Shown: one piece after another, positions 1 to 64,000 of the stretch
Position numbering within the stretch: position 1 is the first letter of the stretch
How the letters are laid out: each line of letters opens with the position of its first letter
NCBI GenBank assembly: GCA_022826645.1
Contig: JAJDUM010000017.1
Span: forward strand, 156,223 to 220,222
Origin: Candidatus Poribacteria bacterium
Lineage (GTDB): Bacteria; Poribacteria; WGA-4E; PCPOR2b
Length of the DNA: 64,000 nt
Direction of reading: 5' to 3'
Program-made: the position numbers and the translations under genes
Notes under the pieces: generated by a model
Database searches by the model: none
The model's input: only the letters and a program-made list of their open reading frames with translations
Told to the model about the DNA's origin: nothing

Positions 1-276
1 CATTGTCTCGGCGTTAAGGTTGAAGGCGTATTTATTGGTATATACAATATCGATGGCAATTATTATGCGATGAATAACATCTGCCCACATCTTGGCGGCG
101 TCTTATCCTATGGATTCCTCGATGATAATGTCGTCACCTGCCCGCTTCACATGTGGGAATTTGATGTGAAGACAGGAAAATGCCTCTGGCCCGAGCAGGA
201 GAAACTTCCAACCTATCCCGTGAAGGTTGAGGGCAACGACATTCTTGTTGATGTCAATCCACCCCAGACCCACTGA
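1..276 (+). CDS. Rieske [2Fe-2S] ferredoxin-like protein, 5' end cut by window edge
   Basis: The reading frame is open from base 1 and ends in TGA at 274-276, so the true start lies outside the window. The 91 visible residues carry both Rieske cluster motifs: C-P-H at residues 28-30 and C-P-L-H at residues 47-50, the Cys-x-His and Cys-x2-His pairs that bind a [2Fe-2S] cluster. Size and lack of any membrane segment suggest a soluble Rieske ferredoxin, such as the electron carrier of an oxygenase, rather than a cytochrome bc1 subunit. Its placement ahead of an SDR and a flavin monooxygenase supports an oxygenase role by inference. The family call is secure; the partner is not. Confidence 0.88.
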   Translation, partial: HCLGVKVEGVFIGIYNIDGNYYAMNNICPHLGGVLSYGFLDDNVVTCPLHMWEFDVKTGKCLWPEQEKLPTYPVKVEGNDILVDVNPPQTH

Positions 277-394
277 TAGACAAACCTATCAGAGACACCA
301 GAAAAATTAGAGGTGTTCACGCACCACGTCTCTGTGCCTTACCGATTTTCTGACTAAATACAAGAAAGAGATGATTCAAGAGGAGTAGTAGTTT

Positions 395-1351
395 ATGGCA
401 TATTTGATAACAGGTGGAATGGGGTGCATTGGATCCTATGTCATTCGTGACCTGCTGAACGCTGGCGAGAAAATTATTGTCTACGATTTTATGGAAGATT
501 TGACCATCCCTCGGATGGTATTGACGGAGGAACAGCTTGAACAATTTACTTTTGTCCAAGGCGATATTACAGATCTCCCACATGTACTGCGAACGGTTCA
601 AGAGCACGAAGTCGATCGGATTATCCATCTCGCATCGTGGCAGGTGCCAGCGTGCAATGCCAATCCACCACAGGCGTTGAAGATTGTGTGTGAAGGCACA
701 ATCAATATGTTTGAGGCAGCGCGAATCTTCGGTCTCAAGCGGGTTGTCTGGGCGAGCAGCGTCGCAGTTTTCGGATCGCCGGAAGACTATAATTACCAAC
801 AGATCGAAAATGACGCCCCACATTATCCAAAGTTCATCTACGGAGCATGCAAATCTATGAACGAGAGGTATGCCTCGCACTATTTTGATGAGTACGGTGT
901 AGACACCATAGGGTTACGTTTTACCGCAGTTTACGGGGTGGGACGAACCCGGGGCATGAGTTCGTTTTCGACACAAATGATTGAAGCAGCTGCGCTCGGA
1001 AAGCCCTACGTTTCCCCATTTGGCGACGATGCAGTTGATTGGCAATACGTTGAAGATGTATCCAAATCCATCGTGATGTCCTGTACCTGTCCGACAACTG
1101 AGACGCGTGTCTTCAATGTCAAAGGCGGAATTCGTACAGTTAAAGAGGGCGTGGCTTACCTAAAGAAATTAGTCCCCAGTGCACGGATTACGCTTGAACC
1201 GGGTGTATTTGGAATTTCATGGGATTATGATGCGGAGCCGATCGCTGAACAGGTTGGGTTCACACCCGAATACACGATGGAACAGGGAATTTTCAAGACG
1301 CTGAACAGCTTCCGTGGGTTGGCGGGGTTAGATCCAATTCAAGAAAAGTGA
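395..1351 (+). CDS. NAD(P)-dependent epimerase/dehydratase (extended SDR)
   Basis: This 318-residue protein is an extended short-chain dehydrogenase/reductase of the nucleotide-sugar epimerase type. The N-terminal Rossmann motif T-G-G-M-G-C-I-G (residues 6-13) binds NAD(P), and the catalytic pair is Tyr149 and Lys153 in Y-G-A-C-K with Ser121/122 upstream. The start is supported by AAGAGGAG about ten bases upstream. Members usually act on UDP- or dTDP-sugars, but many environmental homologues act on other hydroxyl substrates; the residues seen here do not decide. It follows the Rieske gene by about 120 nt and precedes the flavin monooxygenase by about 180 nt, so co-transcription is possible but unproved. 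Confidence 0.87.
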   Translation: MAYLITGGMGCIGSYVIRDLLNAGEKIIVYDFMEDLTIPRMVLTEEQLEQFTFVQGDITDLPHVLRTVQEHEVDRIIHLASWQVPACNANPPQALKIVCEGTINMFEAARIFGLKRVVWASSVAVFGSPEDYNYQQIENDAPHYPKFIYGACKSMNERYASHYFDEYGVDTIGLRFTAVYGVGRTRGMSSFSTQMIEAAALGKPYVSPFGDDAVDWQYVEDVSKSIVMSCTCPTTETRVFNVKGGIRTVKEGVAYLKKLVPSARITLEPGVFGISWDYDAEPIAEQVGFTPEYTMEQGIFKTLNSFRGLAGLDPIQEK

Positions 1352-1527
1352 TTTTCCGCCCCAGCCTCTTCGATATATCCTTCGCAAGGTTCTCTCAAAG
1401 GGAAGAGGTATTATCCGGCAGCCGCCGAGTTCTGGTGTAGAACCTACCCTCGGTGCAATCGGACCAGCGCAACTTGGAAATGATCGGTGACTCAGGCGCA
1501 ACAGATATAGACATGGGAGGTTACGAG

Positions 1528-2604
1528 ATGAAGTTAGGCGTGTTTATGATGCCACTGCATCCCCCGGAGAAAGACCGGACGGAGTGCTTTGAAGAGGACA
1601 TTGATTTAATCGTTCTCGCTGATGAATTGGGATTTACCGAAGCATGGATTGGCCAGCACCACACGGTCGCGTGGGAACCTATTCCATCTAACGATGTTTT
1701 CATCGGCAATGTGTTGCCACGCACGAAGCACATCCGTCTCGGCACCGGTGTGTCGATTATCCCGCAGCACCATCCGGTCAACACGGCTGTGCGCCTTGCG
1801 TTTCTTGATCACCTCTCTCGCGGTCGCCTCAATTGTGGTTTTGGGCAAGGCGGCGTAGCAACGGATTGGGGGCTATTCGATTTGCCGGACCCCAAAACGC
1901 AGGGATTGATGACCGTTGAGGCTATCGACATCATCCTTAAGCTGTGGCAAACGGACCCGCCCTTTGAATTGAAAGGGGATTTCTGGGATATAAAGCTGGA
2001 AACCCTCGATCACGAACGTGGGATTGGGGTCCTACTCCAACCATATCAGAAACCCCATCCGCCTGTCGCCATGAGTATTGTAAGAGGAAACTCGATGGCA
2101 GCCCGGACAGCGGGCCAGCGGGGCTTTTTGCCTATAAGCACGAACTTGGTACCGGGAATAACGCTTTCAAATCATTGGGAAACTTACTGCGCTGGTGCGG
2201 AAGATGCTGGACTTCCTACACCTAATCGCTCCGAGTGGCGCATCTCACGCAGCATTTTTGTCGGAGAGTCGACCGAAGAGGCGTGGGAACACGCGATCAA
2301 TGGGAGTTTCATAGGTGCGTATGACTATCTAATTACTGTTCTGACGAAAGCAAATATGCTTAATATTCTGAAGCACGATCCGGATCTCCCCGATGACGAA
2401 GTAACGCCGGAATATGTGCTCAAGAATATCTGTATTATCGGTGACGCAGCGGAGTGTATTCGTCGGCTTGAGGAGATATGGGAACAGTCTGGTGGATTTG
2501 GCACATTACTGATGATTACACATGACTGGGACGACAGAGCCACATGGAGACGGTCCCAAGAGTTGCTCGCAAAAGAGGTTGTCCCCGCGCTGCCAACATT
2601 GTAA
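1528..2604 (+). CDS. LLM-class flavin-dependent monooxygenase (luciferase-like)
   Basis: The 358-residue product is a bacterial-luciferase-like TIM-barrel monooxygenase. It opens with M-K-L-G-V-F-M-M-P, contains the E-A-W-I-G-Q-H-H segment typical of the family near residue 40, and the G-T-G-V-S-I-I-P and G-R-L-N-C-G-F-G-Q-G-G stretches that shape the flavin site. An in-frame ATG exists 75 nt upstream at 1453, but GGGAGG at 1515-1520 sits seven bases before the ATG at 1528, and the protein aligns with the family from there, so I chose 1528. Such enzymes use reduced FMN supplied by a separate reductase, and a flavin reductase gene follows 18 nt downstream, making a two-component system likely. 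The substrate is unknown. Confidence 0.88.
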   Translation: MKLGVFMMPLHPPEKDRTECFEEDIDLIVLADELGFTEAWIGQHHTVAWEPIPSNDVFIGNVLPRTKHIRLGTGVSIIPQHHPVNTAVRLAFLDHLSRGRLNCGFGQGGVATDWGLFDLPDPKTQGLMTVEAIDIILKLWQTDPPFELKGDFWDIKLETLDHERGIGVLLQPYQKPHPPVAMSIVRGNSMAARTAGQRGFLPISTNLVPGITLSNHWETYCAGAEDAGLPTPNRSEWRISRSIFVGESTEEAWEHAINGSFIGAYDYLITVLTKANMLNILKHDPDLPDDEVTPEYVLKNICIIGDAAECIRRLEEIWEQSGGFGTLLMITHDWDDRATWRRSQELLAKEVVPALPTL

Positions 2605-2622
2605 GGGCAGCCAAGGAGGAGA

Positions 2623-3114
2623 ATGATGGCGTTTGATCCGATGCTTCAAAGGCAGATTATGGGTCGTTTCGCAACGGGAGTCACGGTCGTCACAACACGA
2701 TATGGGGAACAGATTTCGGGGATGACGGCAAACGCGGTCATGTCTCTATCGCTGGATCCACCGCTAATCGTGGTTTCGGTAGACTGTAAGAGCAATATGC
2801 ACGGACACTTGACACAAGGTCAGTGTTATGCGATAAATGTGCTTAGGCATGACCAAGAAGATCTGTCCCGTAGGTTCGCGAAACCGGGTCCCAAGGATTT
2901 CTCAGACCTCAAATTGGCTGTAGCGGAAACTGGAGCTCCTATTCTCGCTGATGCACTTGCTTATGTGGATTGCAGGGTTGTTGAGGTGGCTCCCGCTGGC
3001 GATCACGATCTGTTTATTGGCGAACCTGTCGCCGGTGAAACACACGACGGTCAACCGCTCATCTTCTATAGCGGACAGTATGCCCAGTTGGCACCAATAG
3101 CAGCCGATTCTTAG
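2623..3114 (+). CDS. Flavin reductase-like protein (FMN-binding split barrel)
   Basis: This 163-residue protein has the flavin reductase fold: an early G-R-F-A-T-G-V-T-V-V-T-T segment, then G-M-T-A-N-A-V-M-S-L-S-L-D-P-P-L, the hallmark FMN-contacting stretch of the HpaC/NTA-reductase family. It would reduce FMN or FAD with NAD(P)H and hand it to an oxygenase. The gene starts 18 nt after the LLM monooxygenase with AAGGAGGAG just upstream; ATG codons at 2623 and 2626 are both usable. The spacing and pairing strongly suggest that the two genes form one two-component monooxygenase. The physical partner is inferred from context only. Confidence 0.87.
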   Translation: MMAFDPMLQRQIMGRFATGVTVVTTRYGEQISGMTANAVMSLSLDPPLIVVSVDCKSNMHGHLTQGQCYAINVLRHDQEDLSRRFAKPGPKDFSDLKLAVAETGAPILADALAYVDCRVVEVAPAGDHDLFIGEPVAGETHDGQPLIFYSGQYAQLAPIAADS

Positions 3115-3424
3115 TGGGGATCTGGTTGATGATCCGTTGTTTGATGGCATACTAAGCCAGCAACTCGTTCCAAGCGAGACATCCAGTGTAGTAGAGTGGT
3201 TTTAGGGTTTCACGCTCCGCCTTCTCCTGTCAATAGAACTCCCGGCTAAGTTCTCTACTTGCTACCGTCCTGGTATGCCGCTTACCGTTTACACCCCGCA
3301 CCTCATATCGACTTCGCCTCCTCATAGTTATCTGGAAAGGACTGCTTTTTAACACGCGATGATTCTCTAATATGCCCATTCTGTTGCGTCCGGTCAAAGG
3401 GAGACCGATAACAAGGAGATCACA
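3115..3424. other. Gene-free spacer
   Basis: About 310 bp with no credible coding frame on either strand and no hairpin that I could support. The only clear signal is AAGGAG at its right end, which is the ribosome binding site of the next gene. A promoter for that gene is expected here but no convincing -35/-10 pair was identified. Confidence 0.5.
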
Positions 3425-4702
3425 ATGGAAAAAGTTCCAATCTGTCTCGTGGGTTGTGGTGGCATGGGCCATCGTCATGTCATGGGTTATAAAGAACTCC
3501 AGGAGAGTGGTATCGGGAATCTCGATCTAGTAGCCGTCTGTGACATTCGGCGCGAGAATGCAGCGTTAGTAGCGAATGAAGCCGAGCGACTGCTGGGTAA
3601 GAAACCGATGGTTTTCGATGATTTGGGCCAGGTCCTCGCCCATCCCAATATCGCTGCGGTCGATGTGGTCACCGACGGTTCGACTCACCACGCGGTGGGT
3701 GTGCCAGCACTCGAGGCGGGGAAGCATACGATGGTTGAGAAGCCGTTAGGCATTACTGTGCGTGCGTGTCAGGCGATGATTGAAGCCGCTCAACGCGGTG
3801 GTGCAGTCCTCGCAACGGCGGAGAACTACCGCAGGGACACGCCCAACAGACTGGTACGAGCCATTATCGACCACGGACTGTTAGGCGACCCCTACCTTAT
3901 GATTCAGACATCTCTCGGTGGCGACGATTCTATGGCTATCACGCCCTGGCGTCATCTCAAGGAGAAGGGCGCAATCGGCTTGGACATGGGAGTACACTAC
4001 GCCGACATCATCCGCTACTATATGGGTGAATACCGTGAGATCTTTGGTCAAGGGCTTATCGTTGAACCTGTGCGTCGCAAGCCAGATCATGCTGACCATC
4101 CGCTGATTTCGTATCGGGAACGCGCCAAGACTTATCCGGAAACCGTCGAGGCGACTGGTGAGGATTCGGTCATTGCACTGTACACAATGACGTCAGGGGC
4201 GGTGGTTCAACTTTCGTATGTCGGAGGAGGGCGTGGAAGCCAAGGCTGGGAACGGAGTGTTCACGGTCGTTTCGGAGCTGTGTACGCACCCGGCGAACGC
4301 AATGGCAGACCAGTGGTGCTGCGCCTAGAGGGTAGGGAATTGAAGGGTAAAGAGATTCTACCGCTTTTGCCACAGTTTGAACTCAATGAAATAACCGAGC
4401 GACTTTTCGGGAAGCACGGGGTCGAGTACGAACCGCCAACTGATGTGGACCACGCGGTCTTTGCGGTTGATGCTAAACATTTGGCTATCGAATACCACGA
4501 TTTCGGCGAGGCAATCCTTAACGGAACAGGTCCCGAAGTGGACGGCGAGGGTGGTATGAAAGCGGTTGCAGCAATAGTGGGCGCATACGAATCTGCTCTG
4601 GCTAAGCACTCCGTGAGTATGGAAGCCATGCTGTCCGGCGAAGTCCAGCAGTACCAAGCGGACATTGATGCCGCCCTCGGCTTTGATACACCTGAAAATT
4701 AG
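3425..4702 (+). CDS. Gfo/Idh/MocA family oxidoreductase
   Basis: At 425 residues this is a long member of the glucose-fructose oxidoreductase/inositol dehydrogenase family. It begins with a Rossmann motif V-G-C-G-G-M-G-H-R-H, has the family's E-K-P motif (V-E-K-P-L-G-I, near residue 105) whose Lys contacts cofactor and substrate, and a central G-L-D-M-G-V-H-Y-A-D segment whose His is the usual catalytic candidate. AAGGAGAT precedes the ATG. These enzymes oxidise or reduce sugars, inositols and related polyols with NAD(P). It is followed by a 243-bp spacer and then the cupin/Gfo/VOC/PhyH run, which it may regulate or feed; substrate unknown. Confidence 0.9.
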   Translation: MEKVPICLVGCGGMGHRHVMGYKELQESGIGNLDLVAVCDIRRENAALVANEAERLLGKKPMVFDDLGQVLAHPNIAAVDVVTDGSTHHAVGVPALEAGKHTMVEKPLGITVRACQAMIEAAQRGGAVLATAENYRRDTPNRLVRAIIDHGLLGDPYLMIQTSLGGDDSMAITPWRHLKEKGAIGLDMGVHYADIIRYYMGEYREIFGQGLIVEPVRRKPDHADHPLISYRERAKTYPETVEATGEDSVIALYTMTSGAVVQLSYVGGGRGSQGWERSVHGRFGAVYAPGERNGRPVVLRLEGRELKGKEILPLLPQFELNEITERLFGKHGVEYEPPTDVDHAVFAVDAKHLAIEYHDFGEAILNGTGPEVDGEGGMKAVAAIVGAYESALAKHSVSMEAMLSGEVQQYQADIDAALGFDTPEN

Positions 4703-4718
4703 GATCTGCTGAAATAGC

Positions 4719-4744
4719 GTGTCGAGATGTGAATCTCTATCTAC
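4719..4744 (+). repeat. Short hairpin repeat, GTCGAGAT family (copy 1)
   Basis: The sequence GTGTCGAGATGTGAATCTC followed by a CTAC-ending tail recurs at 8735, 14553 and 49771. GAGAT and ATCTC form a small hairpin. This copy is diverged in its right arm. It lies just after a stop codon, as do several of the other copies. Confidence 0.6.
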
Positions 4745-4801
4745 ATGGCGCTGTGCCGGGATAGGGGTGGACAGGGCAAGACGTCCGACCTATGTGGGTG
4801 T

Positions 4802-4906
4802 AGTGTTGAGTTTCACCTTACCTTGGCACAAAAAGGCATTGTTGAAAAAGCGCAGTTTCTATTTTGCTGGATATAAATTCGCACTTATCGTTCAGCCAAC
4901 CTACGC
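4802..4906 (+). repeat. GTTGGGTTTCAC...CCAACCTAC dispersed repeat (copy 1, diverged)
   Basis: It begins GTGTTGAGTTTCAC and ends TTCAGCCAACCTAC. The ends are imperfect inverted repeats of each other (GTTGRG with the CCAAC end). Better copies are at 25457 and 57114; other related elements are at 8494, 62365, 62598 and 62850. No coding potential was seen in it. Confidence 0.55.
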
Positions 4907-4945
4907 ACCGTTAGCAACTCAGGGTACTTTAGAGAGGAGAGAACC

Positions 4946-5599
4946 ATGGGTTTCACTGTCTATGACTGTCGTAAAGACATCCGCAATATCTTGGTAACCC
5001 CGCAGATACGGGCTCGATTTTGTCGCATGGAGCCGGGACCGGGATCGCTTGATAAATTCCACACCCACGATTTGGGACATGAGATCTTCATTATTCTGTC
5101 AGGACGGGTGGAGTTCCGCATCAGCGGCGTGACGAAAGAACTTGGACCCGGACAGATGTGCTATGCCCTTGCGGATGAACCGCATTCGGTGCGGGTTCTT
5201 GGGGACGAACCGGTGTATATGTATCTCTCGGTGACGCCGCATATCCAGCCCACCCACACCCAGTATTCCGACGACGGGGAAAGACTCCCGCCCCAGTTCA
5301 GACCGTCCAGCGACTATGACATGGAGACGGACTCAACCACACCGATTGACGTACTGATTGATAAACATGTCGATACTGCGCATTCGGTGGCTGCCGTGGC
5401 AAAGAACAGTGCTCAGATTCAGGAACAGATGGCAGCTGCCCTGAAGCGGGCGTTGGCGGAGGGCGACGAGAAAGCTGCTGCCGAGATACGAGACATCATG
5501 TGGGAACCGCTGTTAGAAACCTTCAAAAAGGTCAATGAATTGGCAGCAGAGTGGAACATACTTACCCCGCGAGCTGGAACACTCCACGTCTACCGTTGA
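4946..5599 (+). CDS. Cupin-domain protein with helical C-terminal extension
   Basis: The first ~115 of 217 residues form a small cupin barrel. The metal-binding pattern is intact: His39-x-His41, Glu46 and, in the second motif, His80, with Gly53 at the expected place. The remaining ~100 residues are Ala/Glu/Lys-rich and look helical, an extension not typical of minimal cupins. GAGAGGAGAGAACC lies directly before the ATG. Such proteins can be isomerases, dioxygenases or sugar-binding proteins, and the motif alone does not say which. It leads a tight same-strand run with a Gfo/Idh gene 31 nt downstream, then VOC and PhyH genes, so a shared pathway is likely. Confidence 0.85.
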   Translation: MGFTVYDCRKDIRNILVTPQIRARFCRMEPGPGSLDKFHTHDLGHEIFIILSGRVEFRISGVTKELGPGQMCYALADEPHSVRVLGDEPVYMYLSVTPHIQPTHTQYSDDGERLPPQFRPSSDYDMETDSTTPIDVLIDKHVDTAHSVAAVAKNSAQIQEQMAAALKRALAEGDEKAAAEIRDIMWEPLLETFKKVNELAAEWNILTPRAGTLHVYR

Positions 5600-5630
5600 G
5601 ATCCGTATCCTGAGAATGGAGGGAGAGATT

Positions 5631-6713
5631 ATGTCACTCGTACGAATCGGCGTTGTTGGATGCGGTGCAATCGCCCAAGTTCAGCACCTTCCCAATCTGC
5701 TTGAGCTTGACGATGAATTTGAAGTGCCCATCGTCTGCGATGTATCGCCGGGACAAGCAGAATATGTAGCCCGTAGGTTCAAGGTTCCGAAATATGTGAC
5801 TGATATTCGAGATATGCTAGCGGCGGATATCGATGCGGTGTTGCTCTGTCACACAGATCCTAAGACAGAGGCAGCGGTGCAAGCCTTCGAGGCAGGGAAG
5901 CATGTGTTCATTGAAAAACCTATCTGTAGTTCCTTGCAGGAAGCCGATGCTATGATTGATGCGGCGCGAAAATCGGGGAAGGTTGGTCAAGCCGGCTACA
6001 TGAAGGTATATGAACCTGCATTTGAAATGGCGAAACGTGAAGTCGATGCCATGGACGACATCCGGTTTGTCCAGACCAATCACCTGCATCCGAGCAACGA
6101 ACTCCACTTGAGTCATTTTAAGGTCAAGAAGTTCAACGATCTGCCCCCCACTATGATGGAAGAACGACGGGAAGCGTCCAGAGCTGCGCGGCGTGATGCG
6201 TTTGGAGATCTTTTCGAGGCTGCTGAATCCTGCGGCATCGCCTACGGTCTTATCCACGACCTTTATAGCTTACGGACCATGATAGGTGTTCCAAGCGCAG
6301 TCGTCAGCACAGAGGTTTGGAACGACCGTCGAGCGATAACGACCATTTTGGAATACCCCAACGGCGCGCGCTGTGTGGTTAGTAGAGTAGATCTGAACAA
6401 GTTATGGGATTTTAAGCAGACCCTTGAAGTCTACAGCGAAGACAAGCGCGTGATCCTCTCGTACCCAACCGGTTTTTCGCGTCGGGTCCTGACAGAACTG
6501 GTTGTGCAGGGCATCGATGCGGAGGGGAATAGTTTCTACAAGGAGCCAGCGATTCCGTGGGAAAGTGGGTTCACCCGCGAGCTGCGTCATTTCCACAAGT
6601 GCATCACCGAGGGCATCCCCTCACGTTCATCGATCGTAGACGCGCGCCACGATACTGCGCTCATTATTGACATCACTAAAGCGTATATCACGGGGGCACC
6701 TGTAAGTCGATAG
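5631..6713 (+). CDS. Gfo/Idh/MocA family oxidoreductase
   Basis: A 360-residue NAD(P)-dependent dehydrogenase of the Gfo/Idh/MocA family. The N-terminus reads R-I-G-V-V-G-C-G-A-I-A-Q, a classic Rossmann loop, and F-I-E-K-P-I-C-S-S supplies the conserved E-K-P. I chose the ATG at 5631 because GGAGGGAGAG lies immediately upstream and the Rossmann strand starts there; an upstream in-frame ATG at 5535 would add 32 residues overlapping the cupin gene. The middle carries an unusually charged insertion around residues 165-200. It sits between cupin and VOC genes separated by only 31 and 9 nt, so this is very probably an operon. Substrate unknown. Confidence 0.9.
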   Translation: MSLVRIGVVGCGAIAQVQHLPNLLELDDEFEVPIVCDVSPGQAEYVARRFKVPKYVTDIRDMLAADIDAVLLCHTDPKTEAAVQAFEAGKHVFIEKPICSSLQEADAMIDAARKSGKVGQAGYMKVYEPAFEMAKREVDAMDDIRFVQTNHLHPSNELHLSHFKVKKFNDLPPTMMEERREASRAARRDAFGDLFEAAESCGIAYGLIHDLYSLRTMIGVPSAVVSTEVWNDRRAITTILEYPNGARCVVSRVDLNKLWDFKQTLEVYSEDKRVILSYPTGFSRRVLTELVVQGIDAEGNSFYKEPAIPWESGFTRELRHFHKCITEGIPSRSSIVDARHDTALIIDITKAYITGAPVSR

Positions 6714-6722
6714 AGAGAAGAA

Positions 6723-7133
6723 ATGATGGAGGCAAATCTTTGGAACATCGGCATCAAGGTCGAAGACCTGGAAGCCGAGATCAGCTTTTTTGAGGAGTTG
6801 GGTGGCAAGCTCCTGAGCCGTGGTTCCCGTATAAGGGCGGATGGAGACCATCCCCACGCGCTGATGGAGTTTGGCGGCACCCGTCTGTTTCTGACACCAA
6901 AACCGGTCTTTCAGGATAAGCTGGCTCAACCACCTATGCCGGGGTTGACACACGCAGTTTTTGAGGTGGACGACTTGGACGAAGCATATCAACGGCTGGT
7001 AGCGTTAGGAACAGAGGTGCTCCTTGAGCCGGTAGAGATAAGCACCGATTTTGGGGCACGGCGAATTTCCTTCTATCGCTCCCCTAACGGTCTTGTCTTT
7101 GAGGTCATGCAAATTCTGGAATCGAAGGTGTAG
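6723..7133 (+). CDS. VOC (glyoxalase/bleomycin-resistance/extradiol dioxygenase) superfamily protein
   Basis: This 136-residue protein has the paired beta-alpha-beta-beta-beta modules of the vicinal oxygen chelate fold: W-N-I-G-I-K-V-E-D-L-E-A-E-I-S-F-F-E-E-L-G-G at the start and T-H-A-V-F-E-V-D-D-L-D-E-A in the second half, ending with the typical F-Y-R-S-P-N-G-L-V-F-E-V. Metal ligands cannot be assigned with certainty. ATG codons at 6723 and 6726 are both possible. The gene lies 9 nt after the Gfo/Idh gene and 40 nt before PhyH, placing it inside the same operon. It could be an epimerase, lyase or dioxygenase. Confidence 0.86.
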   Translation: MMEANLWNIGIKVEDLEAEISFFEELGGKLLSRGSRIRADGDHPHALMEFGGTRLFLTPKPVFQDKLAQPPMPGLTHAVFEVDDLDEAYQRLVALGTEVLLEPVEISTDFGARRISFYRSPNGLVFEVMQILESKV

Positions 7134-7173
7134 TTCAATTCATCATCTCTGAGGAAAAAAAGGGAAGCTAACC

Positions 7174-8394
7174 ATGCAGGTCAATCCACAACAGTTGCTT
7201 GATGATGGGTATATCATCCTACGCGAGGTTATCCCGCCAGGACAGTTAGATGACCTCCGTAACTGCTACGAAACACTGGTCGAGCGACAGAAGGTTATTT
7301 GGGCGCAGGAGCGCAAGCCTGACGATCCACCGGGGGGCTATTGGGAAACTGCTGCGCAACCGCGTGTGTTTTTCGATGGTGTCGCGGACAAAACGACGGC
7401 TAAAGCGGTGGAGTTTTGTCTGCATGAAAACACTTTGGGTGTCAGCCGACAGGTGATGCAGGCACCGGAGGCTTCGCCAACGCTGATGGCACTGATGTGC
7501 AGTCCGGTGCGGGACCACGGTCCGGCTAGCTGGCACAGGGATATTGATCCGGTTGGGCAGGCTCCACTACGCGGTATGCAGATGGATGTGCTTGAAAACG
7601 CGCCGGGCTACGTTCAATGGAATATCCCCCTCTATGATGACAGTGTGTTTTGGGTGGTGCCAAAAAGCCACAGACGCCCTAACACAGCGGCAGAAAATCG
7701 ACATTTGGCAACAAAGGGGCGTGAGCCTATACCGGGTGGGATGCCGGTGGAACTCAAAGCGGGAGACGGTATTGTCTATACCCACATGATGCTGCATTGG
7801 GGGAGCAACTACAGTGCGAAGTTACGGCGCACGGTGCATCTCGGCTATCGGGCTTTCGGCGGTCCCGTTTACCCCATGGTCAACCACTTTTATTGGCATC
7901 CAGATTTCGCGCGACGTATGCCTCCAGGGACGCGAGAGCAGTTTGCACATTTCTCCCAACTGCACGAAGACGAGTGTGATGTGGTCGAAATGACTTTCCG
8001 TGCTATCTTGGACAAAAATGCGGAGGGGTTTCGCAATGGGCTGGCCACGCTCCATCCCGGGGAAGCGTCGCGGATGGTATGCGTGGTGTACCTATCAAAA
8101 TTGGTGCAAAAGACACGCACATTGAAACAACCCGATGCCGCTAGCCTACCATTGGAGGAGCGTGTGGACGCTATTTCGGAGCATCGGCTCAATTTCTATC
8201 TCTTCGAGGATTTTTCCCGCCGCTTTTCGTTAGAAGAAGCTGACTTGCTCTGGACCCGATTTGGGACACTCTATGGCAAAATTCAGGGGGAGATAGAGCG
8301 ATCTGTCCCGAACTTGGAGTCTCGACAGGACCGGTTATTGCTGACTGACATGCCGGTTAATTTCGATGTGGAGGATTTCATCGCGAGTTGGTAG
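7174..8394 (+). CDS. Phytanoyl-CoA dioxygenase (PhyH) family protein
   Basis: A 406-residue Fe(II)/2-oxoglutarate oxygenase. The iron facial triad is visible as His121-x-Asp123 (S-W-H-R-D-I-D) and a distal His208 (M-L-H-W-G-S-N), followed by the R-R-T-V-H-L-G-Y-R stretch that holds the 2-oxoglutarate-binding Arg. The protein is about 100 residues longer than a basic PhyH domain because of a helical C-terminal extension. It ends the cupin-Gfo/Idh-VOC-PhyH run and is followed by repeat-rich spacer. Family members hydroxylate lipids, amino acids or small alkaloid-like compounds; nothing here fixes the substrate. Confidence 0.88.
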   Translation: MQVNPQQLLDDGYIILREVIPPGQLDDLRNCYETLVERQKVIWAQERKPDDPPGGYWETAAQPRVFFDGVADKTTAKAVEFCLHENTLGVSRQVMQAPEASPTLMALMCSPVRDHGPASWHRDIDPVGQAPLRGMQMDVLENAPGYVQWNIPLYDDSVFWVVPKSHRRPNTAAENRHLATKGREPIPGGMPVELKAGDGIVYTHMMLHWGSNYSAKLRRTVHLGYRAFGGPVYPMVNHFYWHPDFARRMPPGTREQFAHFSQLHEDECDVVEMTFRAILDKNAEGFRNGLATLHPGEASRMVCVVYLSKLVQKTRTLKQPDAASLPLEERVDAISEHRLNFYLFEDFSRRFSLEEADLLWTRFGTLYGKIQGEIERSVPNLESRQDRLLLTDMPVNFDVEDFIASW

Positions 8395-8493
8395 GCATAA
8401 ATTGCATAAGGCGTGAAACGTGATGCGTGAAACGTGAAAACCATTTGTTCATTAGTACAGTCGGGTAGCATGTACGCCCTATGGTGATAATAT

Positions 8494-8600
8494 AGTGTTG
8501 GGTTTCGCTGTATCTGGTTATATTAAAGGGTGGTATTGAGAAGCGTGGCTCCTATTGTCATTGATAGGCTGCCGCTATTACCGTTAACCCCAACCTACGT
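8494..8600 (+). repeat. GTTGGGTTTCRC...CCAACCTAC dispersed repeat (copy 2)
   Basis: It starts GTGTTGGGTTTCGCTG and ends TTAACCCCAACCTACG, with inverted-repeat ends (GTTGGG and CCCAAC). The interior resembles copy 1 at 4802 only loosely. A short GTGAAACGTG run lies 60 nt upstream, as it does for the copies at 25457, 57114 and 62365. Confidence 0.6.
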
Positions 8601-8734
8601 GCTCAACCCATAGTGTTAATCAACGGGTGAGGAAACCTCGCTCCTACGATTACAATTAGGGGCTGTAACCCTTTGTTCACGGATCGGAAAAGATTTAGGA
8701 CTTCGGAGAGCGGTGTCTTGAAATCGCCTTCTCA

Positions 8735-8759
8735 GTGTCGAGATGTGAATCACGACCTG
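8735..8759 (+). repeat. Short hairpin repeat, GTCGAGAT family (copy 2)
   Basis: GTGTCGAGATGTGAATCACG followed by a tail ending ACCTGC. Same unit as at 4719, 14553 and 49771. TCGAGAT and the ATC-CGA arm pair imperfectly. Confidence 0.55.
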
Positions 8760-8874
8760 CAATCACAATCGACCCGCTCCTACGGCTACAGACAATTCCA
8801 CATAAACGTCAACACGCCCCAGTTATTCACGGTGCCCTATTGTAGTTTGTTCGCTAATCTGCTGCTTGAGTCGG

Positions 8875-11178
8875 TTACTCCATTGCCCATTCGCACCGTT
8901 CAATCCAATCCCTTGCTCTGTGAATCGTACCGAGGGGCAGTGTGTTATTGGTAGCAATTCGGTGAAATTGTTCAAGGGCTTCCTCATATTCTCCGAGCCG
9001 ATACGAATTCACACCGATAAGCCGTATATTCTCGACTACGAGGCTATGGGGTGGGAATTCCAGAGAAGCAGCTTTTGACAGATACTGGTTTGAGGCAGCA
9101 TACTCCTGATCGAAATAGAGCTGTCGCCCTATCAGATAGTGCCCTAATCCCCACTCCGGCAACGCATCAATCACTTCGTGCAGTAGTGTCATCTTCAGTC
9201 GGTTCGATGACTGGCCGATGAGGACTTGCCTGATTTTATCCTCGACATCAGGTGAGCCAAGAGCAAGTGTTGTAAGCTTGGCTTGTGCCTCTCGATCAAG
9301 CGCATCAGAGGTGTGAAGTACGAAGACCTCCTGATACCGTGAACGGGCGTTTTCACGCTCCCCGCGCTGCCAATAGACGTTCCCCTCAACATTTTTCGCC
9401 TCCGCAACCCGGTTCATGCTTGCTTGGGGATGTGTGATAATTCTTGATGCCCATTCCAAGGTTGAGGAGTAATCTCCGGTATGATAGTGTGCGTACATGA
9501 GTCCACGCAGATGGCGCGGATTATCCGGATCAAATTGGTAGACCTGTTCAAAGAGGCGAACTGCTGTGGTCATATCCGTTCGCTGATATGCTCGCCAAGC
9601 TTCGGAAGAGAGTTGAGCGATTTCGTGGGCGCACGGCTTCTGGAAGACACTTGGACGGTTGAAACGGTGTGCTGCGATCTCCAAATCTGCCTCTGTCAAC
9701 GGAACCGTTTGCAGAAACTCATTCCATTCCCGCTCAAGTTCTGCTAAGGATTTACCGTAAACCTCCTCAAAATTCCCGGTTGGAAAGACGCGCTTCGCTT
9801 TTTCGATTCCATACGTTTCGACGAGAAAGCGTACAAAAGAGCCCGCCAGTGTATAGCTTTGCCCTGAAGCTTGTCCCCAGAAACCGAGCCCCATGATCTG
9901 GCTCATCTCCGGGGCAATATCCAGTTGTTGCATCGCCCGACTCCACTGATGCGCTGTCAATTTTCCTTCACTCCAATCTGCGGCAACAGCAATTCCTTCA
10001 TGCAATCCGATTTTGAGACTGACTTTCAGAAATGGATGCCAATCTGCCGTTAAAGCGTGTGCCAATTCGTGCTTCATGACGGGATGGGGAAAATCCTCGT
10101 AGTTGATGTGAAAGCCATATCCGAGCGGATCTTCAACTGATGTGCCACGCGCACCTACGAGTCGCTTTTTCTGTGCGGGAGAGGTGTAGATGTAGGATTG
10201 AACCTTTTTGGTAGGTCGTATCTGGAAGTAGTGGATTAACTGATCATAACGAAACTCGTGGTCTTGGGCGATCCATTCCATCTCTTCCTCAACCTTTGAT
10301 CCCTGCTCATAATAGATTTTGAAGTGCGCAGTCTCCTTCATGCCCCCTAACTTGCTTTCGATATATCCCCGTGTTGGACGCAAGCCCAACTCTCCGCGAA
10401 ATAGGAAAATCAGTCCAAACAGAGCTATCAGGGCAATGAGGCGAATTCGATGGTTCAGGTCTGCAAACCGTGGCTTGAAGCGGTATAGATTTCTCCAATT
10501 AAGTCTTGGCTCGAGTTGGGTATGCCTACCAACCTCCAACGTGTTAATCGCGAGCGACATAAAAATCCACGCCAACAGCAGTGTCGTGCCACGCGCTATC
10601 AGCAGGGGACCGGATATGGCGATCCGTTCGTCATAGATGGGTCCCGGAAAGTAACCGAAGGTTGAATGGTAACCAAAAACAGGTGGATGAAAGATGAGAT
10701 TGTACGCGAGGGCAAGGAGCGTGGCAAAGATATAACCGAGATAAGCGAGATACGCCGCCCAGCGTCTCTTCAACCATAACCCATAAAATATACCCAAGGC
10801 AGTGGCATAGGCGCAACTGATGACAGGCAGGAGGAGAAAGAAGACGAACCCCTCCAAGAAGTCACAATTCTTTACGCGGAAGGCGTTAAGCAGGATGATG
10901 ATTAACGGCATAACCAGCAGTGTCAGGTTGATCCCAAACGCTCGCCAAAAAGTTGACATAACCATCTGAGCGGCGGTGCCTCTTAATGACTGTGTGCGCT
11001 GTCTCAGGTTGGCGACACCCGTTATAACGGTATGCGCCCCTGCAAATGAGATCGCGAAAGCGAGGATGGCACAAAATTCGAATGCGAGGAGATTAAGCAG
11101 GGGGATATTTGCAAGAATCAAGGCGAGGAGCGTTAGTGTAACGAACCAACACCAGTAAGTAAGGGATTTGAAAGTCAT
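8875..11178 (-). CDS. Membrane-anchored gluzincin-type metallopeptidase with C-terminal TPR region
   Basis: A 767-residue protein with three regions. The first ~260 residues contain several hydrophobic membrane segments. The middle carries a zinc-protease signature, His370-Glu371-x2-His374, with Glu394 nineteen residues later inside L-H-E-G-I-A, the third-ligand spacing of gluzincins (peptidase MA-like). The last ~230 residues are helical and repeat-like, with the W-x-L-G-x-x-Y/A-x-x-G pattern of TPRs. GGAAC lies just upstream of the ATG. This architecture suggests an inner-membrane protease facing the periplasm with a TPR scaffold for partners. The substrate is unknown. It is divergent from the ppx-like gene across a 314-bp spacer. 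Confidence 0.8.
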   Translation of the reverse strand: MTFKSLTYWCWFVTLTLLALILANIPLLNLLAFEFCAILAFAISFAGAHTVITGVANLRQRTQSLRGTAAQMVMSTFWRAFGINLTLLVMPLIIILLNAFRVKNCDFLEGFVFFLLLPVISCAYATALGIFYGLWLKRRWAAYLAYLGYIFATLLALAYNLIFHPPVFGYHSTFGYFPGPIYDERIAISGPLLIARGTTLLLAWIFMSLAINTLEVGRHTQLEPRLNWRNLYRFKPRFADLNHRIRLIALIALFGLIFLFRGELGLRPTRGYIESKLGGMKETAHFKIYYEQGSKVEEEMEWIAQDHEFRYDQLIHYFQIRPTKKVQSYIYTSPAQKKRLVGARGTSVEDPLGYGFHINYEDFPHPVMKHELAHALTADWHPFLKVSLKIGLHEGIAVAADWSEGKLTAHQWSRAMQQLDIAPEMSQIMGLGFWGQASGQSYTLAGSFVRFLVETYGIEKAKRVFPTGNFEEVYGKSLAELEREWNEFLQTVPLTEADLEIAAHRFNRPSVFQKPCAHEIAQLSSEAWRAYQRTDMTTAVRLFEQVYQFDPDNPRHLRGLMYAHYHTGDYSSTLEWASRIITHPQASMNRVAEAKNVEGNVYWQRGERENARSRYQEVFVLHTSDALDREAQAKLTTLALGSPDVEDKIRQVLIGQSSNRLKMTLLHEVIDALPEWGLGHYLIGRQLYFDQEYAASNQYLSKAASLEFPPHSLVVENIRLIGVNSYRLGEYEEALEQFHRIATNNTLPLGTIHRARDWIERCEWAME

Positions 11179-11492
11179 ACTTGTTCCAAAAAAAATAACG
11201 CGTAACGAGTAGTGCGTAAAAATTTATTCCCTATGTATCATGCTTTACGCAGCAAATATTATATGCTCAGACTTCAAAGTAATATGCCGTAACCACTGTA
11301 TACGGATAGGCTTAGAGTCGTTAATTCACTGTGAGCGGTGTAGTCCCGTTCACCCTGTTTACAACGTTCATTATAATTGGGAATTTGGGTTATTTTAGCA
11401 TAGCTTAAGGGAGAAACCCAAGCAATTCTCAACTTGACAATCAGCTATGGAATCATCTAATATTTTGACATATATAGAGATAAGGAGAGAAT
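11179..11492. other. Divergent intergenic region
   Basis: This 314-bp AT-rich spacer lies between two divergently transcribed genes and should contain promoters for both. At 11198-11225 is an ACGCGTAACGAGTAGTGCGTAA-like run, a member of the short GTGAAACGT/ACGTAA repeat family (see 52380). AAGGAGAG at its right end is the binding site for the next gene. No RNA gene was recognised. Confidence 0.5.
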
Positions 11493-13067
11493 ATGGAGAG
11501 TGCTACACTTGCGGCAGTAGATGTTGGATCGAATGCGATACGGCTAAAGATTGTTGAAGTGAAGGCTGATGGAACTATTGAAGAGGCCTATCAGCATCGG
11601 GCACCGGTCCGCTTAGGACATGAGGTTTTCTTGACGGGATTTCTAAACGATGAAGCGATTGAAAAAGCAATTGAGGCGTTTGGTGAGTTTCGTGAAGTGA
11701 TTGACAGGATGAAGGTCCACAGCACACGTGCAATTGCCACCAGCGCAACACGCGAAGCCGTCAACGGTGACAACCTCGTGAACCGCATCTACAACAGTTC
11801 GGGTGTGCAGTTGGAACGGATCTCCGGCGGCGAAGAGGCGCGCCTCGTTCAACTCGCGGTGACCCGTAAGGTCGATATTCGGAATCGGATTGCCCTGGTT
11901 ATCGACATCGGTGGTGGAAGTGTCGAATTCGATGTGATTGATCACGGATCGATTGTCTACTCTAACAGTCTTCGGCTGGGAACCGTGCGGCTACAGGAGA
12001 CCTTCCTGCGGACAGATACGATCTCAGATCTACAGATCTTATTGCTCAGGGCGTATATGGAGCAACTACTCGAAACCACACTGGATGCGATCAACAGATA
12101 CGACATTGACATAGTGCTTGGCACCGGCGGAAATGTTGAAGAATTCGGGCAGCAGCTTGGAGTCTTAGATCCAGAGAACAACGAGTTCTCCAGAGACGTG
12201 CGTTTCATTCCATTGCGGGATTTTCAACGTTTTGTCAGAGATATTTCGAGACTGAGTGTGCAGGAACGTATGGAACGCTACGGTATGGCGCCGGACCGTG
12301 CGGATGTTATTCTACCTGCCGGACTCGTGCTCACAGAGGTGGTAAGCAATGTGATTGGGGCGAGAGGGCTTTACGCCGCAAATGTTGGCCTCAAGGACGG
12401 ATTGCTTGCTGAGATGGCAGATCGCCACAGAAACTCATGGGACGAGACTTCAGAAGAAGCAGAGATTATCAAAGCAGCGATGGCACTCGGCAGCAAATAT
12501 CGCTTCCACCTGGGACACGCCAAACAGGTACGTTATTTAGCGGAACTGTTGTTTGATCAGTTGCAACCGATCCATCACTTGTCCTCAGAATCGCGAATGC
12601 TACTGAGTGTGGCGACGGTACTTCATGAGATTGGCGGGTATGTTAACCCGTTGTCGCATCATAAACACTCTTATTACCTGATACGGAATTCGGAGATTGT
12701 TGGACTCAACGCAAAACAACTTGAGTTGGTTGCCAATATCGCGCGTTACCATCGAAAAGCATTCCCCGACCCACAAAAACCTTCCCATTCGCATTTTCAG
12801 AGGCTTTCGTATACTGAAAAGGAGCAGGTGAGCCGGCTCGCTGCTATTTTGCGCATTGCGGACGCCCTCGATCATCAGCACAAATCAATTGTGGAAGATT
12901 TGAAAGTGAAGATTTTTGATGACGCGATTGAGGTTGATGTCCGATCATTCGACGACTGTCTGTTAGAGAGATGGCATCTTCAAGAGAAGGGAGAATTGTT
13001 CGTCCATACATTCGGACGTTCTGTTCGTCTGCTGGTGAATGGGAAGGCGGGTGAGCGGATTGATTGA
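11493..13067 (+). CDS. ppx: Exopolyphosphatase / pppGpp phosphohydrolase family (Ppx/GppA) with HD-type C-terminal domain
   Basis: The 524-residue product has the ASKHA phosphatase fold in its first ~310 residues: A-A-V-D-V-G-S-N-A-I-R-L (phosphate 1 loop) and V-I-D-I-G-G-G-S-V-E-F (phosphate 2 loop). The C-terminal ~200 residues are an HD-like domain with V-A-T-V-L-H-E-I-G-G and H-H-K-H-S-Y-Y-L-I, as in full-length Ppx enzymes. It would hydrolyse inorganic polyphosphate and possibly pppGpp in the cytoplasm, tying it to phosphate storage and the stringent response. AAGGAGAG precedes the ATG. The two activities cannot be told apart from sequence, so the symbol marks the family. Confidence 0.9.
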   Translation: MESATLAAVDVGSNAIRLKIVEVKADGTIEEAYQHRAPVRLGHEVFLTGFLNDEAIEKAIEAFGEFREVIDRMKVHSTRAIATSATREAVNGDNLVNRIYNSSGVQLERISGGEEARLVQLAVTRKVDIRNRIALVIDIGGGSVEFDVIDHGSIVYSNSLRLGTVRLQETFLRTDTISDLQILLLRAYMEQLLETTLDAINRYDIDIVLGTGGNVEEFGQQLGVLDPENNEFSRDVRFIPLRDFQRFVRDISRLSVQERMERYGMAPDRADVILPAGLVLTEVVSNVIGARGLYAANVGLKDGLLAEMADRHRNSWDETSEEAEIIKAAMALGSKYRFHLGHAKQVRYLAELLFDQLQPIHHLSSESRMLLSVATVLHEIGGYVNPLSHHKHSYYLIRNSEIVGLNAKQLELVANIARYHRKAFPDPQKPSHSHFQRLSYTEKEQVSRLAAILRIADALDHQHKSIVEDLKVKIFDDAIEVDVRSFDDCLLERWHLQEKGELFVHTFGRSVRLLVNGKAGERID

Positions 13068-13087
13068 TAAAATCGTTCCCCAGTTAC

Positions 13088-14482
13088 CTATTCGTCTTTA
13101 GGGAGTAGGTCCAAGCAGATTAGACCATCTTTTCCTCGGAGATACAGAAAGCCGTTTGAGAGGACCGGCGCTGCCCATGCAGGATATTTGATCCGTCCAT
13201 CACCGGTTTCGTCGGTCAGCAGAACCTGTGAGACGACCTCCATTTTTTTTGGATTGGGGCGAATCAGGGTCAACGTGCCGAATTCGCCCAAACTCACGAA
13301 GTGTCCGTCTGCATAGAGCAGTGATCCGCGCTCATGGACACGATGCGACCAGATTACCTTTCCTGTCCGCAACTCGATACAGCGCAGCTCACATCCTCTG
13401 GAATGCCGTCCGCTATAACCGTAGAGATAGCCTTCGTGATGGATGGCTGTGCTCCAGTGCAGCTGCATGGCTTTGTTACGACGGCGCTCGGAATCCTTCC
13501 ACACCACCTGGTATCCGCCCGGACGGACTTTCAGAAGAGAGCTTCCCGGACCGTATGTCTCGCTAATAAAGACCAGATCGCCAACAACGACCGGATTGGA
13601 AGCGTTGACGGACTCAAACTTTTTAGAACGCCATGGATAGTGAAAATCCACGGTTCCGGAACGTGGCTCAAAGGCGACCAAGCCACCACGAGTAAAGGTG
13701 AAACACCATCGGCGGCCATTGATGGTCGCAAGTGTTGGAGTTGTATAGCTCGCCAGTTCATCGGTGATTCGGTAGACAACTTCACCGGTCCATTTGTTGA
13801 AAGCAACAATACCGCTGCCGTTTCCTTGAACCGGACCACGGGCGGAAAGTAGATTCTTGGCGTGACCCGGCGGTGAGCCGCCAATTTGGACAATTAGCAG
13901 CTCACCCTCGACCACTGGAGCGGATCCGACACCGAAAAAGTTCTGGATGACGTGGAATTTCGTGGTAGTATCAATGTTCCACAAAGGTTTGCCGTCTGAA
14001 ACAGCCACACAGTGTAACATGCCTTCAGGACCAAAAATATAGACGCGGTTCCCATCAACGACTGGACAGGTTCGCGGACCGTTATTATAGCCATACAGAT
14101 CTTCGTAGTCCGTCGGATACTCAAATCGCCACAGTTCTTCGCCGGTCTCACTTTTCATACAGGTTAAGCGAGCAAAGTCGTCATAACGATCGAACATGAA
14201 CAATCTTCCTTGGGCAACGGTTGGGGCCCCGTAGCTGCTCCCGATCTCTTTTTCCCATACAACAGGTGGACCTGCTGGTGACCAAGAGGTGAGGAGGGAG
14301 GTTTCGGGGGATTTACTGTCTCCTGTAGGGCCTAAGAAGCGGTCCCAGTCACTGCCGGATTTGCGCGTTCGGAGGTCTGGTGGTTGGGCTTCTGTTTCCG
14401 ATGCTTGGACATCGTGAAAGTTGGTTGTAACTAACATCAAAACAAACGCTAAATAAATGAGGTCGATTAATTTCGTGTCCAT
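13088..14482 (-). CDS. Exported PQQ-like beta-propeller repeat protein
   Basis: A 464-residue protein with an N-terminal hydrophobic signal (about residues 5-28) followed by repeated blades of the type G-x-L-x-C/W found in PQQ-binding-like propellers: G-E-E-L-W-R-F, G-K-P-L-W-N-I-D and G-K-V-I-W-S-H are three of them. Such proteins include BamB-like scaffolds and alcohol dehydrogenase-like domains; no catalytic Asp/Glu set for a quinoprotein dehydrogenase is evident, so a structural or binding role is likelier. I placed the start at the ATG at 14482; the preceding codon is TTG and also in frame. It converges on the ppx-like gene, with only 20 bp between the stop codons. Confidence 0.85.
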   Translation of the reverse strand: MDTKLIDLIYLAFVLMLVTTNFHDVQASETEAQPPDLRTRKSGSDWDRFLGPTGDSKSPETSLLTSWSPAGPPVVWEKEIGSSYGAPTVAQGRLFMFDRYDDFARLTCMKSETGEELWRFEYPTDYEDLYGYNNGPRTCPVVDGNRVYIFGPEGMLHCVAVSDGKPLWNIDTTTKFHVIQNFFGVGSAPVVEGELLIVQIGGSPPGHAKNLLSARGPVQGNGSGIVAFNKWTGEVVYRITDELASYTTPTLATINGRRWCFTFTRGGLVAFEPRSGTVDFHYPWRSKKFESVNASNPVVVGDLVFISETYGPGSSLLKVRPGGYQVVWKDSERRRNKAMQLHWSTAIHHEGYLYGYSGRHSRGCELRCIELRTGKVIWSHRVHERGSLLYADGHFVSLGEFGTLTLIRPNPKKMEVVSQVLLTDETGDGRIKYPAWAAPVLSNGFLYLRGKDGLICLDLLPKDE

Positions 14483-14552
14483 CAATAGCTTTCTATTTGA
14501 TTTGAATATTTAGAGTGGACATAAGATCAAAAAACAGTTCTGTTGACGTTTG

Positions 14553-14579
14553 GGTGTCGAGATATGAATCTCGACCTAC
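14553..14579 (+). repeat. Short hairpin repeat, GTCGAGAT family (copy 3, best copy)
   Basis: GTGTCGAGATATGAATCTCG continuing into ACCTAC. The arms TCGAGAT and ATCTCGA pair perfectly around a short loop. This is the clearest copy of the family also seen at 4719, 8735 and 49771, and it shares the CCTAC end with other repeat families in the window. Confidence 0.7.
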
Positions 14580-14705
14580 AGCCAGCCTACCTGATATCGA
14601 ATTGGGTGAAACGGTCGGGCAAGTCCGAGAGGATCCGTCCGTTCTGAAACCAGGCGCGATTGGGGATGCCCGACCTAATTACGCATCACGTGGATAGGAG
14701 AAAAG

Positions 14706-15812
14706 ATGAAGATTACAAATGTTGAATTGATTCCGATTTATTCAACTCGTGAGATGGGGCGAACCTGTCCTTCCGATTCGGAGAAGGCAATCTCTCACCA
14801 CATCATTGTTCGGCTGCAAACCGATGCTAATATCACAGGATTGGGTGAGATGTCGGATGTTAATTTCGACCCTACCCCGGCGGCGGTTAATGAGTTGGCA
14901 GCTCGGTTGGAGCCTTTGCTCCTCGGACGCAGCCCGTTTGATCTGACGGCAATCCAGGTGGATCTGGGACAACAGGAGTGGGAGCATCAGGTCCTCCCTG
15001 GCATAGACATCGCATTACACGATGCTATCGGTAAGGCGTTAGATGTGCCAATTTACCAACTGTTCGGAGGCAAATACCGCGAACGAATTCCCTTTGCCTA
15101 TCCGCTTGCACCGTGCCAGATTGAGGCGGATGTAGAAGCGAACTTACAGCGCATTGAAAAATTGCAAGACCAAGGCCATCCGACAATTCGCTACTATTTC
15201 GGTGCCGATTTAGTGCTGGATGAACGTTTTCTCTCTGAACTGCGGCAGCGTTGGGGAGATGGGGTCGAGATTAATGCCTTAGACGCAAGTGGACGGTTTG
15301 ACGTGGAAACTGCGATTGATATTATTGGTCGTTTTGCAGCATTTAAGCCCAATCTTGTTGAATCCCCTGTGAAAGGACGCCAGAACGCTCCTATTGAGGA
15401 CTTTATCGCTGTGAAACAAGCGGTCGACGTGCCGATCAGTGAGCATGCATCGGAAGCCCATGTCGCTGTGCGATTAGCACAGCACGAAGCGGTAGATATT
15501 TTCAACCTCGGTGTGGGATATTCTGGAATGACCGCCTGTCAAAAAGTATTTGGGTTAGCTGAACTGTTCGGCATCAAGACGTTATTGGGCAGCACTGTGG
15601 AACTCTCCATCGGCACCGCAGCGCGGGCGCATGTGGCGGCGGCGATGCCTAACCTCGATTTTCCGTGCTATCCTTCGGGACCATTGGTTTATTACGAACA
15701 GATTGTTAGGGAGAAGGTACGCTATGAAGAGGGACATATCATTGTTCCAGAAGGACCTGGATTGGGCGTGGAAATAGATGAAGAACAGCTTGCGGCACAA
15801 CGGTTGTATTGA
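14706..15812 (+). CDS. Enolase-superfamily protein with atypical acid/base residues
   Basis: This 368-residue protein has the capping domain plus TIM barrel of the mandelate racemase/muconate lactonizing group. Three metal ligands are in place: Asp193 (A-L-D-A-S), Glu219 (L-V-E-S-P) and Glu246 (I-S-E-H-A). However, where most members have a K-x-K pair at the end of the second barrel strand it has R-Y-Y (residues 162-164), and the sixth-strand site reads N-L-G-V-G-Y with no Lys or Asp. So it should bind Mg and form an enolate, but with unusual acid/base chemistry or none. GGAGAAAAG lies before the ATG. It stands alone between two minus-strand genes. Confidence 0.85.
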   Translation: MKITNVELIPIYSTREMGRTCPSDSEKAISHHIIVRLQTDANITGLGEMSDVNFDPTPAAVNELAARLEPLLLGRSPFDLTAIQVDLGQQEWEHQVLPGIDIALHDAIGKALDVPIYQLFGGKYRERIPFAYPLAPCQIEADVEANLQRIEKLQDQGHPTIRYYFGADLVLDERFLSELRQRWGDGVEINALDASGRFDVETAIDIIGRFAAFKPNLVESPVKGRQNAPIEDFIAVKQAVDVPISEHASEAHVAVRLAQHEAVDIFNLGVGYSGMTACQKVFGLAELFGIKTLLGSTVELSIGTAARAHVAAAMPNLDFPCYPSGPLVYYEQIVREKVRYEEGHIIVPEGPGLGVEIDEEQLAAQRLY

Positions 15813-15853
15813 ATCGCTGCAGAATTTTTGAGCCTTTCGAGCAGCAGTGTGCA

Positions 15854-16762
15854 TCATTCCGGGGGTGCGATGACGGTCAGACCACGTTTGATTATTTCAA
15901 CCGTCGCAGGGGTGTAGCAGACCCGTTCTCCGTCCGCGTAAAGAAGTATCGGTGGATCTGTCTCGATGGTCAGTGTTTTTGTGCGGTGCATCTGGACAGC
16001 GCGATGTCCGGCATGTCCGCCCCAGAAGAGGGTCAAAAGCAAGCGCAAAACGGTACGATGGGGAACGGGTTCGATAATACACACGTCGAATAGCCCGTCA
16101 TCTATAATTGCTTCCGGCACGATTTTCATCCCACCACCATAACTGGAGGTGATCCCGGTGGCAGTGAGAAGGATTTCTCCTTCGTAAATACCGAAGTCGC
16201 CTTTGATACGAGCGGCAGGAGATCGGTAACGGAAGAGCGTCGTGATTGCCGTATAGACATAAGAGGCTGTGCCTGAGAAAGGCGCTCCCTCCTCCGTGAC
16301 ACGCCTACTCACCTCTGCGTCATAACCGCACGTTACAATCGTATCGAAATAGTGGTCTCCGATTTTGCCCAGATCAACCTGGCGCGTAGCCCCGTTCAAT
16401 AGCACTTCAATCGCTTCCACCGGCTTTGTAGGAATCTTCAACGCCTCTGCGAAATCGTTGCCCTTCCCGCACGGCAGAACGCCAAGCACCACGTCCGGCT
16501 TCTCTGCAACTGCATTGACGACCTCGTGGATTGTACCATCGCCGCCACATGCGATAATCCAGCGTCCACCGTTTTCAATGCTCTCCCGTGCTATACGGTT
16601 CGCATCACCGGCTTGAGTGGTCAATTGCAGTCGCCCCGTGTGCCCTTCCGCCGTGAGCCGCTGAAACGCTTGTTCCGCGACCTCCGTCGCCGCACCTTTT
16701 CCCGAAATCGGGTTGGTAATTAGGATGAAGTCTCGGTATGGATATTGGGTGCTGACTGACAT
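15854..16762 (-). CDS. Diacylglycerol kinase-family lipid kinase (DagK/YegS-like)
   Basis: A 302-residue lipid kinase of the DAGK catalytic family. The nucleotide-binding loop G-G-D-G-T is at residues 73-77 within I-A-C-G-G-D-G-T-I-H-E-V, and N-P-I-S-G-K-G marks the N-terminal phosphate loop. The second conserved motif reads L-P-C-G-K-G-N-D-F-A, close to the usual P-x-G-T-x-N-D. It would phosphorylate diacylglycerol, sphingoid or related lipids at the membrane face. It lies 57 nt downstream of a Gfo/Idh gene on the same strand, so the two may share a transcript, although no functional tie is obvious. Lipid substrate unknown. Confidence 0.9.
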   Translation of the reverse strand: MSVSTQYPYRDFILITNPISGKGAATEVAEQAFQRLTAEGHTGRLQLTTQAGDANRIARESIENGGRWIIACGGDGTIHEVVNAVAEKPDVVLGVLPCGKGNDFAEALKIPTKPVEAIEVLLNGATRQVDLGKIGDHYFDTIVTCGYDAEVSRRVTEEGAPFSGTASYVYTAITTLFRYRSPAARIKGDFGIYEGEILLTATGITSSYGGGMKIVPEAIIDDGLFDVCIIEPVPHRTVLRLLLTLFWGGHAGHRAVQMHRTKTLTIETDPPILLYADGERVCYTPATVEIIKRGLTVIAPPE

Positions 16763-16819
16763 AGGATTTTCTCGGAAATTTGCAACGTTCGATATATTGA
16801 TTGGAAACGACTCTCGTCC

Positions 16820-17815
16820 TTACCCCTCAAGTAGATCTGCAACCTCGATAATCGTTCCGGTACTTGCAGCGTCACAGGTTGCCTGACAAAGGGCGAGCGT
16901 TTGGAGGTTACTTCTTCCTGAGATACCTGGTTCGACCCCATCGCGGATGTAATCCCTTAACGCATCAAGGACCAGCTGCTCACTGCGCGGTAAAGACAGT
17001 GGTTCAATCGTTTCAGTCTGGCTGCCGCCTGTCGGTTGCAATTCGATTCCCTCTACATCATACGCCCTGAGGGAGCCTCGCTCCATTTGCATACGTAGGT
17101 GATATGAGCTATTTTGGGCACAATGGGTTAAGCCGTAATTGCACACCATTCCGTTTTCATACTCGAAAATCGCGTAAACCCCTGAATCGTAAGGATATCG
17201 ACTCCACGGTGTGTTGAATGTCCGCGCGGTTATTGTCTTGATCGGACCGAACCAGAAGTTGAGATTATCGAAATGATGGCAACTCATGTCCCAGATCATG
17301 GCGTTGAGATAGTTGAGCGTGCGTGGTTCCGGGCGATAGCGATGGTGAATCAGGTCAACAATTGCAGGCGCACCGCACGTTCCCTCATCAAGGATCTGCT
17401 TGATTGTCTGTTGCAGCGGCTGGTAGCGATAATTCTGCGCAACACAGAATCTAACTCCGCGCTCCTCGCCCTCCTTGACTAGCTGCTTCGCCAAACCGAA
17501 ATCAGTCGTCATTCCCTTTTCGACGAGCACGTGCAAACCAGCATCAAACCCCATTCGCGCGAATGGCGCGTGCGTTTCCGTTGGTGTGCAGATCAACGCT
17601 GCATCGGCTTCAACCTCTTGGGCGGCTTCTTCAATGCTTGAAAAGCAAGCAGATTTCGTTAATCCCGTTTTCTCACGTGCGTTTTCGAGGAACACCTCAT
17701 TGACATCGACAAGGGCGACAGGTTCCCAATTTGGATCGGCTGTCACAACATCAATGGGCCAGATGCCTCTGCCGCCTGTGCCAACGTGGATAGATCTTAA
17801 CGGTTCAGTTCTCAT
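16820..17815 (-). CDS. Gfo/Idh/MocA family oxidoreductase
   Basis: From the ATG at 17815 this is a 331-residue protein with the Rossmann start I-H-V-G-T-G-G-R-G-I-W. The usual E-K-P triplet is present as E-K-G (V-L-V-E-K-G-M-T), retaining Lys but losing Pro. An H-H-F-D-N-L-N-F-W stretch in the substrate domain supplies the candidate catalytic His. An in-frame ATG ten codons upstream (17845) exists, but GGGAG lies six bases before 17815, which is the better start. It is divergent from the symporter gene across about 280 bp, and upstream of the lipid kinase on the same strand. Its sugar substrate might be what the symporter imports; that is speculation. Confidence 0.87.
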   Translation of the reverse strand: MRTEPLRSIHVGTGGRGIWPIDVVTADPNWEPVALVDVNEVFLENAREKTGLTKSACFSSIEEAAQEVEADAALICTPTETHAPFARMGFDAGLHVLVEKGMTTDFGLAKQLVKEGEERGVRFCVAQNYRYQPLQQTIKQILDEGTCGAPAIVDLIHHRYRPEPRTLNYLNAMIWDMSCHHFDNLNFWFGPIKTITARTFNTPWSRYPYDSGVYAIFEYENGMVCNYGLTHCAQNSSYHLRMQMERGSLRAYDVEGIELQPTGGSQTETIEPLSLPRSEQLVLDALRDYIRDGVEPGISGRSNLQTLALCQATCDAASTGTIIEVADLLEG

Positions 17816-18097
17816 ACGAATCTCCCATGATATGCTCCCAGTCATAGATGTTTCGGAGTGTCAGAAATCGGCTGCAACATACGACCGCTGATGAGTTTAT
17901 TTTAACAAATTTGGGGACAGGTGGCAAGCGAAACTGAGATTGTCCTATATTTAACTTGATTTGGGATTTTCACCGTGATAAGATAGCCAAACTTTCCGAG
18001 AATTTCCGACGTTGCCCAAGACGCACCGTCTGAAAATTGCAAGCCAACTGCGTAAGTATACCCTTGGCGCATCAATATAAAATAGGGTCGATGTTTG

Positions 18098-19819
18098 ATG
18101 AAACTTTCACTTATTGACGGCGTAATCATCGTTAGTTACATCTTTTTCGCGCTGGGACTTGGTATTTACTACTCCAAACGTGCTGGGAGGAATATTAACG
18201 AGTTTTTCGTTTCTGGTCGGAACTTGCCGTGGTGGCTTGCAGGCACATCGATGGTCGCAACGACATTTGCCGCGGATACCCCGTTGGCAGTCACGGGGCT
18301 CGTAGTCAAAGACGGAATTGCCGGGAACTGGTTATGGTGGAACATGGTCTTGAGCGGGATGTTAGCAACATTCCTGTTCTCTCGACTCTGGCGTCGGTCG
18401 GAGGTTATCACCGATGTTGAGTTGACGGAATTGCGTTATTCCGGAAGATCAGCCAGCCTGTTGCGCGGTTTTCGAGCCTTATACATCGGATTACCGATAA
18501 ACTGCATCACGATGGGTTGGGTGATTTTGGCAATGCAGAAGATCATTGTGTTGACCTTCGGCTTGCCTGACACCGGCACATCGAAAGTGTTTGTTGTTCT
18601 GGCGTGTATGCTGATTGCAGGCATATATTGTGCGCTGTCAGGTTTTTGGGGCGTTGTCATAACGGACTTGGTCCAATTCGGAATGGCGATGGTCGGGTCG
18701 ATTGCGTTAGCGGTTATCGCTGTTGTCAAAATCGGGGGTATAGGTACCCTGAAGGCGAAGCTATCGGAGGTGCATGGGGCAGACCACTCGATTCTGAACC
18801 TCTTCCCGGACTCCGGTGCCGGCGAGATGGCAATATTGACCTTCGGCGTTTATCTCGGTGTCCAGTGGTGGGCGGCAAACGGCGTAGATGGCGGCGGCTA
18901 CATCGCTCAGCGGATGTTCGCAGCAAAGGACGAACGGAACACACTGCTTGCTACGCTATGGTTTAACATCGCACACTATACCTTGCGCCCCTGGCCATGG
19001 ATTCTTGTCGCTCTCGTATCGATGATAGTCTACCCAAACCTCAGCGATCCGGAGGCGGGGTATCCGATGCTAATGCTTGCGTACCTGCCCGCAGGACTGC
19101 TTGGTCTGATGCTCACGGCATTTCTTGCAGCGTTTATGTCAACAATTGATACCCACCTTAACTGGGGGGCGTCCTACCTCGTTAATGATTTCTATAAACG
19201 CTTTTTCAAACCGGAGGCTGACGACCAGCACTATGTGGTCGTTTCCCGAATCTCGGTAGTGCTGATCATGTTTATTGCAGGAGTAACCAGTTTGTTCATG
19301 AATTCCATCGCGGGAGCATGGAAATTCCTGATTGCCCTCAACGCAGGGATTGGACTGGTGCAGATCTTGCGGTGGTACTGGTGGCGGATTAATGCATGGT
19401 CAGAGATCGCCGCAATGGTTACTTCGGCGATTGTTTCAGCGATTGTGTTCACCTTACCCCAGACAAAAGATCATTTCGCATATCAGATGCTAATCATCGT
19501 TCCGTGTTCGACACTGGTTTGGATCGTCATAACTTTAATGACTGCACCTGTCTCGGAAGAGAAGCTGATTACGTTTTATCAACGCGTTCGACCCAATGGC
19601 GGCTGGTGGGGACGCATCCGCAGTCTCGCAGATGTCGCACCGATCACGGACAGCAGTACACCAGCACTACTCAACTGGGTGCTGGGTTCAGCATTTGTTT
19701 ATTGCACACTGTTTGGGATCGGCAAATTGCTCTTGGGGTTTTATGGTGCAGGAGCACTTTTTCTGCTGATTGCATTAATCACGGGGGGACTGGTTTATCG
19801 CGGATTGCCAGCCAGATAG
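18098..19819 (+). CDS. Sodium:solute symporter (SSS family)
   Basis: A 573-residue integral membrane protein with about 13 hydrophobic segments, beginning L-I-D-G-V-I-I-V-S-Y and containing G-R-N-L-P-W-W-L-A-G-T-S-M-V-A-T-T-F-A (near residue 43), the family's first unwound helix that forms part of the sodium and substrate site. This subgroup includes transporters for sugars, inositol and carboxylates. A TTG codon directly precedes the ATG at 18098 and is in frame; I prefer ATG. No strong ribosome binding site is visible. Location among sugar-acid enzymes suggests uptake of a sugar or sugar acid, an inference. The C-terminal half carries extra hydrophobic helices, as in longer family members. 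Confidence 0.9.
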   Translation: MKLSLIDGVIIVSYIFFALGLGIYYSKRAGRNINEFFVSGRNLPWWLAGTSMVATTFAADTPLAVTGLVVKDGIAGNWLWWNMVLSGMLATFLFSRLWRRSEVITDVELTELRYSGRSASLLRGFRALYIGLPINCITMGWVILAMQKIIVLTFGLPDTGTSKVFVVLACMLIAGIYCALSGFWGVVITDLVQFGMAMVGSIALAVIAVVKIGGIGTLKAKLSEVHGADHSILNLFPDSGAGEMAILTFGVYLGVQWWAANGVDGGGYIAQRMFAAKDERNTLLATLWFNIAHYTLRPWPWILVALVSMIVYPNLSDPEAGYPMLMLAYLPAGLLGLMLTAFLAAFMSTIDTHLNWGASYLVNDFYKRFFKPEADDQHYVVVSRISVVLIMFIAGVTSLFMNSIAGAWKFLIALNAGIGLVQILRWYWWRINAWSEIAAMVTSAIVSAIVFTLPQTKDHFAYQMLIIVPCSTLVWIVITLMTAPVSEEKLITFYQRVRPNGGWWGRIRSLADVAPITDSSTPALLNWVLGSAFVYCTLFGIGKLLLGFYGAGALFLLIALITGGLVYRGLPAR

Positions 19820-20118
19820 AACGGTGAGGTCCGACAGTAGTACGCGGCACGCCTATATCGGTGCTCTCCCCAATCGTAGGCACACCAAAACTCATCAATC
19901 TATCATCAATTGGATTGTCGAACGATTTGATCCTGAGCGCATTATCTACCTTGTAAAAATATCCCGCTAAAAGAGAGATGGTTCCAAAATATAAAGGAGG
20001 TAATTCGGGTGGATCCGGGAACAAACCCCGATAAGTCAGCAGCTGCTTGCAGACAGTCCATGATCGCTTGGGCTTTTTGATGATTGACTGTCAATCTCGT
20101 TCCTGAACCCGTAACGAT
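19820..20118. other. Gene-free spacer with a possible 23-codon ORF
   Basis: About 300 bp without a supported gene. AAAGGAGG at 19993-20000 is a near-ideal ribosome binding site followed eight bases later by GTG at 20009, opening a 23-codon frame that ends at TGA 20078-20080. The peptide (D-P-G-T-N-P-D-K-S then a short hydrophobic tail) resembles nothing I know. It could be a small protein gene or chance; I do not list it as a CDS. Confidence 0.3.
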
Positions 20119-22332
20119 ATGCCCAGAAAAATGTTGTACAGTTACTTACTCTCTATTGCTTTCACCCTCTGTGTGATTCTGCGGGGATTTGCGGAAGCCA
20201 ATTTTGAAGCGTCACTCAACTTTGTTGATCAGGGGAACTACACGGAAGCCGCGCGCAGTTTAGAAGATCTGCTGAAAACACAACCAACCCATCCAGAGAA
20301 ACAAGCGATCCATCATGTGCTAGCTTACTGTTACGAAGAGACGGAAAAATGGTCAGAAGCGATCAAACATTATACGCATGCCGTTTCCCCAACCTATCCC
20401 TTAACGGATTATGTCCTCTACCATCTGGCAAAGTCATACGGACAGATGAAGGACAATCGAAACGCTATCATCTGGTATCAACGGTTGATCAATGAACATC
20501 CGCAGAGTTTGCATGTTGCGGGCGCGAGGTACGAACTCGGAAAAGCGTATTATTACGCAGGCAATCACGCCGAAGCCCTCAAGAGGTTTCTGTCTCTGAT
20601 CAACAACTCAAAGAACAGTTATGCCAGGAAAGCGACTTTTGAGGCTGCAAAGACCTATGCAAAACTGGGCAATTGGAAGAAAGCCCAGGACACCTATCAA
20701 CAGCTTATGCACGCAAAGGACGCGGACACAATTGCACAAAATTCACTCGACGCACTGCAAAAATTGGTCGCAAAACATCCAGAACTCCAGATTACCCGCA
20801 ATCAACGCATGACGCACGCCATGGTACGGTTCAATCGGGGTCAACTGACGAAGGCACGTTCGGAATTTCGCAAGGTTGCCGCGGGACATAAAGACAAAAT
20901 CACCGCACGTGCTACCTACTATATCGGTCGCTCATTCCACCGTCAGCGTAAATATGATTCTGCCCTCGAAGCATACAACAAAATCGTTTCCCTCTACCCA
21001 GCGAGCGGTTATCTCACGCGGGCACTCTACCAGTCGACGCTATGCTACCGGCGCAAGGGACAGCCGCAAATGGCTGAGAAGCGTTTGATTGAATTCGTTG
21101 AAAAATACAACTGGAGTGCATTAGCAGACGATGCGCTATATGATCTCGGATGGGTGCAGGAGAACCAGAAACAGTACAACAAAGCGATTGCTTCCTATCG
21201 ACGCCTAACAACCCAATACACCCATAGCAACTGGTTACCGCGTACATACTGGCGAATTGGTTGGATCCAATTCAGAAACGAACGATACACAGATTGTCTT
21301 GCAACCTTCACAACTTTGCAAAAGGGTTTTCCACACGATAGTTGGGCTAAAGCCGCGCACTTCTGGATAGCAAAGACCTATGAACGTCAGAACCAGTTAG
21401 AAGCAGCGGAGGCAACATACAGCGAACTCGCACGGGCAAGTCATTGGTATTACAGCGGTGCAGCAAAGCAGCATCTGAAACGGCTTCAATCAAAACGTGC
21501 TGCGCCCGCCAAACAGGAAATCTCAGAAGTCCCTCGCGTCCGTGTTGCTTTGGACAGCCCTGCTTGGAAAGGCATCGGATCCAAGAAAACGGCTCGTGTC
21601 CAACAATTGATGCGTCTCAAGCTTTTTGAGGCTGCCTTGACCGAACTTGAGGGAAATATACAGCGCGGCAACTCAAATCTTCAACACAATTACTATAATA
21701 TGGTAGTATGCCTCGAAAAACTGAAAAGATTTCAACAGGCGCACCGATATGCAGATCGGCTATCAAATTTCCGACCTTTGCGCGGCGCAAACAACGCCAT
21801 ACCGATAGAGCTTTATCGACTCCTCTACCCACTTTACTACAAAGACCTCCTTCAAAAACATACGACAACCTACGAAATTGACCCGCTATTCGTCGCCGCT
21901 ATGATCCGCGAAGAGAGTCGATTTAACGCCGACATTGTTTCCTACGCGGGTGCGGTGGGACTGATGCAGATTATGCCGGCAACTGGCCGCGAGTTAGCCG
22001 GTCGTCTCAAAATTCCTCGATTTAGCAAAAAGATGCTGTATAATCCCGATATCAACATTCAGATGGGATCGTGGTACATGAAAAGTTTGATGAACCAGTT
22101 TGACAATAATCACGCACTGGTTGCCGGTGCATACAATGGCGGTCCCGGCCGGATGCGGCGATGGATAAAGGGCAAGCAGATCCCGGATCTGGATGAATTC
22201 ATCGAAGACATTGGGATAGACCAGACACGCCGTCATATAAAAAAGGTTATTGATAGCTACATCATCTATCAACAGCTTTACCCCGATCCGCCCCCTGCTT
22301 CTGCAAACGTATCGTTACCAACGGATGGTTGA
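20119..22332 (+). CDS. Soluble lytic murein transglycosylase-like protein with TPR-rich N-terminus
   Basis: The 737-residue product has a signal-like hydrophobic start, then about 500 residues of tetratricopeptide-type helical repeats (many A-x-x-x-Y and Y-P-x-S-x-x-x-x-A-x-Y units), and a C-terminal SLT/goose-lysozyme-type domain. The catalytic Glu is Glu599 in R-E-E-S-R-F, followed by G-A-V-G-L-M-Q-I-M-P-A-T and A-G-A-Y-N-G-G-P-G, the three signature motifs. It would cleave peptidoglycan glycan strands in the periplasm. The layout matches Slt70 in general (helical ring plus catalytic domain), though with recognisable TPRs. The start at 20119 is followed by another ATG at 20131. Confidence 0.92.
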   Translation: MPRKMLYSYLLSIAFTLCVILRGFAEANFEASLNFVDQGNYTEAARSLEDLLKTQPTHPEKQAIHHVLAYCYEETEKWSEAIKHYTHAVSPTYPLTDYVLYHLAKSYGQMKDNRNAIIWYQRLINEHPQSLHVAGARYELGKAYYYAGNHAEALKRFLSLINNSKNSYARKATFEAAKTYAKLGNWKKAQDTYQQLMHAKDADTIAQNSLDALQKLVAKHPELQITRNQRMTHAMVRFNRGQLTKARSEFRKVAAGHKDKITARATYYIGRSFHRQRKYDSALEAYNKIVSLYPASGYLTRALYQSTLCYRRKGQPQMAEKRLIEFVEKYNWSALADDALYDLGWVQENQKQYNKAIASYRRLTTQYTHSNWLPRTYWRIGWIQFRNERYTDCLATFTTLQKGFPHDSWAKAAHFWIAKTYERQNQLEAAEATYSELARASHWYYSGAAKQHLKRLQSKRAAPAKQEISEVPRVRVALDSPAWKGIGSKKTARVQQLMRLKLFEAALTELEGNIQRGNSNLQHNYYNMVVCLEKLKRFQQAHRYADRLSNFRPLRGANNAIPIELYRLLYPLYYKDLLQKHTTTYEIDPLFVAAMIREESRFNADIVSYAGAVGLMQIMPATGRELAGRLKIPRFSKKMLYNPDINIQMGSWYMKSLMNQFDNNHALVAGAYNGGPGRMRRWIKGKQIPDLDEFIEDIGIDQTRRHIKKVIDSYIIYQQLYPDPPPASANVSLPTDG

Positions 22333-22410
22333 ATGGCAGGACGTGGCTCCTACCAAATCTGCGTCAATCCCTCGGACGAGCATCACTCAATAATTGAAAG
22401 GATAACTATT

Positions 22411-23202
22411 ATGGCACATACCATTGGCTGCACAACCCGTCCCTACGGTTCACTTACATTCTCCGAAGCGTGCGATCATATCGCGGCTGCTGGATATACC
22501 GATGTTGCAGTATTTGCCAACGCCGGTCAGGTTCCTGTGAGAGCCGATAGCACGAACGCAGAAATTGCCGAAACCCGTAAAGCCGCAGATGCTGCTGGAT
22601 TGGCTCCGTCAATGTTAATAGGCAGCACGAAATTGAACCTCGGTTTGGAAGCAGCTGTGGCTGACTACAAACAACTCATCAGTAACGCCGCTGCCCTGGG
22701 GACGAAGTGGTTGCTCGATTGTGGTACAGGAAACGAAGCTCACTATGCGGACTACTTTGAGCTGATGCGTCAAGCTGCGCCACATGCGGCAGAAATGGGC
22801 GTCAATATAACGATGAAGCCGCACGGTGGAATCAGTCTCACAGTCCAAGACCTGATTGATGCCGATGAGGAAGTGAAGCACCCCGCCTTCGGGATCTGCT
22901 ACGATCCGGGCAACATAATCTACTACACCAAAGGCGATCTCCGTCCCGAAACCGATGTAGCGACTATTGCGCCGAGAGTATCAACGACAATTATCAAAGA
23001 TTGTGCTGTTGAAGATGGTGTACCCGATGTGATGGTCACGCCGGGCGAAGGGTTAGTTGAGTTTGACACGGTCCTCGCCGGGCTTGTCAATGGCGGTTTT
23101 GATGGGCCACTCTATGTTGAATGTGTCGGTGGGGAGACTGTGGATGAAATCGACGGAAACATCCAATCAACGCTGAAGTTTGTGAGCAATATCTTGGGTT
23201 AG
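22411..23202 (+). CDS. Sugar phosphate isomerase/epimerase-like TIM-barrel protein
   Basis: A 263-residue TIM-barrel protein of the AP-endonuclease-2/xylose isomerase-like group. It begins I-G-C-T-T-R-P-Y-G, and metal-site candidates are in M-K-P-H-G-G (His), I-C-Y-D-P-G-N (Asp) and L-Y-V-E-C-V-G-G (Glu). I chose the ATG at 22411 since AAAGGATAA precedes it and the barrel starts there; a frame open from 22333 would add 26 residues that look like non-coding sequence. Family members isomerise or epimerise keto-sugars and inososes. It is followed 110 nt later by an enolase-superfamily gene on the same strand. Confidence 0.86.
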   Translation: MAHTIGCTTRPYGSLTFSEACDHIAAAGYTDVAVFANAGQVPVRADSTNAEIAETRKAADAAGLAPSMLIGSTKLNLGLEAAVADYKQLISNAAALGTKWLLDCGTGNEAHYADYFELMRQAAPHAAEMGVNITMKPHGGISLTVQDLIDADEEVKHPAFGICYDPGNIIYYTKGDLRPETDVATIAPRVSTTIIKDCAVEDGVPDVMVTPGEGLVEFDTVLAGLVNGGFDGPLYVECVGGETVDEIDGNIQSTLKFVSNILG

Positions 23203-23312
23203 CATCTCTTGGTGTATTGGTACATCTGAAAATTCAATAGAAATCCCGGTAGTTCTGTGCAGCGAGAATCCCGATCCGAATCGGAGGACGCAAAGGCACA
23301 AGGAGGAGAACA

Positions 23313-24356
23313 ATGAAAATCACCCGTCTTGAAACCGAACTGTATATCGCCCCGCCGCCGGAGCGCCCAATCACTGATGCCCTCCGCGCTAATAAACATC
23401 CGGGACGTGTTCACGTGAAAGTCCATACCGATAAAGGCATCGTCGGTCGTTCATCGGTCGGTTTCTCCTCGATTCGGGGTGCGAACCAGACGCTACAGAC
23501 AATGCTTGATGCAGAGGTTGCGCCGCTACTTGTGGGACGGGATCCGCTCGCTATTCGACTCATTCACGAAGATTTGAAGCGGGCATTGGAAGAGCAGGCG
23601 ATCCACGGCATGACGATGTACGCCCTCACAGCTGTTAATGTCGCGCTTTGGGAGATCTTTGGGCAGGAGACGGGACAACCTGTACACCGCCTTGTTGGTC
23701 AAGCAAAAGACCGAGTCCCCGCCTATACCATGGTCGGATGGATGCACTTAGACCTTGATGAGCTCAAGGAGGTCTGTGCGAAATCCACAGAACAAGGATT
23801 CAAGGCGGTGAAGGTCAAGGTAGGTTCGCCAACACTAGAGGAGGACATCCGACGTTTAGAAGCAGTTCGTGCGGAGATTGGTCCAGATGTCACGGTTATG
23901 GTGGACGCCAACCAAACGCTCACCGTGTATGAAGCGTTGCGGCGTGGGCAGGTTTTTCAAGAGATGGGGGTCTTTTGGCTGGAAGAACCGTTACCTGCTC
24001 GCAATTACGATGACTACGCCGAACTCGCGCACGGACTTGCTATGCCCATCGCTACCGGCGAAAACCTTTACGGAAAGGAAGAGTTTAAGGAACTCTTAAT
24101 CCGTCGTGGGATAGACATCGTTCAGGTCGATCTTGCCCGTTTGGGCGGATTCTCGGAATGTGTTGCCACCGGTCTGATGGCAGCGGCGTTTGATGTTCCG
24201 TGCTGCACACATGGCGGAGGCCTGATAAATTTGAATATTCTATGCGCTCTGCCCAATACGCTGTATTTGGAAACGGGACTATTGACCGATGAGGAACGTG
24301 ACCACTTCGTTGATGGGTGTTTTCTTGCACCGGAGGGCGCTGGATTTTCGTGGTAG
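23313..24356 (+). CDS. Mandelate racemase/enolase-superfamily enzyme
   Basis: This 347-residue protein carries a complete mandelate racemase-subgroup active site: K-V-K at residues 167-169, metal ligands Asp198 (V-D-A-N), Glu224 (L-E-E-P) and Glu250 (T-G-E-N), and the Asp273/His300 dyad (Q-V-D-L-A and C-C-T-H-G-G-G). Such an enzyme abstracts a proton alpha to a carboxylate and either racemises or, more often, dehydrates an acid sugar. AGGAGGAG precedes the ATG. It is followed 46 nt later by a Gfo/Idh gene, a common pairing of a sugar dehydrogenase and an acid-sugar dehydratase. The precise acid sugar is unknown. Confidence 0.9.
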   Translation: MKITRLETELYIAPPPERPITDALRANKHPGRVHVKVHTDKGIVGRSSVGFSSIRGANQTLQTMLDAEVAPLLVGRDPLAIRLIHEDLKRALEEQAIHGMTMYALTAVNVALWEIFGQETGQPVHRLVGQAKDRVPAYTMVGWMHLDLDELKEVCAKSTEQGFKAVKVKVGSPTLEEDIRRLEAVRAEIGPDVTVMVDANQTLTVYEALRRGQVFQEMGVFWLEEPLPARNYDDYAELAHGLAMPIATGENLYGKEEFKELLIRRGIDIVQVDLARLGGFSECVATGLMAAAFDVPCCTHGGGLINLNILCALPNTLYLETGLLTDEERDHFVDGCFLAPEGAGFSW

Positions 24357-24402
24357 AATAGCTTAAACTGTCAATCTATAGCTAAGGATGAGGAGAGAAA
24401 CA

Positions 24403-25461
24403 GTGGGACAAAGCCAAGATAGCTTGCGCGTAGCAGTCGCTGGAGGCCACCGTATGACACACCGTACACCGGGCAGCCATAACTTCGCGACTGCTTTTCA
24501 TGCTGTGCCGGAGACGGACGTGGTAGCGGTGTTCGACCTTGGTACAGACACCCGAACAGAGTTTGTGGATTGTTGGCGAGAGGTCTGGGGAGAGATTCCG
24601 ACCTATGACGACTATCAACAGATGCTTAACGAGATTCAGCCTGACCTGCTGTGCATAGCCACACGCCAAACGATGCACGCCGATCAGATTGAGTTGGCTG
24701 TCCAAGCCGGAGTCCGCGGTATTCTGTGCGACAAACCACTTGCTACCAGCTTGGCGGAGATGGATCGGATTATCGCGGCGTGTCGAGAGGTGCCGCTGCT
24801 TTTGGGGTTGGACCGCCGTTGGATGCCCCGATATTGTGCACTGCGCGAGCTAATTGCCGATGGTGTGATCGGAAAGGTTACCAGTGCAACCGCCTATGCA
24901 CTGTCCAATCTGATTAATCACGGATGCCATTCGTATGATGCTATCTTGGGCTTGGCGGGCGATGTTGAGCCGGTGTGGGTCAGCGGCTTAGTAGACGACG
25001 TTTCGGAGGAACCATCCGATTCACGCAGACGCATGGATCCAGCCGGACACGCGCAGATCGGTCTGGCAAATGGAGCGGTGCTTTATTTTACCCCAGACGG
25101 TCGCCATGAAAATGCAGGGATGACCCTTGAAGTGGTCGGAGAAACGGGACGTCTGTTTCTGTTGGACGATGCCAATGAGAGCTATATCTGGTTAGCGGAC
25201 GATTCATCTGGGGCAGGATTGCGGCCATTAGATCTCCCGGAGGAAACCGAACCGTGGCCTGCCGGCAAGGCGATGGTGAGCGATCTGGTGCAAGCGGCGC
25301 AAACAGGCGGACGAACCGCCTGCGACATCGAACATGTTCGTCGCGCCACCGAGATAGGTTTCGCGATTCACGCGTCTTCAGCGGAAGGCGGGGTTAGGGT
25401 TGACCTACCAGTCGCCGATCGATCATTCCGTGTTGAGTCGTATCCCTGGGGCAATGAATGA
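24403..25461 (+). CDS. Gfo/Idh/MocA family oxidoreductase
   Basis: A 352-residue member of the Gfo/Idh/MocA family. The nucleotide-binding start is L-R-V-A-V-A-G-G-H-R-M, less canonical than most (A-G-G-H-R instead of G-x-G-x-x-G), and the E-K-P motif appears as D-K-P (L-C-D-K-P-L-A-T-S). I place the start at GTG 24403 because AGGAGAG is well spaced before it; the alternative ATG at 24388 overlaps that binding site. N-H-G-C-H-S-Y-D-A holds the likely catalytic His. It lies between two enolase-superfamily genes on the same strand and probably belongs to the same pathway. Confidence 0.84.
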   Translation: MGQSQDSLRVAVAGGHRMTHRTPGSHNFATAFHAVPETDVVAVFDLGTDTRTEFVDCWREVWGEIPTYDDYQQMLNEIQPDLLCIATRQTMHADQIELAVQAGVRGILCDKPLATSLAEMDRIIAACREVPLLLGLDRRWMPRYCALRELIADGVIGKVTSATAYALSNLINHGCHSYDAILGLAGDVEPVWVSGLVDDVSEEPSDSRRRMDPAGHAQIGLANGAVLYFTPDGRHENAGMTLEVVGETGRLFLLDDANESYIWLADDSSGAGLRPLDLPEETEPWPAGKAMVSDLVQAAQTGGRTACDIEHVRRATEIGFAIHASSAEGGVRVDLPVADRSFRVESYPWGNE

Positions 25462-25596
25462 AACGTGAAAACCGTTGTCATTGGTTTTAGTGTTGGGTTT
25501 CACTAGTAGATTAGGACGATTTCAGGCAGAATCGAACACCAAAATCTCAGTGTGATGCTTGGTATTTTTTATCGGTGTCGTTCAGCCCAACCTACT
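25457..25596 (+). repeat. GTTGGGTTTCACT dispersed repeat, full copy (pairs with 57114-57252)
   Basis: It starts at the stop codon of the preceding gene with a GAAACGTGAAAAC run, then TAGTGTTGGGTTTCACTAG, an internal AACACCAA...TTGGTATT hairpin, and ends TTCAGCCCAACCTAC. Over about 138 bp it matches the element at 57114-57252 at roughly four positions in five by eye. GTTGGG and CCCAAC form inverted ends. Confidence 0.75.
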
Positions 25597-25659
25597 ACGA
25601 TGCGGAAACGACATCCTCACTAACTTGCACCAAAGATTATAGAGGGAGGCAACAAACAG

Positions 25660-26823
25660 ATGAAAATTAAGGAGATAAAAGCCGCAGAGATAGACATCAC
25701 ACCCGCACCCAAAACCAAGCCACGGAGTTTGCCGCCCGCAGATCGGCCCGATTCGCCAAGCCCAATGGCACGTTATCCCGCTTACAGGACACGACGGTCG
25801 TCGTCAGGAGCTAGCTGGAACCGAGTCGGTTGCGTAATCACCGCCGAAGACGGCACCTTTGGCGTCGGTGTGACCATTAACGGGGGACCGGTGGTAAAAG
25901 TCATCAACGACCATTTCGCTCGACACCTTGGGGGCGAAAATTGTATGGCGACGGAGAAGGTATTTGACATGATGTTCCGAATGGCTACGCCTTATGGTAG
26001 CACTGGCGTCGCAAGCTATGCTATCAGTGCTGTTGATCTTGCTCTATGGGATCTGAAGGGAAAGCTGTTGAACCGACCGGTCTATGAACTTCTCGGTGGC
26101 CCTCAAAAGGAAAGCATCTTCTGTTACTCCACAGGATTCGAGACTGAGTGGTACATGGAGTTGGGCTTCAAGGCGACCAAACTCCCGCTGCCCTATGGAC
26201 CCGCCGACGGATTGGAGGGTCTCAATAGGAATGAGGAAGAGGTAGCGAGAACACGAGAACTGATTGGCAATGATGTTGAACTGATGTTGGATTGCTGGCT
26301 GTCATTAGATGTAGAGTATACTATCCGGCTCGCTGAGCTGTTGAGACCCTACCGCCTCAAGTGGTTAGAAGACTATCTGATACCGGAAGATTTTGAAGGG
26401 TTCGCTGAAGTCCGGCGGCGACTGCCTTGGCAGACACTCGCTACGGGCGAACATTGGTATATGCCGTTACCTTTCTCAATGGCAGCCACCCATCGGTACG
26501 TGGATATATTCCAACCGGACGTGCTATGGGCGGGCGGAATCACGTCGTGTGTTCGGATCTGTCACCTTGCCGAAGCGGCGGGTATTTCGGTGATCACCCA
26601 CGGCGGCATGAACTACCCTTATGGGCAGCACCTTGCTTTTGCGATGCCCGCCATCGCTTGGGGCGAACGCTCCGAGGGGGTTTCTCCGCCGGGTGTGCCG
26701 CCTGAAGAGATGGTCGCCATCCCCGGAACAGCTGTGATTAAGGATGGTCAGCTTGTGCCCAACGGTGCGCCGGGATTTGGGATTGAGGTAAGCAAGAATT
26801 GGTTGGAAGATGTCTCGGTATAA
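25660..26823 (+). CDS. L-rhamnonate dehydratase-like enolase-superfamily enzyme
   Basis: This 387-residue protein resembles L-rhamnonate dehydratases: a Pro/Arg-rich N-terminal loop ending R-R-S-S-S-G-A-S-W-N-R-V before the capping-domain strand, and a H-G-G-M-N-Y-P-Y-G-Q-H segment late in the barrel. Metal ligands are Asp211 (M-L-D-C-W), Glu237 (W-L-E-D-Y) and Glu264 (A-T-G-E-H), with Asp287 and His314 as the catalytic dyad. It would dehydrate L-rhamnonate, L-mannonate or a similar six-carbon acid sugar to a 2-keto-3-deoxy acid. GAGGGAGG precedes the ATG. The closest substrate is judged by resemblance only. Confidence 0.85.
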   Translation: MKIKEIKAAEIDITPAPKTKPRSLPPADRPDSPSPMARYPAYRTRRSSSGASWNRVGCVITAEDGTFGVGVTINGGPVVKVINDHFARHLGGENCMATEKVFDMMFRMATPYGSTGVASYAISAVDLALWDLKGKLLNRPVYELLGGPQKESIFCYSTGFETEWYMELGFKATKLPLPYGPADGLEGLNRNEEEVARTRELIGNDVELMLDCWLSLDVEYTIRLAELLRPYRLKWLEDYLIPEDFEGFAEVRRRLPWQTLATGEHWYMPLPFSMAATHRYVDIFQPDVLWAGGITSCVRICHLAEAAGISVITHGGMNYPYGQHLAFAMPAIAWGERSEGVSPPGVPPEEMVAIPGTAVIKDGQLVPNGAPGFGIEVSKNWLEDVSV

Positions 26824-26895
26824 AGGCTTGAGTTGGCATTCCGCTGGAACTGAATTTCTTAAAAAGACTCGGTTCCTGCATCTGGAGCTAAAGAC

Positions 26896-27984
26896 TCAAA
26901 ACTGAATCACCCCGCGAGCGACCTCTCCGTTGAGCAGGTCATCGAATGCCTCGTTAATCTCTTCCAACTGGTAAGTGCGGCTAATCAGTTCGTCCAATTT
27001 AAGGACACCCGCGCGGTAAAGTGCTAACAGGCGGGGCATATCGTCACGAGGACGCGCTGAACCGTAGGTACTGGTCATAACCATTCTTTCACCGGCGAGT
27101 ATGCCTGGCTCCAAGGACAGAGGTTCACGTTCGGGCACACCGATCCAAACCGCCTTCCCGCGCGGTCGTAGGGCACGTATCGCTTGATCATAGGTTACGT
27201 TCACCCCAATCGCTTCGATGGCAAAATCAACTCCAAGTCCATCCGTCAGCGATTGAATCTCCGGGATGGGATCGAGGTTACTCGCGTTGATGGTATGTGT
27301 CGCGCCAAGCTGCTGTGCCATTTCCAACTTAGTATCCAGCAGATCTACCGCGATAACCTTCTCGGCACCTGCGACAGCCGCACCTTGAATGGCATTCAAA
27401 CCGATGCCACCCGTTCCGAATACCACGACGCTGCTTCCCGGACGGACTTGAGCGGTATTGGTTGCAGCACAAAACCCCGTTGTGACGCTACAACCGATCA
27501 GTGCCGCTTTATCTAGCGGAATCTCTTTGTCAATCGGAATAGCAGATTCTTGAGGAATCACGGTATATTCGGCGAAGGACGCGACCCACGCATAGTGGTG
27601 GATAGGTGTGCCGTTCTTTTTGTAGCGTGTTGTCCCATCAAAGAGGCAGCCACGTTCGCTTTGTCTCGCTTTCAGGCAGAGGTGGGAATAGCCTTGGGTA
27701 CAGTAGATACAATAACCACACGAGGGCACCCATGATAGAATCACATGATCACCCGGCTTCACGAGCGTAACACCCTCTCCGACCTCTTCAACAACCCCCG
27801 CACCTTCGTCGCCCAATACCACTGGAAGCGGATAGCTGATTTTGCCTGTGACCGCATGGTAACAGCTATGACACACGCCCGTTGCGGCAACCTTGACAAC
27901 CACTTCGCCTTCCTTGGGACCTTCCATTTCAATATCTTCGACAACAACCGGTTGGTTTAATTCGTAAAGGACAGCAGCTTTCAT
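26896..27984 (-). CDS. Zinc-dependent medium-chain alcohol dehydrogenase
   Basis: A 362-residue MDR dehydrogenase. Catalytic zinc ligands begin with Cys38 (T-G-V-C-H-S-C). The second-ligand motif is L-G-D-E-G-A-G, with Asp59 where most have His. The structural zinc lobe is complete: Cys89, Cys92, Cys95 and Cys103. The coenzyme loop is F-G-T-G-G-I-G-L-N-A, followed by V-I-A-V-D whose Asp favours NAD over NADP. Residues resemble class III-like alcohol/aldehyde dehydrogenases. AAGGAAGG lies just upstream of the ATG. It converges on the rhamnonate dehydratase-like gene and lies next to the GxxExxY cassette. Substrate unknown. Confidence 0.9.
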   Translation of the reverse strand: MKAAVLYELNQPVVVEDIEMEGPKEGEVVVKVAATGVCHSCYHAVTGKISYPLPVVLGDEGAGVVEEVGEGVTLVKPGDHVILSWVPSCGYCIYCTQGYSHLCLKARQSERGCLFDGTTRYKKNGTPIHHYAWVASFAEYTVIPQESAIPIDKEIPLDKAALIGCSVTTGFCAATNTAQVRPGSSVVVFGTGGIGLNAIQGAAVAGAEKVIAVDLLDTKLEMAQQLGATHTINASNLDPIPEIQSLTDGLGVDFAIEAIGVNVTYDQAIRALRPRGKAVWIGVPEREPLSLEPGILAGERMVMTSTYGSARPRDDMPRLLALYRAGVLKLDELISRTYQLEEINEAFDDLLNGEVARGVIQF

Positions 27985-28025
27985 GATCCTTCCTTATTTA
28001 ATATGACGCATTCTCCCCATCATTT

Positions 28026-28634
28026 AACGCAAAGGCGCAAAGACGCATAAACTTTAAAATTCCTTGTGTCCTAACATCCTTGTGTGGAAATCAAAGAAGT
28101 TGTATTGAACTTTCACAAGTTATTCACTACACGATGTATACCATCTTTGACCATTCGCTCACCGAAATTGATTACCATGCCCAGTTTAAGATCGGTGAGT
28201 CGAAGATAGGTAAGCGTTTGCGCTTCAAACACGGTGTTATAATCCGACGTTGCTTTACATTCAATGATGACTTTACCATCGAGGAGCCAATCTATAAGCA
28301 ATGGTGTCGCCAAAATCTTGGATTTATAGGTAATTGGAACTTCCACCTGCCGAGCTACATGTAAGCCTGCATAAGATAGTTCCCATGCGAGTGCTTCCTC
28401 ATAGACGTTCTCGAGCAACCCAGCACCGCCAAGAGTGCGATGAACTTCAACCGCACAGAGAACAATTTTCCGGCTTATCTCATTTTCCGATAGGTCAGAA
28501 CGATGCCAGCGCATAAGTTCATTCATTTTCGATTTAATGAAGAAACGCGATGAAATTTTGACATAAACCTAAAGGTAGAGAGACGCAAGGTTGTAAAGGT
28601 TTCATAAATCCTCGCGTCCTTGCGACTTTGCGTT
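28026..28634. mobile_element. GxxExxY cassette bounded by 21-nt terminal inverted repeats
   Basis: The left end (28026-28046) begins AACGCAAAGGCGCAAAG, and the right end (28614-28634) is its inverted counterpart, ending GACTTTGCGTT; the two 21-mers match at 19 of 21 positions when one is reversed. Inside is a single gene (28113-28526, minus). Just inside or outside each end is a similar stretch ending GAAATCAAA, in direct orientation (28088-28095 and 28634-28643). The right end falls five bases from the stop codon of the TauD gene. No transposase is present, so it would be a non-autonomous element. Confidence 0.6.
28113..28526 (-). CDS. GxxExxY family protein
   Basis: A 137-residue protein of the family named for its G-x-x-E-x-x-Y motif, seen here as G-L-L-E-N-V-Y. 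It also carries I-E-C-K-A (the E-x-K pair) and D-W-L-L-D-G-K, an arrangement that recalls PD-(D/E)xK nuclease cores (D, then E-x-K), though activity is unproved for the family as far as I know. The gene is the only one in the TIR-bounded cassette. An antisense frame over the same bases is a shadow. The ribosome binding site is weak. A nuclease or nucleic-acid-linked role is inference. Confidence 0.85.
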   Translation of the reverse strand: MNELMRWHRSDLSENEISRKIVLCAVEVHRTLGGAGLLENVYEEALAWELSYAGLHVARQVEVPITYKSKILATPLLIDWLLDGKVIIECKATSDYNTVFEAQTLTYLRLTDLKLGMVINFGERMVKDGIHRVVNNL

Positions 28635-28638
28635 GAAA

Positions 28639-29499
28639 TCAAACAGGAACGGGTTTATCACCGCTGATTGTTGTTCGGTGCATGTGGCGCGGCGAATTTT
28701 CTCCGTAGTCCCTGATAGCATGATGAATTGTGCAGCGATTGTCCCAGAAGACCAGATCGTTCACCTGCCATCTGTGACGATAAATGAAGGCGGGTTGCGT
28801 GATGTGCTGGAAGAGGTACTCCAGCAGCGGTGCGCTCTCTTCCTCCGTCATATCGACAAAACAGGATGTAAAGCCGGGATTGATGAATAAGGCCTTACGC
28901 CCGGTGGTCGGATGGGTGCGGACGACTGGATGTTCGACGGGCGGTGTTTTTTTCTTCGCTGTATCATCGAGCCGAGCCTTAGCCCCTCGCTGCGAGAAAA
29001 AGCGTTTATCGGCATGACCGAAACTGTGAACTGCTCGCAGTTGTTCCAGCATCCGCTGGAGCCCTGATGAAAGTGTCTCATACGCGAGATACATGTTGGC
29101 GAACATTGTGTCACCGCCTATCTCAGGGATTCGCAGCGCATACATCATCGAACCCATCGCTGGCACGGGCATATAGCTTAGGTCCGAGTGCCAATAGGTG
29201 CCAGCGTATGGTCTGCCCTGTGGCTTTCCATCTTCAACGACGTTGGAAATCACATAGATTTCAGGGTACCCGTCCAGCAAAGCTTCAGATATGACATGCG
29301 TTTCAAGGGAACCAAATTGGCGGCTAAAACCGACGTGCTGCGCTGGCGTCAGATGCTGATCGCGGAAGACAAGCACACCGTGTTCTCCAACTGCCAGTCG
29401 AAGCGCTTTAAACACCTTTAATGGTACGGAATCCGAAAGATCTACACCTTCCACCACGGCTCCGACCGCCGGCGATATCTTCTGGACTGAGATTTGCAT
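28639..29499 (-). CDS. TauD/TfdA-family Fe(II)/2-oxoglutarate dioxygenase
   Basis: The 286-residue product has the TauD fold with its iron triad His104-x-Asp106 (Y-W-H-S-D-L-S-Y) and distal His260 in H-H-A-I-R-D-Y, and the 2-oxoglutarate-binding Arg275 in M-H-R-T-T-I-S-G. Family members oxidise taurine, 2,4-D, sulfonates, carnitine-like or other small carboxylates; none can be chosen here. It is the last gene of a minus-strand run (hydroxyacid dehydrogenase, aldo/keto reductase, enolase-superfamily enzyme, TauD) with 45-55 nt gaps. AGGAGATGCACAG precedes the ATG. Its stop codon abuts the GxxExxY cassette, so the cassette may have separated it from whatever once followed. Confidence 0.9.
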   Translation of the reverse strand: MQISVQKISPAVGAVVEGVDLSDSVPLKVFKALRLAVGEHGVLVFRDQHLTPAQHVGFSRQFGSLETHVISEALLDGYPEIYVISNVVEDGKPQGRPYAGTYWHSDLSYMPVPAMGSMMYALRIPEIGGDTMFANMYLAYETLSSGLQRMLEQLRAVHSFGHADKRFFSQRGAKARLDDTAKKKTPPVEHPVVRTHPTTGRKALFINPGFTSCFVDMTEEESAPLLEYLFQHITQPAFIYRHRWQVNDLVFWDNRCTIHHAIRDYGENSPRHMHRTTISGDKPVPV

Positions 29500-29554
29500 C
29501 TGTGCATCTCCTGCCTATGCGAAAAATGTGGAGGTAACATGATATTGTGTGGTT

Positions 29555-30721
29555 TCAAACCCATTCGGTTTCCTGCTTCGATTTCCATGTTGCACCACGG
29601 CTATAGCCTTCGGCCTCACGCCGAGCTACGGGCGGATTTGATCGCAACGCTTCTTCGTCCATCTCAATACCAATACCGGGTTCGGTTGGCACATCAAAAT
29701 ATCCCTCCTTCTGACGAGGGAATTCACCAACGACAACCTGATCAAACCACGGTGCATGACCACCTTCTTGGATCATGAAGTTACTTGTACAGACATCGAC
29801 CTGTATTGCCGCCATGGTGTTGATGGGACCGTAGGGATTGTGGGGTTGGAATCCGACATAGTATGCCTCAGCCATAGCAGCGATCTTCTTCAGTTCGGAA
29901 ATCCCACCCGCATGGCACACATCCGGCTGGATCAGTGCCACAACCTGCTTTTCAAGTAGTTCGACAAACCCCCACTTGGTGTAGAGTCTTTCTCCCGTTG
30001 CAAGCGGGATATTTACAGCTTCTGCAACTTTCACCATGGCATCAACATTTTGGGGCGGGACCGGCTCCTCATAGACGTAGGGCCTAAACTCCTCCAAGGC
30101 ATGACCAATTCGGATTGCAGACGATGGCGACAACCTTCCGTGCACCTCGACCAATAGTTCGACATCGTCTCCAACCGCTTCGCGCACCGCTTTTACTTTG
30201 GCGATAGCATCCCGCTCTGCCTCAGAACTGATGAACAATCCTTGATGCCCGAAAGGGTCACCCTTTAATGCGGTCAGACCCGTATCAACCTGACGCAGGG
30301 CATGTTCGACAGCAAGTTCAGGGGTTTGGCCATCGAAGCGGCCGTACGTCCAGATCCGATCGCGCATTTGCCCTCCGAGCAGCTGCCATACCGGTGCATC
30401 AAATGCCTTGCCTTTGATGTCCCAAAGGGCGATTTCTATCCCACTGATCGCCGCCATCTGGATTACGCCGCCGCGGACATTGTGATAGAGGTGATAGAGC
30501 CGCTGCCAGTGCTCCTCGATCCGAAATGGATCTTTGCCAACCAATGTTGCTCCGATCTCTTCCACAACATTCGCGACAGACAGGGGACCGCATGTTGACT
30601 CGCCCCATCCCACAATGCCCTCATCGGTCGAAATCTTGACGTAGACGTAGTTACTTCGTGTGCCGCGCATATTGGTTGTCGGCGACGCACTGGGGACTGC
30701 CTCAACGCTCGTTATTTTCAT
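29555..30721 (-). CDS. Galactonate dehydratase-like enolase-superfamily enzyme
   Basis: The 388-residue protein resembles D-galactonate/D-gluconate/D-mannonate dehydratases. It shows K153-x-D155 (A-L-K-G-D), Glu192-x-His194 (V-E-V-H-G-R, where the His is the acid of the galactonate group), Glu218 (Y-E-E-P), Glu244 (A-T-G-E-R-L), Asp267 (Q-P-D) and His294 (Q-P-H-N-P-Y-G-P). Glu192 replaces the Asp that is commoner at the first metal site. AAGGAGAGG precedes the ATG. It lies inside the four-gene minus-strand run and would convert an acid sugar to a 2-keto-3-deoxy acid. Substrate is inferred from resemblance. Confidence 0.88.
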   Translation of the reverse strand: MKITSVEAVPSASPTTNMRGTRSNYVYVKISTDEGIVGWGESTCGPLSVANVVEEIGATLVGKDPFRIEEHWQRLYHLYHNVRGGVIQMAAISGIEIALWDIKGKAFDAPVWQLLGGQMRDRIWTYGRFDGQTPELAVEHALRQVDTGLTALKGDPFGHQGLFISSEAERDAIAKVKAVREAVGDDVELLVEVHGRLSPSSAIRIGHALEEFRPYVYEEPVPPQNVDAMVKVAEAVNIPLATGERLYTKWGFVELLEKQVVALIQPDVCHAGGISELKKIAAMAEAYYVGFQPHNPYGPINTMAAIQVDVCTSNFMIQEGGHAPWFDQVVVGEFPRQKEGYFDVPTEPGIGIEMDEEALRSNPPVARREAEGYSRGATWKSKQETEWV

Positions 30722-30766
30722 TCAAAACCTCTCCTTGTGTATTAATTTTCTAAATCGTGCGTTTGC

Positions 30767-31696
30767 TTAAGTCAATTGGAACCATCCATCATCTGCCTCT
30801 TCAAAGCGACGCTGCAGCGCGTCAACGGTTTCGGTTGGAATTGGGAGCTGGTGTGTAACCATTTCGATATTTGACGACAGATGCAAGGGATTATGAGTTC
30901 CGACGATTATCGTATCGACTTGGGGTTGAGCCAAGACAAATCCCAATGCCAGTAGGATAGGGTCTTCAGGTGCTTGTGGTAGCGGTCCCGTCCCTTCCAT
31001 AATCTGTGCACGCCGGAAGTATTCATCTGCGTACTCGTAGGGACTACGCCCTTTACCCCACGCACCATTCGCGACAGGCCGCTTGATAATAACGCCCATC
31101 CCCCGTGCTTCCGCCGCCTCAAACAATCCTTTGGTGCGGGCATGCTGCTCTACGAGGTTAAAACTGGTTTGAAGCGAATCGAACAGACCACTGTCTACCG
31201 CCCAACGGGCAGCTGCATTGTCTCCGCTGTAGCCGATAAAACGGGTCTTTCCCGCATCCCGCGCCTGCGCGAGTGCTTCGATAACCTCACCATTTTCTAA
31301 CACATCCACATCACAGGAGTGGAGTTGGACTATATCTAAATGGTCTGTCTGCAACCGGCGCAGACTTCGGTCGATACTCTCAGAAACTGCTGCGCCGGTC
31401 CACGATTTGTGCTCTGTCCACGGTGTGCCCCTATCACCGTCGTCTGTAGTGTGACCGCACTTCGTCGCCAAGATATACTCATCTCGCCGGTGTGCAACGG
31501 TTGCGCCGATTATCTCTTCCGTTCTGCCGTAACAGGCAGCGGTATCGAGGAAATTGATACCACCGTCGAGTGCGGCATTTAGCACGCGGTCTGCCTCCTC
31601 AACGACTTTGGATCTCTCTTGACGAGAAATCTCGGCAAGCCCCAGACCGAGGCGGGTAATTTCGAGACCTGTATTGCCAAAATCTGTCGTTTTCAT
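30767..31696 (-). CDS. Aldo/keto reductase
   Basis: A 309-residue TIM-barrel NADP-dependent oxidoreductase. The catalytic tetrad is complete: Asp51 and Tyr56 (F-L-D-T-A-A-C-Y-G), Lys79 (L-A-T-K-C) and His126 (V-Q-L-H-S). The C-terminal part has the I-I-V-G-T-H-N-P cofactor segment. Enzymes of this type reduce aldehydes, ketoses or lactone/inosose carbonyls, or run in reverse as sugar dehydrogenases. AGGAGTGAGAT precedes the ATG. It sits between a 2-hydroxyacid dehydrogenase (54 nt away) and a galactonate dehydratase-like gene (45 nt), so an oxidative sugar pathway is plausible. Confidence 0.91.
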   Translation of the reverse strand: MKTTDFGNTGLEITRLGLGLAEISRQERSKVVEEADRVLNAALDGGINFLDTAACYGRTEEIIGATVAHRRDEYILATKCGHTTDDGDRGTPWTEHKSWTGAAVSESIDRSLRRLQTDHLDIVQLHSCDVDVLENGEVIEALAQARDAGKTRFIGYSGDNAAARWAVDSGLFDSLQTSFNLVEQHARTKGLFEAAEARGMGVIIKRPVANGAWGKGRSPYEYADEYFRRAQIMEGTGPLPQAPEDPILLALGFVLAQPQVDTIIVGTHNPLHLSSNIEMVTHQLPIPTETVDALQRRFEEADDGWFQLT

Positions 31697-31750
31697 ATCT
31701 CACTCCTGATATCATGCGCGGCTGTCAGGAACGCAGATCTGCGTTCGTTA

Positions 31751-32704
31751 CTAAAATCCGGCCTGCTTGTCACACACATAGAGGAACGGCTCACCCGCGA
31801 GAAAACGCCGGAGATTTTCCTTGAAAATCTGACGACGTCCCTCCCACATCTCAGCCGTCAACGCGGAAGCGTGAGGCGATATAATGACATTCTCCATATC
31901 CCATAACGGACTATCATCTGGCAGCGGTTCCACCGCAGTAACATCCAATCCTGCACCCGCGATGCGATCGGAGCGCAACCCTTCTATCAGTGCCTCTTCG
32001 TCCAAGATGCCACCCCGCGAGATTGCTATGACATACGCACCCGGCTTAATCAGCTCGAGGAGGCCGCGATCAATCAACCCCTCCGTTTCCGGTGTGAACG
32101 GCGCGGTGATAACAAACCAGTCGGACATCTGGAGCAGTTCGTCCAGCCTGTCGAGCCCCCAGACATCTTTCACTTCCGGCGGTGCCGGCATCGGGTGCGC
32201 GTCAACTGCATAGACTTCCATGCCGAAGCCGTAACCCCGCCGTGCGACCGCCCTCCCGATGCCACCGAGCGCGAGGATACCCAAGGTACTACCATCGAGT
32301 TCGAGAACCCGCTCATCATATTTCGCGGTATCCCAATGGTGCGCTTTTTGGTCTTCCCACTGCTCACGTAAACAGTGTGCAAAGGTCAATATCATGCCAA
32401 AGGCATGATCAGCCATTGGGTTGGCGTGAGGTCCTCGTGCATTGGTCAGGATGACATCACTATCTCTCAGTTCAGGTGTCGACACAATTTTGTCAACGCC
32501 GGTTCCCGGACACTGGATCCACAGGAGTTTTTGGGCTGCGAGAAAAACCTCACGTGACGGGTCTCCACAAAAGATATCTGCGTCTCGAATGAGCTCTATC
32601 TCTTCTTCCAAGGTTGCAGCTCGGTGAAAGGTTACGTCCGGAAAGGTGGTACGAAGTTCGCTCAGAAACTGCTCTGTCGCTTTAGCAGACATTACAACTT
32701 TCAT
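31751..32704 (-). CDS. D-isomer specific 2-hydroxyacid dehydrogenase
   Basis: A 317-residue NAD(P)-dependent dehydrogenase of the D-2-hydroxyacid family. The Rossmann loop is L-G-G-I-G-R (about residues 146-151), and the catalytic triad is Arg230 (I-S-R-G-G), Glu259 (A-V-E-P) and His278 (S-P-H-A-S). It would interconvert a 2-keto acid and its D-2-hydroxy acid, for example glyoxylate/glycolate or a sugar-derived keto acid. It is the first gene of the four-gene minus-strand run. GAGGTAATAACAG precedes the ATG. Upstream lies a 440-bp spacer shared with a divergent enolase-superfamily gene, which may carry promoters for both. Confidence 0.9.
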   Translation of the reverse strand: MKVVMSAKATEQFLSELRTTFPDVTFHRAATLEEEIELIRDADIFCGDPSREVFLAAQKLLWIQCPGTGVDKIVSTPELRDSDVILTNARGPHANPMADHAFGMILTFAHCLREQWEDQKAHHWDTAKYDERVLELDGSTLGILALGGIGRAVARRGYGFGMEVYAVDAHPMPAPPEVKDVWGLDRLDELLQMSDWFVITAPFTPETEGLIDRGLLELIKPGAYVIAISRGGILDEEALIEGLRSDRIAGAGLDVTAVEPLPDDSPLWDMENVIISPHASALTAEMWEGRRQIFKENLRRFLAGEPFLYVCDKQAGF

Positions 32705-33144
32705 CTGTTATTACCTCTATTCTTAGGACTTACCTATTTCAGCACAGCTGGGGCGGGGCAAGATGCCCCGCCTACGGCTGGCTGCGTAAATCCTATTCTA
32801 AAAGATCAGGTGCTGAACATGCTTTGTTCAGTATTTCATATCGAAAGCATTGCACGGTGCAACGCTGATATCGAATCAATAGTCGATTTAATATTTCGAG
32901 AAAATATTGCTTAACTTTGCGTCATATTCTATCATAAAGTCTCGTACCCTCAACATCAAAAAGTGGAGAACCTAGGAAAATTGTAGCGGAACCCAGAAAC
33001 AACTGAACTTGAGTGGAGGCCCATGGTCTTAAGTGATACTCATTAGAACTCCGCTCTGTTGTGTTTTCCGCCACACTGTTCAAGATAGATTATAACCGAC
33101 AATAGAAATTGCACGTCAAAACCCTGATTTAAGGAGGAACTGCA
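32705..33144. other. Divergent intergenic region with a MITE-like repeat
   Basis: No supported gene in 440 bp. It contains the TAGGACTTAC-ended repeat at 32724-32795, then an imperfect long hairpin at 32839-32872 (outer ATATC/GATAT, inner TTGCA/TGCAA around CGG). The right end supplies AAGGAGGAAC for the next gene. Promoters for both flanking genes should lie here; none was identified with confidence. Confidence 0.55.
32724..32795. mobile_element. MITE-like element, 72 bp (reverse-oriented relative of 41127-41237)
   Basis: The ends TAGGACTTAC (32724-32733) and GTAAATCCTA (32786-32795) are inverted repeats with one mismatch. The centre is CGGGGCA-AGA-TGCCCCG (32754-32770), a perfect 7-bp hairpin. 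Read in reverse complement, almost the whole element lines up with the left part of the element at 41127. No coding sequence. Confidence 0.7.
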
Positions 33145-34239
33145 ATGCGTATCACCGGCGTAGACCCCTTTGTTGTAAGAGTGCCAATTGAAGGACGAGA
33201 TGAACCCGCAACAGGCGACTGGATTATGGTCCTTGTACACACCGATGTAGGTTTAACTGGTATTGGGCGTGGTGGAAGCGTTGAGGTTATTTCGCAAGAA
33301 TTGGCCCCTGTGCTCCTCGGGCAGGATCCACGACGGACAGCACTGCTTTGGGAACGGATGTACGAAACGGCGTGGCGTTTTGGCGGTCCAGGTAATGCCG
33401 CGATGGTATCCATCGGAGCGCTCGATGTTGCTCTGTGGGATATTTGCGGAAAGGCTTGTGGTCAACCTGTGTGGCGACTCTTGGGTGGCTATCGGGACCG
33501 AGTTCCTGCTTACGCGGACGGCTCTGGATACGTTGCCGAGGTCGACCAATCTCCCGAAGCAATAGCAGCTCTGGTCAAGAAGCACGCTGACCTCGGTTAC
33601 GATGCGATGAAGATACACATGTACGAAGCCAAAAGCCCGGAGGAGATTGTAGAGCGGGTGCGTTGTGCGCGAGAGTTGGTTGGTATGGAGAAGAAACTGA
33701 TGGTAGACCTGCACCGCGGATGGGATGGAAAAACGGCTGTAGAGATCGCACAGCAACTTGAGCCTTATAACCTCTATTGGATAGAGGAACCGGTGCGCGG
33801 CGACGATGAGGCGGTCTATTTGCGCATGGTACAGGAGGCGACGAGTGCTATTGTCGCAGGTGGGGAGAGTGTAGGCACTCTTTACGGCATCAGACCGTTT
33901 ATCACAGAAGGTGCTCTCCAACTAATACAGACCGACATCTTGATAGGGGGCGGTTTCACTGGGTTAATGCGTATTGCAGCGCTGTGCCACGCATATCACC
34001 TACCCGTTTCTCCTCATGGCGCACAGTTTCCAGACATCAACTGCCATTTCGCTGCGGCGGTGCCGAACGGTTCAATTGTGTCCGCCTATCCTGACTGCGA
34101 ACCGAGTGAGATTTGGTCGAAGCTGTATGATCCGCCTTTCCGAGTGGTTGATGGGTACATAAACATGACGGATCGGCCCGGGCTGGGGCTTACGCTGAAC
34201 GAGGACTTCATCGGTCAGCACCGGCTGCACGCGTCGTAA
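33145..34239 (+). CDS. Mandelate racemase/enolase-superfamily enzyme
   Basis: A 364-residue member of the mandelate racemase subgroup. Active-site residues: Lys156-x-His158 (M-K-I-H-M), Asp188 (M-V-D-L-H), Glu214/215 (I-E-E-P), Glu241 (A-G-G-E-S), Asp264 (Q-T-D) and His291 (S-P-H-G). The K-x-H in place of K-x-K and the D-L-H at the first metal site are reminiscent of acid-sugar dehydratases. AAGGAGGAAC precedes the ATG. It is divergent from the hydroxyacid dehydrogenase operon, which itself contains another dehydratase. The substrate is probably a sugar acid; which one is unknown. Confidence 0.9.
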   Translation: MRITGVDPFVVRVPIEGRDEPATGDWIMVLVHTDVGLTGIGRGGSVEVISQELAPVLLGQDPRRTALLWERMYETAWRFGGPGNAAMVSIGALDVALWDICGKACGQPVWRLLGGYRDRVPAYADGSGYVAEVDQSPEAIAALVKKHADLGYDAMKIHMYEAKSPEEIVERVRCARELVGMEKKLMVDLHRGWDGKTAVEIAQQLEPYNLYWIEEPVRGDDEAVYLRMVQEATSAIVAGGESVGTLYGIRPFITEGALQLIQTDILIGGGFTGLMRIAALCHAYHLPVSPHGAQFPDINCHFAAAVPNGSIVSAYPDCEPSEIWSKLYDPPFRVVDGYINMTDRPGLGLTLNEDFIGQHRLHAS

Positions 34240-34319
34240 TATGCGACCGAATGGGTTGATCGTGATGTCCCCATTTTATAGGCTGATATGGATTTTCCTA
34301 TGGACCGCACGGTAGGAAT

Positions 34320-34360
34320 AAAAAAAGCCAAGCCGCATCAATAATTCAATGCGGCTTGGC
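34320..34360 (-). terminator. Rho-independent terminator (minus strand)
   Basis: The arms GCCAAGCCGCAT (34327-34338) and ATGCGGCTTGGC (34349-34360) are a perfect 12-bp stem with a 10-nt loop. On the minus strand the stem is followed by seven T (complement of A 34320-34326). It would end transcripts of the beta-barrel gene whose stop lies 290 nt upstream. On the plus strand there is no T-run. Confidence 0.88.
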
Positions 34361-34388
34361 ACTGGGTGATTCTCATCAACTTTTATAG

Positions 34389-34504
34389 TACTAAACAAGG
34401 AGTAGTTGAAACTGCGTACTCTGGATTTAACGAATCTGTAAGAATACAGTTTCATCAAATTTCGAGGGTCGCATCAACTATGTGATACTAAACAAGGAGT
34501 GGTT
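34389..34504 (+). repeat. Pair of 19-bp direct repeats
   Basis: TACTAAACAAGGAGTAGTT at 34389-34407 recurs at 34486-34504 with a single change. The period is 97 bp. Two shorter GGTTAAAGTWACT copies overlap or follow the second one. No palindrome is obvious. Function unknown; only two copies, so not a CRISPR. Confidence 0.6.
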
Positions 34505-34651
34505 AAAGTAACTCTGCCAACCAAATGGTTAAAGTTACTTCATCTACCTTAACGCTGTTTGACAACCGAGGTTACATTAATCTTCTCTGTGTCTCGAACA
34601 GTTGGAGGTCCCAAATCCTATAGCGAGACTCCGATCACACTACCCCAACAA

Positions 34652-35875
34652 TTAGTAGGTTCCTTGCAGGGTTAGTGATACAATATTATGGGTGTAGTTC
34701 AGAAAGTCGAAGATTTCGCTGCCCTCATTCGTATCGTTGCGTGTGAGTTGATAATCCACAAGGAGCGCAAGCGAACTGCGGACCTGCCAGTTGATCTGTA
34801 AATTCAGACCATACTGATTATCCTGCCGCTTCTCCCCAGCCGTACTGCCAGTCCCCTCGGTCCCCCGTACACGACGGCCTCCGAAATTAATACCCAACCG
34901 CGATAAACGTAGACGCGCCCAACTTTCGCCGCCAATTTTGTAAAACGCTCCAATCGCCGCCTCAATCGTAGAAAAATCGTAGAAATCTACATTCGAGTTG
35001 CTTAGAAGTAGATTTAACTCCTGCTGTAAAAGGATTCGATTCACTGGAATTTGGATTAATTTTCCCGACACCAGGTTCCGCAGATCGGTTCGAGATTCGG
35101 CCTGCCCAATCCCGGTGATACCCAACAACAGGTTATTTAGGTTATCCTCGTAGCTTTCCTGTTCAACTGAGTACTCCAATTTTGCTAATAGCCCCTTGAG
35201 AATGCCCAGTTGCATTCGCGCGCGTGCTTGATGCATTGTCGAGCCAACAAGCAAGAAATCTGCACGCCGGGTCTGGTCATCATCAAAACGGTTGATGTAG
35301 AGATTATATTCCAACAGTTTGCCAAAACGAAAGCCGATTTGCCGTTGAAGATTGTCAAAGGCGTCGTCGCTTCGATCTAATCGCCGTAACTGGTGCGACA
35401 GGCTTAAGGTCGGGAATCGCTCTGTGGGGCGGACACTGAGTTCCGTCAAGAAGAGATCCGTGAAGGCATCGAAATCGTTGAGCTTTCCGTTCTCACCGAT
35501 ATAGTTTTCCAACTGTGGATAGTATTGCAGCGTCATCCCAAAACGCTTCCCCAGTGGCAACGTCCCTTGAAGATTGACGCCAGCGGTGTTAATTACTCCC
35601 CTGAGCTGGGGGTCTTCACGTTTAGCCAGGCTGCTTGTATTCGGGTCAATACTCAGTCCGAACTCGACGTGGTTGTTATAGATGTTGCTCACCTGATAAT
35701 CAACCGTGAGGTCAGACTCAAAGGCTGCCGGCGCTTCTGTATCCTGTTGGAATAGTTCCTGACCGTATTCCCGTTGGAGTTGCGCGAATGAGAGCGTAGT
35801 CTCAGTTAGCAACAGCGCGATTACGCAGATGTAGTAGGTTAGCTTGAGTGGAAATTGAGGATGCCGTTGTTGCAA
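34652..35875 (-). CDS. Putative outer-membrane beta-barrel protein
   Basis: I do not recognise the family. From TTG at 35875 the protein has 407 residues: a Sec signal (hydrophobic stretch ending near L-S-F-A-Q), then alternating beta-strand-like segments rich in Tyr, Leu, Arg and Asp, and a C-terminus N-I-V-S-L-T-L-Q-G-T-Y ending in Tyr, the aromatic ending recognised by the BAM complex. The TTG start is chosen because CGGAGGAAAG lies five bases upstream; in-frame alternatives further up would put extra residues before the signal peptide. It is probably a barrel of about 18 or more strands. A small lipoprotein gene lies about 90 nt upstream. Confidence 0.72.
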   Translation of the reverse strand: MQQRHPQFPLKLTYYICVIALLLTETTLSFAQLQREYGQELFQQDTEAPAAFESDLTVDYQVSNIYNNHVEFGLSIDPNTSSLAKREDPQLRGVINTAGVNLQGTLPLGKRFGMTLQYYPQLENYIGENGKLNDFDAFTDLFLTELSVRPTERFPTLSLSHQLRRLDRSDDAFDNLQRQIGFRFGKLLEYNLYINRFDDDQTRRADFLLVGSTMHQARARMQLGILKGLLAKLEYSVEQESYEDNLNNLLLGITGIGQAESRTDLRNLVSGKLIQIPVNRILLQQELNLLLSNSNVDFYDFSTIEAAIGAFYKIGGESWARLRLSRLGINFGGRRVRGTEGTGSTAGEKRQDNQYGLNLQINWQVRSSLALLVDYQLTRNDTNEGSEIFDFLNYTHNIVSLTLQGTY

Positions 35876-35962
35876 TTTTTCTTTCCTCCGAAAAAATAGG
35901 GGCACGGTTCCCAAGATGGTTTTGTGGGATATCGTACCCCTATTCTAAGAATCAAGTAATTT

Positions 35963-36202
35963 TCAGTAGATTATGCAGGCTCCACCCGCACAGATGCTGC
36001 CTGCTTTTTTCGTGACATCGCCCGCAACTGTATTTGCTTCACTCGCTTCAAAATCTGCAAGGATGTCAGCTGTTTCGTTCGCCGCTGTGGACAGTCCAAT
36101 CTGCAATTGCCCACTTGGCGTAAAGGTGGTGACGCAACCGGAGAAACCGATTGATCCCAAAAGTATCACTGAGATCGCACAACCCAACCAAAATGTTTTC
36201 AT
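35963..36202 (-). CDS. Small lipoprotein
   Basis: A 79-residue protein with a type II signal peptide: basic start M-K-T, hydrophobic core, then F-S-G-C with lipidated Cys23. The mature ~57 residues are rich in Ala, Thr and Asp and end C-A-G-G-A-C-I-I-Y, with two more cysteines (S-I-C-A-G-G-A-C) that could form a disulfide. No family recognised. GAGGAGCAGCGTC precedes the ATG. It lies between a DUF362 gene and the beta-barrel gene on the same strand and may be co-transcribed with the barrel. Confidence 0.72.
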   Translation of the reverse strand: MKTFWLGCAISVILLGSIGFSGCVTTFTPSGQLQIGLSTAANETADILADFEASEANTVAGDVTKKAGSICAGGACIIY

Positions 36203-36259
36203 GACGCTGCTCCTCTTTTATCTCGAATGCGACACAATTCTGTCGCTTCGCTCGACCTA

Positions 36260-37426
36260 TTAGACCTTTATCTCTTTGTAGTCCACTTCATCAAGGTCGT
36301 TGGTGCCCAGATCCATCCTCGATGCTGAGCGGATATGTTTCGACAATCGAGAGATAGATGGTAGATTAAGTTCCGTCCGTTTCTCTTCCACTGTTTGGTA
36401 GACAATCTGATCCAAAGCAACTGGATCTTGGCTCACGAGGATTCCGCCGTACTGCCACACTCCGTTCGGGTCATACGTGGGTCCCCCATCGAACGCGGCG
36501 AGCAACCCATCAACAATATTCAAAACAACCTTATCTTTGAGGACCGTATGCGCGAAGATATCAGCAATGGCGGGGTTACAATTTATCGGATTAGAGTGAA
36601 ATCGGCTGGTATTATCGACGCTGCCGAAGGCAAGGTTTTTGAGACAACCGCTCACACCTGCGATCCCGTGATGCTTCATCACCGGAACGTTAATCACCAC
36701 CGTCAGCTCTTTGGTCAGGAGATTTGTATATCGGGAAAGGACACTTCCATTTTCGCGGCGTTCCTCGACATCTTTATCGGTTTCATAGAAAACCTCGTCG
36801 TCGTAGCCTACGCCTTTACTGTCTGACGCGAAGCAGCGAACCCCTCGATTGCTTTGGTTGATCTCGTAGCCTACATCAATCAGATGCGATTCAAAGCGAT
36901 CCCAGATAACAATCTGGTTGCTGAGGATACCCGCCCCGTATAATCCGTCGATAATTTTATCAACAATGACCCGATGGGTGCTCAGCTCCTTTCCGGCAAG
37001 TGGGTTAATTTTAATTCCAACGATGTCTGTCGGTAGAACAAAATCTTTCCACGCCTCCTTCGCCGAGTCCAGTCCGGTCAGTTTCATCATTGCACGGTCG
37101 ATCATCTCACCCACAACCCCCTCGTCAAGCGCATCTCCATTCCACACCTTTTCGCTGGTCGCTTCGACCAGCGGCATGAGTTGTTCTTCGACCACCTCTC
37201 CCGGCGGGCCTCCGCGTTGACGATCGAGTTGCGCAAAGGTATCCTTGGCCGCTGAAGTTATGCTCCCCAGAGCGAGCCCCATCCCGACGATGCCTCTTGA
37301 AGTCTGACGTAAAAATCGGCGGCGGCTTACTGCCTGCGGGATGGTTGTTGTTCGTGAAATTTGGTCGCAATCCGCTTCAATTTGTGCAACAATCGGATTT
37401 GATTTAGGTGGTATTTTATTTGTCAT
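36260..37426 (-). CDS. DUF362 domain protein with Tat signal
   Basis: The 388-residue product starts with a cytoplasmic segment and a twin-arginine signal, S-R-R-R-F-L-R-Q (about residues 34-41), followed by a hydrophobic stretch. The body is DUF362: D-I-V-G-I-K-I-N-P, V-P-V-M-K-H-H-G-I-A-G-V-S-G-C-L-K-N, and Q-D-P-V-A-L-D-Q-I-V-Y. DUF362 proteins are often fused or linked to ferredoxins, and a Tat signal implies export of a folded, possibly cofactor-bearing protein; no Fe-S cysteine cluster is visible here. Function unknown. It is followed by the small lipoprotein gene 57 nt downstream. Confidence 0.86.
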   Translation of the reverse strand: MTNKIPPKSNPIVAQIEADCDQISRTTTIPQAVSRRRFLRQTSRGIVGMGLALGSITSAAKDTFAQLDRQRGGPPGEVVEEQLMPLVEATSEKVWNGDALDEGVVGEMIDRAMMKLTGLDSAKEAWKDFVLPTDIVGIKINPLAGKELSTHRVIVDKIIDGLYGAGILSNQIVIWDRFESHLIDVGYEINQSNRGVRCFASDSKGVGYDDEVFYETDKDVEERRENGSVLSRYTNLLTKELTVVINVPVMKHHGIAGVSGCLKNLAFGSVDNTSRFHSNPINCNPAIADIFAHTVLKDKVVLNIVDGLLAAFDGGPTYDPNGVWQYGGILVSQDPVALDQIVYQTVEEKRTELNLPSISRLSKHIRSASRMDLGTNDLDEVDYKEIKV

Positions 37427-37444
37427 TGGATGAATTCGCCAAGT

Positions 37445-37831
37445 TTACCAAACAGTATTTACAACTCTACTTTGCGTGATTTGTTCATCTCTGGTAATTA
37501 AATGAGCATCAAAATGAAGTGCAGTCGCTACAATTAGTCTATCGTGCATTTCCAAGTCGCCACTAATGGTCGAAGCAACCTTAAGGATATCAAGTTCCAA
37601 TGCAGTAATGCGAAAGTTCTCATACATCTCAATATGGGAAAGAGTCTCCTCAAAGGTCATAGAAATTCTTCCCTTCTGGGAGATGTACATTATCTCTGCT
37701 AAGACAATCGTAGGAATAAAAATTGCGCCAGCCGTTAGTGTCTGCTCAAATGCTTGGCGCGCATTTTGACTTAGCCTTGGATCATCTATGAAATACCAGA
37801 TGATTGTGTGTGCATCAGCCACATAATTCAT
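37445..37831 (-). CDS. vapC: PIN-domain toxin (VapC-like)
   Basis: A 128-residue PIN-domain ribonuclease. The acidic site is complete: Asp6 (Y-V-A-D-A-H), Glu46 (V-L-A-E-I), Asp97 (E-M-H-D-R-L-I) and Asp115 (I-T-R-D). As a VapC-type toxin it would cut specific RNAs, often tRNA or rRNA, and be held inactive by its partner. Its ATG at 37831 overlaps the antitoxin stop by one base (TGATG), a sign of translational coupling. An in-frame TTG one codon upstream is less likely. The PIN call is firm; the symbol marks the family role. Confidence 0.88.
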   Translation of the reverse strand: MNYVADAHTIIWYFIDDPRLSQNARQAFEQTLTAGAIFIPTIVLAEIMYISQKGRISMTFEETLSHIEMYENFRITALELDILKVASTISGDLEMHDRLIVATALHFDAHLITRDEQITQSRVVNTVW

Positions 37832-38064
37832 CAAGTGTCCTCAAAGCTAAAAAGACTACGGCGAGCATCAAGGAGGTCTTCCTCACTGATTTGACTTCCC
37901 TTCCAGATTCCTTCCAGCGAACCACGTTTTGCTTGCGCTTTATTGGATATTTCGTTGATTTCAATTTCATCAACTTGGCTAGCTAACTGGATCAGCTTTT
38001 CCAGAGTCCCCTTAGGTATTAGGACGCGATTTTCAGAGACACTTTCAACTTGAATGCTTAACAT
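37831..38064 (-). CDS. Antitoxin of the PIN-toxin pair
   Basis: A 77-residue protein directly upstream of the PIN toxin and coupled to it by a one-base overlap. It begins L-S-I-Q-V-E-S-V-S-E-N-R-V-L-I-P-K-G, a pattern like the AbrB/SpoVT-type or other short beta-rich DNA-binding start, followed by an acidic helical tail (E-E-D-L-L-D-A-R) suited to binding the toxin. GAGGAACCAACG precedes the ATG. It probably represses its own promoter, as such antitoxins do, but no operator was recognised. The family cannot be fixed from sequence alone. Confidence 0.78.
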   Translation of the reverse strand: MLSIQVESVSENRVLIPKGTLEKLIQLASQVDEIEINEISNKAQAKRGSLEGIWKGSQISEEDLLDARRSLFSFEDT

Positions 38065-38125
38065 CGTTGGTTCCTCACCTTCAAAACTCTATAGTAACCA
38101 TTCACCCTCTTTGGATTTTGACCGC

Positions 38126-39127
38126 CTACAAACCTTTCAATTCTGCGACAATCCTTTCGCCCTTGAGCCGATTGCCAACGCGCACATCCAGGAATTTCCA
38201 GCGGATAACTCCACTCTCATCAATGATATAGGTCATAGGGCGCGCGATCCGAGGATTTAGCGGATCTCTTGCGTTGTATGCATCAATTGTTTTTAGCTCC
38301 GGGTCTCCAAGTAGGGGGAACCCAATTTCAACGTTACCCCGCCGTTTGACCTTCTCAATCGCATTCTTTGCCTTTGCTGCGTTATCTGTACTGATTGCGA
38401 GAAGCTCAGCACCCGCCGCCTGAATCGCTGCATAATCCTGTTGCAACTCGCCGAGTTGCTCAATGCAGGAAGGTCAGAATTCACCCCGATCAAAGACCAA
38501 CACAACTTTCTGCTTGCCTGCATAATCTGCGAGAGCCCGCATCTTACCGTCACTATCAGGCAGGTTGAAGTCCGGTGCTTTCAAGCCGACGGCCAGACCA
38601 TCGCCCTCTGGAAGTTGGTCTGGATTGAGCGGAATAAGTTCGACCTCCAGTTTTACCGTTTCGCCCACTGGGATCGGATCAACAATGAACTCCTGTTTCT
38701 CGTATTCATCAATATCGATGGTAACGGTAAGCTTCTGATCCGCGGCAATCCCTTCAAACTCGAAGACGCCTGAATTAGCTGTTGGTGTCTCTAAAACAAC
38801 CCCGGCTTCATCGGTCAGTTTAACGCTTACGCCGATGAGGGGATCTTTTGTTATCTGATCCAACACGAGCCCGCGAATGATCGGTAATACCTCTTCAACT
38901 TCCTCAGCTTGGTCTGCCGGCGGTTCGGCTGGAATAACAGGGTCTGCCTCCACAGGCGGCACAACCGGCACTACGGTTGTTTCCGGCTGCCCAGTTACAG
39001 TCGGTTCCTTGGTCGTGTCGGGTTCCACGGTAGATTCGTCATCGGTTCCACAGCCAAGGCACAACATCAGGATAGCTGCTAAAGCTATCAATGATTGAAT
39101 TCTATTTACTCCATCTCTCATAGCCAT
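38126..39127 (-). CDS. Selenocysteine-containing peroxiredoxin-like lipoprotein (UGA at 38474-38476)
   Basis: Read through one in-frame TGA, this is a 333-residue protein. Residues 1-26 are a type II signal ending L-G-C, so Cys26 is the likely lipid anchor; then a Glu/Pro/Thr-rich linker; an Ig-like carboxypeptidase-regulatory-type domain (about 84-170: R-G-L-V-L-D ... G-V-F-E-F-E-G-I); then an AhpC/TSA-type domain from 177. The TGA is codon 218 in V-F-D-R-G-E-F-U-P-S-C, where the family has the first Cys of R-G-x-W-C-P-x-C. The frame continues for 115 residues of coherent thioredoxin fold (L-L-A-I-S-T-D-N). A SECIS-like hairpin follows the TGA. The start overlaps the TlpA stop by ten bases; ATG 39121 is an alternative. 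If UGA were a stop, both halves would be dead. Confidence 0.85.
38443..38459 (-). promoter_or_regulatory. Candidate bacterial SECIS hairpin
   Basis: On the coding (minus) strand GCAACTC and GAGTTGC form a perfect 7-bp stem closed by the triloop GGC. The first loop G is 22 nt after the UGA. Bacterial SECIS elements are expected to have a short apical loop with a G in its first two positions, some 16-37 nt past the UGA; this fits. TGCAT and ATGCA outside it could add a lower stem. Confidence 0.8.
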
Positions 39128-39666
39128 TTTTTCAACTCTCTTTCGTAGGTTTCTTTACTTTCCTGCGCACCTTCAAATACCTTTACAATTTCTCCGTTAC
39201 GATTGACGAGATATGCAGATGGTAGGACGGGAACTTGATATCTCTGAATAGTATCGGTATCCGCGAGAAGGATCGGATAGTTAATGTCAGAGCCTTCCTT
39301 GCTCAATTCCTGAAAAAAAGTTTCTATGTTTTTTAGACGCCCGTCTACGTCATCCGCAGATATGCCAACCACCTCAAATCCCTGTGCTTGATATTCATCG
39401 TACAGTTCGATGAAGCGTGGGATTTCCTCTTTGCAAGGTTTACACCATGTCGCCCAGAAATCGACGATGACAACTTTGTCCTGATAATCTGTGAGGCTGA
39501 CCTCTTCAAGTTCTGTGTTTAGCAGTGTAAAGTTAGGAGCAATTTGAAATGAAGGGTCAACGGTGTCTGTTATTTTGTCAGATTCATCGTCTGTAGCGTC
39601 TGAACACGCCACAAATGGTAGCATACAGAATATTAAACCGAACAGGCAAAACAGTTTCGTGTACAT
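39118..39666 (-). CDS. TlpA-like thioredoxin-fold lipoprotein
   Basis: A 182-residue thioredoxin-fold protein with a type II signal ending P-F-V-A-C, so Cys21 is probably lipidated. The redox motif is W-C-K-P-C (Cys75 and Cys78) in the TlpA/ResA-like context F-W-A-T-W-C-K-P-C-K-E-E-I-P, and a P-V-L-P-S-A cis-Pro loop follows later. Such proteins act as extracytoplasmic thiol-disulfide reductants. GGAGGCGTGC precedes the ATG. Its stop overlaps the start of the selenocysteine peroxiredoxin gene, so the two are likely translated together and may form an electron pair; that link is inference. Confidence 0.9.
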   Translation of the reverse strand: MYTKLFCLFGLIFCMLPFVACSDATDDESDKITDTVDPSFQIAPNFTLLNTELEEVSLTDYQDKVVIVDFWATWCKPCKEEIPRFIELYDEYQAQGFEVVGISADDVDGRLKNIETFFQELSKEGSDINYPILLADTDTIQRYQVPVLPSAYLVNRNGEIVKVFEGAQESKETYERELKKWL

Positions 39667-39807
39667 GCACGCCTCCGAAAATTCAATGGCACAGATTTTT
39701 AGTCAATCTGTGTTGTCTTCTGCGCCTTCAGCGGTGTTGTTAGGACGGATTGCAGCACGATTTGGTCGCATTTGGGATAGGGAAATTGCACCAGATGGGG
39801 CAAAGAT

Positions 39808-40746
39808 TCAACTGAGCCGTAAAATAGTGCCCTTTGATCCAACAATCCAAGCATGCGCTTTATACAGACAGATGTCTAACAGGTGCCACGGCGATCCACT
39901 CGGTTGAGGTGACCATGTGAACCCAGAATCGGTCGTATGCAGAATTAATCCATCTTCGCCAATTGCCCAGCCCTGTTTAGAGTTTCGAAATGCGACGCCG
40001 CGTAGAGTTTTGGGTGTCTTACTTTTCTGAGGCTGCCAGTTCGCACCGCCGTCGGTCGTATTGAGAATTAATCCACCTGTCCCAACGACCCAACCGGTCT
40101 GCGGGTTGACGAAATAAACGCCGAGTAGCGATTCTTCGGTCCAACTTTGCTGTTCACCCCAAGCTTCACCACCGTTATTCGTGTGGAGAATCTTCCCTTC
40201 CTTCCCAACAGCCCAGCCGTGCTTCGCGTCAGCAAAATGCACAGCCCACAGATGTGGGGTCGGTGGTGAATTTTGACGGCTCCATGTACCGCCACCGTTA
40301 TTTGTATGCAGAACGACACCGCCACCACCAACCGCCCAGCCTTCTGTCTCATCCAGAAAATAGATGTCGAGTAGTCCTGCGTCGGTAGGGCTTTTTTGGG
40401 GGGTCCAAGATTTGCCGCTACTTCCCGTATAGTGAATCTGCCCTCTGATACTGACCGCCCAACCGTTGTTGGGAGTCGCGAAATGCACCTTATTGAGTGC
40501 GTTCGGAGTAACCGCTCTTTGGGGCGAACGCACCAACCACGTCACGCCGCCATCTTCTGTGGACAGCACCAAACCGTCTGTACCGACCGCCCAACCGCGT
40601 TTGGCATCGACAAAGTGGACACCGTACAGGTGCGCCTCTGTTCCCGACTCGATTTGTCCCCAGCCCGTCGGTGTCTTATCGCCACCGCAACCGAAGTAGC
40701 TGACAATGCAAACGAAGGTAATCAGTGTATGGATATAGTTCCTCAA
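39808..40746 (-). CDS. Ycf48/BNR-like propeller lipoprotein
   Basis: From TTG at 40746 this 312-residue lipoprotein starts with a hydrophobic signal ending Y-F-G-C, followed by about six propeller repeats of the form G-W-A-V-G-x-x-G-x-I-L-H-T-x-D-G-G-x-T-W (for example G-W-A-V-G-T-D-G-L). This is the pattern of Ycf48/HCF136-like photosystem assembly propellers and of BNR/sialidase-like propellers; no sialidase catalytic set is evident and nothing else suggests photosynthesis, so a scaffold or stress sensor is likelier. GAGGAGG nine bases before the TTG supports this start over a longer in-frame ATG at 40806. The TlpA gene follows 141 nt downstream. Confidence 0.83.
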   Translation of the reverse strand: MRNYIHTLITFVCIVSYFGCGGDKTPTGWGQIESGTEAHLYGVHFVDAKRGWAVGTDGLVLSTEDGGVTWLVRSPQRAVTPNALNKVHFATPNNGWAVSIRGQIHYTGSSGKSWTPQKSPTDAGLLDIYFLDETEGWAVGGGGVVLHTNNGGGTWSRQNSPPTPHLWAVHFADAKHGWAVGKEGKILHTNNGGEAWGEQQSWTEESLLGVYFVNPQTGWVVGTGGLILNTTDGGANWQPQKSKTPKTLRGVAFRNSKQGWAIGEDGLILHTTDSGFTWSPQPSGSPWHLLDICLYKAHAWIVGSKGTILRLS

Positions 40747-41376
40747 GCTCTCGTTCCTCCTCAATTTTATAGAATTGAGACTATCCCCATGCAATTTTCG
40801 TGACAACTTTGGTAGAGAATCAACACCAATCCATCGATGACCACTTGCTCAGATCTGTTATGCACATTGCGCTCCGCCCCGATAAATCGGGACTCAAAAC
40901 TGGAGCGCGGGGATTGGACGTATCGGTATTCTTTAGACATATCGCTCCTACGGAGCGAACGATAAAGCATCTAAATAGACGCGGGTGCCTGCTCCTACGA
41001 GAAGATCAATGGATTTTTAATCAGTAGCAGCTTGGCTATTCCTTAACGTTTAGAATATTCTATCCCATGATTCGGAGTATGCTGCTGCATTGCAGTGGTC
41101 CTCGCTCAAACCAATTATAGTGAATCAGGACTTACGCAGCCAACCGTAGACGGGGCATCTTGCCCCGCACCACCTATGCTGAAATGGGTTAGTCTGTAGG
41201 CGGGGCATCTTGCTCCGTCCTGAAATGCGTAAGTCCTATGAATTATAAAAACATATTGATACCTCTTCTGTAGGGGGCGTACTCTCCGAATCGCGACTGA
41301 ACGCCCTGATAGTCGGGAATCGGAGTTCCCTCTTACAATTCAAAAATGTCCAGTTAATTGTAAAATTCACCATAAA
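40747..41376. other. Repeat-rich intergenic region
   Basis: About 630 bp without a supported gene. Around 40868-40960 are hairpin words GCGCTCCGC..., GGAGCGCGG and CGCTCCTACGGAGCG (a self-complementary unit). At 41127-41237 lies the MITE-like element. The remainder shows nothing I can name. The decayed 3' end of the DUF418 pseudogene borders it on the right. Confidence 0.6.
41127..41237. mobile_element. MITE-like element, 111 bp, perfect 12-bp terminal inverted repeats
   Basis: The ends AGGACTTACGCA (41127-41138) and TGCGTAAGTCCT (41226-41237) are exact inverted repeats. Inside are two copies of a CGGGGCATCTTGCCCCG-type hairpin (about 41149-41168 and 41200-41217; the second has CTCCG), so it looks like one element with its core duplicated. 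Its left ~72 bp match the element at 32724-32795 in reverse. Confidence 0.75.
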
Positions 41377-42405
41377 TCATAAAACCGTGCCCACACAAAA
41401 TATAACGGAACCTTCAAGGGCATACGGGAGCGTGTGATTTCCCATAGCCTGAATCACCTTTGACGATCCGCTGCTAACCAGATGGGCAATTTAGAACAAT
41501 CGGGCAAATTGACCCGTTGCAATGAACGGTTTTGTCCATTTTGCATCCGGACACTTCTCGATTAGGCTGAGACTTCCCAGAATGATCGCGAGGGAGATGC
41601 CCACGCCGCCCAAGAAGCCGATTATCAAACCAGTTCCCATCTGCCACCACGTCAGTATCGAATCAGAACTATAGCGCGACCACACAGTAGTGCTAAGTAG
41701 CACCGATAACACACAACTCGTAACCAGGGCAATGCCCATTGCGCGGAAGAGCAGATTTCTTCGTTCTCTGGGGAAGGGCACTTCCTGTCGCCCTAACCAC
41801 ATACCCATCAGCAGAAAGACGGACCAGTAAAACAGTGAGTAAAGTTCAAGGGAGAGCAAATTATAGATCATGCCCCCGACTGAAAAACCGAAAACATGAG
41901 GTGTGCCCCAACTTTCTTCGATCATCTCAAGAGAATAAATCTCATGCAACATTAAAAAAACTAATGCAAACCTGATAATAACACACGCAGAGGCGAGCGA
42001 CCATAACCAACGATTGGAAACTGTCAGCAGCAGCGCCCCAAAAAGAATATAACCGCCGTAGGAGGATAGGAGGTTTGTGGGAAAAATTAGATTACAGCCG
42101 ATGCCAACCACCATCAACAGCGCAGCACGTCTTATCAATCGTTTTCGACTATCTGTGATGCTGTGTGCATCGTCTGTTGTTCGGGACTGTTGCGTTCGGA
42201 GGGATATACCCACACCACCCAGCAGTAGGAAGGTTTCGAGAGCCCCTCCACGGATAAAAGAATGTAGTTGTCCCAAGATAATGTGGCGCAGCTCGATGTC
42301 ACCTGTTTCAAAATCTGGGATAGGAACTGTAATAAGAGCTGCGATCAGCAGTCCGAACAGCGCAAGTAATCGAGCAAAATCGTAACCGGCGACGGGCGTG
42401 TTCAT
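41377..42405 (-). pseudogene. Degenerate DUF418 family membrane protein, interrupted by stop codons
   Basis: The intact part from ATG 42405 encodes a multi-pass membrane protein starting V-A-G-Y-D-F-A-R-L-L-A-L-F-G, paralogous to its neighbour at 42472. It stops at TAA 41491-41493 after A-T-G-Q-F-A-R-L-F. Beyond the stop the same frame reads I-A-H-L-V-S-S-G ... H-T-L-P-Y-A-L-E-G-S-V-I-F-C-V, which tracks the neighbour's Y-V-A-H-L-I-I-G-G ... K-T-L-P-L-A-V-G-S-A-V-I-F-C-I. The stop falls on the neighbour's Tyr. A second stop (TGA 41377-41379) follows 37 codons later, and the conserved G-P-L-E-W end is lost. A decaying tandem duplicate is the simplest reading. Confidence 0.75.
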
Positions 42406-42471
42406 TCGATTTCTCCCCTTTGGACACCACTGGTCAATTTCAAAGCTAATACGGTTCGGAGCCACCCGAAC

Positions 42472-43563
42472 TTATCCCGTGACTCGGCGCATACCCCATT
42501 CGAGCGGTCCCCGATTAAACCGTCTCCTCCAAGAATAAGAGAATATGACTACGCATATACAGAATATAACCGCACTTCCGACTGCAAGTGGGAGCGTTTT
42601 ATCCAGAACTCCAAGTGCCTTTAAGAGTCCCCCGCCGATAATTAGATGGGCAACGTAGAGCGTCAGAGAGAGTTGACCAGTTGTTATGAACGGCTTTATC
42701 CACTTTGCATCTGGAAATCTCTCGGTCAGCATCAGGCTCCCTCCGACGATTGTAATGGCAGTTCCACCACCGGCAAAGAAGTAAATTGGTGTCAAAAGTG
42801 GTGTAAGTAGTATCCGGGCAGCTTCGATCAACCTTAAAGCGTTTGCTGGGGATAAACCACTCACCAACCATAATATATGGTGAATCAGCACCAATGGAAT
42901 ATATTCCGAAATTAAAGCAACAGCGATTCCACTGAAAAACACTTTCCTTCGCGTTTCGGGGTTGTGCACATTCCGTTGTCCCAGCCACATACCAATGAGC
43001 AGAAAGGCGATCCATTTAAATATAGAGTGAAGTCCGCTAAGGTAGAAACGAAAGACTATACCCTTAACTGTCCAAGGGTCGCTATCCGAAGGCACGTTCC
43101 AATTATTCCGGATGGCCTCATCAACGACCTCATAATAGTCAAACAAGAAAAAAATGAACGCAGCACACGTAAGAACAAAGATGAAAGCAAGTGACCATAG
43201 CCAACGATTAGGAGCTATCAGCAGCGAACCGATAGCAATACTAATACCGTACAAATGTAGGACATCTGCGTACCAAATTAGGTTACAGCAAATTCCAACT
43301 ACTATCAAGAACGCTGCTCGTTTTATTAATGGCTTACGGTTATCCGCAATTCCGTGCGTACCGTTTGTTGATCGGACCGATTGCGTCAGAAGAGATACAC
43401 CGACTCCAGCCAGTAGTATGAAGGTTGCGGTAGCTCCTGATTGGATAAAGGTGTATAGCCAATGGAAGTCAGCATGTCCAACATTTCCGCTAAAATTCGC
43501 GACTACCAATCCAAACACGGCAAGGGATCGAGCAAAGTCGTAGCCGGCGATGCGTTCACTCAT
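42472..43563 (-). CDS. DUF418 family membrane protein
   Basis: A 363-residue inner-membrane protein with about ten hydrophobic segments. It starts I-A-G-Y-D-F-A-R-S-L-A-V-F-G-L-V-V-A-N-F, like the 'D-x-x-R-G-x-A-x-x-G-I-L' start of DUF418 proteins, and ends W-R-R-R-F-N-R-G-P-L-E-W-G-M-R-R, the DUF418 C-terminal signature. DUF418 proteins resemble membrane acyltransferases, but no function is established. It lies directly upstream of a damaged paralogue and downstream of the aminotransferase gene, all on the minus strand. ATG 43563 is preceded by CAGGAT. The cluster order suggests duplication in place. Confidence 0.83.
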   Translation of the reverse strand: MSERIAGYDFARSLAVFGLVVANFSGNVGHADFHWLYTFIQSGATATFILLAGVGVSLLTQSVRSTNGTHGIADNRKPLIKRAAFLIVVGICCNLIWYADVLHLYGISIAIGSLLIAPNRWLWSLAFIFVLTCAAFIFFLFDYYEVVDEAIRNNWNVPSDSDPWTVKGIVFRFYLSGLHSIFKWIAFLLIGMWLGQRNVHNPETRRKVFFSGIAVALISEYIPLVLIHHILWLVSGLSPANALRLIEAARILLTPLLTPIYFFAGGGTAITIVGGSLMLTERFPDAKWIKPFITTGQLSLTLYVAHLIIGGGLLKALGVLDKTLPLAVGSAVIFCICVVIFSYSWRRRFNRGPLEWGMRRVTG

Positions 43564-43584
43564 TTAATCCTGCCCGTTTCAAGC

Positions 43585-44793
<1,209 letters not shown>

Positions 44794-44808
44794 GTCGATC
44801 ACACCGCC

Positions 44809-45867
44809 TTATGGCTGCATTGACTCTCCACGAAGTAACATTGCGCGGATGTCATATCTGCCCGGACGTTCAACCGGTAGGTCACCGCTCTCGATCATTG
44901 CTTCAAGCGGTGAAGCGTGGGTACGAACCGGCATCTGGACCACTTCATGCAGCCGTGCGGAGTCGTAGATCGCCATGATAATCTCGACGGCGGCACGGCC
45001 GTTTATCGCTTCGCCGCGATGCCCACTTCGCCCTTCGATCCATGAGATTAGTTCCTGCACCTGTGCGACGGAAGGATTTTCGCCCTCCGCTCGACGGTCT
45101 TCCCATTCTGCTCGCTTGCTGTTGAGCAGGAGCGCGCGTTGTTCGGTCAAGTCAATAATACCATCGGAACCGTAGATAATGCCGCCTTGATAGTTTGGAC
45201 CGGCGATCTCTTGCAGCAGTAATCCGATACAGCCGCCTTGGAAGCCAATGATTCCCGCACTCCGATCTTCAATCGGTATATCGCGTTCGTAACGTTCCGT
45301 CTTGCGTTCAACGTTGCCGATGACCCACTCGGCGTCCGGATCGCCGAGGACATATCGCATCATGTCGAACAGATGCGAACAGTCGTTCAGGAGACCTTGA
45401 CCGCCTTTGCAGACGATTTGGCGTGGCTCACCGATTGCGCCGTTGGCGATCAGCTGTCGGGCATCCGTCCAGACCGGATTGAACCGACGCTGGTGAGCGA
45501 TTGCGACCTTGACGTTGTTTCGCTGCGCTGCAATCAACATCTCGTCGCACTCACCGAGGTTGGTCCCCATCGGCTTTTCGCAGAGCACGGCTTTCGGCTT
45601 CCGTGCACAGGCAGCGATTGTCATGGGGGCGTGGAGCCTGTGCCATGTTGCAACGCTGACGATGTCGAGATTCTCTTTGTCGAGCATCTCACGGGGGTCG
45701 AGGTAGCGTGTCTGGATGTTGTAGCTTTCTCCAAAATCGTTTAACGCGTCCTCAACGGGATCGGCGATAGCGACAATTTCGACCTCCTCGACGCCTTGAT
45801 AGCCGTGTACATGTAGCCTCGCAATGCCGCCACAACCGATAATTCCAACACGATATTTGTCTGACAT
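44809..45867 (-). CDS. Gfo/Idh/MocA family oxidoreductase
   Basis: A 352-residue NAD(P)-dependent dehydrogenase. The Rossmann start is V-G-I-I-G-C-G-G-I-A-R, and E-K-P is intact (L-C-E-K-P-M-G-T-N). A D-C-S-H-L-F-D-M-M segment holds the likely catalytic His. The start at ATG 45867 is backed by AGGAAGGAACC; a longer in-frame start at 45894 is less well supported. The gene is followed 15 nt later by an aminotransferase, a pairing also seen in amino-sugar and aminocyclitol pathways (dehydrogenate to a ketone, then transaminate). That role is a hypothesis. A GTGAAACGTGA run lies just upstream. Confidence 0.9.
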   Translation of the reverse strand: MSDKYRVGIIGCGGIARLHVHGYQGVEEVEIVAIADPVEDALNDFGESYNIQTRYLDPREMLDKENLDIVSVATWHRLHAPMTIAACARKPKAVLCEKPMGTNLGECDEMLIAAQRNNVKVAIAHQRRFNPVWTDARQLIANGAIGEPRQIVCKGGQGLLNDCSHLFDMMRYVLGDPDAEWVIGNVERKTERYERDIPIEDRSAGIIGFQGGCIGLLLQEIAGPNYQGGIIYGSDGIIDLTEQRALLLNSKRAEWEDRRAEGENPSVAQVQELISWIEGRSGHRGEAINGRAAVEIIMAIYDSARLHEVVQMPVRTHASPLEAMIESGDLPVERPGRYDIRAMLLRGESMQP

Positions 45868-45956
45868 ATTATTGGTTCCTTCCTGCGTTAGCACGAGTTG
45901 TCGCTTGGTATTTCGATGCTTGTCTGAATCGTGAAACGTGAAGCGTAATACATAAA

Positions 45957-46964
45957 CTAAGTGACTTTGACGAGTTGCTTGCCGATATTGCTGCCCTTTA
46001 GCATCCCGATGAATGCGGTTGGGGCGTTCTCGAATTCTTCGGTTACCTCTTCTCGATATTTCAGTTTACCAGCCTGGATCCACTCAGCCATCTGCCGCAG
46101 CCCGTCGTCGTGTTTGTCAGCAAACTCAAAGACGAGGAATCCCTCTATCTTTGCCCGTTTAACGATGAGATGCCATAAGAAACGGGGACCCTGTTCCGGG
46201 CTTTCGAGATTATATTGGGAAATCTGACCGCAGATTGACACTCGCGCTTTCACGTTAATCAGGGGGAAGACAGCATCGGTAATCGCACCACCGACGTTAT
46301 CAAAATAGACATCTATTCCGTCCGGACACTGTTCGGATAGCTTTGCACTGTAGTCCTCGGTTGTCTTGTAGTTGAACGCGGCATCAAAACCGAGCTCGTT
46401 GACGACATAATCCACCTTGTCATCGCTACCGGCACTACCAACGGCGCGGCACCCTTTTATCTTGGCGATCTGCCCTACCAGAGAACCGACGGCACCGCCC
46501 GCTGCGGACACGAAAACTGTTTCTCCCGGTTGTGGGTTGCAGATCTCTAACAAGCCGAAATATGCTGTCAAGCCGGGCATACCGAGAATCCCCAGAGAAG
46601 TCGATATGGGCGCAAGGGTTGGATCTACTTTTCGGAGGTTGCCTCCATCGGACACCCCGTACTCTTGCCAGCCGAGTCCACCGGTAGCAATATCTCCGAC
46701 CTGAAAACCTGAGTTTTTGGATGCCACAACCTCGCCGACAACGCTGCCGACCATCGTCTCACCGATCTGAACGTTTGGCGCATAGGAGGCGCTATCATTC
46801 ATTCGTCCGCGCATATATGGGTCCACGGACAGATAATTGGTGTGCACAAGCACCTCTCCATCGTCTGGGGTAGGAATAGGTTCCGTCACCAGTTCAAAAT
46901 CGGATAGCTTTGGATAGCCAACGGGCCTCGCAGCCAGCGTGAATTTGCGGTTGATGTCTGACAT
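45957..46964 (-). CDS. NADP-dependent MDR reductase (leukotriene B4 dehydrogenase/CurA-like)
   Basis: This 335-residue zinc-free MDR enzyme has the pattern of prostaglandin/leukotriene reductases and curcumin reductase: an early V-D-P-Y-M-R-G-R-M motif (near residue 49-57), a cofactor loop A-A-G-G-A-V-G-S-L-V-G-Q, and F-D-N-V-G-G in the second half. Enzymes of this type reduce alpha,beta-unsaturated ketones with NADPH. GGAGGAGATATTTCA precedes the ATG. It stands alone between the Gfo/Idh gene and the Fur-type regulator, all on the minus strand, and probably has its own promoter. Detoxification of enones is plausible but not shown. Confidence 0.9.
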   Translation of the reverse strand: MSDINRKFTLAARPVGYPKLSDFELVTEPIPTPDDGEVLVHTNYLSVDPYMRGRMNDSASYAPNVQIGETMVGSVVGEVVASKNSGFQVGDIATGGLGWQEYGVSDGGNLRKVDPTLAPISTSLGILGMPGLTAYFGLLEICNPQPGETVFVSAAGGAVGSLVGQIAKIKGCRAVGSAGSDDKVDYVVNELGFDAAFNYKTTEDYSAKLSEQCPDGIDVYFDNVGGAITDAVFPLINVKARVSICGQISQYNLESPEQGPRFLWHLIVKRAKIEGFLVFEFADKHDDGLRQMAEWIQAGKLKYREEVTEEFENAPTAFIGMLKGSNIGKQLVKVT

Positions 46965-47003
46965 TGAAATATCTCCTCCATAACGGCGATCTTTGTGAAT
47001 CGG

Positions 47004-47465
47004 TTAGATCCCGTCTTTTTGGCACTCGGCACAGTATCCTAAGATCTCATTTCTATACTTCACCGGTTTGAATTGGAGTCTTTTACAGACTTCCTCTTGG
47101 AGCGCGTCGATCTCCGGGTTTTCAAACTCGATGATACTACTGCACCGCAGGCAGATTAAGTGAGCGTGTTCTTGGCGTGAATGGATATGTTCGTAGTGGG
47201 ACTGTTTTTGTGCATCAATCACTTCCGTCAGTAGCCCACTTTTGACAAGGAGTGGTAAGGTCCGATAGATTGTCGCACGTGAGGCGGTGTAGCCGTTTTG
47301 GCGCATACGCATCAAGAGGTCGTCCGCGCGGAAATGATCGTCATAGGCGAAGACCTGTTCAAGGATGTCGCGCCGCTCGGTCGTAAGTCGCAGTGCATTT
47401 TTTTCAAGGTATTTTGTGAATTGTTGGATAATCTGTGGTTGGATTGATTCGTTGTTTGTTTGCAT
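47004..47465 (-). CDS. Fur-family metal-responsive transcriptional regulator
   Basis: The 153-residue protein has the Fur layout: a winged-helix DNA-binding half with R-A-T-I-Y-R-T-L-P-L-L (about residues 63-73), then a metal-binding/dimerisation half with H-Y-E-H-I-H-S-R-Q-E-H-A-H. Two C-x2-C pairs, Cys105/Cys108 and Cys145/Cys148, give the structural zinc site. It could sense iron, zinc, manganese or peroxide (Fur, Zur, Mur or PerR); sequence alone does not decide. GGGAGGCTCG precedes the ATG. No metal-uptake gene lies next to it, so its targets must be elsewhere or include the redox genes nearby, an open point. Confidence 0.92.
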   Translation of the reverse strand: MQTNNESIQPQIIQQFTKYLEKNALRLTTERRDILEQVFAYDDHFRADDLLMRMRQNGYTASRATIYRTLPLLVKSGLLTEVIDAQKQSHYEHIHSRQEHAHLICLRCSSIIEFENPEIDALQEEVCKRLQFKPVKYRNEILGYCAECQKDGI

Positions 47466-47661
47466 GATACGAGCCTCCCTAGATGTTCTGGTGAGGATAC
47501 TGGTGTTATATTTCTTGTCTTAATTTTTCACTGAGTCAACCGTGGTTCATCTATCCGTCTCGCTGGCTATTTCTATCCATGGCTTGACACGTTCCCGCAA
47601 GTGCTTAGATGGCTTTGGCAATCAAAGAATCCAATGACTTTTTGCCGGATTTGAGTCTATG

Positions 47662-48327
47662 TCATTTGACCGAGTCGGGATCAAACATCAAGTTAATTTC
47701 CCTGATCAATCCCAGCAGCTTACTTATATACCGGCTAGCTGGCTCCAAGAATCCTGAAAAATGCAAAATCGCAAGGAGCGCGGCTATGATTGTGGTCAGA
47801 TAAAGAATCGCCTTAATTGGTCTTCCTATCGCTGAGGTGCGGATCTTTTCTCGATTTAACCCAAACAGCCCAATAACAATAAACGGCAGGTCTGAAATTG
47901 TATCAAGTGCCACCCCTATGTAGAAGAAAGGATTGAGCGTTCTGATGAATGCTGATTTACGGTTGACGTCGTATTGTCCAATGGTTTTATCTATGATGCC
48001 CAGTACATTGTTAGGACCTATGTCAAACTGATCGAGATTAAAAAGGTCTTCAATCAGATCAATTTTTGTGTCATCTCCTCCAGCCGCTGCCGGTTGGGTC
48101 CAAGAAAATGATGGATCCATTTCTGAATTAAGAATTATGGCATGTATTTCATCCCTCAATCGGTTAAGGTCACGCCTAGCCTCCTTTGCAGCAACTTCTT
48201 CGACTCTGCCACCCCCAAAACCTATCCGGCTGTTATTGAAATACCGAATCATGAGAGAACGGAAGTCCCCAAGTTGATTTAGCCGTCTTCTGTTTTCCCA
48301 AATTAATATTCTGGTATAATGTCTCAC
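47662..48327 (-). CDS. Hypothetical protein with two membrane segments near the C-terminus
   Basis: I do not recognise this 221-residue protein. The first ~130 residues are soluble-looking and Arg/Asp-rich with a helical stretch (V-E-E-V-A-A-K-E-A-R-R-D-L-N-R-L-R); about residues 132-158 and 170-195 are hydrophobic and likely membrane-spanning; the tail is short. The start is GTG at 48327 with AGGAGG twelve bases upstream, a longer gap than usual. It is isolated, with gene-free DNA on both sides. Codon use looks like that of a real gene, but no domain or context suggests a job. Confidence 0.55.
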   Translation of the reverse strand: MRHYTRILIWENRRRLNQLGDFRSLMIRYFNNSRIGFGGGRVEEVAAKEARRDLNRLRDEIHAIILNSEMDPSFSWTQPAAAGGDDTKIDLIEDLFNLDQFDIGPNNVLGIIDKTIGQYDVNRKSAFIRTLNPFFYIGVALDTISDLPFIVIGLFGLNREKIRTSAIGRPIKAILYLTTIIAALLAILHFSGFLEPASRYISKLLGLIREINLMFDPDSVK

Positions 48328-48945
48328 TAAGGTAACATGCCTCCTATAATTCTAATATTTAGGCCTACGATCTGTTTCTGTCAGCTTGTCAAGTGCGGTC
48401 GGTTTGTCCGCCTTAATCCGCCCACTTGGTGTATTCTATATTGTCTTGATCCAATACCCAGTTTAGTGGATTATTTTGGATATAGGTACGGATACGACAT
48501 AGATCTCCATCGTTTCTTATGATAATCTAAGTTGCTAGTTATCGAACCCGCTCGGCTTGGATAGACATATCCAAGCCATACTCGTATACGTGCAGTGGAT
48601 TTGTCAATCCACTGCGAGCGGTAAGAGGCATGATTCAGTTCTCATGTTCCCGTTTCACAACATTTCACATCACTCGCAACTTGCGTTATGATATGGTTAT
48701 AAAATGATTTCTGCCAACCAAAAATGTGATTATGCCATCGTTTTCTTATAATCCGGGTAACCGATAATTCATATCGCGAAATGATTTTTGGCAATAATTG
48801 CATGTTGCGGGATCCCTGTGGGGAACAACGATCGCTGTTCTATATGACAATTATAACGAGGATTTTAGCGATACTGTTTGCTATTAGCGCACCCACTATT
48901 AAAACGCTTGTCCCCATCCTTTCGGTTCTCAATTTTTCGGGGTGC
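48328..48945. other. Gene-free region containing a cloverleaf-like hairpin element
   Basis: About 618 bp with no supported gene. The notable feature is the multi-hairpin element at 48548-48621, described separately. The flanks are AT-rich and show no further structure that I can support; short open frames across the region have no domain or binding site. Confidence 0.6.
48548..48621. repeat. Cloverleaf-like element: two perfect 10-bp hairpins inside a closing stem
   Basis: Closing arms CCGCTC (48548-48553) and GAGCGG (48616-48621). Inside, GGCTTGGATA (48554) pairs with TATCCAAGCC (48568-48577) around GACA, and GCAGTGGATT (48592) pairs with AATCCACTGC (48606-48615) around TGTC. The loops are complementary because the second hairpin is an inverted version of the first (shared TGGATWGACA core). 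Between them is the palindrome CGTATACG. The helices abut with no gap. It resembles paired REP/BIME elements or a structured RNA. Confidence 0.7.
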
Positions 48946-49479
48946 TCATACCGCCTCACTTTTTCGCTCCATTGCAAGGAGTTTCCGTTTCCAATCCAAC
49001 CCACCCGCATAACCGCCGAGCCCCCCATCGCTGCGGACGACACGATGACACGGAATGATAACGGCTAGCGGATTCGCACCCATCGCTCCGCCAACAGCAC
49101 GCATCGCGTTCGGTTTGTCGATTTCTTGTGCGATCCAACCGTAGCTTTGGACCGCCCCGTAAGGAATCCGAAGAGCGGTTTCCCAAACGCTGCGCTGAAA
49201 CGGTGTTCCAGTACTTAGATCAAGTCTGAGATCGAACTCAACTGGGACGCCGTTGAAATATTTTGTCAGCAGCTCAACTGCGTTCAGCAGTTCTGGATCA
49301 AGCGAGTTCCGAGTCAGTGGATATAAACCACATTTCCCGTGTGAACCGTTGCGCAAGCGGTCTTTTATGGCCGGCTCGGTCGGCGCGCCAAACGTAACGC
49401 GTGTGAGACCTTGGTCCGACCTTGCCACGCCAACCCAACCGAATGAGGAGTTGAAGCAGGTGTAGTTCGTGATGGTCAT
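48946..49479 (-). CDS. ogt: Methylated-DNA--protein-cysteine methyltransferase
   Basis: A 177-residue O6-alkylguanine repair protein. The suicide cysteine is Cys144 in I-I-P-C-H-R-V-V, with the recognition segment G-G-L-G-G-Y-A-G-G-L just after and the helix-turn-helix F-Q-R-S-V-W-E-T-A-L-R-I-P-Y-G before. It removes alkyl groups from guanine O6 in one irreversible step. Its ATG overlaps the stop of a 78-residue hypothetical gene by four bases (ATGA), so the two are translated together. The length and lack of an AraC-type domain point to Ogt rather than Ada. Confidence 0.93.
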   Translation of the reverse strand: MTITNYTCFNSSFGWVGVARSDQGLTRVTFGAPTEPAIKDRLRNGSHGKCGLYPLTRNSLDPELLNAVELLTKYFNGVPVEFDLRLDLSTGTPFQRSVWETALRIPYGAVQSYGWIAQEIDKPNAMRAVGGAMGANPLAVIIPCHRVVRSDGGLGGYAGGLDWKRKLLAMERKSEAV

Positions 49480-49712
49480 ACAGCAGCTCCGAGCTGGGGG
49501 TCCTCGCCCGTTGGGACCGACTCACCCTCAACTTCGATTCTTACCCATTCACGACTGAGGGATTCAAACAGTGCCATTACCTCCTGCCGCTGTGTGAGAC
49601 TATCAAGTGGCACCTCGAAGGTAAGCGTCGCAAACTCTTCCTTCTGTACGTCACCTTCTTTGTTGAATTTTACGGGAGTAATCTGAATCTTCTTTAACTT
49701 TGCATCCATCAT
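49476..49712 (-). CDS. Small hypothetical protein coupled to ogt
   Basis: A 78-residue protein of no family known to me. It begins M-M-D-A-K-L-K-K-I-Q-I-T-P-V-K-F, alternates beta-like and acidic stretches (F-A-T-L-T-F-E-V-P-L), and ends G-E-D-P-Q-L-G-A-A-V. GAGGAGGC lies upstream of the ATG pair at 49712/49709. Its stop codon overlaps the ogt start by four bases, so it is probably a real gene co-translated with ogt. It may be a small partner or regulator in DNA repair; that is guesswork from position. Confidence 0.65.
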   Translation of the reverse strand: MMDAKLKKIQITPVKFNKEGDVQKEEFATLTFEVPLDSLTQRQEVMALFESLSREWVRIEVEGESVPTGEDPQLGAAV

Positions 49713-49770
49713 AGGCTTATTGCCTCCTCAAAAATTATGATTAGTACGTTAAAATTATCTCAATATTCTC

Positions 49771-49795
49771 TCAAGATATGAATCTCGACCTACCG
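49771..49795 (+). repeat. Short hairpin repeat, GTCGAGAT family (copy 4)
   Basis: CTCAAGATATGAATCTCGACCTAC-type unit; the GAATCTCGACCTAC half is identical to the copy at 14553. The left arm has one change (CAAGAT for CGAGAT). It lies between the small ogt-linked gene and the DUF5916 gene. Confidence 0.6.
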
Positions 49796-49813
49796 GTTAT
49801 TCAGCAGCGCGAA

Positions 49814-52132
49814 TTAAAATAGTCCAACCTTGAGTAGGTGTGATAGCTTGACAAAGACAATCTGTTCGATGTCGCCATCCTTCTCGCGGTTGTTATTGTA
49901 GACGAGAAAGAACGTGCTTTCGGGCAGATATTCGTACGCGAACAGTGCGAAGATCCGTCGCTCCTCATCGATGGTGAACTCTGCGCTCGAACGGAAGAAC
50001 ATCCGCTGTGCGAATTGATAGTTGACCGCAAACCGGCGCGTCCACTGTTCCAGTACACCATCTTCCACCAATCGTTGCAGAGTCAGCTCCAAGTCCAGTT
50101 TAGCGGTTGGTCGGATCGTTATCTCCGGACGGATAAAGAAGGTATCTTTATCATCACGGATACCGATCGTTCCAAAATTCCGAATCCTCGCCCATTTGGG
50201 CGGGAACCAGCCAGTGAAAAAATTCAGCACCTTGTCTGTGTAAGCCACTCCATCGTCATCGACGTGGTAATACCATTCTGGTCCGGTGAAAAGGAAGATG
50301 TTCTTAACCCCAATCAGTCCCCGAATCTGATAACGCTCGTTCGTCAATTCACCCGCATGGTTATACAGGCGGTCGACTACCCCTTCACCGCGCAGGCGTT
50401 GTACCAGCCCTGCATACTGCTTGTTGTACCGGGTGGTGAACTCAAGTCCCCGCCGATCGGTTCGGGGAATAAACCCAGTTTCGACATCAAAATTTTCCCC
50501 GACGTCGATATATCTGGCCTCGAAAGAGAACACATTCGCTCGGCGAGAGAATTCAGCGAAGATAACATCATCACTGATGGGGTCATCGTCCTCAATACCC
50601 GACTTCCATTCTCTGGCATACTCAAGGTTAAGGTTGACGTCGACGGGCAGTCTAAAGCGGGCATCAATTCCCGAGGCTCGGTCGTATAGACTCTGCCCTT
50701 GTTTGTTCACACCCAACAGGCCAATCGACGAATTCCTGCCAAGTTCCCGTTGTACGCGAAAAACAGAATAGTTGTACTCATCAGCCGGCAGGTGATCCGT
50801 ATCAACTTCATAGACGTTTAGCCGATCGCCCTGCTCAAGGATCGTGTACCGCTTCTCTTCGGTTGCATCTGTTATGAACCACTTGCCGTCCTTATCTTTG
50901 ACAGCAACTGATGCCATTTCAGAAAGCGAGACATCATTCGTATCGAATGCCTGGCGCAAATCCCGCGAGAGTATTTCCCTATCGAGATCACTACTGAACC
51001 GCGACTTTGTCTTAAACGCGGCGTTCTCCGGTCCTGCCTGCGCGTTTAGGAAGGCAAAATTATAGTCACTCACCTTGCCGATGACCTTTCCTCCGTACAT
51101 AAGATCTTCCACCCGACGACTGTAGAACAGTTCGACAGGTGTTTGGAAAAGCTCGTTTCCTTCCAGGAAGAATGGACGCTTCTCTGGGAAACGCAGTGGG
51201 ATGTCTGACAGGTTGACAAGGTCTGGATCTGCCTCAATCTGCGCAAAATCCGGATTGAGCGTAAAATCGACCGTCACGCTTGAGAAGGGATACCGGACAT
51301 CGATCCCTGCAGCGGTATTCAATTCGGGGTCCTGATCGCCGATTTTCTCTGGTTTTAGGGTGCCGTACGGTTTGACCTCCAGCGGACGCTTCGTAACCAA
51401 TCGATCCAACGGCAAGCCGGTTAGATGTCCAAAATTTGAAACGGCATACTGTCGTCCCCCAAGTTCTACCCACGAGAGCTCCTCCTGCTGCGATTCGTCA
51501 TTCCGCCAAAAATTGATTCCCCAAACCGCATCGGGATTCTGCTTAGGAAACCGAAGTTCCGCAAACGGGATGGAGAACTCCGCTGTCCATCGGTCATCGT
51601 ATGTCGCAGTATACCCTGACCAATCGCAGTCCCAAGAGATAGCGGAGCCAACATTAGAGCTATTTCGTCTTACATTCCCACCTTCGTCGGTTATCCGCCG
51701 GTCTGTCTGCGTACTGAGCGGATTTAACGCGAAAGCATAGCAATTACGCTGATCAAGGTAGGTATCAATCAGGATTTCGACGTGGTCATCAGAGAAGAAG
51801 AAAGAATCTCGGCGGACAGAATTTGCGGCGAGGACGTTCATATCACTCTTGAAACACTCAAAACCGACATACAGTCGATTCTCATCATAGAGTAGGTAGA
51901 CCTTAGTCTTATGGCTGGCGGGTTCACCTGAATTCGGCTCAAATTGAATAAATTCGCCGGTCTGTGCTGCGTTCTGCCAGCATGGATCATCCAGTTTTCC
52001 ATCAATTTTTGGCGGCGAATCTGTTTCGACGGCTGCGAGCTTCCTGAGCATCGGATCGTCTGCCGCGTGGGACGCGTGTGTGGACAATGTGAGGAGACCC
52101 ACAACAAGTGACGCCAGTAAGAATTTGACCAT
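49814..52132 (-). CDS. Exported CBM9-like / DUF5916 outer-membrane protein
   Basis: From ATG 52132 the 772-residue protein has a Sec signal (hydrophobic core ending T-H-A-S-H-A), a CBM9/DOMON-like beta-sandwich (I-D-G-K-L-D-D-P-C-W near residue 43 and L-Y-V-G-F-E-C), then a long DUF5916 region with outer-membrane barrel features and a final V-G-L-F ending in Phe. The shorter start is chosen because CGGAGGAATGG precedes it and the signal then begins at once; an upstream in-frame ATG at 52177 would add 15 residues. DUF5916 proteins are common in environmental bacteria, with unknown function; carbohydrate binding by the sandwich domain is an inference. Confidence 0.86.
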   Translation of the reverse strand: MVKFLLASLVVGLLTLSTHASHAADDPMLRKLAAVETDSPPKIDGKLDDPCWQNAAQTGEFIQFEPNSGEPASHKTKVYLLYDENRLYVGFECFKSDMNVLAANSVRRDSFFFSDDHVEILIDTYLDQRNCYAFALNPLSTQTDRRITDEGGNVRRNSSNVGSAISWDCDWSGYTATYDDRWTAEFSIPFAELRFPKQNPDAVWGINFWRNDESQQEELSWVELGGRQYAVSNFGHLTGLPLDRLVTKRPLEVKPYGTLKPEKIGDQDPELNTAAGIDVRYPFSSVTVDFTLNPDFAQIEADPDLVNLSDIPLRFPEKRPFFLEGNELFQTPVELFYSRRVEDLMYGGKVIGKVSDYNFAFLNAQAGPENAAFKTKSRFSSDLDREILSRDLRQAFDTNDVSLSEMASVAVKDKDGKWFITDATEEKRYTILEQGDRLNVYEVDTDHLPADEYNYSVFRVQRELGRNSSIGLLGVNKQGQSLYDRASGIDARFRLPVDVNLNLEYAREWKSGIEDDDPISDDVIFAEFSRRANVFSFEARYIDVGENFDVETGFIPRTDRRGLEFTTRYNKQYAGLVQRLRGEGVVDRLYNHAGELTNERYQIRGLIGVKNIFLFTGPEWYYHVDDDGVAYTDKVLNFFTGWFPPKWARIRNFGTIGIRDDKDTFFIRPEITIRPTAKLDLELTLQRLVEDGVLEQWTRRFAVNYQFAQRMFFRSSAEFTIDEERRIFALFAYEYLPESTFFLVYNNNREKDGDIEQIVFVKLSHLLKVGLF

Positions 52133-52379
52133 CCATTCCTCCGAGTTCCTTGTAGGAAAAAGAATGTAAAACATCATTTTTCCAAGATAAGTAGCAGCTT
52201 ATACTATTATATTGTTTCTTGCCAATCCATTCAATCTAAATCGTGTAGCTCTGCGAAATAATTCGCAACTCTATGCGTAGGAATATCCCGCGTATTTTAT
52301 GATAGATTTTCATGTAGGCATAATGTATACTGAGCAACGTGTGGTCCCTATCGCACTGTTTTTTGGTTCCCATCAAAGC

Positions 52380-52409
52380 ACGTGAAACGTAACGAGTAAT
52401 ACGTAAGAA
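52380..52409 (+). repeat. GTGAAACGTAACG-type short repeat run
   Basis: CGTGAAACGTAACGAGTAAT followed by ACGTAAG. Runs built from the same GTGAAACGT and ACGTAATRCGTAA words occur at about 8412, 11198, 25457, 45928, 57114 and 62330. They are always between genes. Confidence 0.6.
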
Positions 52410-52514
52410 AAAACAGAACGGGAATTTCCGCTGAACGAAAGATAGTCTCTGTTAGGCGGGGAGATCCCTCCCCTACGGTTGCTTTGTACGCTTTCTCACA
52501 TCGAGGAGACAGGA

Positions 52515-53510
52515 ATGAAAGGACGAAGAGTTGTTTGGCCGAGTCAGGCGACGGTTGAAATCGAGGAGTTTGAGTTCTCACTCCTGGGTAATAATGAGAT
52601 TCTGGTGGCAACCGAATGTACACTTATTAGTCCGGGTACGGAACGCGCTTTCCTGCTTGGGCTGCCCAACGCACAGGGCAAGTATCCATCATACCCCGGC
52701 TACAGCAATATCGGCGTGGTTATTGATATGGGTAGAGATGTAGATGGCTTCAATGTCGGTGATAGGGTCGCTTCTTCCAGAGGTCACACAAGCCATTTCG
52801 TTGCAACGCCGGATAACCTGCTCAAGGTAACGGAGAGGGCATTATCCTCGGAGCGAGGGGTCTTTTTTAACCTATGTACTATTGCGATGCAGGGAGTTCG
52901 AAAAGCCAAAATTGAACTTGGGGAGCCGACGCTTGTGTTAGGCGGTGGTCTGATTGGATTGTTCGCGATGCAACTTGCAAAACTCAGTGGTGGGCTGCCT
53001 GTGCTTACAGCAGACTTATCCGATAACCGCTTACAACTCGCCAGACAGGTTGGCGCAGATCGCGCCTTAAATCCAGAAGATGAAGACCTGGATAATCAAC
53101 TGGACAGAATTACTGGTGGCAAAGGTTTAGCCGTTGTTATTGAAGCTACGGGACACCCAGCGGTGGTCAATACGGCTTTTCAATTGGCTAACTGGTATGG
53201 ACGGGTTGTGCTGCTCGCCAGCACGCGAGGCGAAACGGAGCATGTGAATTTTTACCGAGACGTGCACCGAAAAGGTTTAACGGTGTTGGGTGCCCATAAT
53301 TCTGCCCGTCCAACTCATGATTCCTCACCGAATTTCTGGACACTTCGTGATGATTGGGAACTGTCGCTGCAGCTTATCGCACACGGTCGTGTGGTCGTTG
53401 ATCCGTTAATTACCCATCGGATGCCGGGCATTCAGGCTGCGGAGGCATACGAAATGCTGATGGATTGGGATCCGAATTTATTGGGGGTTGTATTGAACTG
53501 GGAGGATTAG
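52515..53510 (+). CDS. Zinc-independent MDR oxidoreductase
   Basis: A 331-residue medium-chain dehydrogenase/reductase without the usual zinc cysteines: where the catalytic Cys should be it has I-S-P-G-T-E-R, typical of the BchC/threonine-like dehydrogenases often called bi-domain oxidoreductases. The cofactor loop is L-G-G-G-L-I-G-L-F-A, followed by L-T-A-D. The ATG at 52515 is chosen over 52479 because GAGGAGACAG precedes it. A Gfo/Idh gene follows 52 nt later on the same strand; this MDR-Gfo/Idh pair is commonly found together and may act in sequence on a sugar or polyol. Substrate unknown. Confidence 0.87.
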   Translation: MKGRRVVWPSQATVEIEEFEFSLLGNNEILVATECTLISPGTERAFLLGLPNAQGKYPSYPGYSNIGVVIDMGRDVDGFNVGDRVASSRGHTSHFVATPDNLLKVTERALSSERGVFFNLCTIAMQGVRKAKIELGEPTLVLGGGLIGLFAMQLAKLSGGLPVLTADLSDNRLQLARQVGADRALNPEDEDLDNQLDRITGGKGLAVVIEATGHPAVVNTAFQLANWYGRVVLLASTRGETEHVNFYRDVHRKGLTVLGAHNSARPTHDSSPNFWTLRDDWELSLQLIAHGRVVVDPLITHRMPGIQAAEAYEMLMDWDPNLLGVVLNWED

Positions 53511-53562
53511 TCACCAATTAGAAGTAGTAGTTTGACAAAGTATTCATACAGAAGGAGGTTCG

Positions 53563-54597
53563 ATGATTAACACAGCAGTTATCGGATACGGCTATGCTGG
53601 TCAATCGTTCCACGCCTATCTCGTTGGTCTGGCAGAGGGACTTAATTTGTATGCAATTGCAACACGGAATCCGGACAGACGACAGGCTGCCGCGCAAGCA
53701 TATCCAGACGTAAAACTTTATGAGACCATCGATCAGGTGCTCGCGGATGACAATGTAGATTTGGTTGTACTCGCGACACCGCACGACACACACGCCGAAC
53801 TTGCGGTCCGAGCAATGGATGCGGGAAAGCACCTCGTTACGGACAAAATCATGTGTATGAACGCCGCCGAAGCTGATGTGATGATCGAGGCAAGTCAGCG
53901 GAACAATGTCATGTTGAGCGTCTTTCACAATCGCCGCTGGGATTGGGACTACTTAACGGTGAGAAAAGTGATTGAGGATGGCCTCCTAGGAACCCCGTAC
54001 CTATTTCAGGTCGGTATCATGAGATACGGAGGACCGCGTGGTTGGCGAGGTGACAAAAAACAGAGCGGCGGCATCCTCTTCGATTGGCCTGCACACTTCG
54101 TCGATCAAGCGCTACAACTGGTTTCCGCGCCGGTAAAAACTGTTTTCTGCGATGTGCATTACGGGTCGCAGTGGGATATCGACATCGGCAACTATGCGAA
54201 TTTGTTGATTAAATTTGAGAACGATGTCCGCTATCAGATTGAGATTGGGAATTTGGCGAAGGTTGAAAAACCGCGGTGGTATGTCCTCGGAGATCTCGGG
54301 GGGTTGATTAAGTATGGATTGGATCCACAAGAGAGACCGATGGTAGCCGGAAACATTGACGCTGCAGAAGAAGATCCGGAAACGTACGCCAAAGTCTGGA
54401 CTGAAGCAGATGGGGAGCAGCGTGAAATGGTGATTGAGAGTGTCCGAGGATCGTGGAAGTCGTACTATCAGAATATCTCTGATGTCTTGAACAAGGGAGC
54501 GGAACTGATTGTCAAGCCGGAGGAGATCAAACGGGTAATGCAGGTTTATGATGCCGCGATGCGTTCCTCCGAAACGGGGGAAGCGGTACAGTTTTGA
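53563..54597 (+). CDS. Gfo/Idh/MocA family oxidoreductase
   Basis: A 344-residue dehydrogenase. The Rossmann start is V-I-G-Y-G-Y-A-G-Q-S-F-H, and the E-K-P motif is altered to D-K-I (V-T-D-K-I-M-C-M-N), keeping only the Lys. F-H-N-R-R-W-D-W-D-Y and D-W-P-A-H-F-V-D-Q hold conserved residues of the Gfo/Idh substrate domain. GAAGGAGGTTCG precedes the ATG. It follows the MDR gene closely and probably belongs with it. A spacer of about 180 bp then leads to the prenyltransferase-repeat gene. Substrate unknown. Confidence 0.88.
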   Translation: MINTAVIGYGYAGQSFHAYLVGLAEGLNLYAIATRNPDRRQAAAQAYPDVKLYETIDQVLADDNVDLVVLATPHDTHAELAVRAMDAGKHLVTDKIMCMNAAEADVMIEASQRNNVMLSVFHNRRWDWDYLTVRKVIEDGLLGTPYLFQVGIMRYGGPRGWRGDKKQSGGILFDWPAHFVDQALQLVSAPVKTVFCDVHYGSQWDIDIGNYANLLIKFENDVRYQIEIGNLAKVEKPRWYVLGDLGGLIKYGLDPQERPMVAGNIDAAEEDPETYAKVWTEADGEQREMVIESVRGSWKSYYQNISDVLNKGAELIVKPEEIKRVMQVYDAAMRSSETGEAVQF

Positions 54598-54775
54598 ACA
54601 CGCTTGACCACTTTATGAACGCCCCTGTTCATTTATTGAACACTAAATTAGACAATATTGCTGCAAAATCCAATAGATATGGCATTGGGCAATTGGCATA
54701 GGATTTGCTCAAATTCTGGTGCGCTGATACCAAGTTCGCTCACTTATCACCCAAACATAACGGAGATTATACAGC

Positions 54776-55867
54776 ATGAAATTAAGAAATAGATACAGAT
54801 ACACAATCGTTTTCTTTGCGCTTATCATCTTGAGTCAGCCCCTTTATGCAGATAATCACGGCGGCGCTGATTATCAAGATCTGAATCCGCGCGTGCTCGA
54901 AGCAATAAACAGAGGAATGGAGTGGCTGGAAAAACAGCAGGAGGATAGTGGACTGTTTAGGCATCACCCCGGTATAACAGGCTTGGCGATTACAGCTTTT
55001 CTGCGGCATCCACACAACCAGTATACAGAAGCTGATAATCCCTTCATCCAGAAAGCCATTAAAGTATTGCTATCGATGCAGCAGCCTGATGGCGGAATCT
55101 ATAACGTTGAGATGCAGCCCGCCTTGCCGAATTATAATACCTCTGTTTCGCTCATGGCACTATCTTCCACAAACAATCCGAACTATGAGATGGCAATCGC
55201 TAAAGCACAGGGATTCATCAAAAGCCTTCAGGTGACAGATGAGAGCGAGGTCTACTTCGGGGGCATCGGTTATGGGAGTAGGGAAAGCGTTCACGATCTA
55301 TCCAATATGAATATCGCCATACAAGCGCTTAAGGAGAGCGGATCCGATGACCCGGAGGTGTGGGACAAAGCGATCAAGTTCCTCGAAAGATGTCAGAACC
55401 GCAGCGAAACTAACGATCAGGACTGGGCGGGAGACGACGGTGGCTTTATCTATGCACCGGACGGCGAGAGCAAAGCGGGTGAGCACCGGTCTTATGCGAG
55501 CATGACTTACGCGGGACTGTTGAGTTTCATCTACGCCAATGTTGACCGAGACGATCCGCGTGTGCAGAGTGCAGTAGACTGGATCACGAAGCACTTCACA
55601 GTTGAAGAAAATTACGGTATGGAGCAACAGGGGCTCTTCTACAACTACCACACAATGGCAAAGGCGTTAAAGGCTTATGGTCAACCCACCATTGTGGACT
55701 CCAAAGGGGTTACTCACGATTGGTACAGAGCGTTAGCGGAAAAGCTAATTAGCGAACAAACCCCTGAAGGTTTCTGGGTCAACGATAACAGTCGTTGGAT
55801 GGAACGAGATCCTGTCCTTGTTACTTCGTATGCTTTAATGGCACTTGCTACAGCTTATCCTGAATAG
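54776..55867 (+). CDS. Exported prenyltransferase/squalene oxidase-repeat protein
   Basis: The 363-residue product has an N-terminal signal (hydrophobic, ending L-Y-A-D), then alpha/alpha-barrel repeats like those of squalene-hopene cyclases and prenyltransferases: W-L-E-K-Q-Q-E-D-S-G-L-F, Q-Q-P-D-G-G-I-Y and G-F-W-V-N-D are QW-like units. It is far shorter than a terpene cyclase (about 630 residues) and no D-x-D-D motif is visible, so cyclase activity is unlikely. Exported proteins of this kind are common in Planctomycetes-like genomes; function unknown. A clear terminator lies 20 nt after the stop. Confidence 0.86.
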   Translation: MKLRNRYRYTIVFFALIILSQPLYADNHGGADYQDLNPRVLEAINRGMEWLEKQQEDSGLFRHHPGITGLAITAFLRHPHNQYTEADNPFIQKAIKVLLSMQQPDGGIYNVEMQPALPNYNTSVSLMALSSTNNPNYEMAIAKAQGFIKSLQVTDESEVYFGGIGYGSRESVHDLSNMNIAIQALKESGSDDPEVWDKAIKFLERCQNRSETNDQDWAGDDGGFIYAPDGESKAGEHRSYASMTYAGLLSFIYANVDRDDPRVQSAVDWITKHFTVEENYGMEQQGLFYNYHTMAKALKAYGQPTIVDSKGVTHDWYRALAEKLISEQTPEGFWVNDNSRWMERDPVLVTSYALMALATAYPE

Positions 55868-55887
55868 TCCCGACGGATATTCACCAC

Positions 55888-55917
55888 AGCCCGAGTGATA
55901 TGCTCGGGCTTTTTTTG
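55888..55917 (+). terminator. Rho-independent terminator
   Basis: AGCCCGAG (55888-55895) and CTCGGGCT (55903-55910) make a perfect 8-bp stem with a 7-nt loop, followed by seven T (55910-55916). It ends the transcript of the prenyltransferase-repeat gene. Confidence 0.92.
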
Positions 55918-56125
55918 TGCCCGTTTCGCGTTTAATCCCAAAAAATCTGCGCCCGCATTCAGTCCAGGAGATTTTTATTACACATCGGTCTAAAGAATTG
56001 GTATAATATTTGGCAGGGACTAACGCCTGTTGGTCCAAAAAGGTCACAACAGATAGGCAAGGATAATTTACCAACAGCACCACATGTGGGCACACCCGTG
56101 ACCCATAACGCGCAAGGAGATAGTT

Positions 56126-56446
56126 ATGTTCTTTGAACTTCGGCAGTATCGGATGAGACCCGGTCAAGAGGAAAACTGGGTTAAGTATATGGAGGAGGTG
56201 ATTATTCCTTTTCAGATCTCGAAAGGGATGGTAATTTTGGGTGGCTTTGTCGGCGAAGAGGAGAAGGATCTGTACGTTTGGATTCGCCGATTTGAAAGTG
56301 AGGCGCAGCGCGAGCAGTTGTATGAAGCTGTGTATGAAAGCGATACTTGGAAGAACGAGATCGCGCCCAAAATCCCTGACATGATGGATCGTTCGCAGAT
56401 TCAAGTTACACGCCTTGAAGCGACTCCTCGATCGGTCATCCAGTAG
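56126..56446 (+). CDS. NIPSNAP family protein
   Basis: A 106-residue dimeric alpha/beta-barrel protein of the NIPSNAP group: M-F-F-E-L-R-Q-Y-R-M-R-P-G-Q at the start and Y-V-W-I-R-R-F-E-S in the second strand. It is a single domain, half the size of eukaryotic NIPSNAPs. AAGGAGATAGTT precedes the ATG. Function in bacteria is generally unknown; a role in carbohydrate or aromatic breakdown has been suggested from context in other genomes. It lies between a terminator and a membrane protein gene about 145 nt downstream. Confidence 0.88.
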   Translation: MFFELRQYRMRPGQEENWVKYMEEVIIPFQISKGMVILGGFVGEEEKDLYVWIRRFESEAQREQLYEAVYESDTWKNEIAPKIPDMMDRSQIQVTRLEATPRSVIQ

Positions 56447-56592
56447 AGATGCGCTGCTCCAAACCTCCTAAGAGCGCGGCTAAAATCGCCACTATTATCG
56501 GTGGCAGTCGTAAGCGCAGATGAGAGGAGATTCCCAATTTCGTTTCTTGGAACAGAATTTAGCTAATCCGATAAAGAAAAAGGAGAATTTTC

Positions 56593-57027
56593 ATGGGAGT
56601 CTTAAAGCGAGTTATAGGTGTTGTTCTGATTCTGATTGCGGCAATAGTTGCCATCCACACAGTTGTCGAACCACTTTACCACACTTCCAGCGAAGGTCAG
56701 CCGTACAGCAGTGCCTGGGACTGGATTAACTGGCTCTCTGCTATTTCGATAGTCTTGGGATTGATATTCGGCTACGGTCGCATGAACCGTGCGGGCGAAA
56801 GTTCCGGTGGGCCAGAGTTTATAGCTGCCAACACACTATTCTACGGATTCCTGTTTGCGGGTATACTCTTCTTCTGGAACTGGTTCGGCATCAGCGGCGT
56901 CGGGCAAGATTTTACCGCCGTCAGCGGCGACACCCGTGGACTGGTATGGATTATCTTTGATGCCTTACACCCCCTGTTGAGTGGTGCGATGGGCGCTCAC
57001 CTGATACGCTCCAGTGCCAGCGAGTAG
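56593..57027 (+). CDS. Hypothetical membrane protein, four predicted helices
   Basis: A 144-residue integral membrane protein with hydrophobic stretches at about residues 5-25, 46-62, 79-100 and 112-138. No family recognised. AAAAGGAGAATTTTC precedes the ATG, an ideal binding site. The loops hold G-Y-G-R-M-N-R and a Trp-rich F-F-W-N-W-F. A very strong hairpin begins about 43 nt after the stop. It is not obviously linked to its neighbours. Real-gene status is well supported by the binding site and by the regular helix spacing. Confidence 0.72.
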   Translation: MGVLKRVIGVVLILIAAIVAIHTVVEPLYHTSSEGQPYSSAWDWINWLSAISIVLGLIFGYGRMNRAGESSGGPEFIAANTLFYGFLFAGILFFWNWFGISGVGQDFTAVSGDTRGLVWIIFDALHPLLSGAMGAHLIRSSASE

Positions 57028-57069
57028 CTACAGCGTTTGTAATCTATCTTTAGAACCTCAGCGTTATAT

Positions 57070-57099
57070 CTTCTGCGTCCGGATCACCGGACGCAGAAG
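57070..57099 (+). terminator. Strong 13-bp hairpin, probable transcript end without T-run
   Basis: CTTCTGCGTCCGG (57070-57082) pairs perfectly with CCGGACGCAGAAG (57087-57099) around the loop ATCA. Only a short TCTTAC follows, so intrinsic termination is uncertain. It could also protect the 3' end of the membrane-protein mRNA. Confidence 0.6.
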
Positions 57100-57113
57100 T
57101 CTTACAAGCTTAG

Positions 57114-57252
57114 AGTGAAACGTGAAAAACGGTTTTCGTTGATTTTAGTGTTGGGTTTCACTTGTAGATTGGGGTAATTTCAGGCAGAACTGAATACCGA
57201 AATCTCAGTGCAATGTTTGGTATTTTTGTCGATTTCATTCAACCCAATCTGC
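57114..57252 (+). repeat. GTTGGGTTTCACT dispersed repeat, full copy (pairs with 25457-25596)
   Basis: It begins AGTGAAACGTGAAAAACGG, then TAGTGTTGGGTTTCACTTG, shares the AATTTCAGGCAGAA and AATCTCAGTG words with the copy at 25457, and ends ATTCAACCCAATCTGC. Both copies carry an inner hairpin (ATACC and GGTAT arms here). Confidence 0.75.
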
Positions 57253-57291
57253 TTTTAACTCATACGACTCATGCTATATCAGGAGAGATTT

Positions 57292-57639
57292 ATGGCAGTT
57301 AACGTCCGCCATCGAGAAGGCGTTGTGATTTTAGAACTGAGCGGTAAGATTTTTGGGTCTGCTGCCCTTGGATTCAAAAGGAAATTTGAGGAAGAGATAG
57401 CCAACAGCACTGGCGCACCGAAATTCCTAGTAGATTTTGCCAATGTTACAATTATGGGAAGTTCGGGACTTGGCGCTTTGACGGGAGCATACGTAACCGT
57501 AGAGCAGAGGGGCGGTTTGGTCGCACTCGTGAATGTTGGCACAAACATCGAGAACCTCATGATTCGGAGCAAGCTGGTCGAACAATTTGAACCGTTTGAA
57601 AATGAAGATACGGCGATAGAAGCCCTTAACGCGGATTGA
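57292..57639 (+). CDS. STAS-domain anti-sigma factor antagonist-like protein
   Basis: From ATG 57292 this is a 115-residue single STAS domain. It shows V-I-L-E-L-S-G-K-I at the start and the phosphorylation-loop signature I-M-G-S-S-G-L-G, whose Ser pair includes the residue normally phosphorylated by an anti-sigma kinase. Such proteins relieve anti-sigma factors when unphosphorylated. AGGAGAG lies eight bases before this ATG, favouring it over the in-frame ATG at 57271. No kinase or phosphatase gene is nearby. It converges on the PhyH gene, with stop codons 16 bp apart. Confidence 0.9.
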   Translation: MAVNVRHREGVVILELSGKIFGSAALGFKRKFEEEIANSTGAPKFLVDFANVTIMGSSGLGALTGAYVTVEQRGGLVALVNVGTNIENLMIRSKLVEQFEPFENEDTAIEALNAD

Positions 57640-57655
57640 AAGTACCCTAGTGTTG

Positions 57656-58471
57656 CTACCTCACCCAATGTCGATAGAGCGGCTTAACATCCGCTGGCAG
57701 TTCTTCGTAAATCGCTGAAGATACCGCCGCGACCTCATTTTCTTTCCCACCTGTTTCGTCTACTATGCGAGCACGTTCATCCGAACCCGGCATCAATACA
57801 TCGAGATTAAGCCACCACGGCGCATAGCGCACGGCCATTCCAACCCGTGGCTTATCGGTTATGTTGGGCGCGGTTGCGTGCCATGTTCGGCTATCGAGTA
57901 TCAGCACACTGCCTGCATCGCCCGTCGCTTGCATTTCCGTAGGATAGGGCTCAAGTGGGTTGATGCCGTTGTCTCCTGAAGGGTTGTTTGGGGACCGGTG
58001 GCTTCCCGGTACAACGAGCGTACCGCCGGTTTCATGTGTAAATGGCGAGAGCATCCATAAGGTGGTTAGGTGCATGACCGCATCAGGATAAGGAGCCGGT
58101 ATATGTCCTGCGTTCTGTTGATTGAAGGGCCAATCCGCATGTAAGGCGCCACGCACATTGCCTGGATAGTTGATATGTGCCGTCGTAAAAGAGATACGCA
58201 CATGCACTCCGAACAATGCTTCGGCAATTCCCAATATGCGCTTATCGGCGAGGTAAGGGGCGAATGACTGATTGAATGCGAGCAGCCCCTTTCGCGTTCC
58301 TACACCTTCGGTGCCAGCGTAGGTGCCGTGTACCTCCACCGTTTTTTCGACGCTTTCGCGTACCGCATCCACTTTGTCATCGGGAATGACATCTTCAACC
58401 ACGCACCAGCCGTTGATTTGCAGATGCAATAGCGCTGAGTCGACGCTTATAGCTGGCTTCTCACCGACCAT
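57656..58471 (-). CDS. Phytanoyl-CoA dioxygenase (PhyH) family protein
   Basis: A 271-residue Fe(II)/2-oxoglutarate oxygenase with His111-x-Asp113 (A-L-H-A-D-W), distal His198 (R-T-W-H-A-T) and Arg209 (K-P-R-V-G) for 2-oxoglutarate. I chose ATG 58471: AGAGGAGG is well spaced to it, while the ATG two codons earlier (58477) is too close to that site. It starts two bases after the stop of an upstream methyltransferase, so they are co-translated. Methyltransferase plus PhyH suggests tailoring of a small molecule, possibly a natural product or osmolyte; this is an inference. Confidence 0.9.
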   Translation of the reverse strand: MVGEKPAISVDSALLHLQINGWCVVEDVIPDDKVDAVRESVEKTVEVHGTYAGTEGVGTRKGLLAFNQSFAPYLADKRILGIAEALFGVHVRISFTTAHINYPGNVRGALHADWPFNQQNAGHIPAPYPDAVMHLTTLWMLSPFTHETGGTLVVPGSHRSPNNPSGDNGINPLEPYPTEMQATGDAGSVLILDSRTWHATAPNITDKPRVGMAVRYAPWWLNLDVLMPGSDERARIVDETGGKENEVAAVSSAIYEELPADVKPLYRHWVR

Positions 58472-58473
58472 CC

Positions 58474-59235
58474 TCATTCCTCCTCTTTGCGCGCAGTAAA
58501 ATTAATCCGATCCGAGTGTCGATTCCACCGGTTGAACGTGTACATATCATAGGCACTGAGCATTTTGTATCCGGTCTGCTTCAGCAATCTTTTGACGGTG
58601 CTGACTTCGAATATCTTTTGGATGTGAACTTCCTCATAGCGGCGGAATAACTCCCCTTCACGAATAAAAAAAGTGAGTGCGGTCCTGCAGATCTTATCGT
58701 GGTAGGTATATAGATTTTTCCACGAATAGGAGTAGTCGGGATGGTTCTCAGCAAATGTCTGGCCATGGAAGTGCTGAACGATATTCCGCTCGGTGGTGAC
58801 ATCAAAGATGAATATCCCGGAGGGCACTAAATGCTTTGAGACCGCCCGGAAAACCGCCTCAAGCTCGGCTTCATCGACGGTATAGTTGATGCTATCGTAG
58901 ATACAGAGGACGGCATCAAATTGTTCTTGGAGATCGAAATCGCGCATGTCGCCACGGAAAAAAGGGATGTTTAGCTGACGCTCCTCCGCCTTTTGACGCG
59001 CAGCTGTGAGCATCCCCTCCGCTCGGTCTAGGCCGCACATCTCGTAGCCTCGCTCCTCCATGATCACCGTCAACGCGCCTGTGCCACAGGCGATCTCTAA
59101 AATCTTCCCTGGTGCGGATTTATATTGTTTGAAGAGGTCCTCAATATAGGTTGCCCAGCGGACATAGTTGACATTCGCCATCATGCGGTCGTAGGGATAT
59201 GCAAATTTCTCGTAAGGATCTGTCAATTCATTCAT
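58474..59235 (-). CDS. SAM-dependent methyltransferase (class I)
   Basis: A 253-residue Rossmann-like methyltransferase. Motif I is I-L-E-I-A-C-G-T-G-A (residues 45-54), binding SAM, followed by C-G-L-D-R-A-E-G-M-L for motif II and F-D-A-V-L-C-I-Y-D-S-I-N-Y for motif IV. The C-terminal half has the Y-x-W/F-K and F-I-R-E-G-E-L-F-R-R-Y elements of small-molecule methyltransferases. It is nearly contiguous with the PhyH gene downstream and 3 nt after a small membrane protein gene upstream. The acceptor is unknown; small molecules are likelier than RNA or protein. Confidence 0.9.
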   Translation of the reverse strand: MNELTDPYEKFAYPYDRMMANVNYVRWATYIEDLFKQYKSAPGKILEIACGTGALTVIMEERGYEMCGLDRAEGMLTAARQKAEERQLNIPFFRGDMRDFDLQEQFDAVLCIYDSINYTVDEAELEAVFRAVSKHLVPSGIFIFDVTTERNIVQHFHGQTFAENHPDYSYSWKNLYTYHDKICRTALTFFIREGELFRRYEEVHIQKIFEVSTVKRLLKQTGYKMLSAYDMYTFNRWNRHSDRINFTARKEEE

Positions 59236-59238
59236 CTG

Positions 59239-59652
59239 TTATCGATTCTCCCCTTTGAATCCCACAGCGGCATCCGTCATTTTCAGGAGCGTATTAATCT
59301 CCTCCGCACTCCACACACCATCTTCGTTCGCTTTCGACGCATAATCTATCGCAATCTTGACTTTCCGCAGGCGTACCTGCCCCCGCAGATAGCTTAACGG
59401 CATCGCCAGCATCGCTTGTTCCACCCGATTAAACGTGGCTATGATCGCTGCCGTATCCACGCCATCAGGTGCTTGTTGTATCAGTTGGCTCTTCATGAGA
59501 CCTGCTGCAAAACTAAATAGTTCCGTTATCAGATACCACTGTAAGAAAAAGAGAACCACCATGATAAGGAGAATGACCGCAAGCACTTTTGCCATAAACG
59601 GGACTCGCTTGTGCAATGCCCCCTGAGGCGAATCGGTCGAGTTTTCAGCCAT
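59239..59652 (-). CDS. Hypothetical single-pass membrane protein
   Basis: A 137-residue protein with one strong membrane segment (about residues 22-45: V-L-A-V-I-L-L-I-M-V-V-L-F-F-L-Q-W). A short cytoplasmic head precedes it; the rest looks helical and soluble (A-A-I-I-A-T-F-N-R-V-E-Q-A-M). No family recognised. The ATG at 59652 is chosen because GAGAGGAAAACAT precedes it; an upstream in-frame ATG at 59721 would add 23 Cys/Arg-rich residues with no binding site. It leads the three-gene run with the methyltransferase (3-nt gap) and PhyH genes. Confidence 0.65.
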   Translation of the reverse strand: MAENSTDSPQGALHKRVPFMAKVLAVILLIMVVLFFLQWYLITELFSFAAGLMKSQLIQQAPDGVDTAAIIATFNRVEQAMLAMPLSYLRGQVRLRKVKIAIDYASKANEDGVWSAEEINTLLKMTDAAVGFKGENR

Positions 59653-59925
59653 ATGTTTTCCTCTCTGAGACCAATAATCGATGCTCGCAAAAACAAGACA
59701 GTTTCTTCGACATGATAGCACCGGCGATACGGTCTGTCAACGGAAAATTTGCGTTACCTTTTTGCTGGGGTGTGTTACAATTCCTTTCACCGTGGAAAGC
59801 GCGTAGTTATTGTATGAATCATGGATTGCCACGGATTAAGGTAGAGCATTTGGCGGGCGGGGAGACTCCGTCCTTACGAGAGGATAAGATTTTACACATC
59901 AACGGATTATGTAAGGAGTGATATT

Positions 59926-60774
59926 ATGCCAGACTTTCCAATTGTCGATACACACATTCATCTTTGGGATCCAAGCGTTCTTAGATATCCGTGGCTTGAC
60001 GAGGTCCCATTTCTGAACAAACCGTATCTACTAGAGGATTATCGAAACGCTTGCGGGGCAGTTGACGTCGGAACGATGATTTTTGTGCAGTGCGATCCCG
60101 ATCCCGACGAGAATTTGAAAGAGGCAGAATGGGTCACTTCGCTCGCGAAAGAAGATCCGAGGATTCGGGGGATTGTGGCGGGAGCACCGCTTGAGAAAGG
60201 GGACAGCGCGAGACCGCTGCTTGGGCAACTCGCTGAAAATTCGATGGTTAAAGGAATCCGTCGTTTAATTCAGTCAGAAGGGCTCGAGTTCTGTGTACAA
60301 CCCGATTTTATTAGAGGTGTGCAGTCACTTGAGGAGTTCGGGTTGAGTTTCGATATCTGTATTTACTATCGGCACCTTGCCAATACCATTCAGTTTGTTA
60401 AACAGTGTCCGAACATCCGGTTTATTTTAGACCATATCGGCAAGCCGAACATCAAGGATCAGGTCTTCGAACCATGGAAACGCGAGATTAAAGTGTTATC
60501 GGAATTCCCGAACGTTTCTTGTAAGGTGTCCGGGCTGGTAACTGAAGCGGATTTTGAGAACTGGACACGAGAGGATTTGAAGCCTTACATAGATCATGTG
60601 ATCGGGTGTTTCGGTTTTGACCGCGTGATATACGGTAGTGACTGGCCCGTGGCAGCGCAGGCGACCGAATATCCGAGATGGGTTGAGACCTTGGAGTGGG
60701 CGGTCAGCGGTTGTTCAGAAAATGAACTGAAAAAATTGTTCCATGACAATGCGCTGCGATTTTATAGGGTTTAG
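59926..60774 (+). CDS. Amidohydrolase-family lactonase-like protein
   Basis: A 282-residue TIM-barrel amidohydrolase (COG3618 type). It starts I-V-D-T-H-I-H-L-W-D-P with the metal-binding His10-x-His12, continues with R-Y-P-W-L, then F-I-L-D-H-I-G-K-P and ends with I-Y-G-S-D-W-P-V, all hallmarks of the L-fuconolactonase/2-pyrone-4,6-dicarboxylate lactonase group. It would hydrolyse a sugar or aromatic-derived lactone, the step after a sugar dehydrogenase and before a dehydratase. AAGGAGTG precedes the ATG. Paired with the acid-sugar dehydratases elsewhere in this window, a sugar lactone is likelier than an aromatic one. Confidence 0.88.
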   Translation: MPDFPIVDTHIHLWDPSVLRYPWLDEVPFLNKPYLLEDYRNACGAVDVGTMIFVQCDPDPDENLKEAEWVTSLAKEDPRIRGIVAGAPLEKGDSARPLLGQLAENSMVKGIRRLIQSEGLEFCVQPDFIRGVQSLEEFGLSFDICIYYRHLANTIQFVKQCPNIRFILDHIGKPNIKDQVFEPWKREIKVLSEFPNVSCKVSGLVTEADFENWTREDLKPYIDHVIGCFGFDRVIYGSDWPVAAQATEYPRWVETLEWAVSGCSENELKKLFHDNALRFYRV

Positions 60775-61230
60775 CAGAATGTGGAACTGATGCAGGAAGT
60801 ACAACGAGTAATGGGTGAACCGTGAGACAAGACGGCATAAAACGCTCCGCTTGAGTGTGTCGTAGGTCGTTTCATCCGCCAGTTATCCACAATGACTTAA
60901 CAGAATTTAACACTTTTTGCGAAATTCATGTCGATTCTGGATCATCGACCAACAGTCGGGCAACCACAAAGCTGGCCTCTACAAAAATCGACCACGTCAA
61001 ATACAGATGACTTATAATGACACAAGTTGCTAGTCGCGTAGAAAGACCCAGTTTTTCGCGCTCATATCCTCTGATTCTGGGCAAACGGGTTGGATTTTGC
61101 CCTAAATGGTGTGCCTGTTCTGTAAGAGACTCGGTTTCTGACACTTGAATTTACCAACAAGCAACTTAGGTTATAAAAGAGTAGACACAAAACCTCACCC
61201 CCTACAGAAAATAGAGAAGGAGGTAGAACC
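60775..61230. other. Gene-free spacer
   Basis: About 455 bp with no supported gene or strong structure. Short open frames exist but lack binding sites and domain features. AAGGAGG at the right end belongs to the next gene. Confidence 0.5.
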
Positions 61231-62301
61231 GTGGGAACCACGCATTCTTTTCAGGCAAGCTATCTACACGCAATGACGCGAGGACTGCTTGTGGCGGCAG
61301 AAACGCCGCATCACATCGCTGAAAATGTAGCGGAGATTTTGGTGAATGCCAATCTCGCTGGACACGACTCGCACGGGGTAATTCGTATTCCCAGCTACCT
61401 GCAGAGCATCGCAGACGATAGAACGCAACCTGCTGCCGAACCAATCTTCATTGACGAGACGGCTAACACCTTGCGCGTTGATGGCGGAAACGGTTTTGGT
61501 CATTATACCGCGCGAAAGGCGATGGAGCGAGCAATTGAGAAGGCGAAAGCGTCTGACATGTGCGGTGTGACCCTCGTCCGTACCGGACATATCGGTCGGT
61601 TGGGTGAATATGCGGAGGCGGCTGCGCGGGCGGGGTGTGTTGGCATTACCACTAATGGTAACGGTGTAAAAGACGGCGGCAACATCGTACCCTTTGGCGG
61701 TGCCAGTGGGGCACTCGGGACTAACCCGATCTCCGTCGGTGTGCCCACCGGGGATGATTCGCCATTCGTCATCGACTTTGCCACGAGCATGATCGCCGGC
61801 GGCAAGATTCTGTTTGCCCGGAGCCGAGGCGTGGACCTGCCCGAAGACTGTATTGTAGACAAGCACGGCAATCCCAGCGTCAAGACAGCAGACTTCTATG
61901 ACGGTGGGTTCTTGCTGCCGTTTGGCAAACACAAGGGCTATGCTTTCTCACTGCTGATGTGTTTGTTGGGCGGATTGAGCGGAAATTTCGATCTTGACCG
62001 CGGTGCGATGGGCGGGCAGTTTATGCTCGTCTTAAGTGTCAGTGCATTTACACCACTTGAAGCGTATCAGCAAGGGGTACGTGCATTTCTTGATGGCATT
62101 AAGTCGATACCGGCTGCGCCCGGTTTTGATGAGGTATTGGTGCCCGGTGATTATGAGCGCCGCTCTCGCCTTCAGCGTTTGGCGCATGGCGTCGAGGTGC
62201 CGGATACGACCTATCAAGAAATTTTGGAATGGGGTGAGAAATTGGGCGTTTCTTTAAGTGAGGAGATAGTAAAGTCCAGCGATGCGGAGCGTTACGGATA
62301 G
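61231..62301 (+). CDS. Ldh-family NAD(P)-dependent oxidoreductase (malate/L-lactate/ureidoglycolate type)
   Basis: This 356-residue protein belongs to the Ldh_2 (malate/L-sulfolactate/L-lactate/ureidoglycolate dehydrogenase, YbiC/YiaK) family, distinct from Rossmann malate dehydrogenases. Seen here: A-N-L-A-G-H-D-S-H-G-V-I-R with the catalytic His, G-A-L-G-T-N-P-I-S-V-G-V-P, and P-F-G-K-H-K-G-Y-A. These enzymes reduce 2-keto acids or oxidise 2-hydroxy acids, including sugar-derived ones such as 2,3-diketogulonate. The start is GTG with AAGGAGG upstream. It stands alone downstream of the lactonase-like gene, about 456 nt away. Confidence 0.9.
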   Translation: MGTTHSFQASYLHAMTRGLLVAAETPHHIAENVAEILVNANLAGHDSHGVIRIPSYLQSIADDRTQPAAEPIFIDETANTLRVDGGNGFGHYTARKAMERAIEKAKASDMCGVTLVRTGHIGRLGEYAEAAARAGCVGITTNGNGVKDGGNIVPFGGASGALGTNPISVGVPTGDDSPFVIDFATSMIAGGKILFARSRGVDLPEDCIVDKHGNPSVKTADFYDGGFLLPFGKHKGYAFSLLMCLLGGLSGNFDLDRGAMGGQFMLVLSVSAFTPLEAYQQGVRAFLDGIKSIPAAPGFDEVLVPGDYERRSRLQRLAHGVEVPDTTYQEILEWGEKLGVSLSEEIVKSSDAERYG

Positions 62302-62364
62302 GAATTGTGGTGTATATCAGAAGAGTGTAAAGCGTGAAACCTGAAACGTAATGCGTAAGTGCAT

Positions 62365-62400
62365 TGTTGGGTTTCACGGTGCCTGCCCAACCCAACCTAT
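62365..62400 (+). repeat. GTTGGGTTTCAC repeat, short form
   Basis: TTGTTGGGTTTCACGG is followed within 12 nt by CCAACCCAACCTAT. The arms TTGGGTT and AACCCAA form a hairpin directly. A GTGAAACCTGAAACG run at 62330 precedes it. Same family as 4802, 8494, 25457 and 57114, but with almost no interior. Confidence 0.65.
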
Positions 62401-62465
62401 GTGCGAGATTCCTACCGCACTGATAGCATATCGGTAGAGCAAGATGATCACCCGATACCGGCACA

Positions 62466-62491
62466 AGGCGGGGCAAGATGTCCCGCCTACG
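62466..62491 (+). repeat. GGCGGGGCAAGATG-type hairpin
   Basis: AGGCGGGGCAAGATGTCCCG followed by CCTACGG. GGCGGG and CCCGCC pair as the outer arms. It matches the core of the elements at 32724 and 41127 but without their AGGACTTAC ends. Confidence 0.6.
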
Positions 62492-62597
62492 GGGTGTGGT
62501 AGCGCTGCGTAGCGGAGTAAGATGCACAACCTCCTGGAATGAAGACAATGGAAGGGCAACAAAACCTAACACAATCTCACACTTTTTCCGCTTTCAC

Positions 62598-62700
62598 ATT
62601 GTTGGGGTTTACTGTATCTGTTGTTAAGACGGTGTTGTTGCAAGATAGAATTTCCATTGTTGTTGATAGCAGTGTGTGTTCGGTGGCTCAACCCAACCGA
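62598..62700 (+). repeat. GTTGGGGTTTACT...AACCCAACC repeat, diverged copy
   Basis: It begins CATTGTTGGGGTTTACTG and ends GGCTCAACCCAACCGAC. Inverted ends GTTGGG and CCCAAC with an unrelated interior of about 75 bp. Confidence 0.5.
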
Positions 62701-62712
62701 CATAACCACACA

Positions 62713-62783
62713 TGTCGCCCCGCTGGGGCTTTAGGATATTTCTTTACTCCGCGTTCTATATACATGCCGCCCCGCTGGGGCTA
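62713..62783 (+). repeat. Two copies of a GCCCCGCTGGGGC hairpin
   Basis: CATGTCGCCCCGCTGGGGCT (near 62709-62731) recurs as CATGCCGCCCCGCTGGGGCT (near 62764-62783). GCCCC and GGGGC pair around GCT. The two copies are about 53 bp apart and followed by different tails. Confidence 0.6.
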
Positions 62784-62849
62784 AATGCACCGTTGACCAG
62801 TTTCCTTCGATAACACATTGCACTCCGTTGGAGCGCGTGAAGAGGAATC

Positions 62850-62888
62850 TTGTTGGGTTTCACTGTTCCCCGTTCAACCCAATCTACA
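62850..62888 (+). repeat. GTTGGGTTTCAC repeat, short form (second)
   Basis: TGTTGGGTTTCACTG followed by GTTCAACCCAATCTAC. The ends pair TTGGGTT with AACCCAA. It lies ten bases before the terminator at 62899. Confidence 0.6.
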
Positions 62889-62898
62889 AGCCTATTTT

Positions 62899-62937
62899 AG
62901 CGCAAATTACCAGCTACTCGTAATTTGCGCTTTTTTT
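62899..62937 (+). terminator. Strong Rho-independent terminator with no adjacent gene
   Basis: AGCGCAAATTAC (62899-62910) pairs perfectly with GTAATTTGCGCT (62920-62931) around a 9-nt loop, and seven T follow (62931-62937). The nearest upstream gene on this strand stops almost 600 nt earlier. Confidence 0.88.
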
Positions 62938-63154
62938 GTATCTATTTATGATATACAGCGTATGTTATATGGGAAGTAGTAATAGCCGAAGGTGTGAAGT
63001 GTGCCGTATTTCAGCAAAAACAGCTTCGATTTCAAGTATTATCGACAGTGTGAAACTATTCGGCTTAAACTGCCGATTCCGGATCTACACAGCTTTTATT
63101 TATTATGGTATCTTTTGAGATTATAGTTTGGGTTTTTGAAGAATAACTACAAGG

Positions 63155-63280
63155 AAGATGGTCGGAGGCAAATCAGGCTTTTCAAGTTGATCTGGTATCC
63201 GAAGATACCAGATGGCGCGTCATAGTATCGGCTCAAGACACAATGGCGCGAACCATCGGGCATCTTCGGTCTTTTTTTTA
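63155..63280 (+). ncRNA. Candidate structured RNA with T8 end
   Basis: TCTGGTATC (63191-63199) pairs perfectly with GATACCAGA (63204-63212) around CGAA. Next, CGCGTCAT and ATGGCGCG pair with one G-U around a 19-nt loop. GATGGT near 63158 can pair with ACCATC near 63254 to close the set. Eight T end the block near 63274-63281. No coding potential. Identity unknown; it could instead be an insertion-sequence end or a remnant terminator. Confidence 0.3.
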
Positions 63281-63908
63281 CTCGCTGATTTCGTAGTATT
63301 GTTCGGGTACTATTGAAATCGTGAATAGTAACGAAATCGCGGATTTACGGTTTCGTAAAATTCAGACCTCTTGGACCCGATATCTCGGGGATCTCAGTTC
63401 CGCCCTTTTGGTATCGCGGCAAATCGCCTCCCTCTGTATGCAGCGAATTTAGCAATTCATACTGAAGAATCATTTGCTCAATTTAACTTTTCGTTGCGAA
63501 GGAGAAAACGCAGATGCGGCGGCGTGAACGCTACTGTCTTTTCATCTGCACTGTACCGACAGCCCCCAACTGAATACCAGTCCTTTATAGCATATAAACC
63601 GAAGTTGCTCGTTAGCCTGTAGGTCGAACTTCCAAATTCGATCCTAAATTCAGCATAACCGAAGTTCTGACATCCATGTCGCCACGACCTGATCCGGATT
63701 TCATCGAGGATGTCCCAATTTATCGGGAGATTCAAAGCAACTGGAACAGCAGGTTGAATAGATCAACCGCAACGGATCGGTCAATGGATTTTCAACGACT
63801 AGCAACTTGCATCATATAAGTTACTAAAGTTTGGACAATTTTTATGTGAAAAGAGGCAAAAAAGAGGTATCCTTTCAGGAACCCACAACAGTTTCGAAAG
63901 GAGAACTT

Positions 63909-64000
63909 ATGTTCCTCATATTCTGCCTCGCGTCTATTTTAACCGAGTTTCGTCCGTTATTCAACCGTCAAAACTTTGCCCTGTTTTGCACCTTCATCAT
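63909..64000 (+). CDS. Probable transposase, N-terminal fragment cut by window edge
   Basis: An ATG at 63909 with AAAGGAG seven bases upstream opens a frame that runs off the window after 30 residues. The visible part, with L-T-E-F-R-P-L-F-N-R-Q-N-F-A-L-F, resembles the start of DDE transposases of IS4/IS701-like elements, which commonly carry F-R-P-x-F-x-R-x-x-F near the N-terminus. If so, an insertion-sequence left end lies somewhere in about 63790-63900, but no terminal repeat can be confirmed without the other end. The assignment rests on a short segment. Confidence 0.5.
   Translation, partial: MFLIFCLASILTEFRPLFNRQNFALFCTFI

What the first reader, a model, noticed from the sequence alone, without database searches (positions are those of the whole stretch)
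38126..39127. In-frame UGA encodes a probable selenocysteine in a peroxiredoxin-like protein
One frame on the minus strand is coherent from the lipoprotein signal to the end of a thioredoxin fold, interrupted only by TGA at 38474-38476. The context is F-D-R-G-E-F-U-P-S-C-I-E-Q-L. In the AhpC/TSA-like family this place reads F-x-R-G-x-W-C-P-x-C-x-x-Q-L, so UGA sits exactly on the first redox cysteine. Both sides stay in frame and keep domain residues, which a random nonsense mutation would not explain as well. A standard gene caller would split this into a truncated lipoprotein and a fragment.
Basis: partly seen in the sequence, partly recalled or inferred. Interest (0 to 1): 0.93.

Follow-up and report, generated by a model that had tools for sequence, protein, structure and literature searches.

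The report
Selenocysteine redox lipoprotein of Poribacteria
A bacterial gene that ordinary gene calling cuts short at an internal UGA codon likely makes a selenocysteine protein, predicted to be a membrane-anchored redox enzyme, and nearly all its relatives examined in the phylum Poribacteria carry the same codon at the same place, so the family is held in protein databases almost only as truncated halves.

Summary
On the minus strand, 38126-39127 is one 333-residue frame broken only by TGA at 38474-38476. The genome, a Ca. Poribacteria, has adjacent selA, selB and tRNA-Sec and a selD with its own TGA. In 84 genomes of the phylum, 149 of 150 listed homologues have exactly one TGA inside; the other has TGT (Cys) at the same place. 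A triloop hairpin 21 nt after UGA fits the published bacterial SECIS model; it pairs 7 of 7 in 36 of 44 distinct sequences against 0.7% for random synonymous codons. Selection after the UGA is purifying. So this is very likely a selenoprotein. Refinement: Sec is at the N-terminal nucleophile of a thioredoxin/TlpA-type UxxC motif, Cys221 at the peroxidatic position and Pro297 where peroxiredoxins have Arg; it belongs with the known 'Prx-like UxxC' selenoproteins. What looks new: the architecture (predicted lipoprotein plus carboxypeptidase-regulatory-like domain), a ResA-like neighbour, and a wide, nearly Sec-only spread hidden by truncation.

The parts
38126..39127 (-). Likely selenoprotein gene, 333 residues with Sec218, stop TAG
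38474..38476 (-). UGA codon 218, likely selenocysteine
   Evidence: TGT in the Cys homologue L103
38443..38459 (-). Predicted bacterial SECIS hairpin GCAACUC-GGC-GAGUUGC, apical loop 21 nt after UGA
   Evidence: model constraints from PMC13188914
38465..38467 (-). Cys221, partner of Sec in UxxC; aligns with the peroxidatic Cys of Bcp
38237..38239 (-). Pro297, at the thioredoxin cis-Pro position (Arg in peroxiredoxins)
   Evidence: PMC2757866
38198..38590 (-). AhpC/TSA (thioredoxin-fold) domain, residues 180-310
38636..38878 (-). Carboxypeptidase-regulatory-like beta domain, residues 84-164
39050..39127 (-). Predicted signal segment ending in Cys26 (lipoprotein-like, imperfect lipobox CLGC; read by eye)
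   Evidence: sequence; helix 9-24 in a low-confidence part of the model; xGC in the six same-genus proteins
39118..39666 (-). ResA/TlpA-type protein (FWATWCKPC), overlaps the selenoprotein start by 10 nt

Best explanation
The gene encodes a 333-codon protein whose in-frame UGA at codon 218 is very likely decoded as selenocysteine, giving a predicted extracytoplasmic lipoprotein with a Sec-x-x-Cys active site. Shown by sequence: the frame, the UGA, its conservation, the sel genes, the hairpin's conserved pairing. Inferred: SelB delivers Sec-tRNA at the UGA with the help of the hairpin; the signal segment exports and lipidates the protein; the selenolate of Sec218 attacks a disulfide or peroxide, Cys221 resolves the intermediate as a selenenyl-sulfide, and the neighbouring ResA/TlpA-type protein (perhaps fed by the DsbD-like protein of the genome) re-reduces it. 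The carboxypeptidase-regulatory-like domain probably serves as a spacer or docking module. The stated confidence is for Sec decoding and a redox role; the electron route is much less sure.
For: Machinery: tRNA-Sec 76.6 bits (cut-off 47) and ARAGORN anticodon tca; selA 599 bits, selB 368.8 bits, all three next to each other on contig C2; selD 367.3 bits with its own TGA in CG-U-AAK (14, 29). Conservation: 149 of 150 listed phylum matches have 1 TGA (34); of 50 sites read at DNA level, 49 have TGA and 1 TGT, all at the same motif place (two genes appear in two overlapping loci). All 6 single-contig genomes among the 84 carry a TGA homologue and selA on that one contig, so contamination is an unlikely source there. 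Hairpin: 36 of 44 distinct sequences pair 7 of 7 and 8 pair 6 of 7; random synonymous codons give 7 of 7 in 0.69%; 3 of 7 pairs show changes on both sides; 97.3% of cells pair against 13.9-53.4% when slid and 95.1% in column shuffles. Selection: dN/dS after the UGA 0.043-0.345 in 15 pairs of 6 same-genus orthologues, before it 0.053-0.195. Fold: pLDDT 76-94 per ten residues over 181-310; the ResA and Bcp1/Bcp4 rows at the top of Foldseek have TM by target 0.80-0.84. Partner: a FWATWCxPC motif upstream in 6 of 6 same-genus loci and 9 of 17 sites tested; a DsbD_TM match of 176.4 bits.
Against: No peptide or 75Se data. The window's hairpin alone is only modestly more stable than shuffles (z -1.79, 8 of 200 as good). 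Three of 44 sequences fold weaker than -7.5 kcal/mol over 52 nt, and in several the minimum-energy fold is a different one (39). Nine genomes with TGA homologues lack a selA hit; 8 of these 9 have a selD over the cut-off with one TGA, one has none; incomplete bins are the likely cause but not shown. Three of the 7 hairpin pairs never vary, so say nothing, and most of the paired percentage is also reached by column shuffles (95.1%). The lipobox is imperfect, the first half of the model is poor (70), the ResA-like neighbour is missing in 8 of 17 sites, among them all six of family f4 looked at (67), and substrate, reductant and the ResA link are inferred.
Confidence: 0.9

Rival explanations
1. 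The TGA is a real stop: the gene is a pseudogene or gives a truncated 217-residue lipoprotein, and the rest is a relic.
For: Table-11 ORF calling stops there; 119 of 120 listed public protein clusters, the window's own among them, end at that point.
Against: Purifying selection after the TGA is about as strong as before it; the frame is kept in 149 of 150 listed homologues; a relic would gather other stops and frameshifts.
Confidence: 0.02
2. UGA is a reassigned sense codon (Trp, Gly or other) throughout the genome, or is suppressed by a near-cognate tRNA.
For: Many Poribacterial redoxin genes carry an in-frame TGA.
Against: Within the matched parts of the genes read, the TGA lies at an active-site redox position; 15 of 43 long ORFs of the window end in TGA, this one among them; several orthologues have a second TGA about where the others end; a complete sel set is present.
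Confidence: 0.02
3. Given Sec decoding, it is a Sec peroxidase (peroxiredoxin-like chemistry) that mainly reduces peroxides, rather than a thiol:disulfide oxidoreductase. Not exclusive with the best explanation.
Against: Sec is at the Trx nucleophile position, not at the peroxidatic Cys; Pro297 stands at the catalytic Arg position.
Confidence: 0.3

Closest known systems
Prx-like thiol:disulfide oxidoreductase selenoproteins, PF00578, UxxC/UxxU (Sargasso Sea survey PMC1088965; Table 1 of PMC13188914; passages read)
   Same: AhpC/TSA fold, Trx-like UxxC in place of the TxxU of Sec peroxiredoxins, in-frame UGA with a hairpin after it.
   Different: Here a predicted lipoprotein with one or more carboxypeptidase-regulatory-like domains (one in the window; three stretches in P0021 and P0114), next to a ResA-like gene in some lineages, and nearly Sec-only among the Poribacterial homologues listed.
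ResA/TlpA thiol-disulfide oxidoreductases
   Same: Fold (TM by target 0.80-0.84 for ResA rows), position of the N-terminal nucleophile, Pro at the cis-Pro place.
   Different: Sec instead of the first Cys; extra N-terminal beta domain; below the ResA cut-off.
Bcp/AhpE/2-Cys peroxiredoxins and the Sec form PrxU (TxxU)
   Same: Fold and AhpC/TSA profile.
   Different: Sec is three residues before the peroxidatic position; Pro in place of the catalytic Arg; NF040737 PrxU 36.8 bits against cut-off 270.
SelL-related redox protein (NF040769)
   Same: 42.5-bit local match over residues 184-262.
   Different: Far below its cut-off of 120.

Membership tests
Bacterial selenoprotein | In-frame UGA aligned with Cys of a homologue | tested here: met
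   TGT in L103 (G018), and first Cys of ResA
Bacterial selenoprotein | selA, selB, selC, selD in the genome | tested here: met
Bacterial selenoprotein | bSECIS: 3-9 nt apical loop with G in first two places, 4-16 bp stem, 16-37 nt from UGA, MFE at most -7.5 | tested here: met
   Window: loop GGC, 7 bp, 21 nt, -13.2 kcal/mol over 45 nt; constraints read in PMC13188914. bSECISearch itself was not run
Bacterial selenoprotein | Selenium or Sec detected in the protein | not testable with these tools
   needs mass spectrometry or 75Se
Prx-like UxxC selenoprotein family | AhpC/TSA domain with UxxC | tested here: met
   family description read in passages of PMC1088965 and PMC13188914
Peroxiredoxin | Peroxidatic Cys/Sec in PxxxT/SxxC (motif recalled; TxxC in PMC2757866) | tested here: not met
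   Aligned to Bcp 2cx3, Sec218 falls on its Ser and Cys221 on its Cys
Peroxiredoxin | Arg at the cis-Pro position (PMC2757866) | tested here: not met
   Pro297 aligns with the Arg of Bcp; Pro in 93% of 48 rows
ResA/TlpA | Nucleophile at first place of CxxC and cis-Pro | tested here: met
   by alignment only
ResA/TlpA | ResA subfamily profile score | tested here: not met
   NF002854 46.2 bits, cut-off 170
Bacterial lipoprotein | Signal segment with lipobox Cys | tested here: inconclusive
   xGC found in 6 of the 8 sites printed (all six same-genus loci; not in the two sites of L034); the -3/-2 places are atypical; no signal-peptide program at hand

The most novel reading that the evidence does not exclude
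Poribacteria are a hidden selenium-rich phylum: they carry an almost Sec-only set of envelope redox lipoproteins, with several Sec redoxins per genome (5 genes with 6 Sec codons among the 16 AhpC/TSA hits of this genome), forming a selenium-dependent redox relay at the cell surface in a lineage best known from sponges, and invisible until now because databases end nearly every listed copy at the UGA.
Probability: 0.5. Interest if true: 0.65.

Novelty: new variant of a known kind. Interest (0 to 1): 0.5.

Why it matters
The enzyme kind is known, but here a widespread family is held in databases as proteins that end just before their active-site residue (119 of the 120 clusters listed, the window's own included), so its redox function is missing from their annotation. 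It gives a dense natural series of one SECIS-like element across many species, a Cys form in a genome without detected selA for comparison, and a testable case of selenium-dependent chemistry in the bacterial envelope.

Tried and rejected
Genome-wide reassignment of TGA and pseudogene readings were weighed and rejected. Rfam found nothing at the locus, which says little, as I know of no Rfam family for this hairpin. The covariance model R1 found only this gene at a good score in its own genome (next hit E 0.19), so it is family-specific and no selenoproteome scan. The tree of 57 domains shows an all-Sec group of 43 rows (support 98/99), but long branches leave the place of the Cys row L103 open, so I do not say whether Cys or Sec came first. 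The plasmid search gave 11 records with partial matches under 60% identity, the listed ones annotated as thiol peroxidases or peroxiredoxin-like. L034 was left out of the dN/dS summary: its upstream stretch was taken without aligning and does not match in register. From the 49 TGA sites, 5 were dropped before as identical over 60 nt. One search's pattern missed 8 of the 55 loci given (L101, L106, L111-L113, L116, L118, L122); all 8 were read afterwards and have TGA in a UxxC motif. L101 has the usual RGGW motif; the other 7 lack RG (mostly RxGTUGxC) and their hairpin positions pair 7 of 7 in 6 and 5 of 7 in L113. The Cys homologue pairs 5 of 7 and has Ala, not Pro, at the cis-Pro place (by eye).

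Full report
What is there. The minus strand of 38126-39127 is a single frame of 333 residues with one TGA, codon 218 at 38474-38476. It holds a predicted signal segment ending in Cys26 (by eye), a carboxypeptidase-regulatory-like domain (84-164) and an AhpC/TSA domain (180-310) that the TGA interrupts. Its start overlaps by 10 nt a 182-residue ResA-like protein with FWATWCKPC.

The organism. So the window lies in a genome of Ca. Poribacteria (6.04 Mb, 127 contigs, 94.4% complete, 3.96% contamination). Its habitat is not known to me; the sponge link of the phylum is taken from the literature (reference titles seen).

Sec machinery. tRNA-Sec scores 76.6 bits with anticodon tca; selA and selB lie just before it on contig C2; selD on C13 carries one TGA, in the motif CG-U-AAK. 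In the phylum, selA is found at E 1e-60 in 71 of 84 genomes and a P0001 homologue at E 1e-20 in 77 of 84: 67 have both, 4 only selA, 3 neither, 10 only the homologue. Of those 10, one (G018, 61% complete) has the Cys form; of the other nine, eight have a selD over the cut-off with one TGA, and G031 (73% complete) has none. All six single-contig genomes carry both genes on their one contig. With incomplete bins this fits, but does not prove, strict co-occurrence. One genome without homologue and selA (G013) still has a selD with TGA.

Conservation of the UGA. One search lists 150 matches (more exist): 149 have exactly one stop inside, a TGA, and one has none. At DNA level 50 sites were read: 49 TGA and one TGT, all at the same place of the motif; the eight loci missed by the pattern were read and have TGA too. 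In public protein clusters the family is cut: of 120 listed (139 found; one is the window's own), 119 end just before the UGA and one (P0115) ends elsewhere. A second search scored on residues 176-333 found 88 proteins, of which one, a 183-residue peroxiredoxin Q/BCP, aligns over 97%; the others align over 25-27%. Both searches reach only relatives sharing short exact words.

Hairpin. Nucleotides 17-33 counted from the U of UGA as 0 form GCAACUC-GGH-GAGUUGC in most relatives. Over 44 distinct sequences 36 pair at 7 of 7 positions and 8 at 6 of 7; with codons drawn at random for the same protein, 0.69% reach 7 of 7 and the mean is 4.05. Changes on both sides occur at 3 of 7 pairs; 97.3% of cells pair, against 13.9-53.4% with slid partners and 95.1% (sd 0.2) in column shuffles; the covariation score is 0.091 against 0.045 in shuffles. 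All 44 have G in the first place of the three-base loop as drawn; the spacing is 21 nt. This meets the bacterial SECIS model as given in PMC13188914 (passages read), though 3 of 44 fold weaker than -7.5 kcal/mol over 52 nt. Rows are related, so the null describes each row and is not a joint probability. Alone, the window's hairpin has z -1.79.

Selection. Among six same-genus orthologues (15 pairs) dN/dS after the UGA is 0.043-0.345, over 130 codons before it 0.053-0.195.

Partners. A FWATWCxPC motif lies upstream in 6 of 6 same-genus loci and in 9 of 17 sites (16 loci) examined; it was not seen in the six sites of family f4 or the two of G003. The genome has one DsbD_TM match, in a 619-residue DsbD-like protein, a plausible electron source.

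What is known. The UxxC Prx-like selenoprotein family was reported in the Sargasso Sea survey (PMC1088965, passages) and is listed as predicted with high confidence in a 2026 review (PMC13188914, passages), whose held main text has no occurrence of 'poribacter' or 'sponge'. PMC5649159 (passages) notes that SelA and SelB co-occur in most of its sponge-symbiont bins. Searches for 'Poribacteria' with 'selenoprotein' (0 papers), with 'selenocysteine' (2 papers, PMC5649159 read in passages, PMC9999580 seen in the listing only) and 'selenoprotein' with 'carboxypeptidase regulatory' (0) found no report of this protein in the open-access library; further searches gave none that I recognised from the listings. 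Most subscription papers are not in that library.

Verdict. A well-supported selenoprotein by sequence; a new architecture of a known kind, with an unusually wide and hidden distribution.

Noticed in passing
G000:C39:33856-34677 (L066/L067): One read-through frame with two peroxiredoxin domains, each with its own in-frame TGA in FTGGU (TxxU type): a likely double-Sec peroxiredoxin, also in six relatives (L041, L043, L044, L048, L055, L056).
   Followed up: partly
G000:C34:10438-10821 (L069), C39:64437-64820 (L074), C75:19248-19637 (L076): Three more AhpC/TSA genes of the same genome with in-frame TGA at the active site: UPNS, UPKD and UPSC. In the first two the partner Cys place holds Ser or Asp.
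   Followed up: partly
L106, L111, L112, L113, L116, L118, L122: Sec sites without the RG motif (mostly RxGTUGxC) in other Poribacteria with nearly the same hairpin after UGA.
   Followed up: partly
L103 (G018:C61:3255-6704): Cys form of the domain in a 61%-complete genome without selA at E 1e-60 and without selD over the cut-off; lipoprotein-like start by eye, no beta domain evident, Ala at the cis-Pro place.
   Followed up: partly
window 37445-38064, minus strand: Small ORF followed by a PIN-like 129-aa ORF directly downstream of the selenoprotein gene: looks like a VapBC-type toxin-antitoxin pair (by eye only; the profile check failed).
   Followed up: no
window 39808-40806, minus strand: YCF48-like (PSII_BNR) repeat protein upstream of the ResA-like gene, with a lipoprotein-like start by eye.
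   Followed up: no
G020:C45:3723-5078: selA match with one in-frame TAA, possibly a broken or misassembled copy.
   Followed up: no
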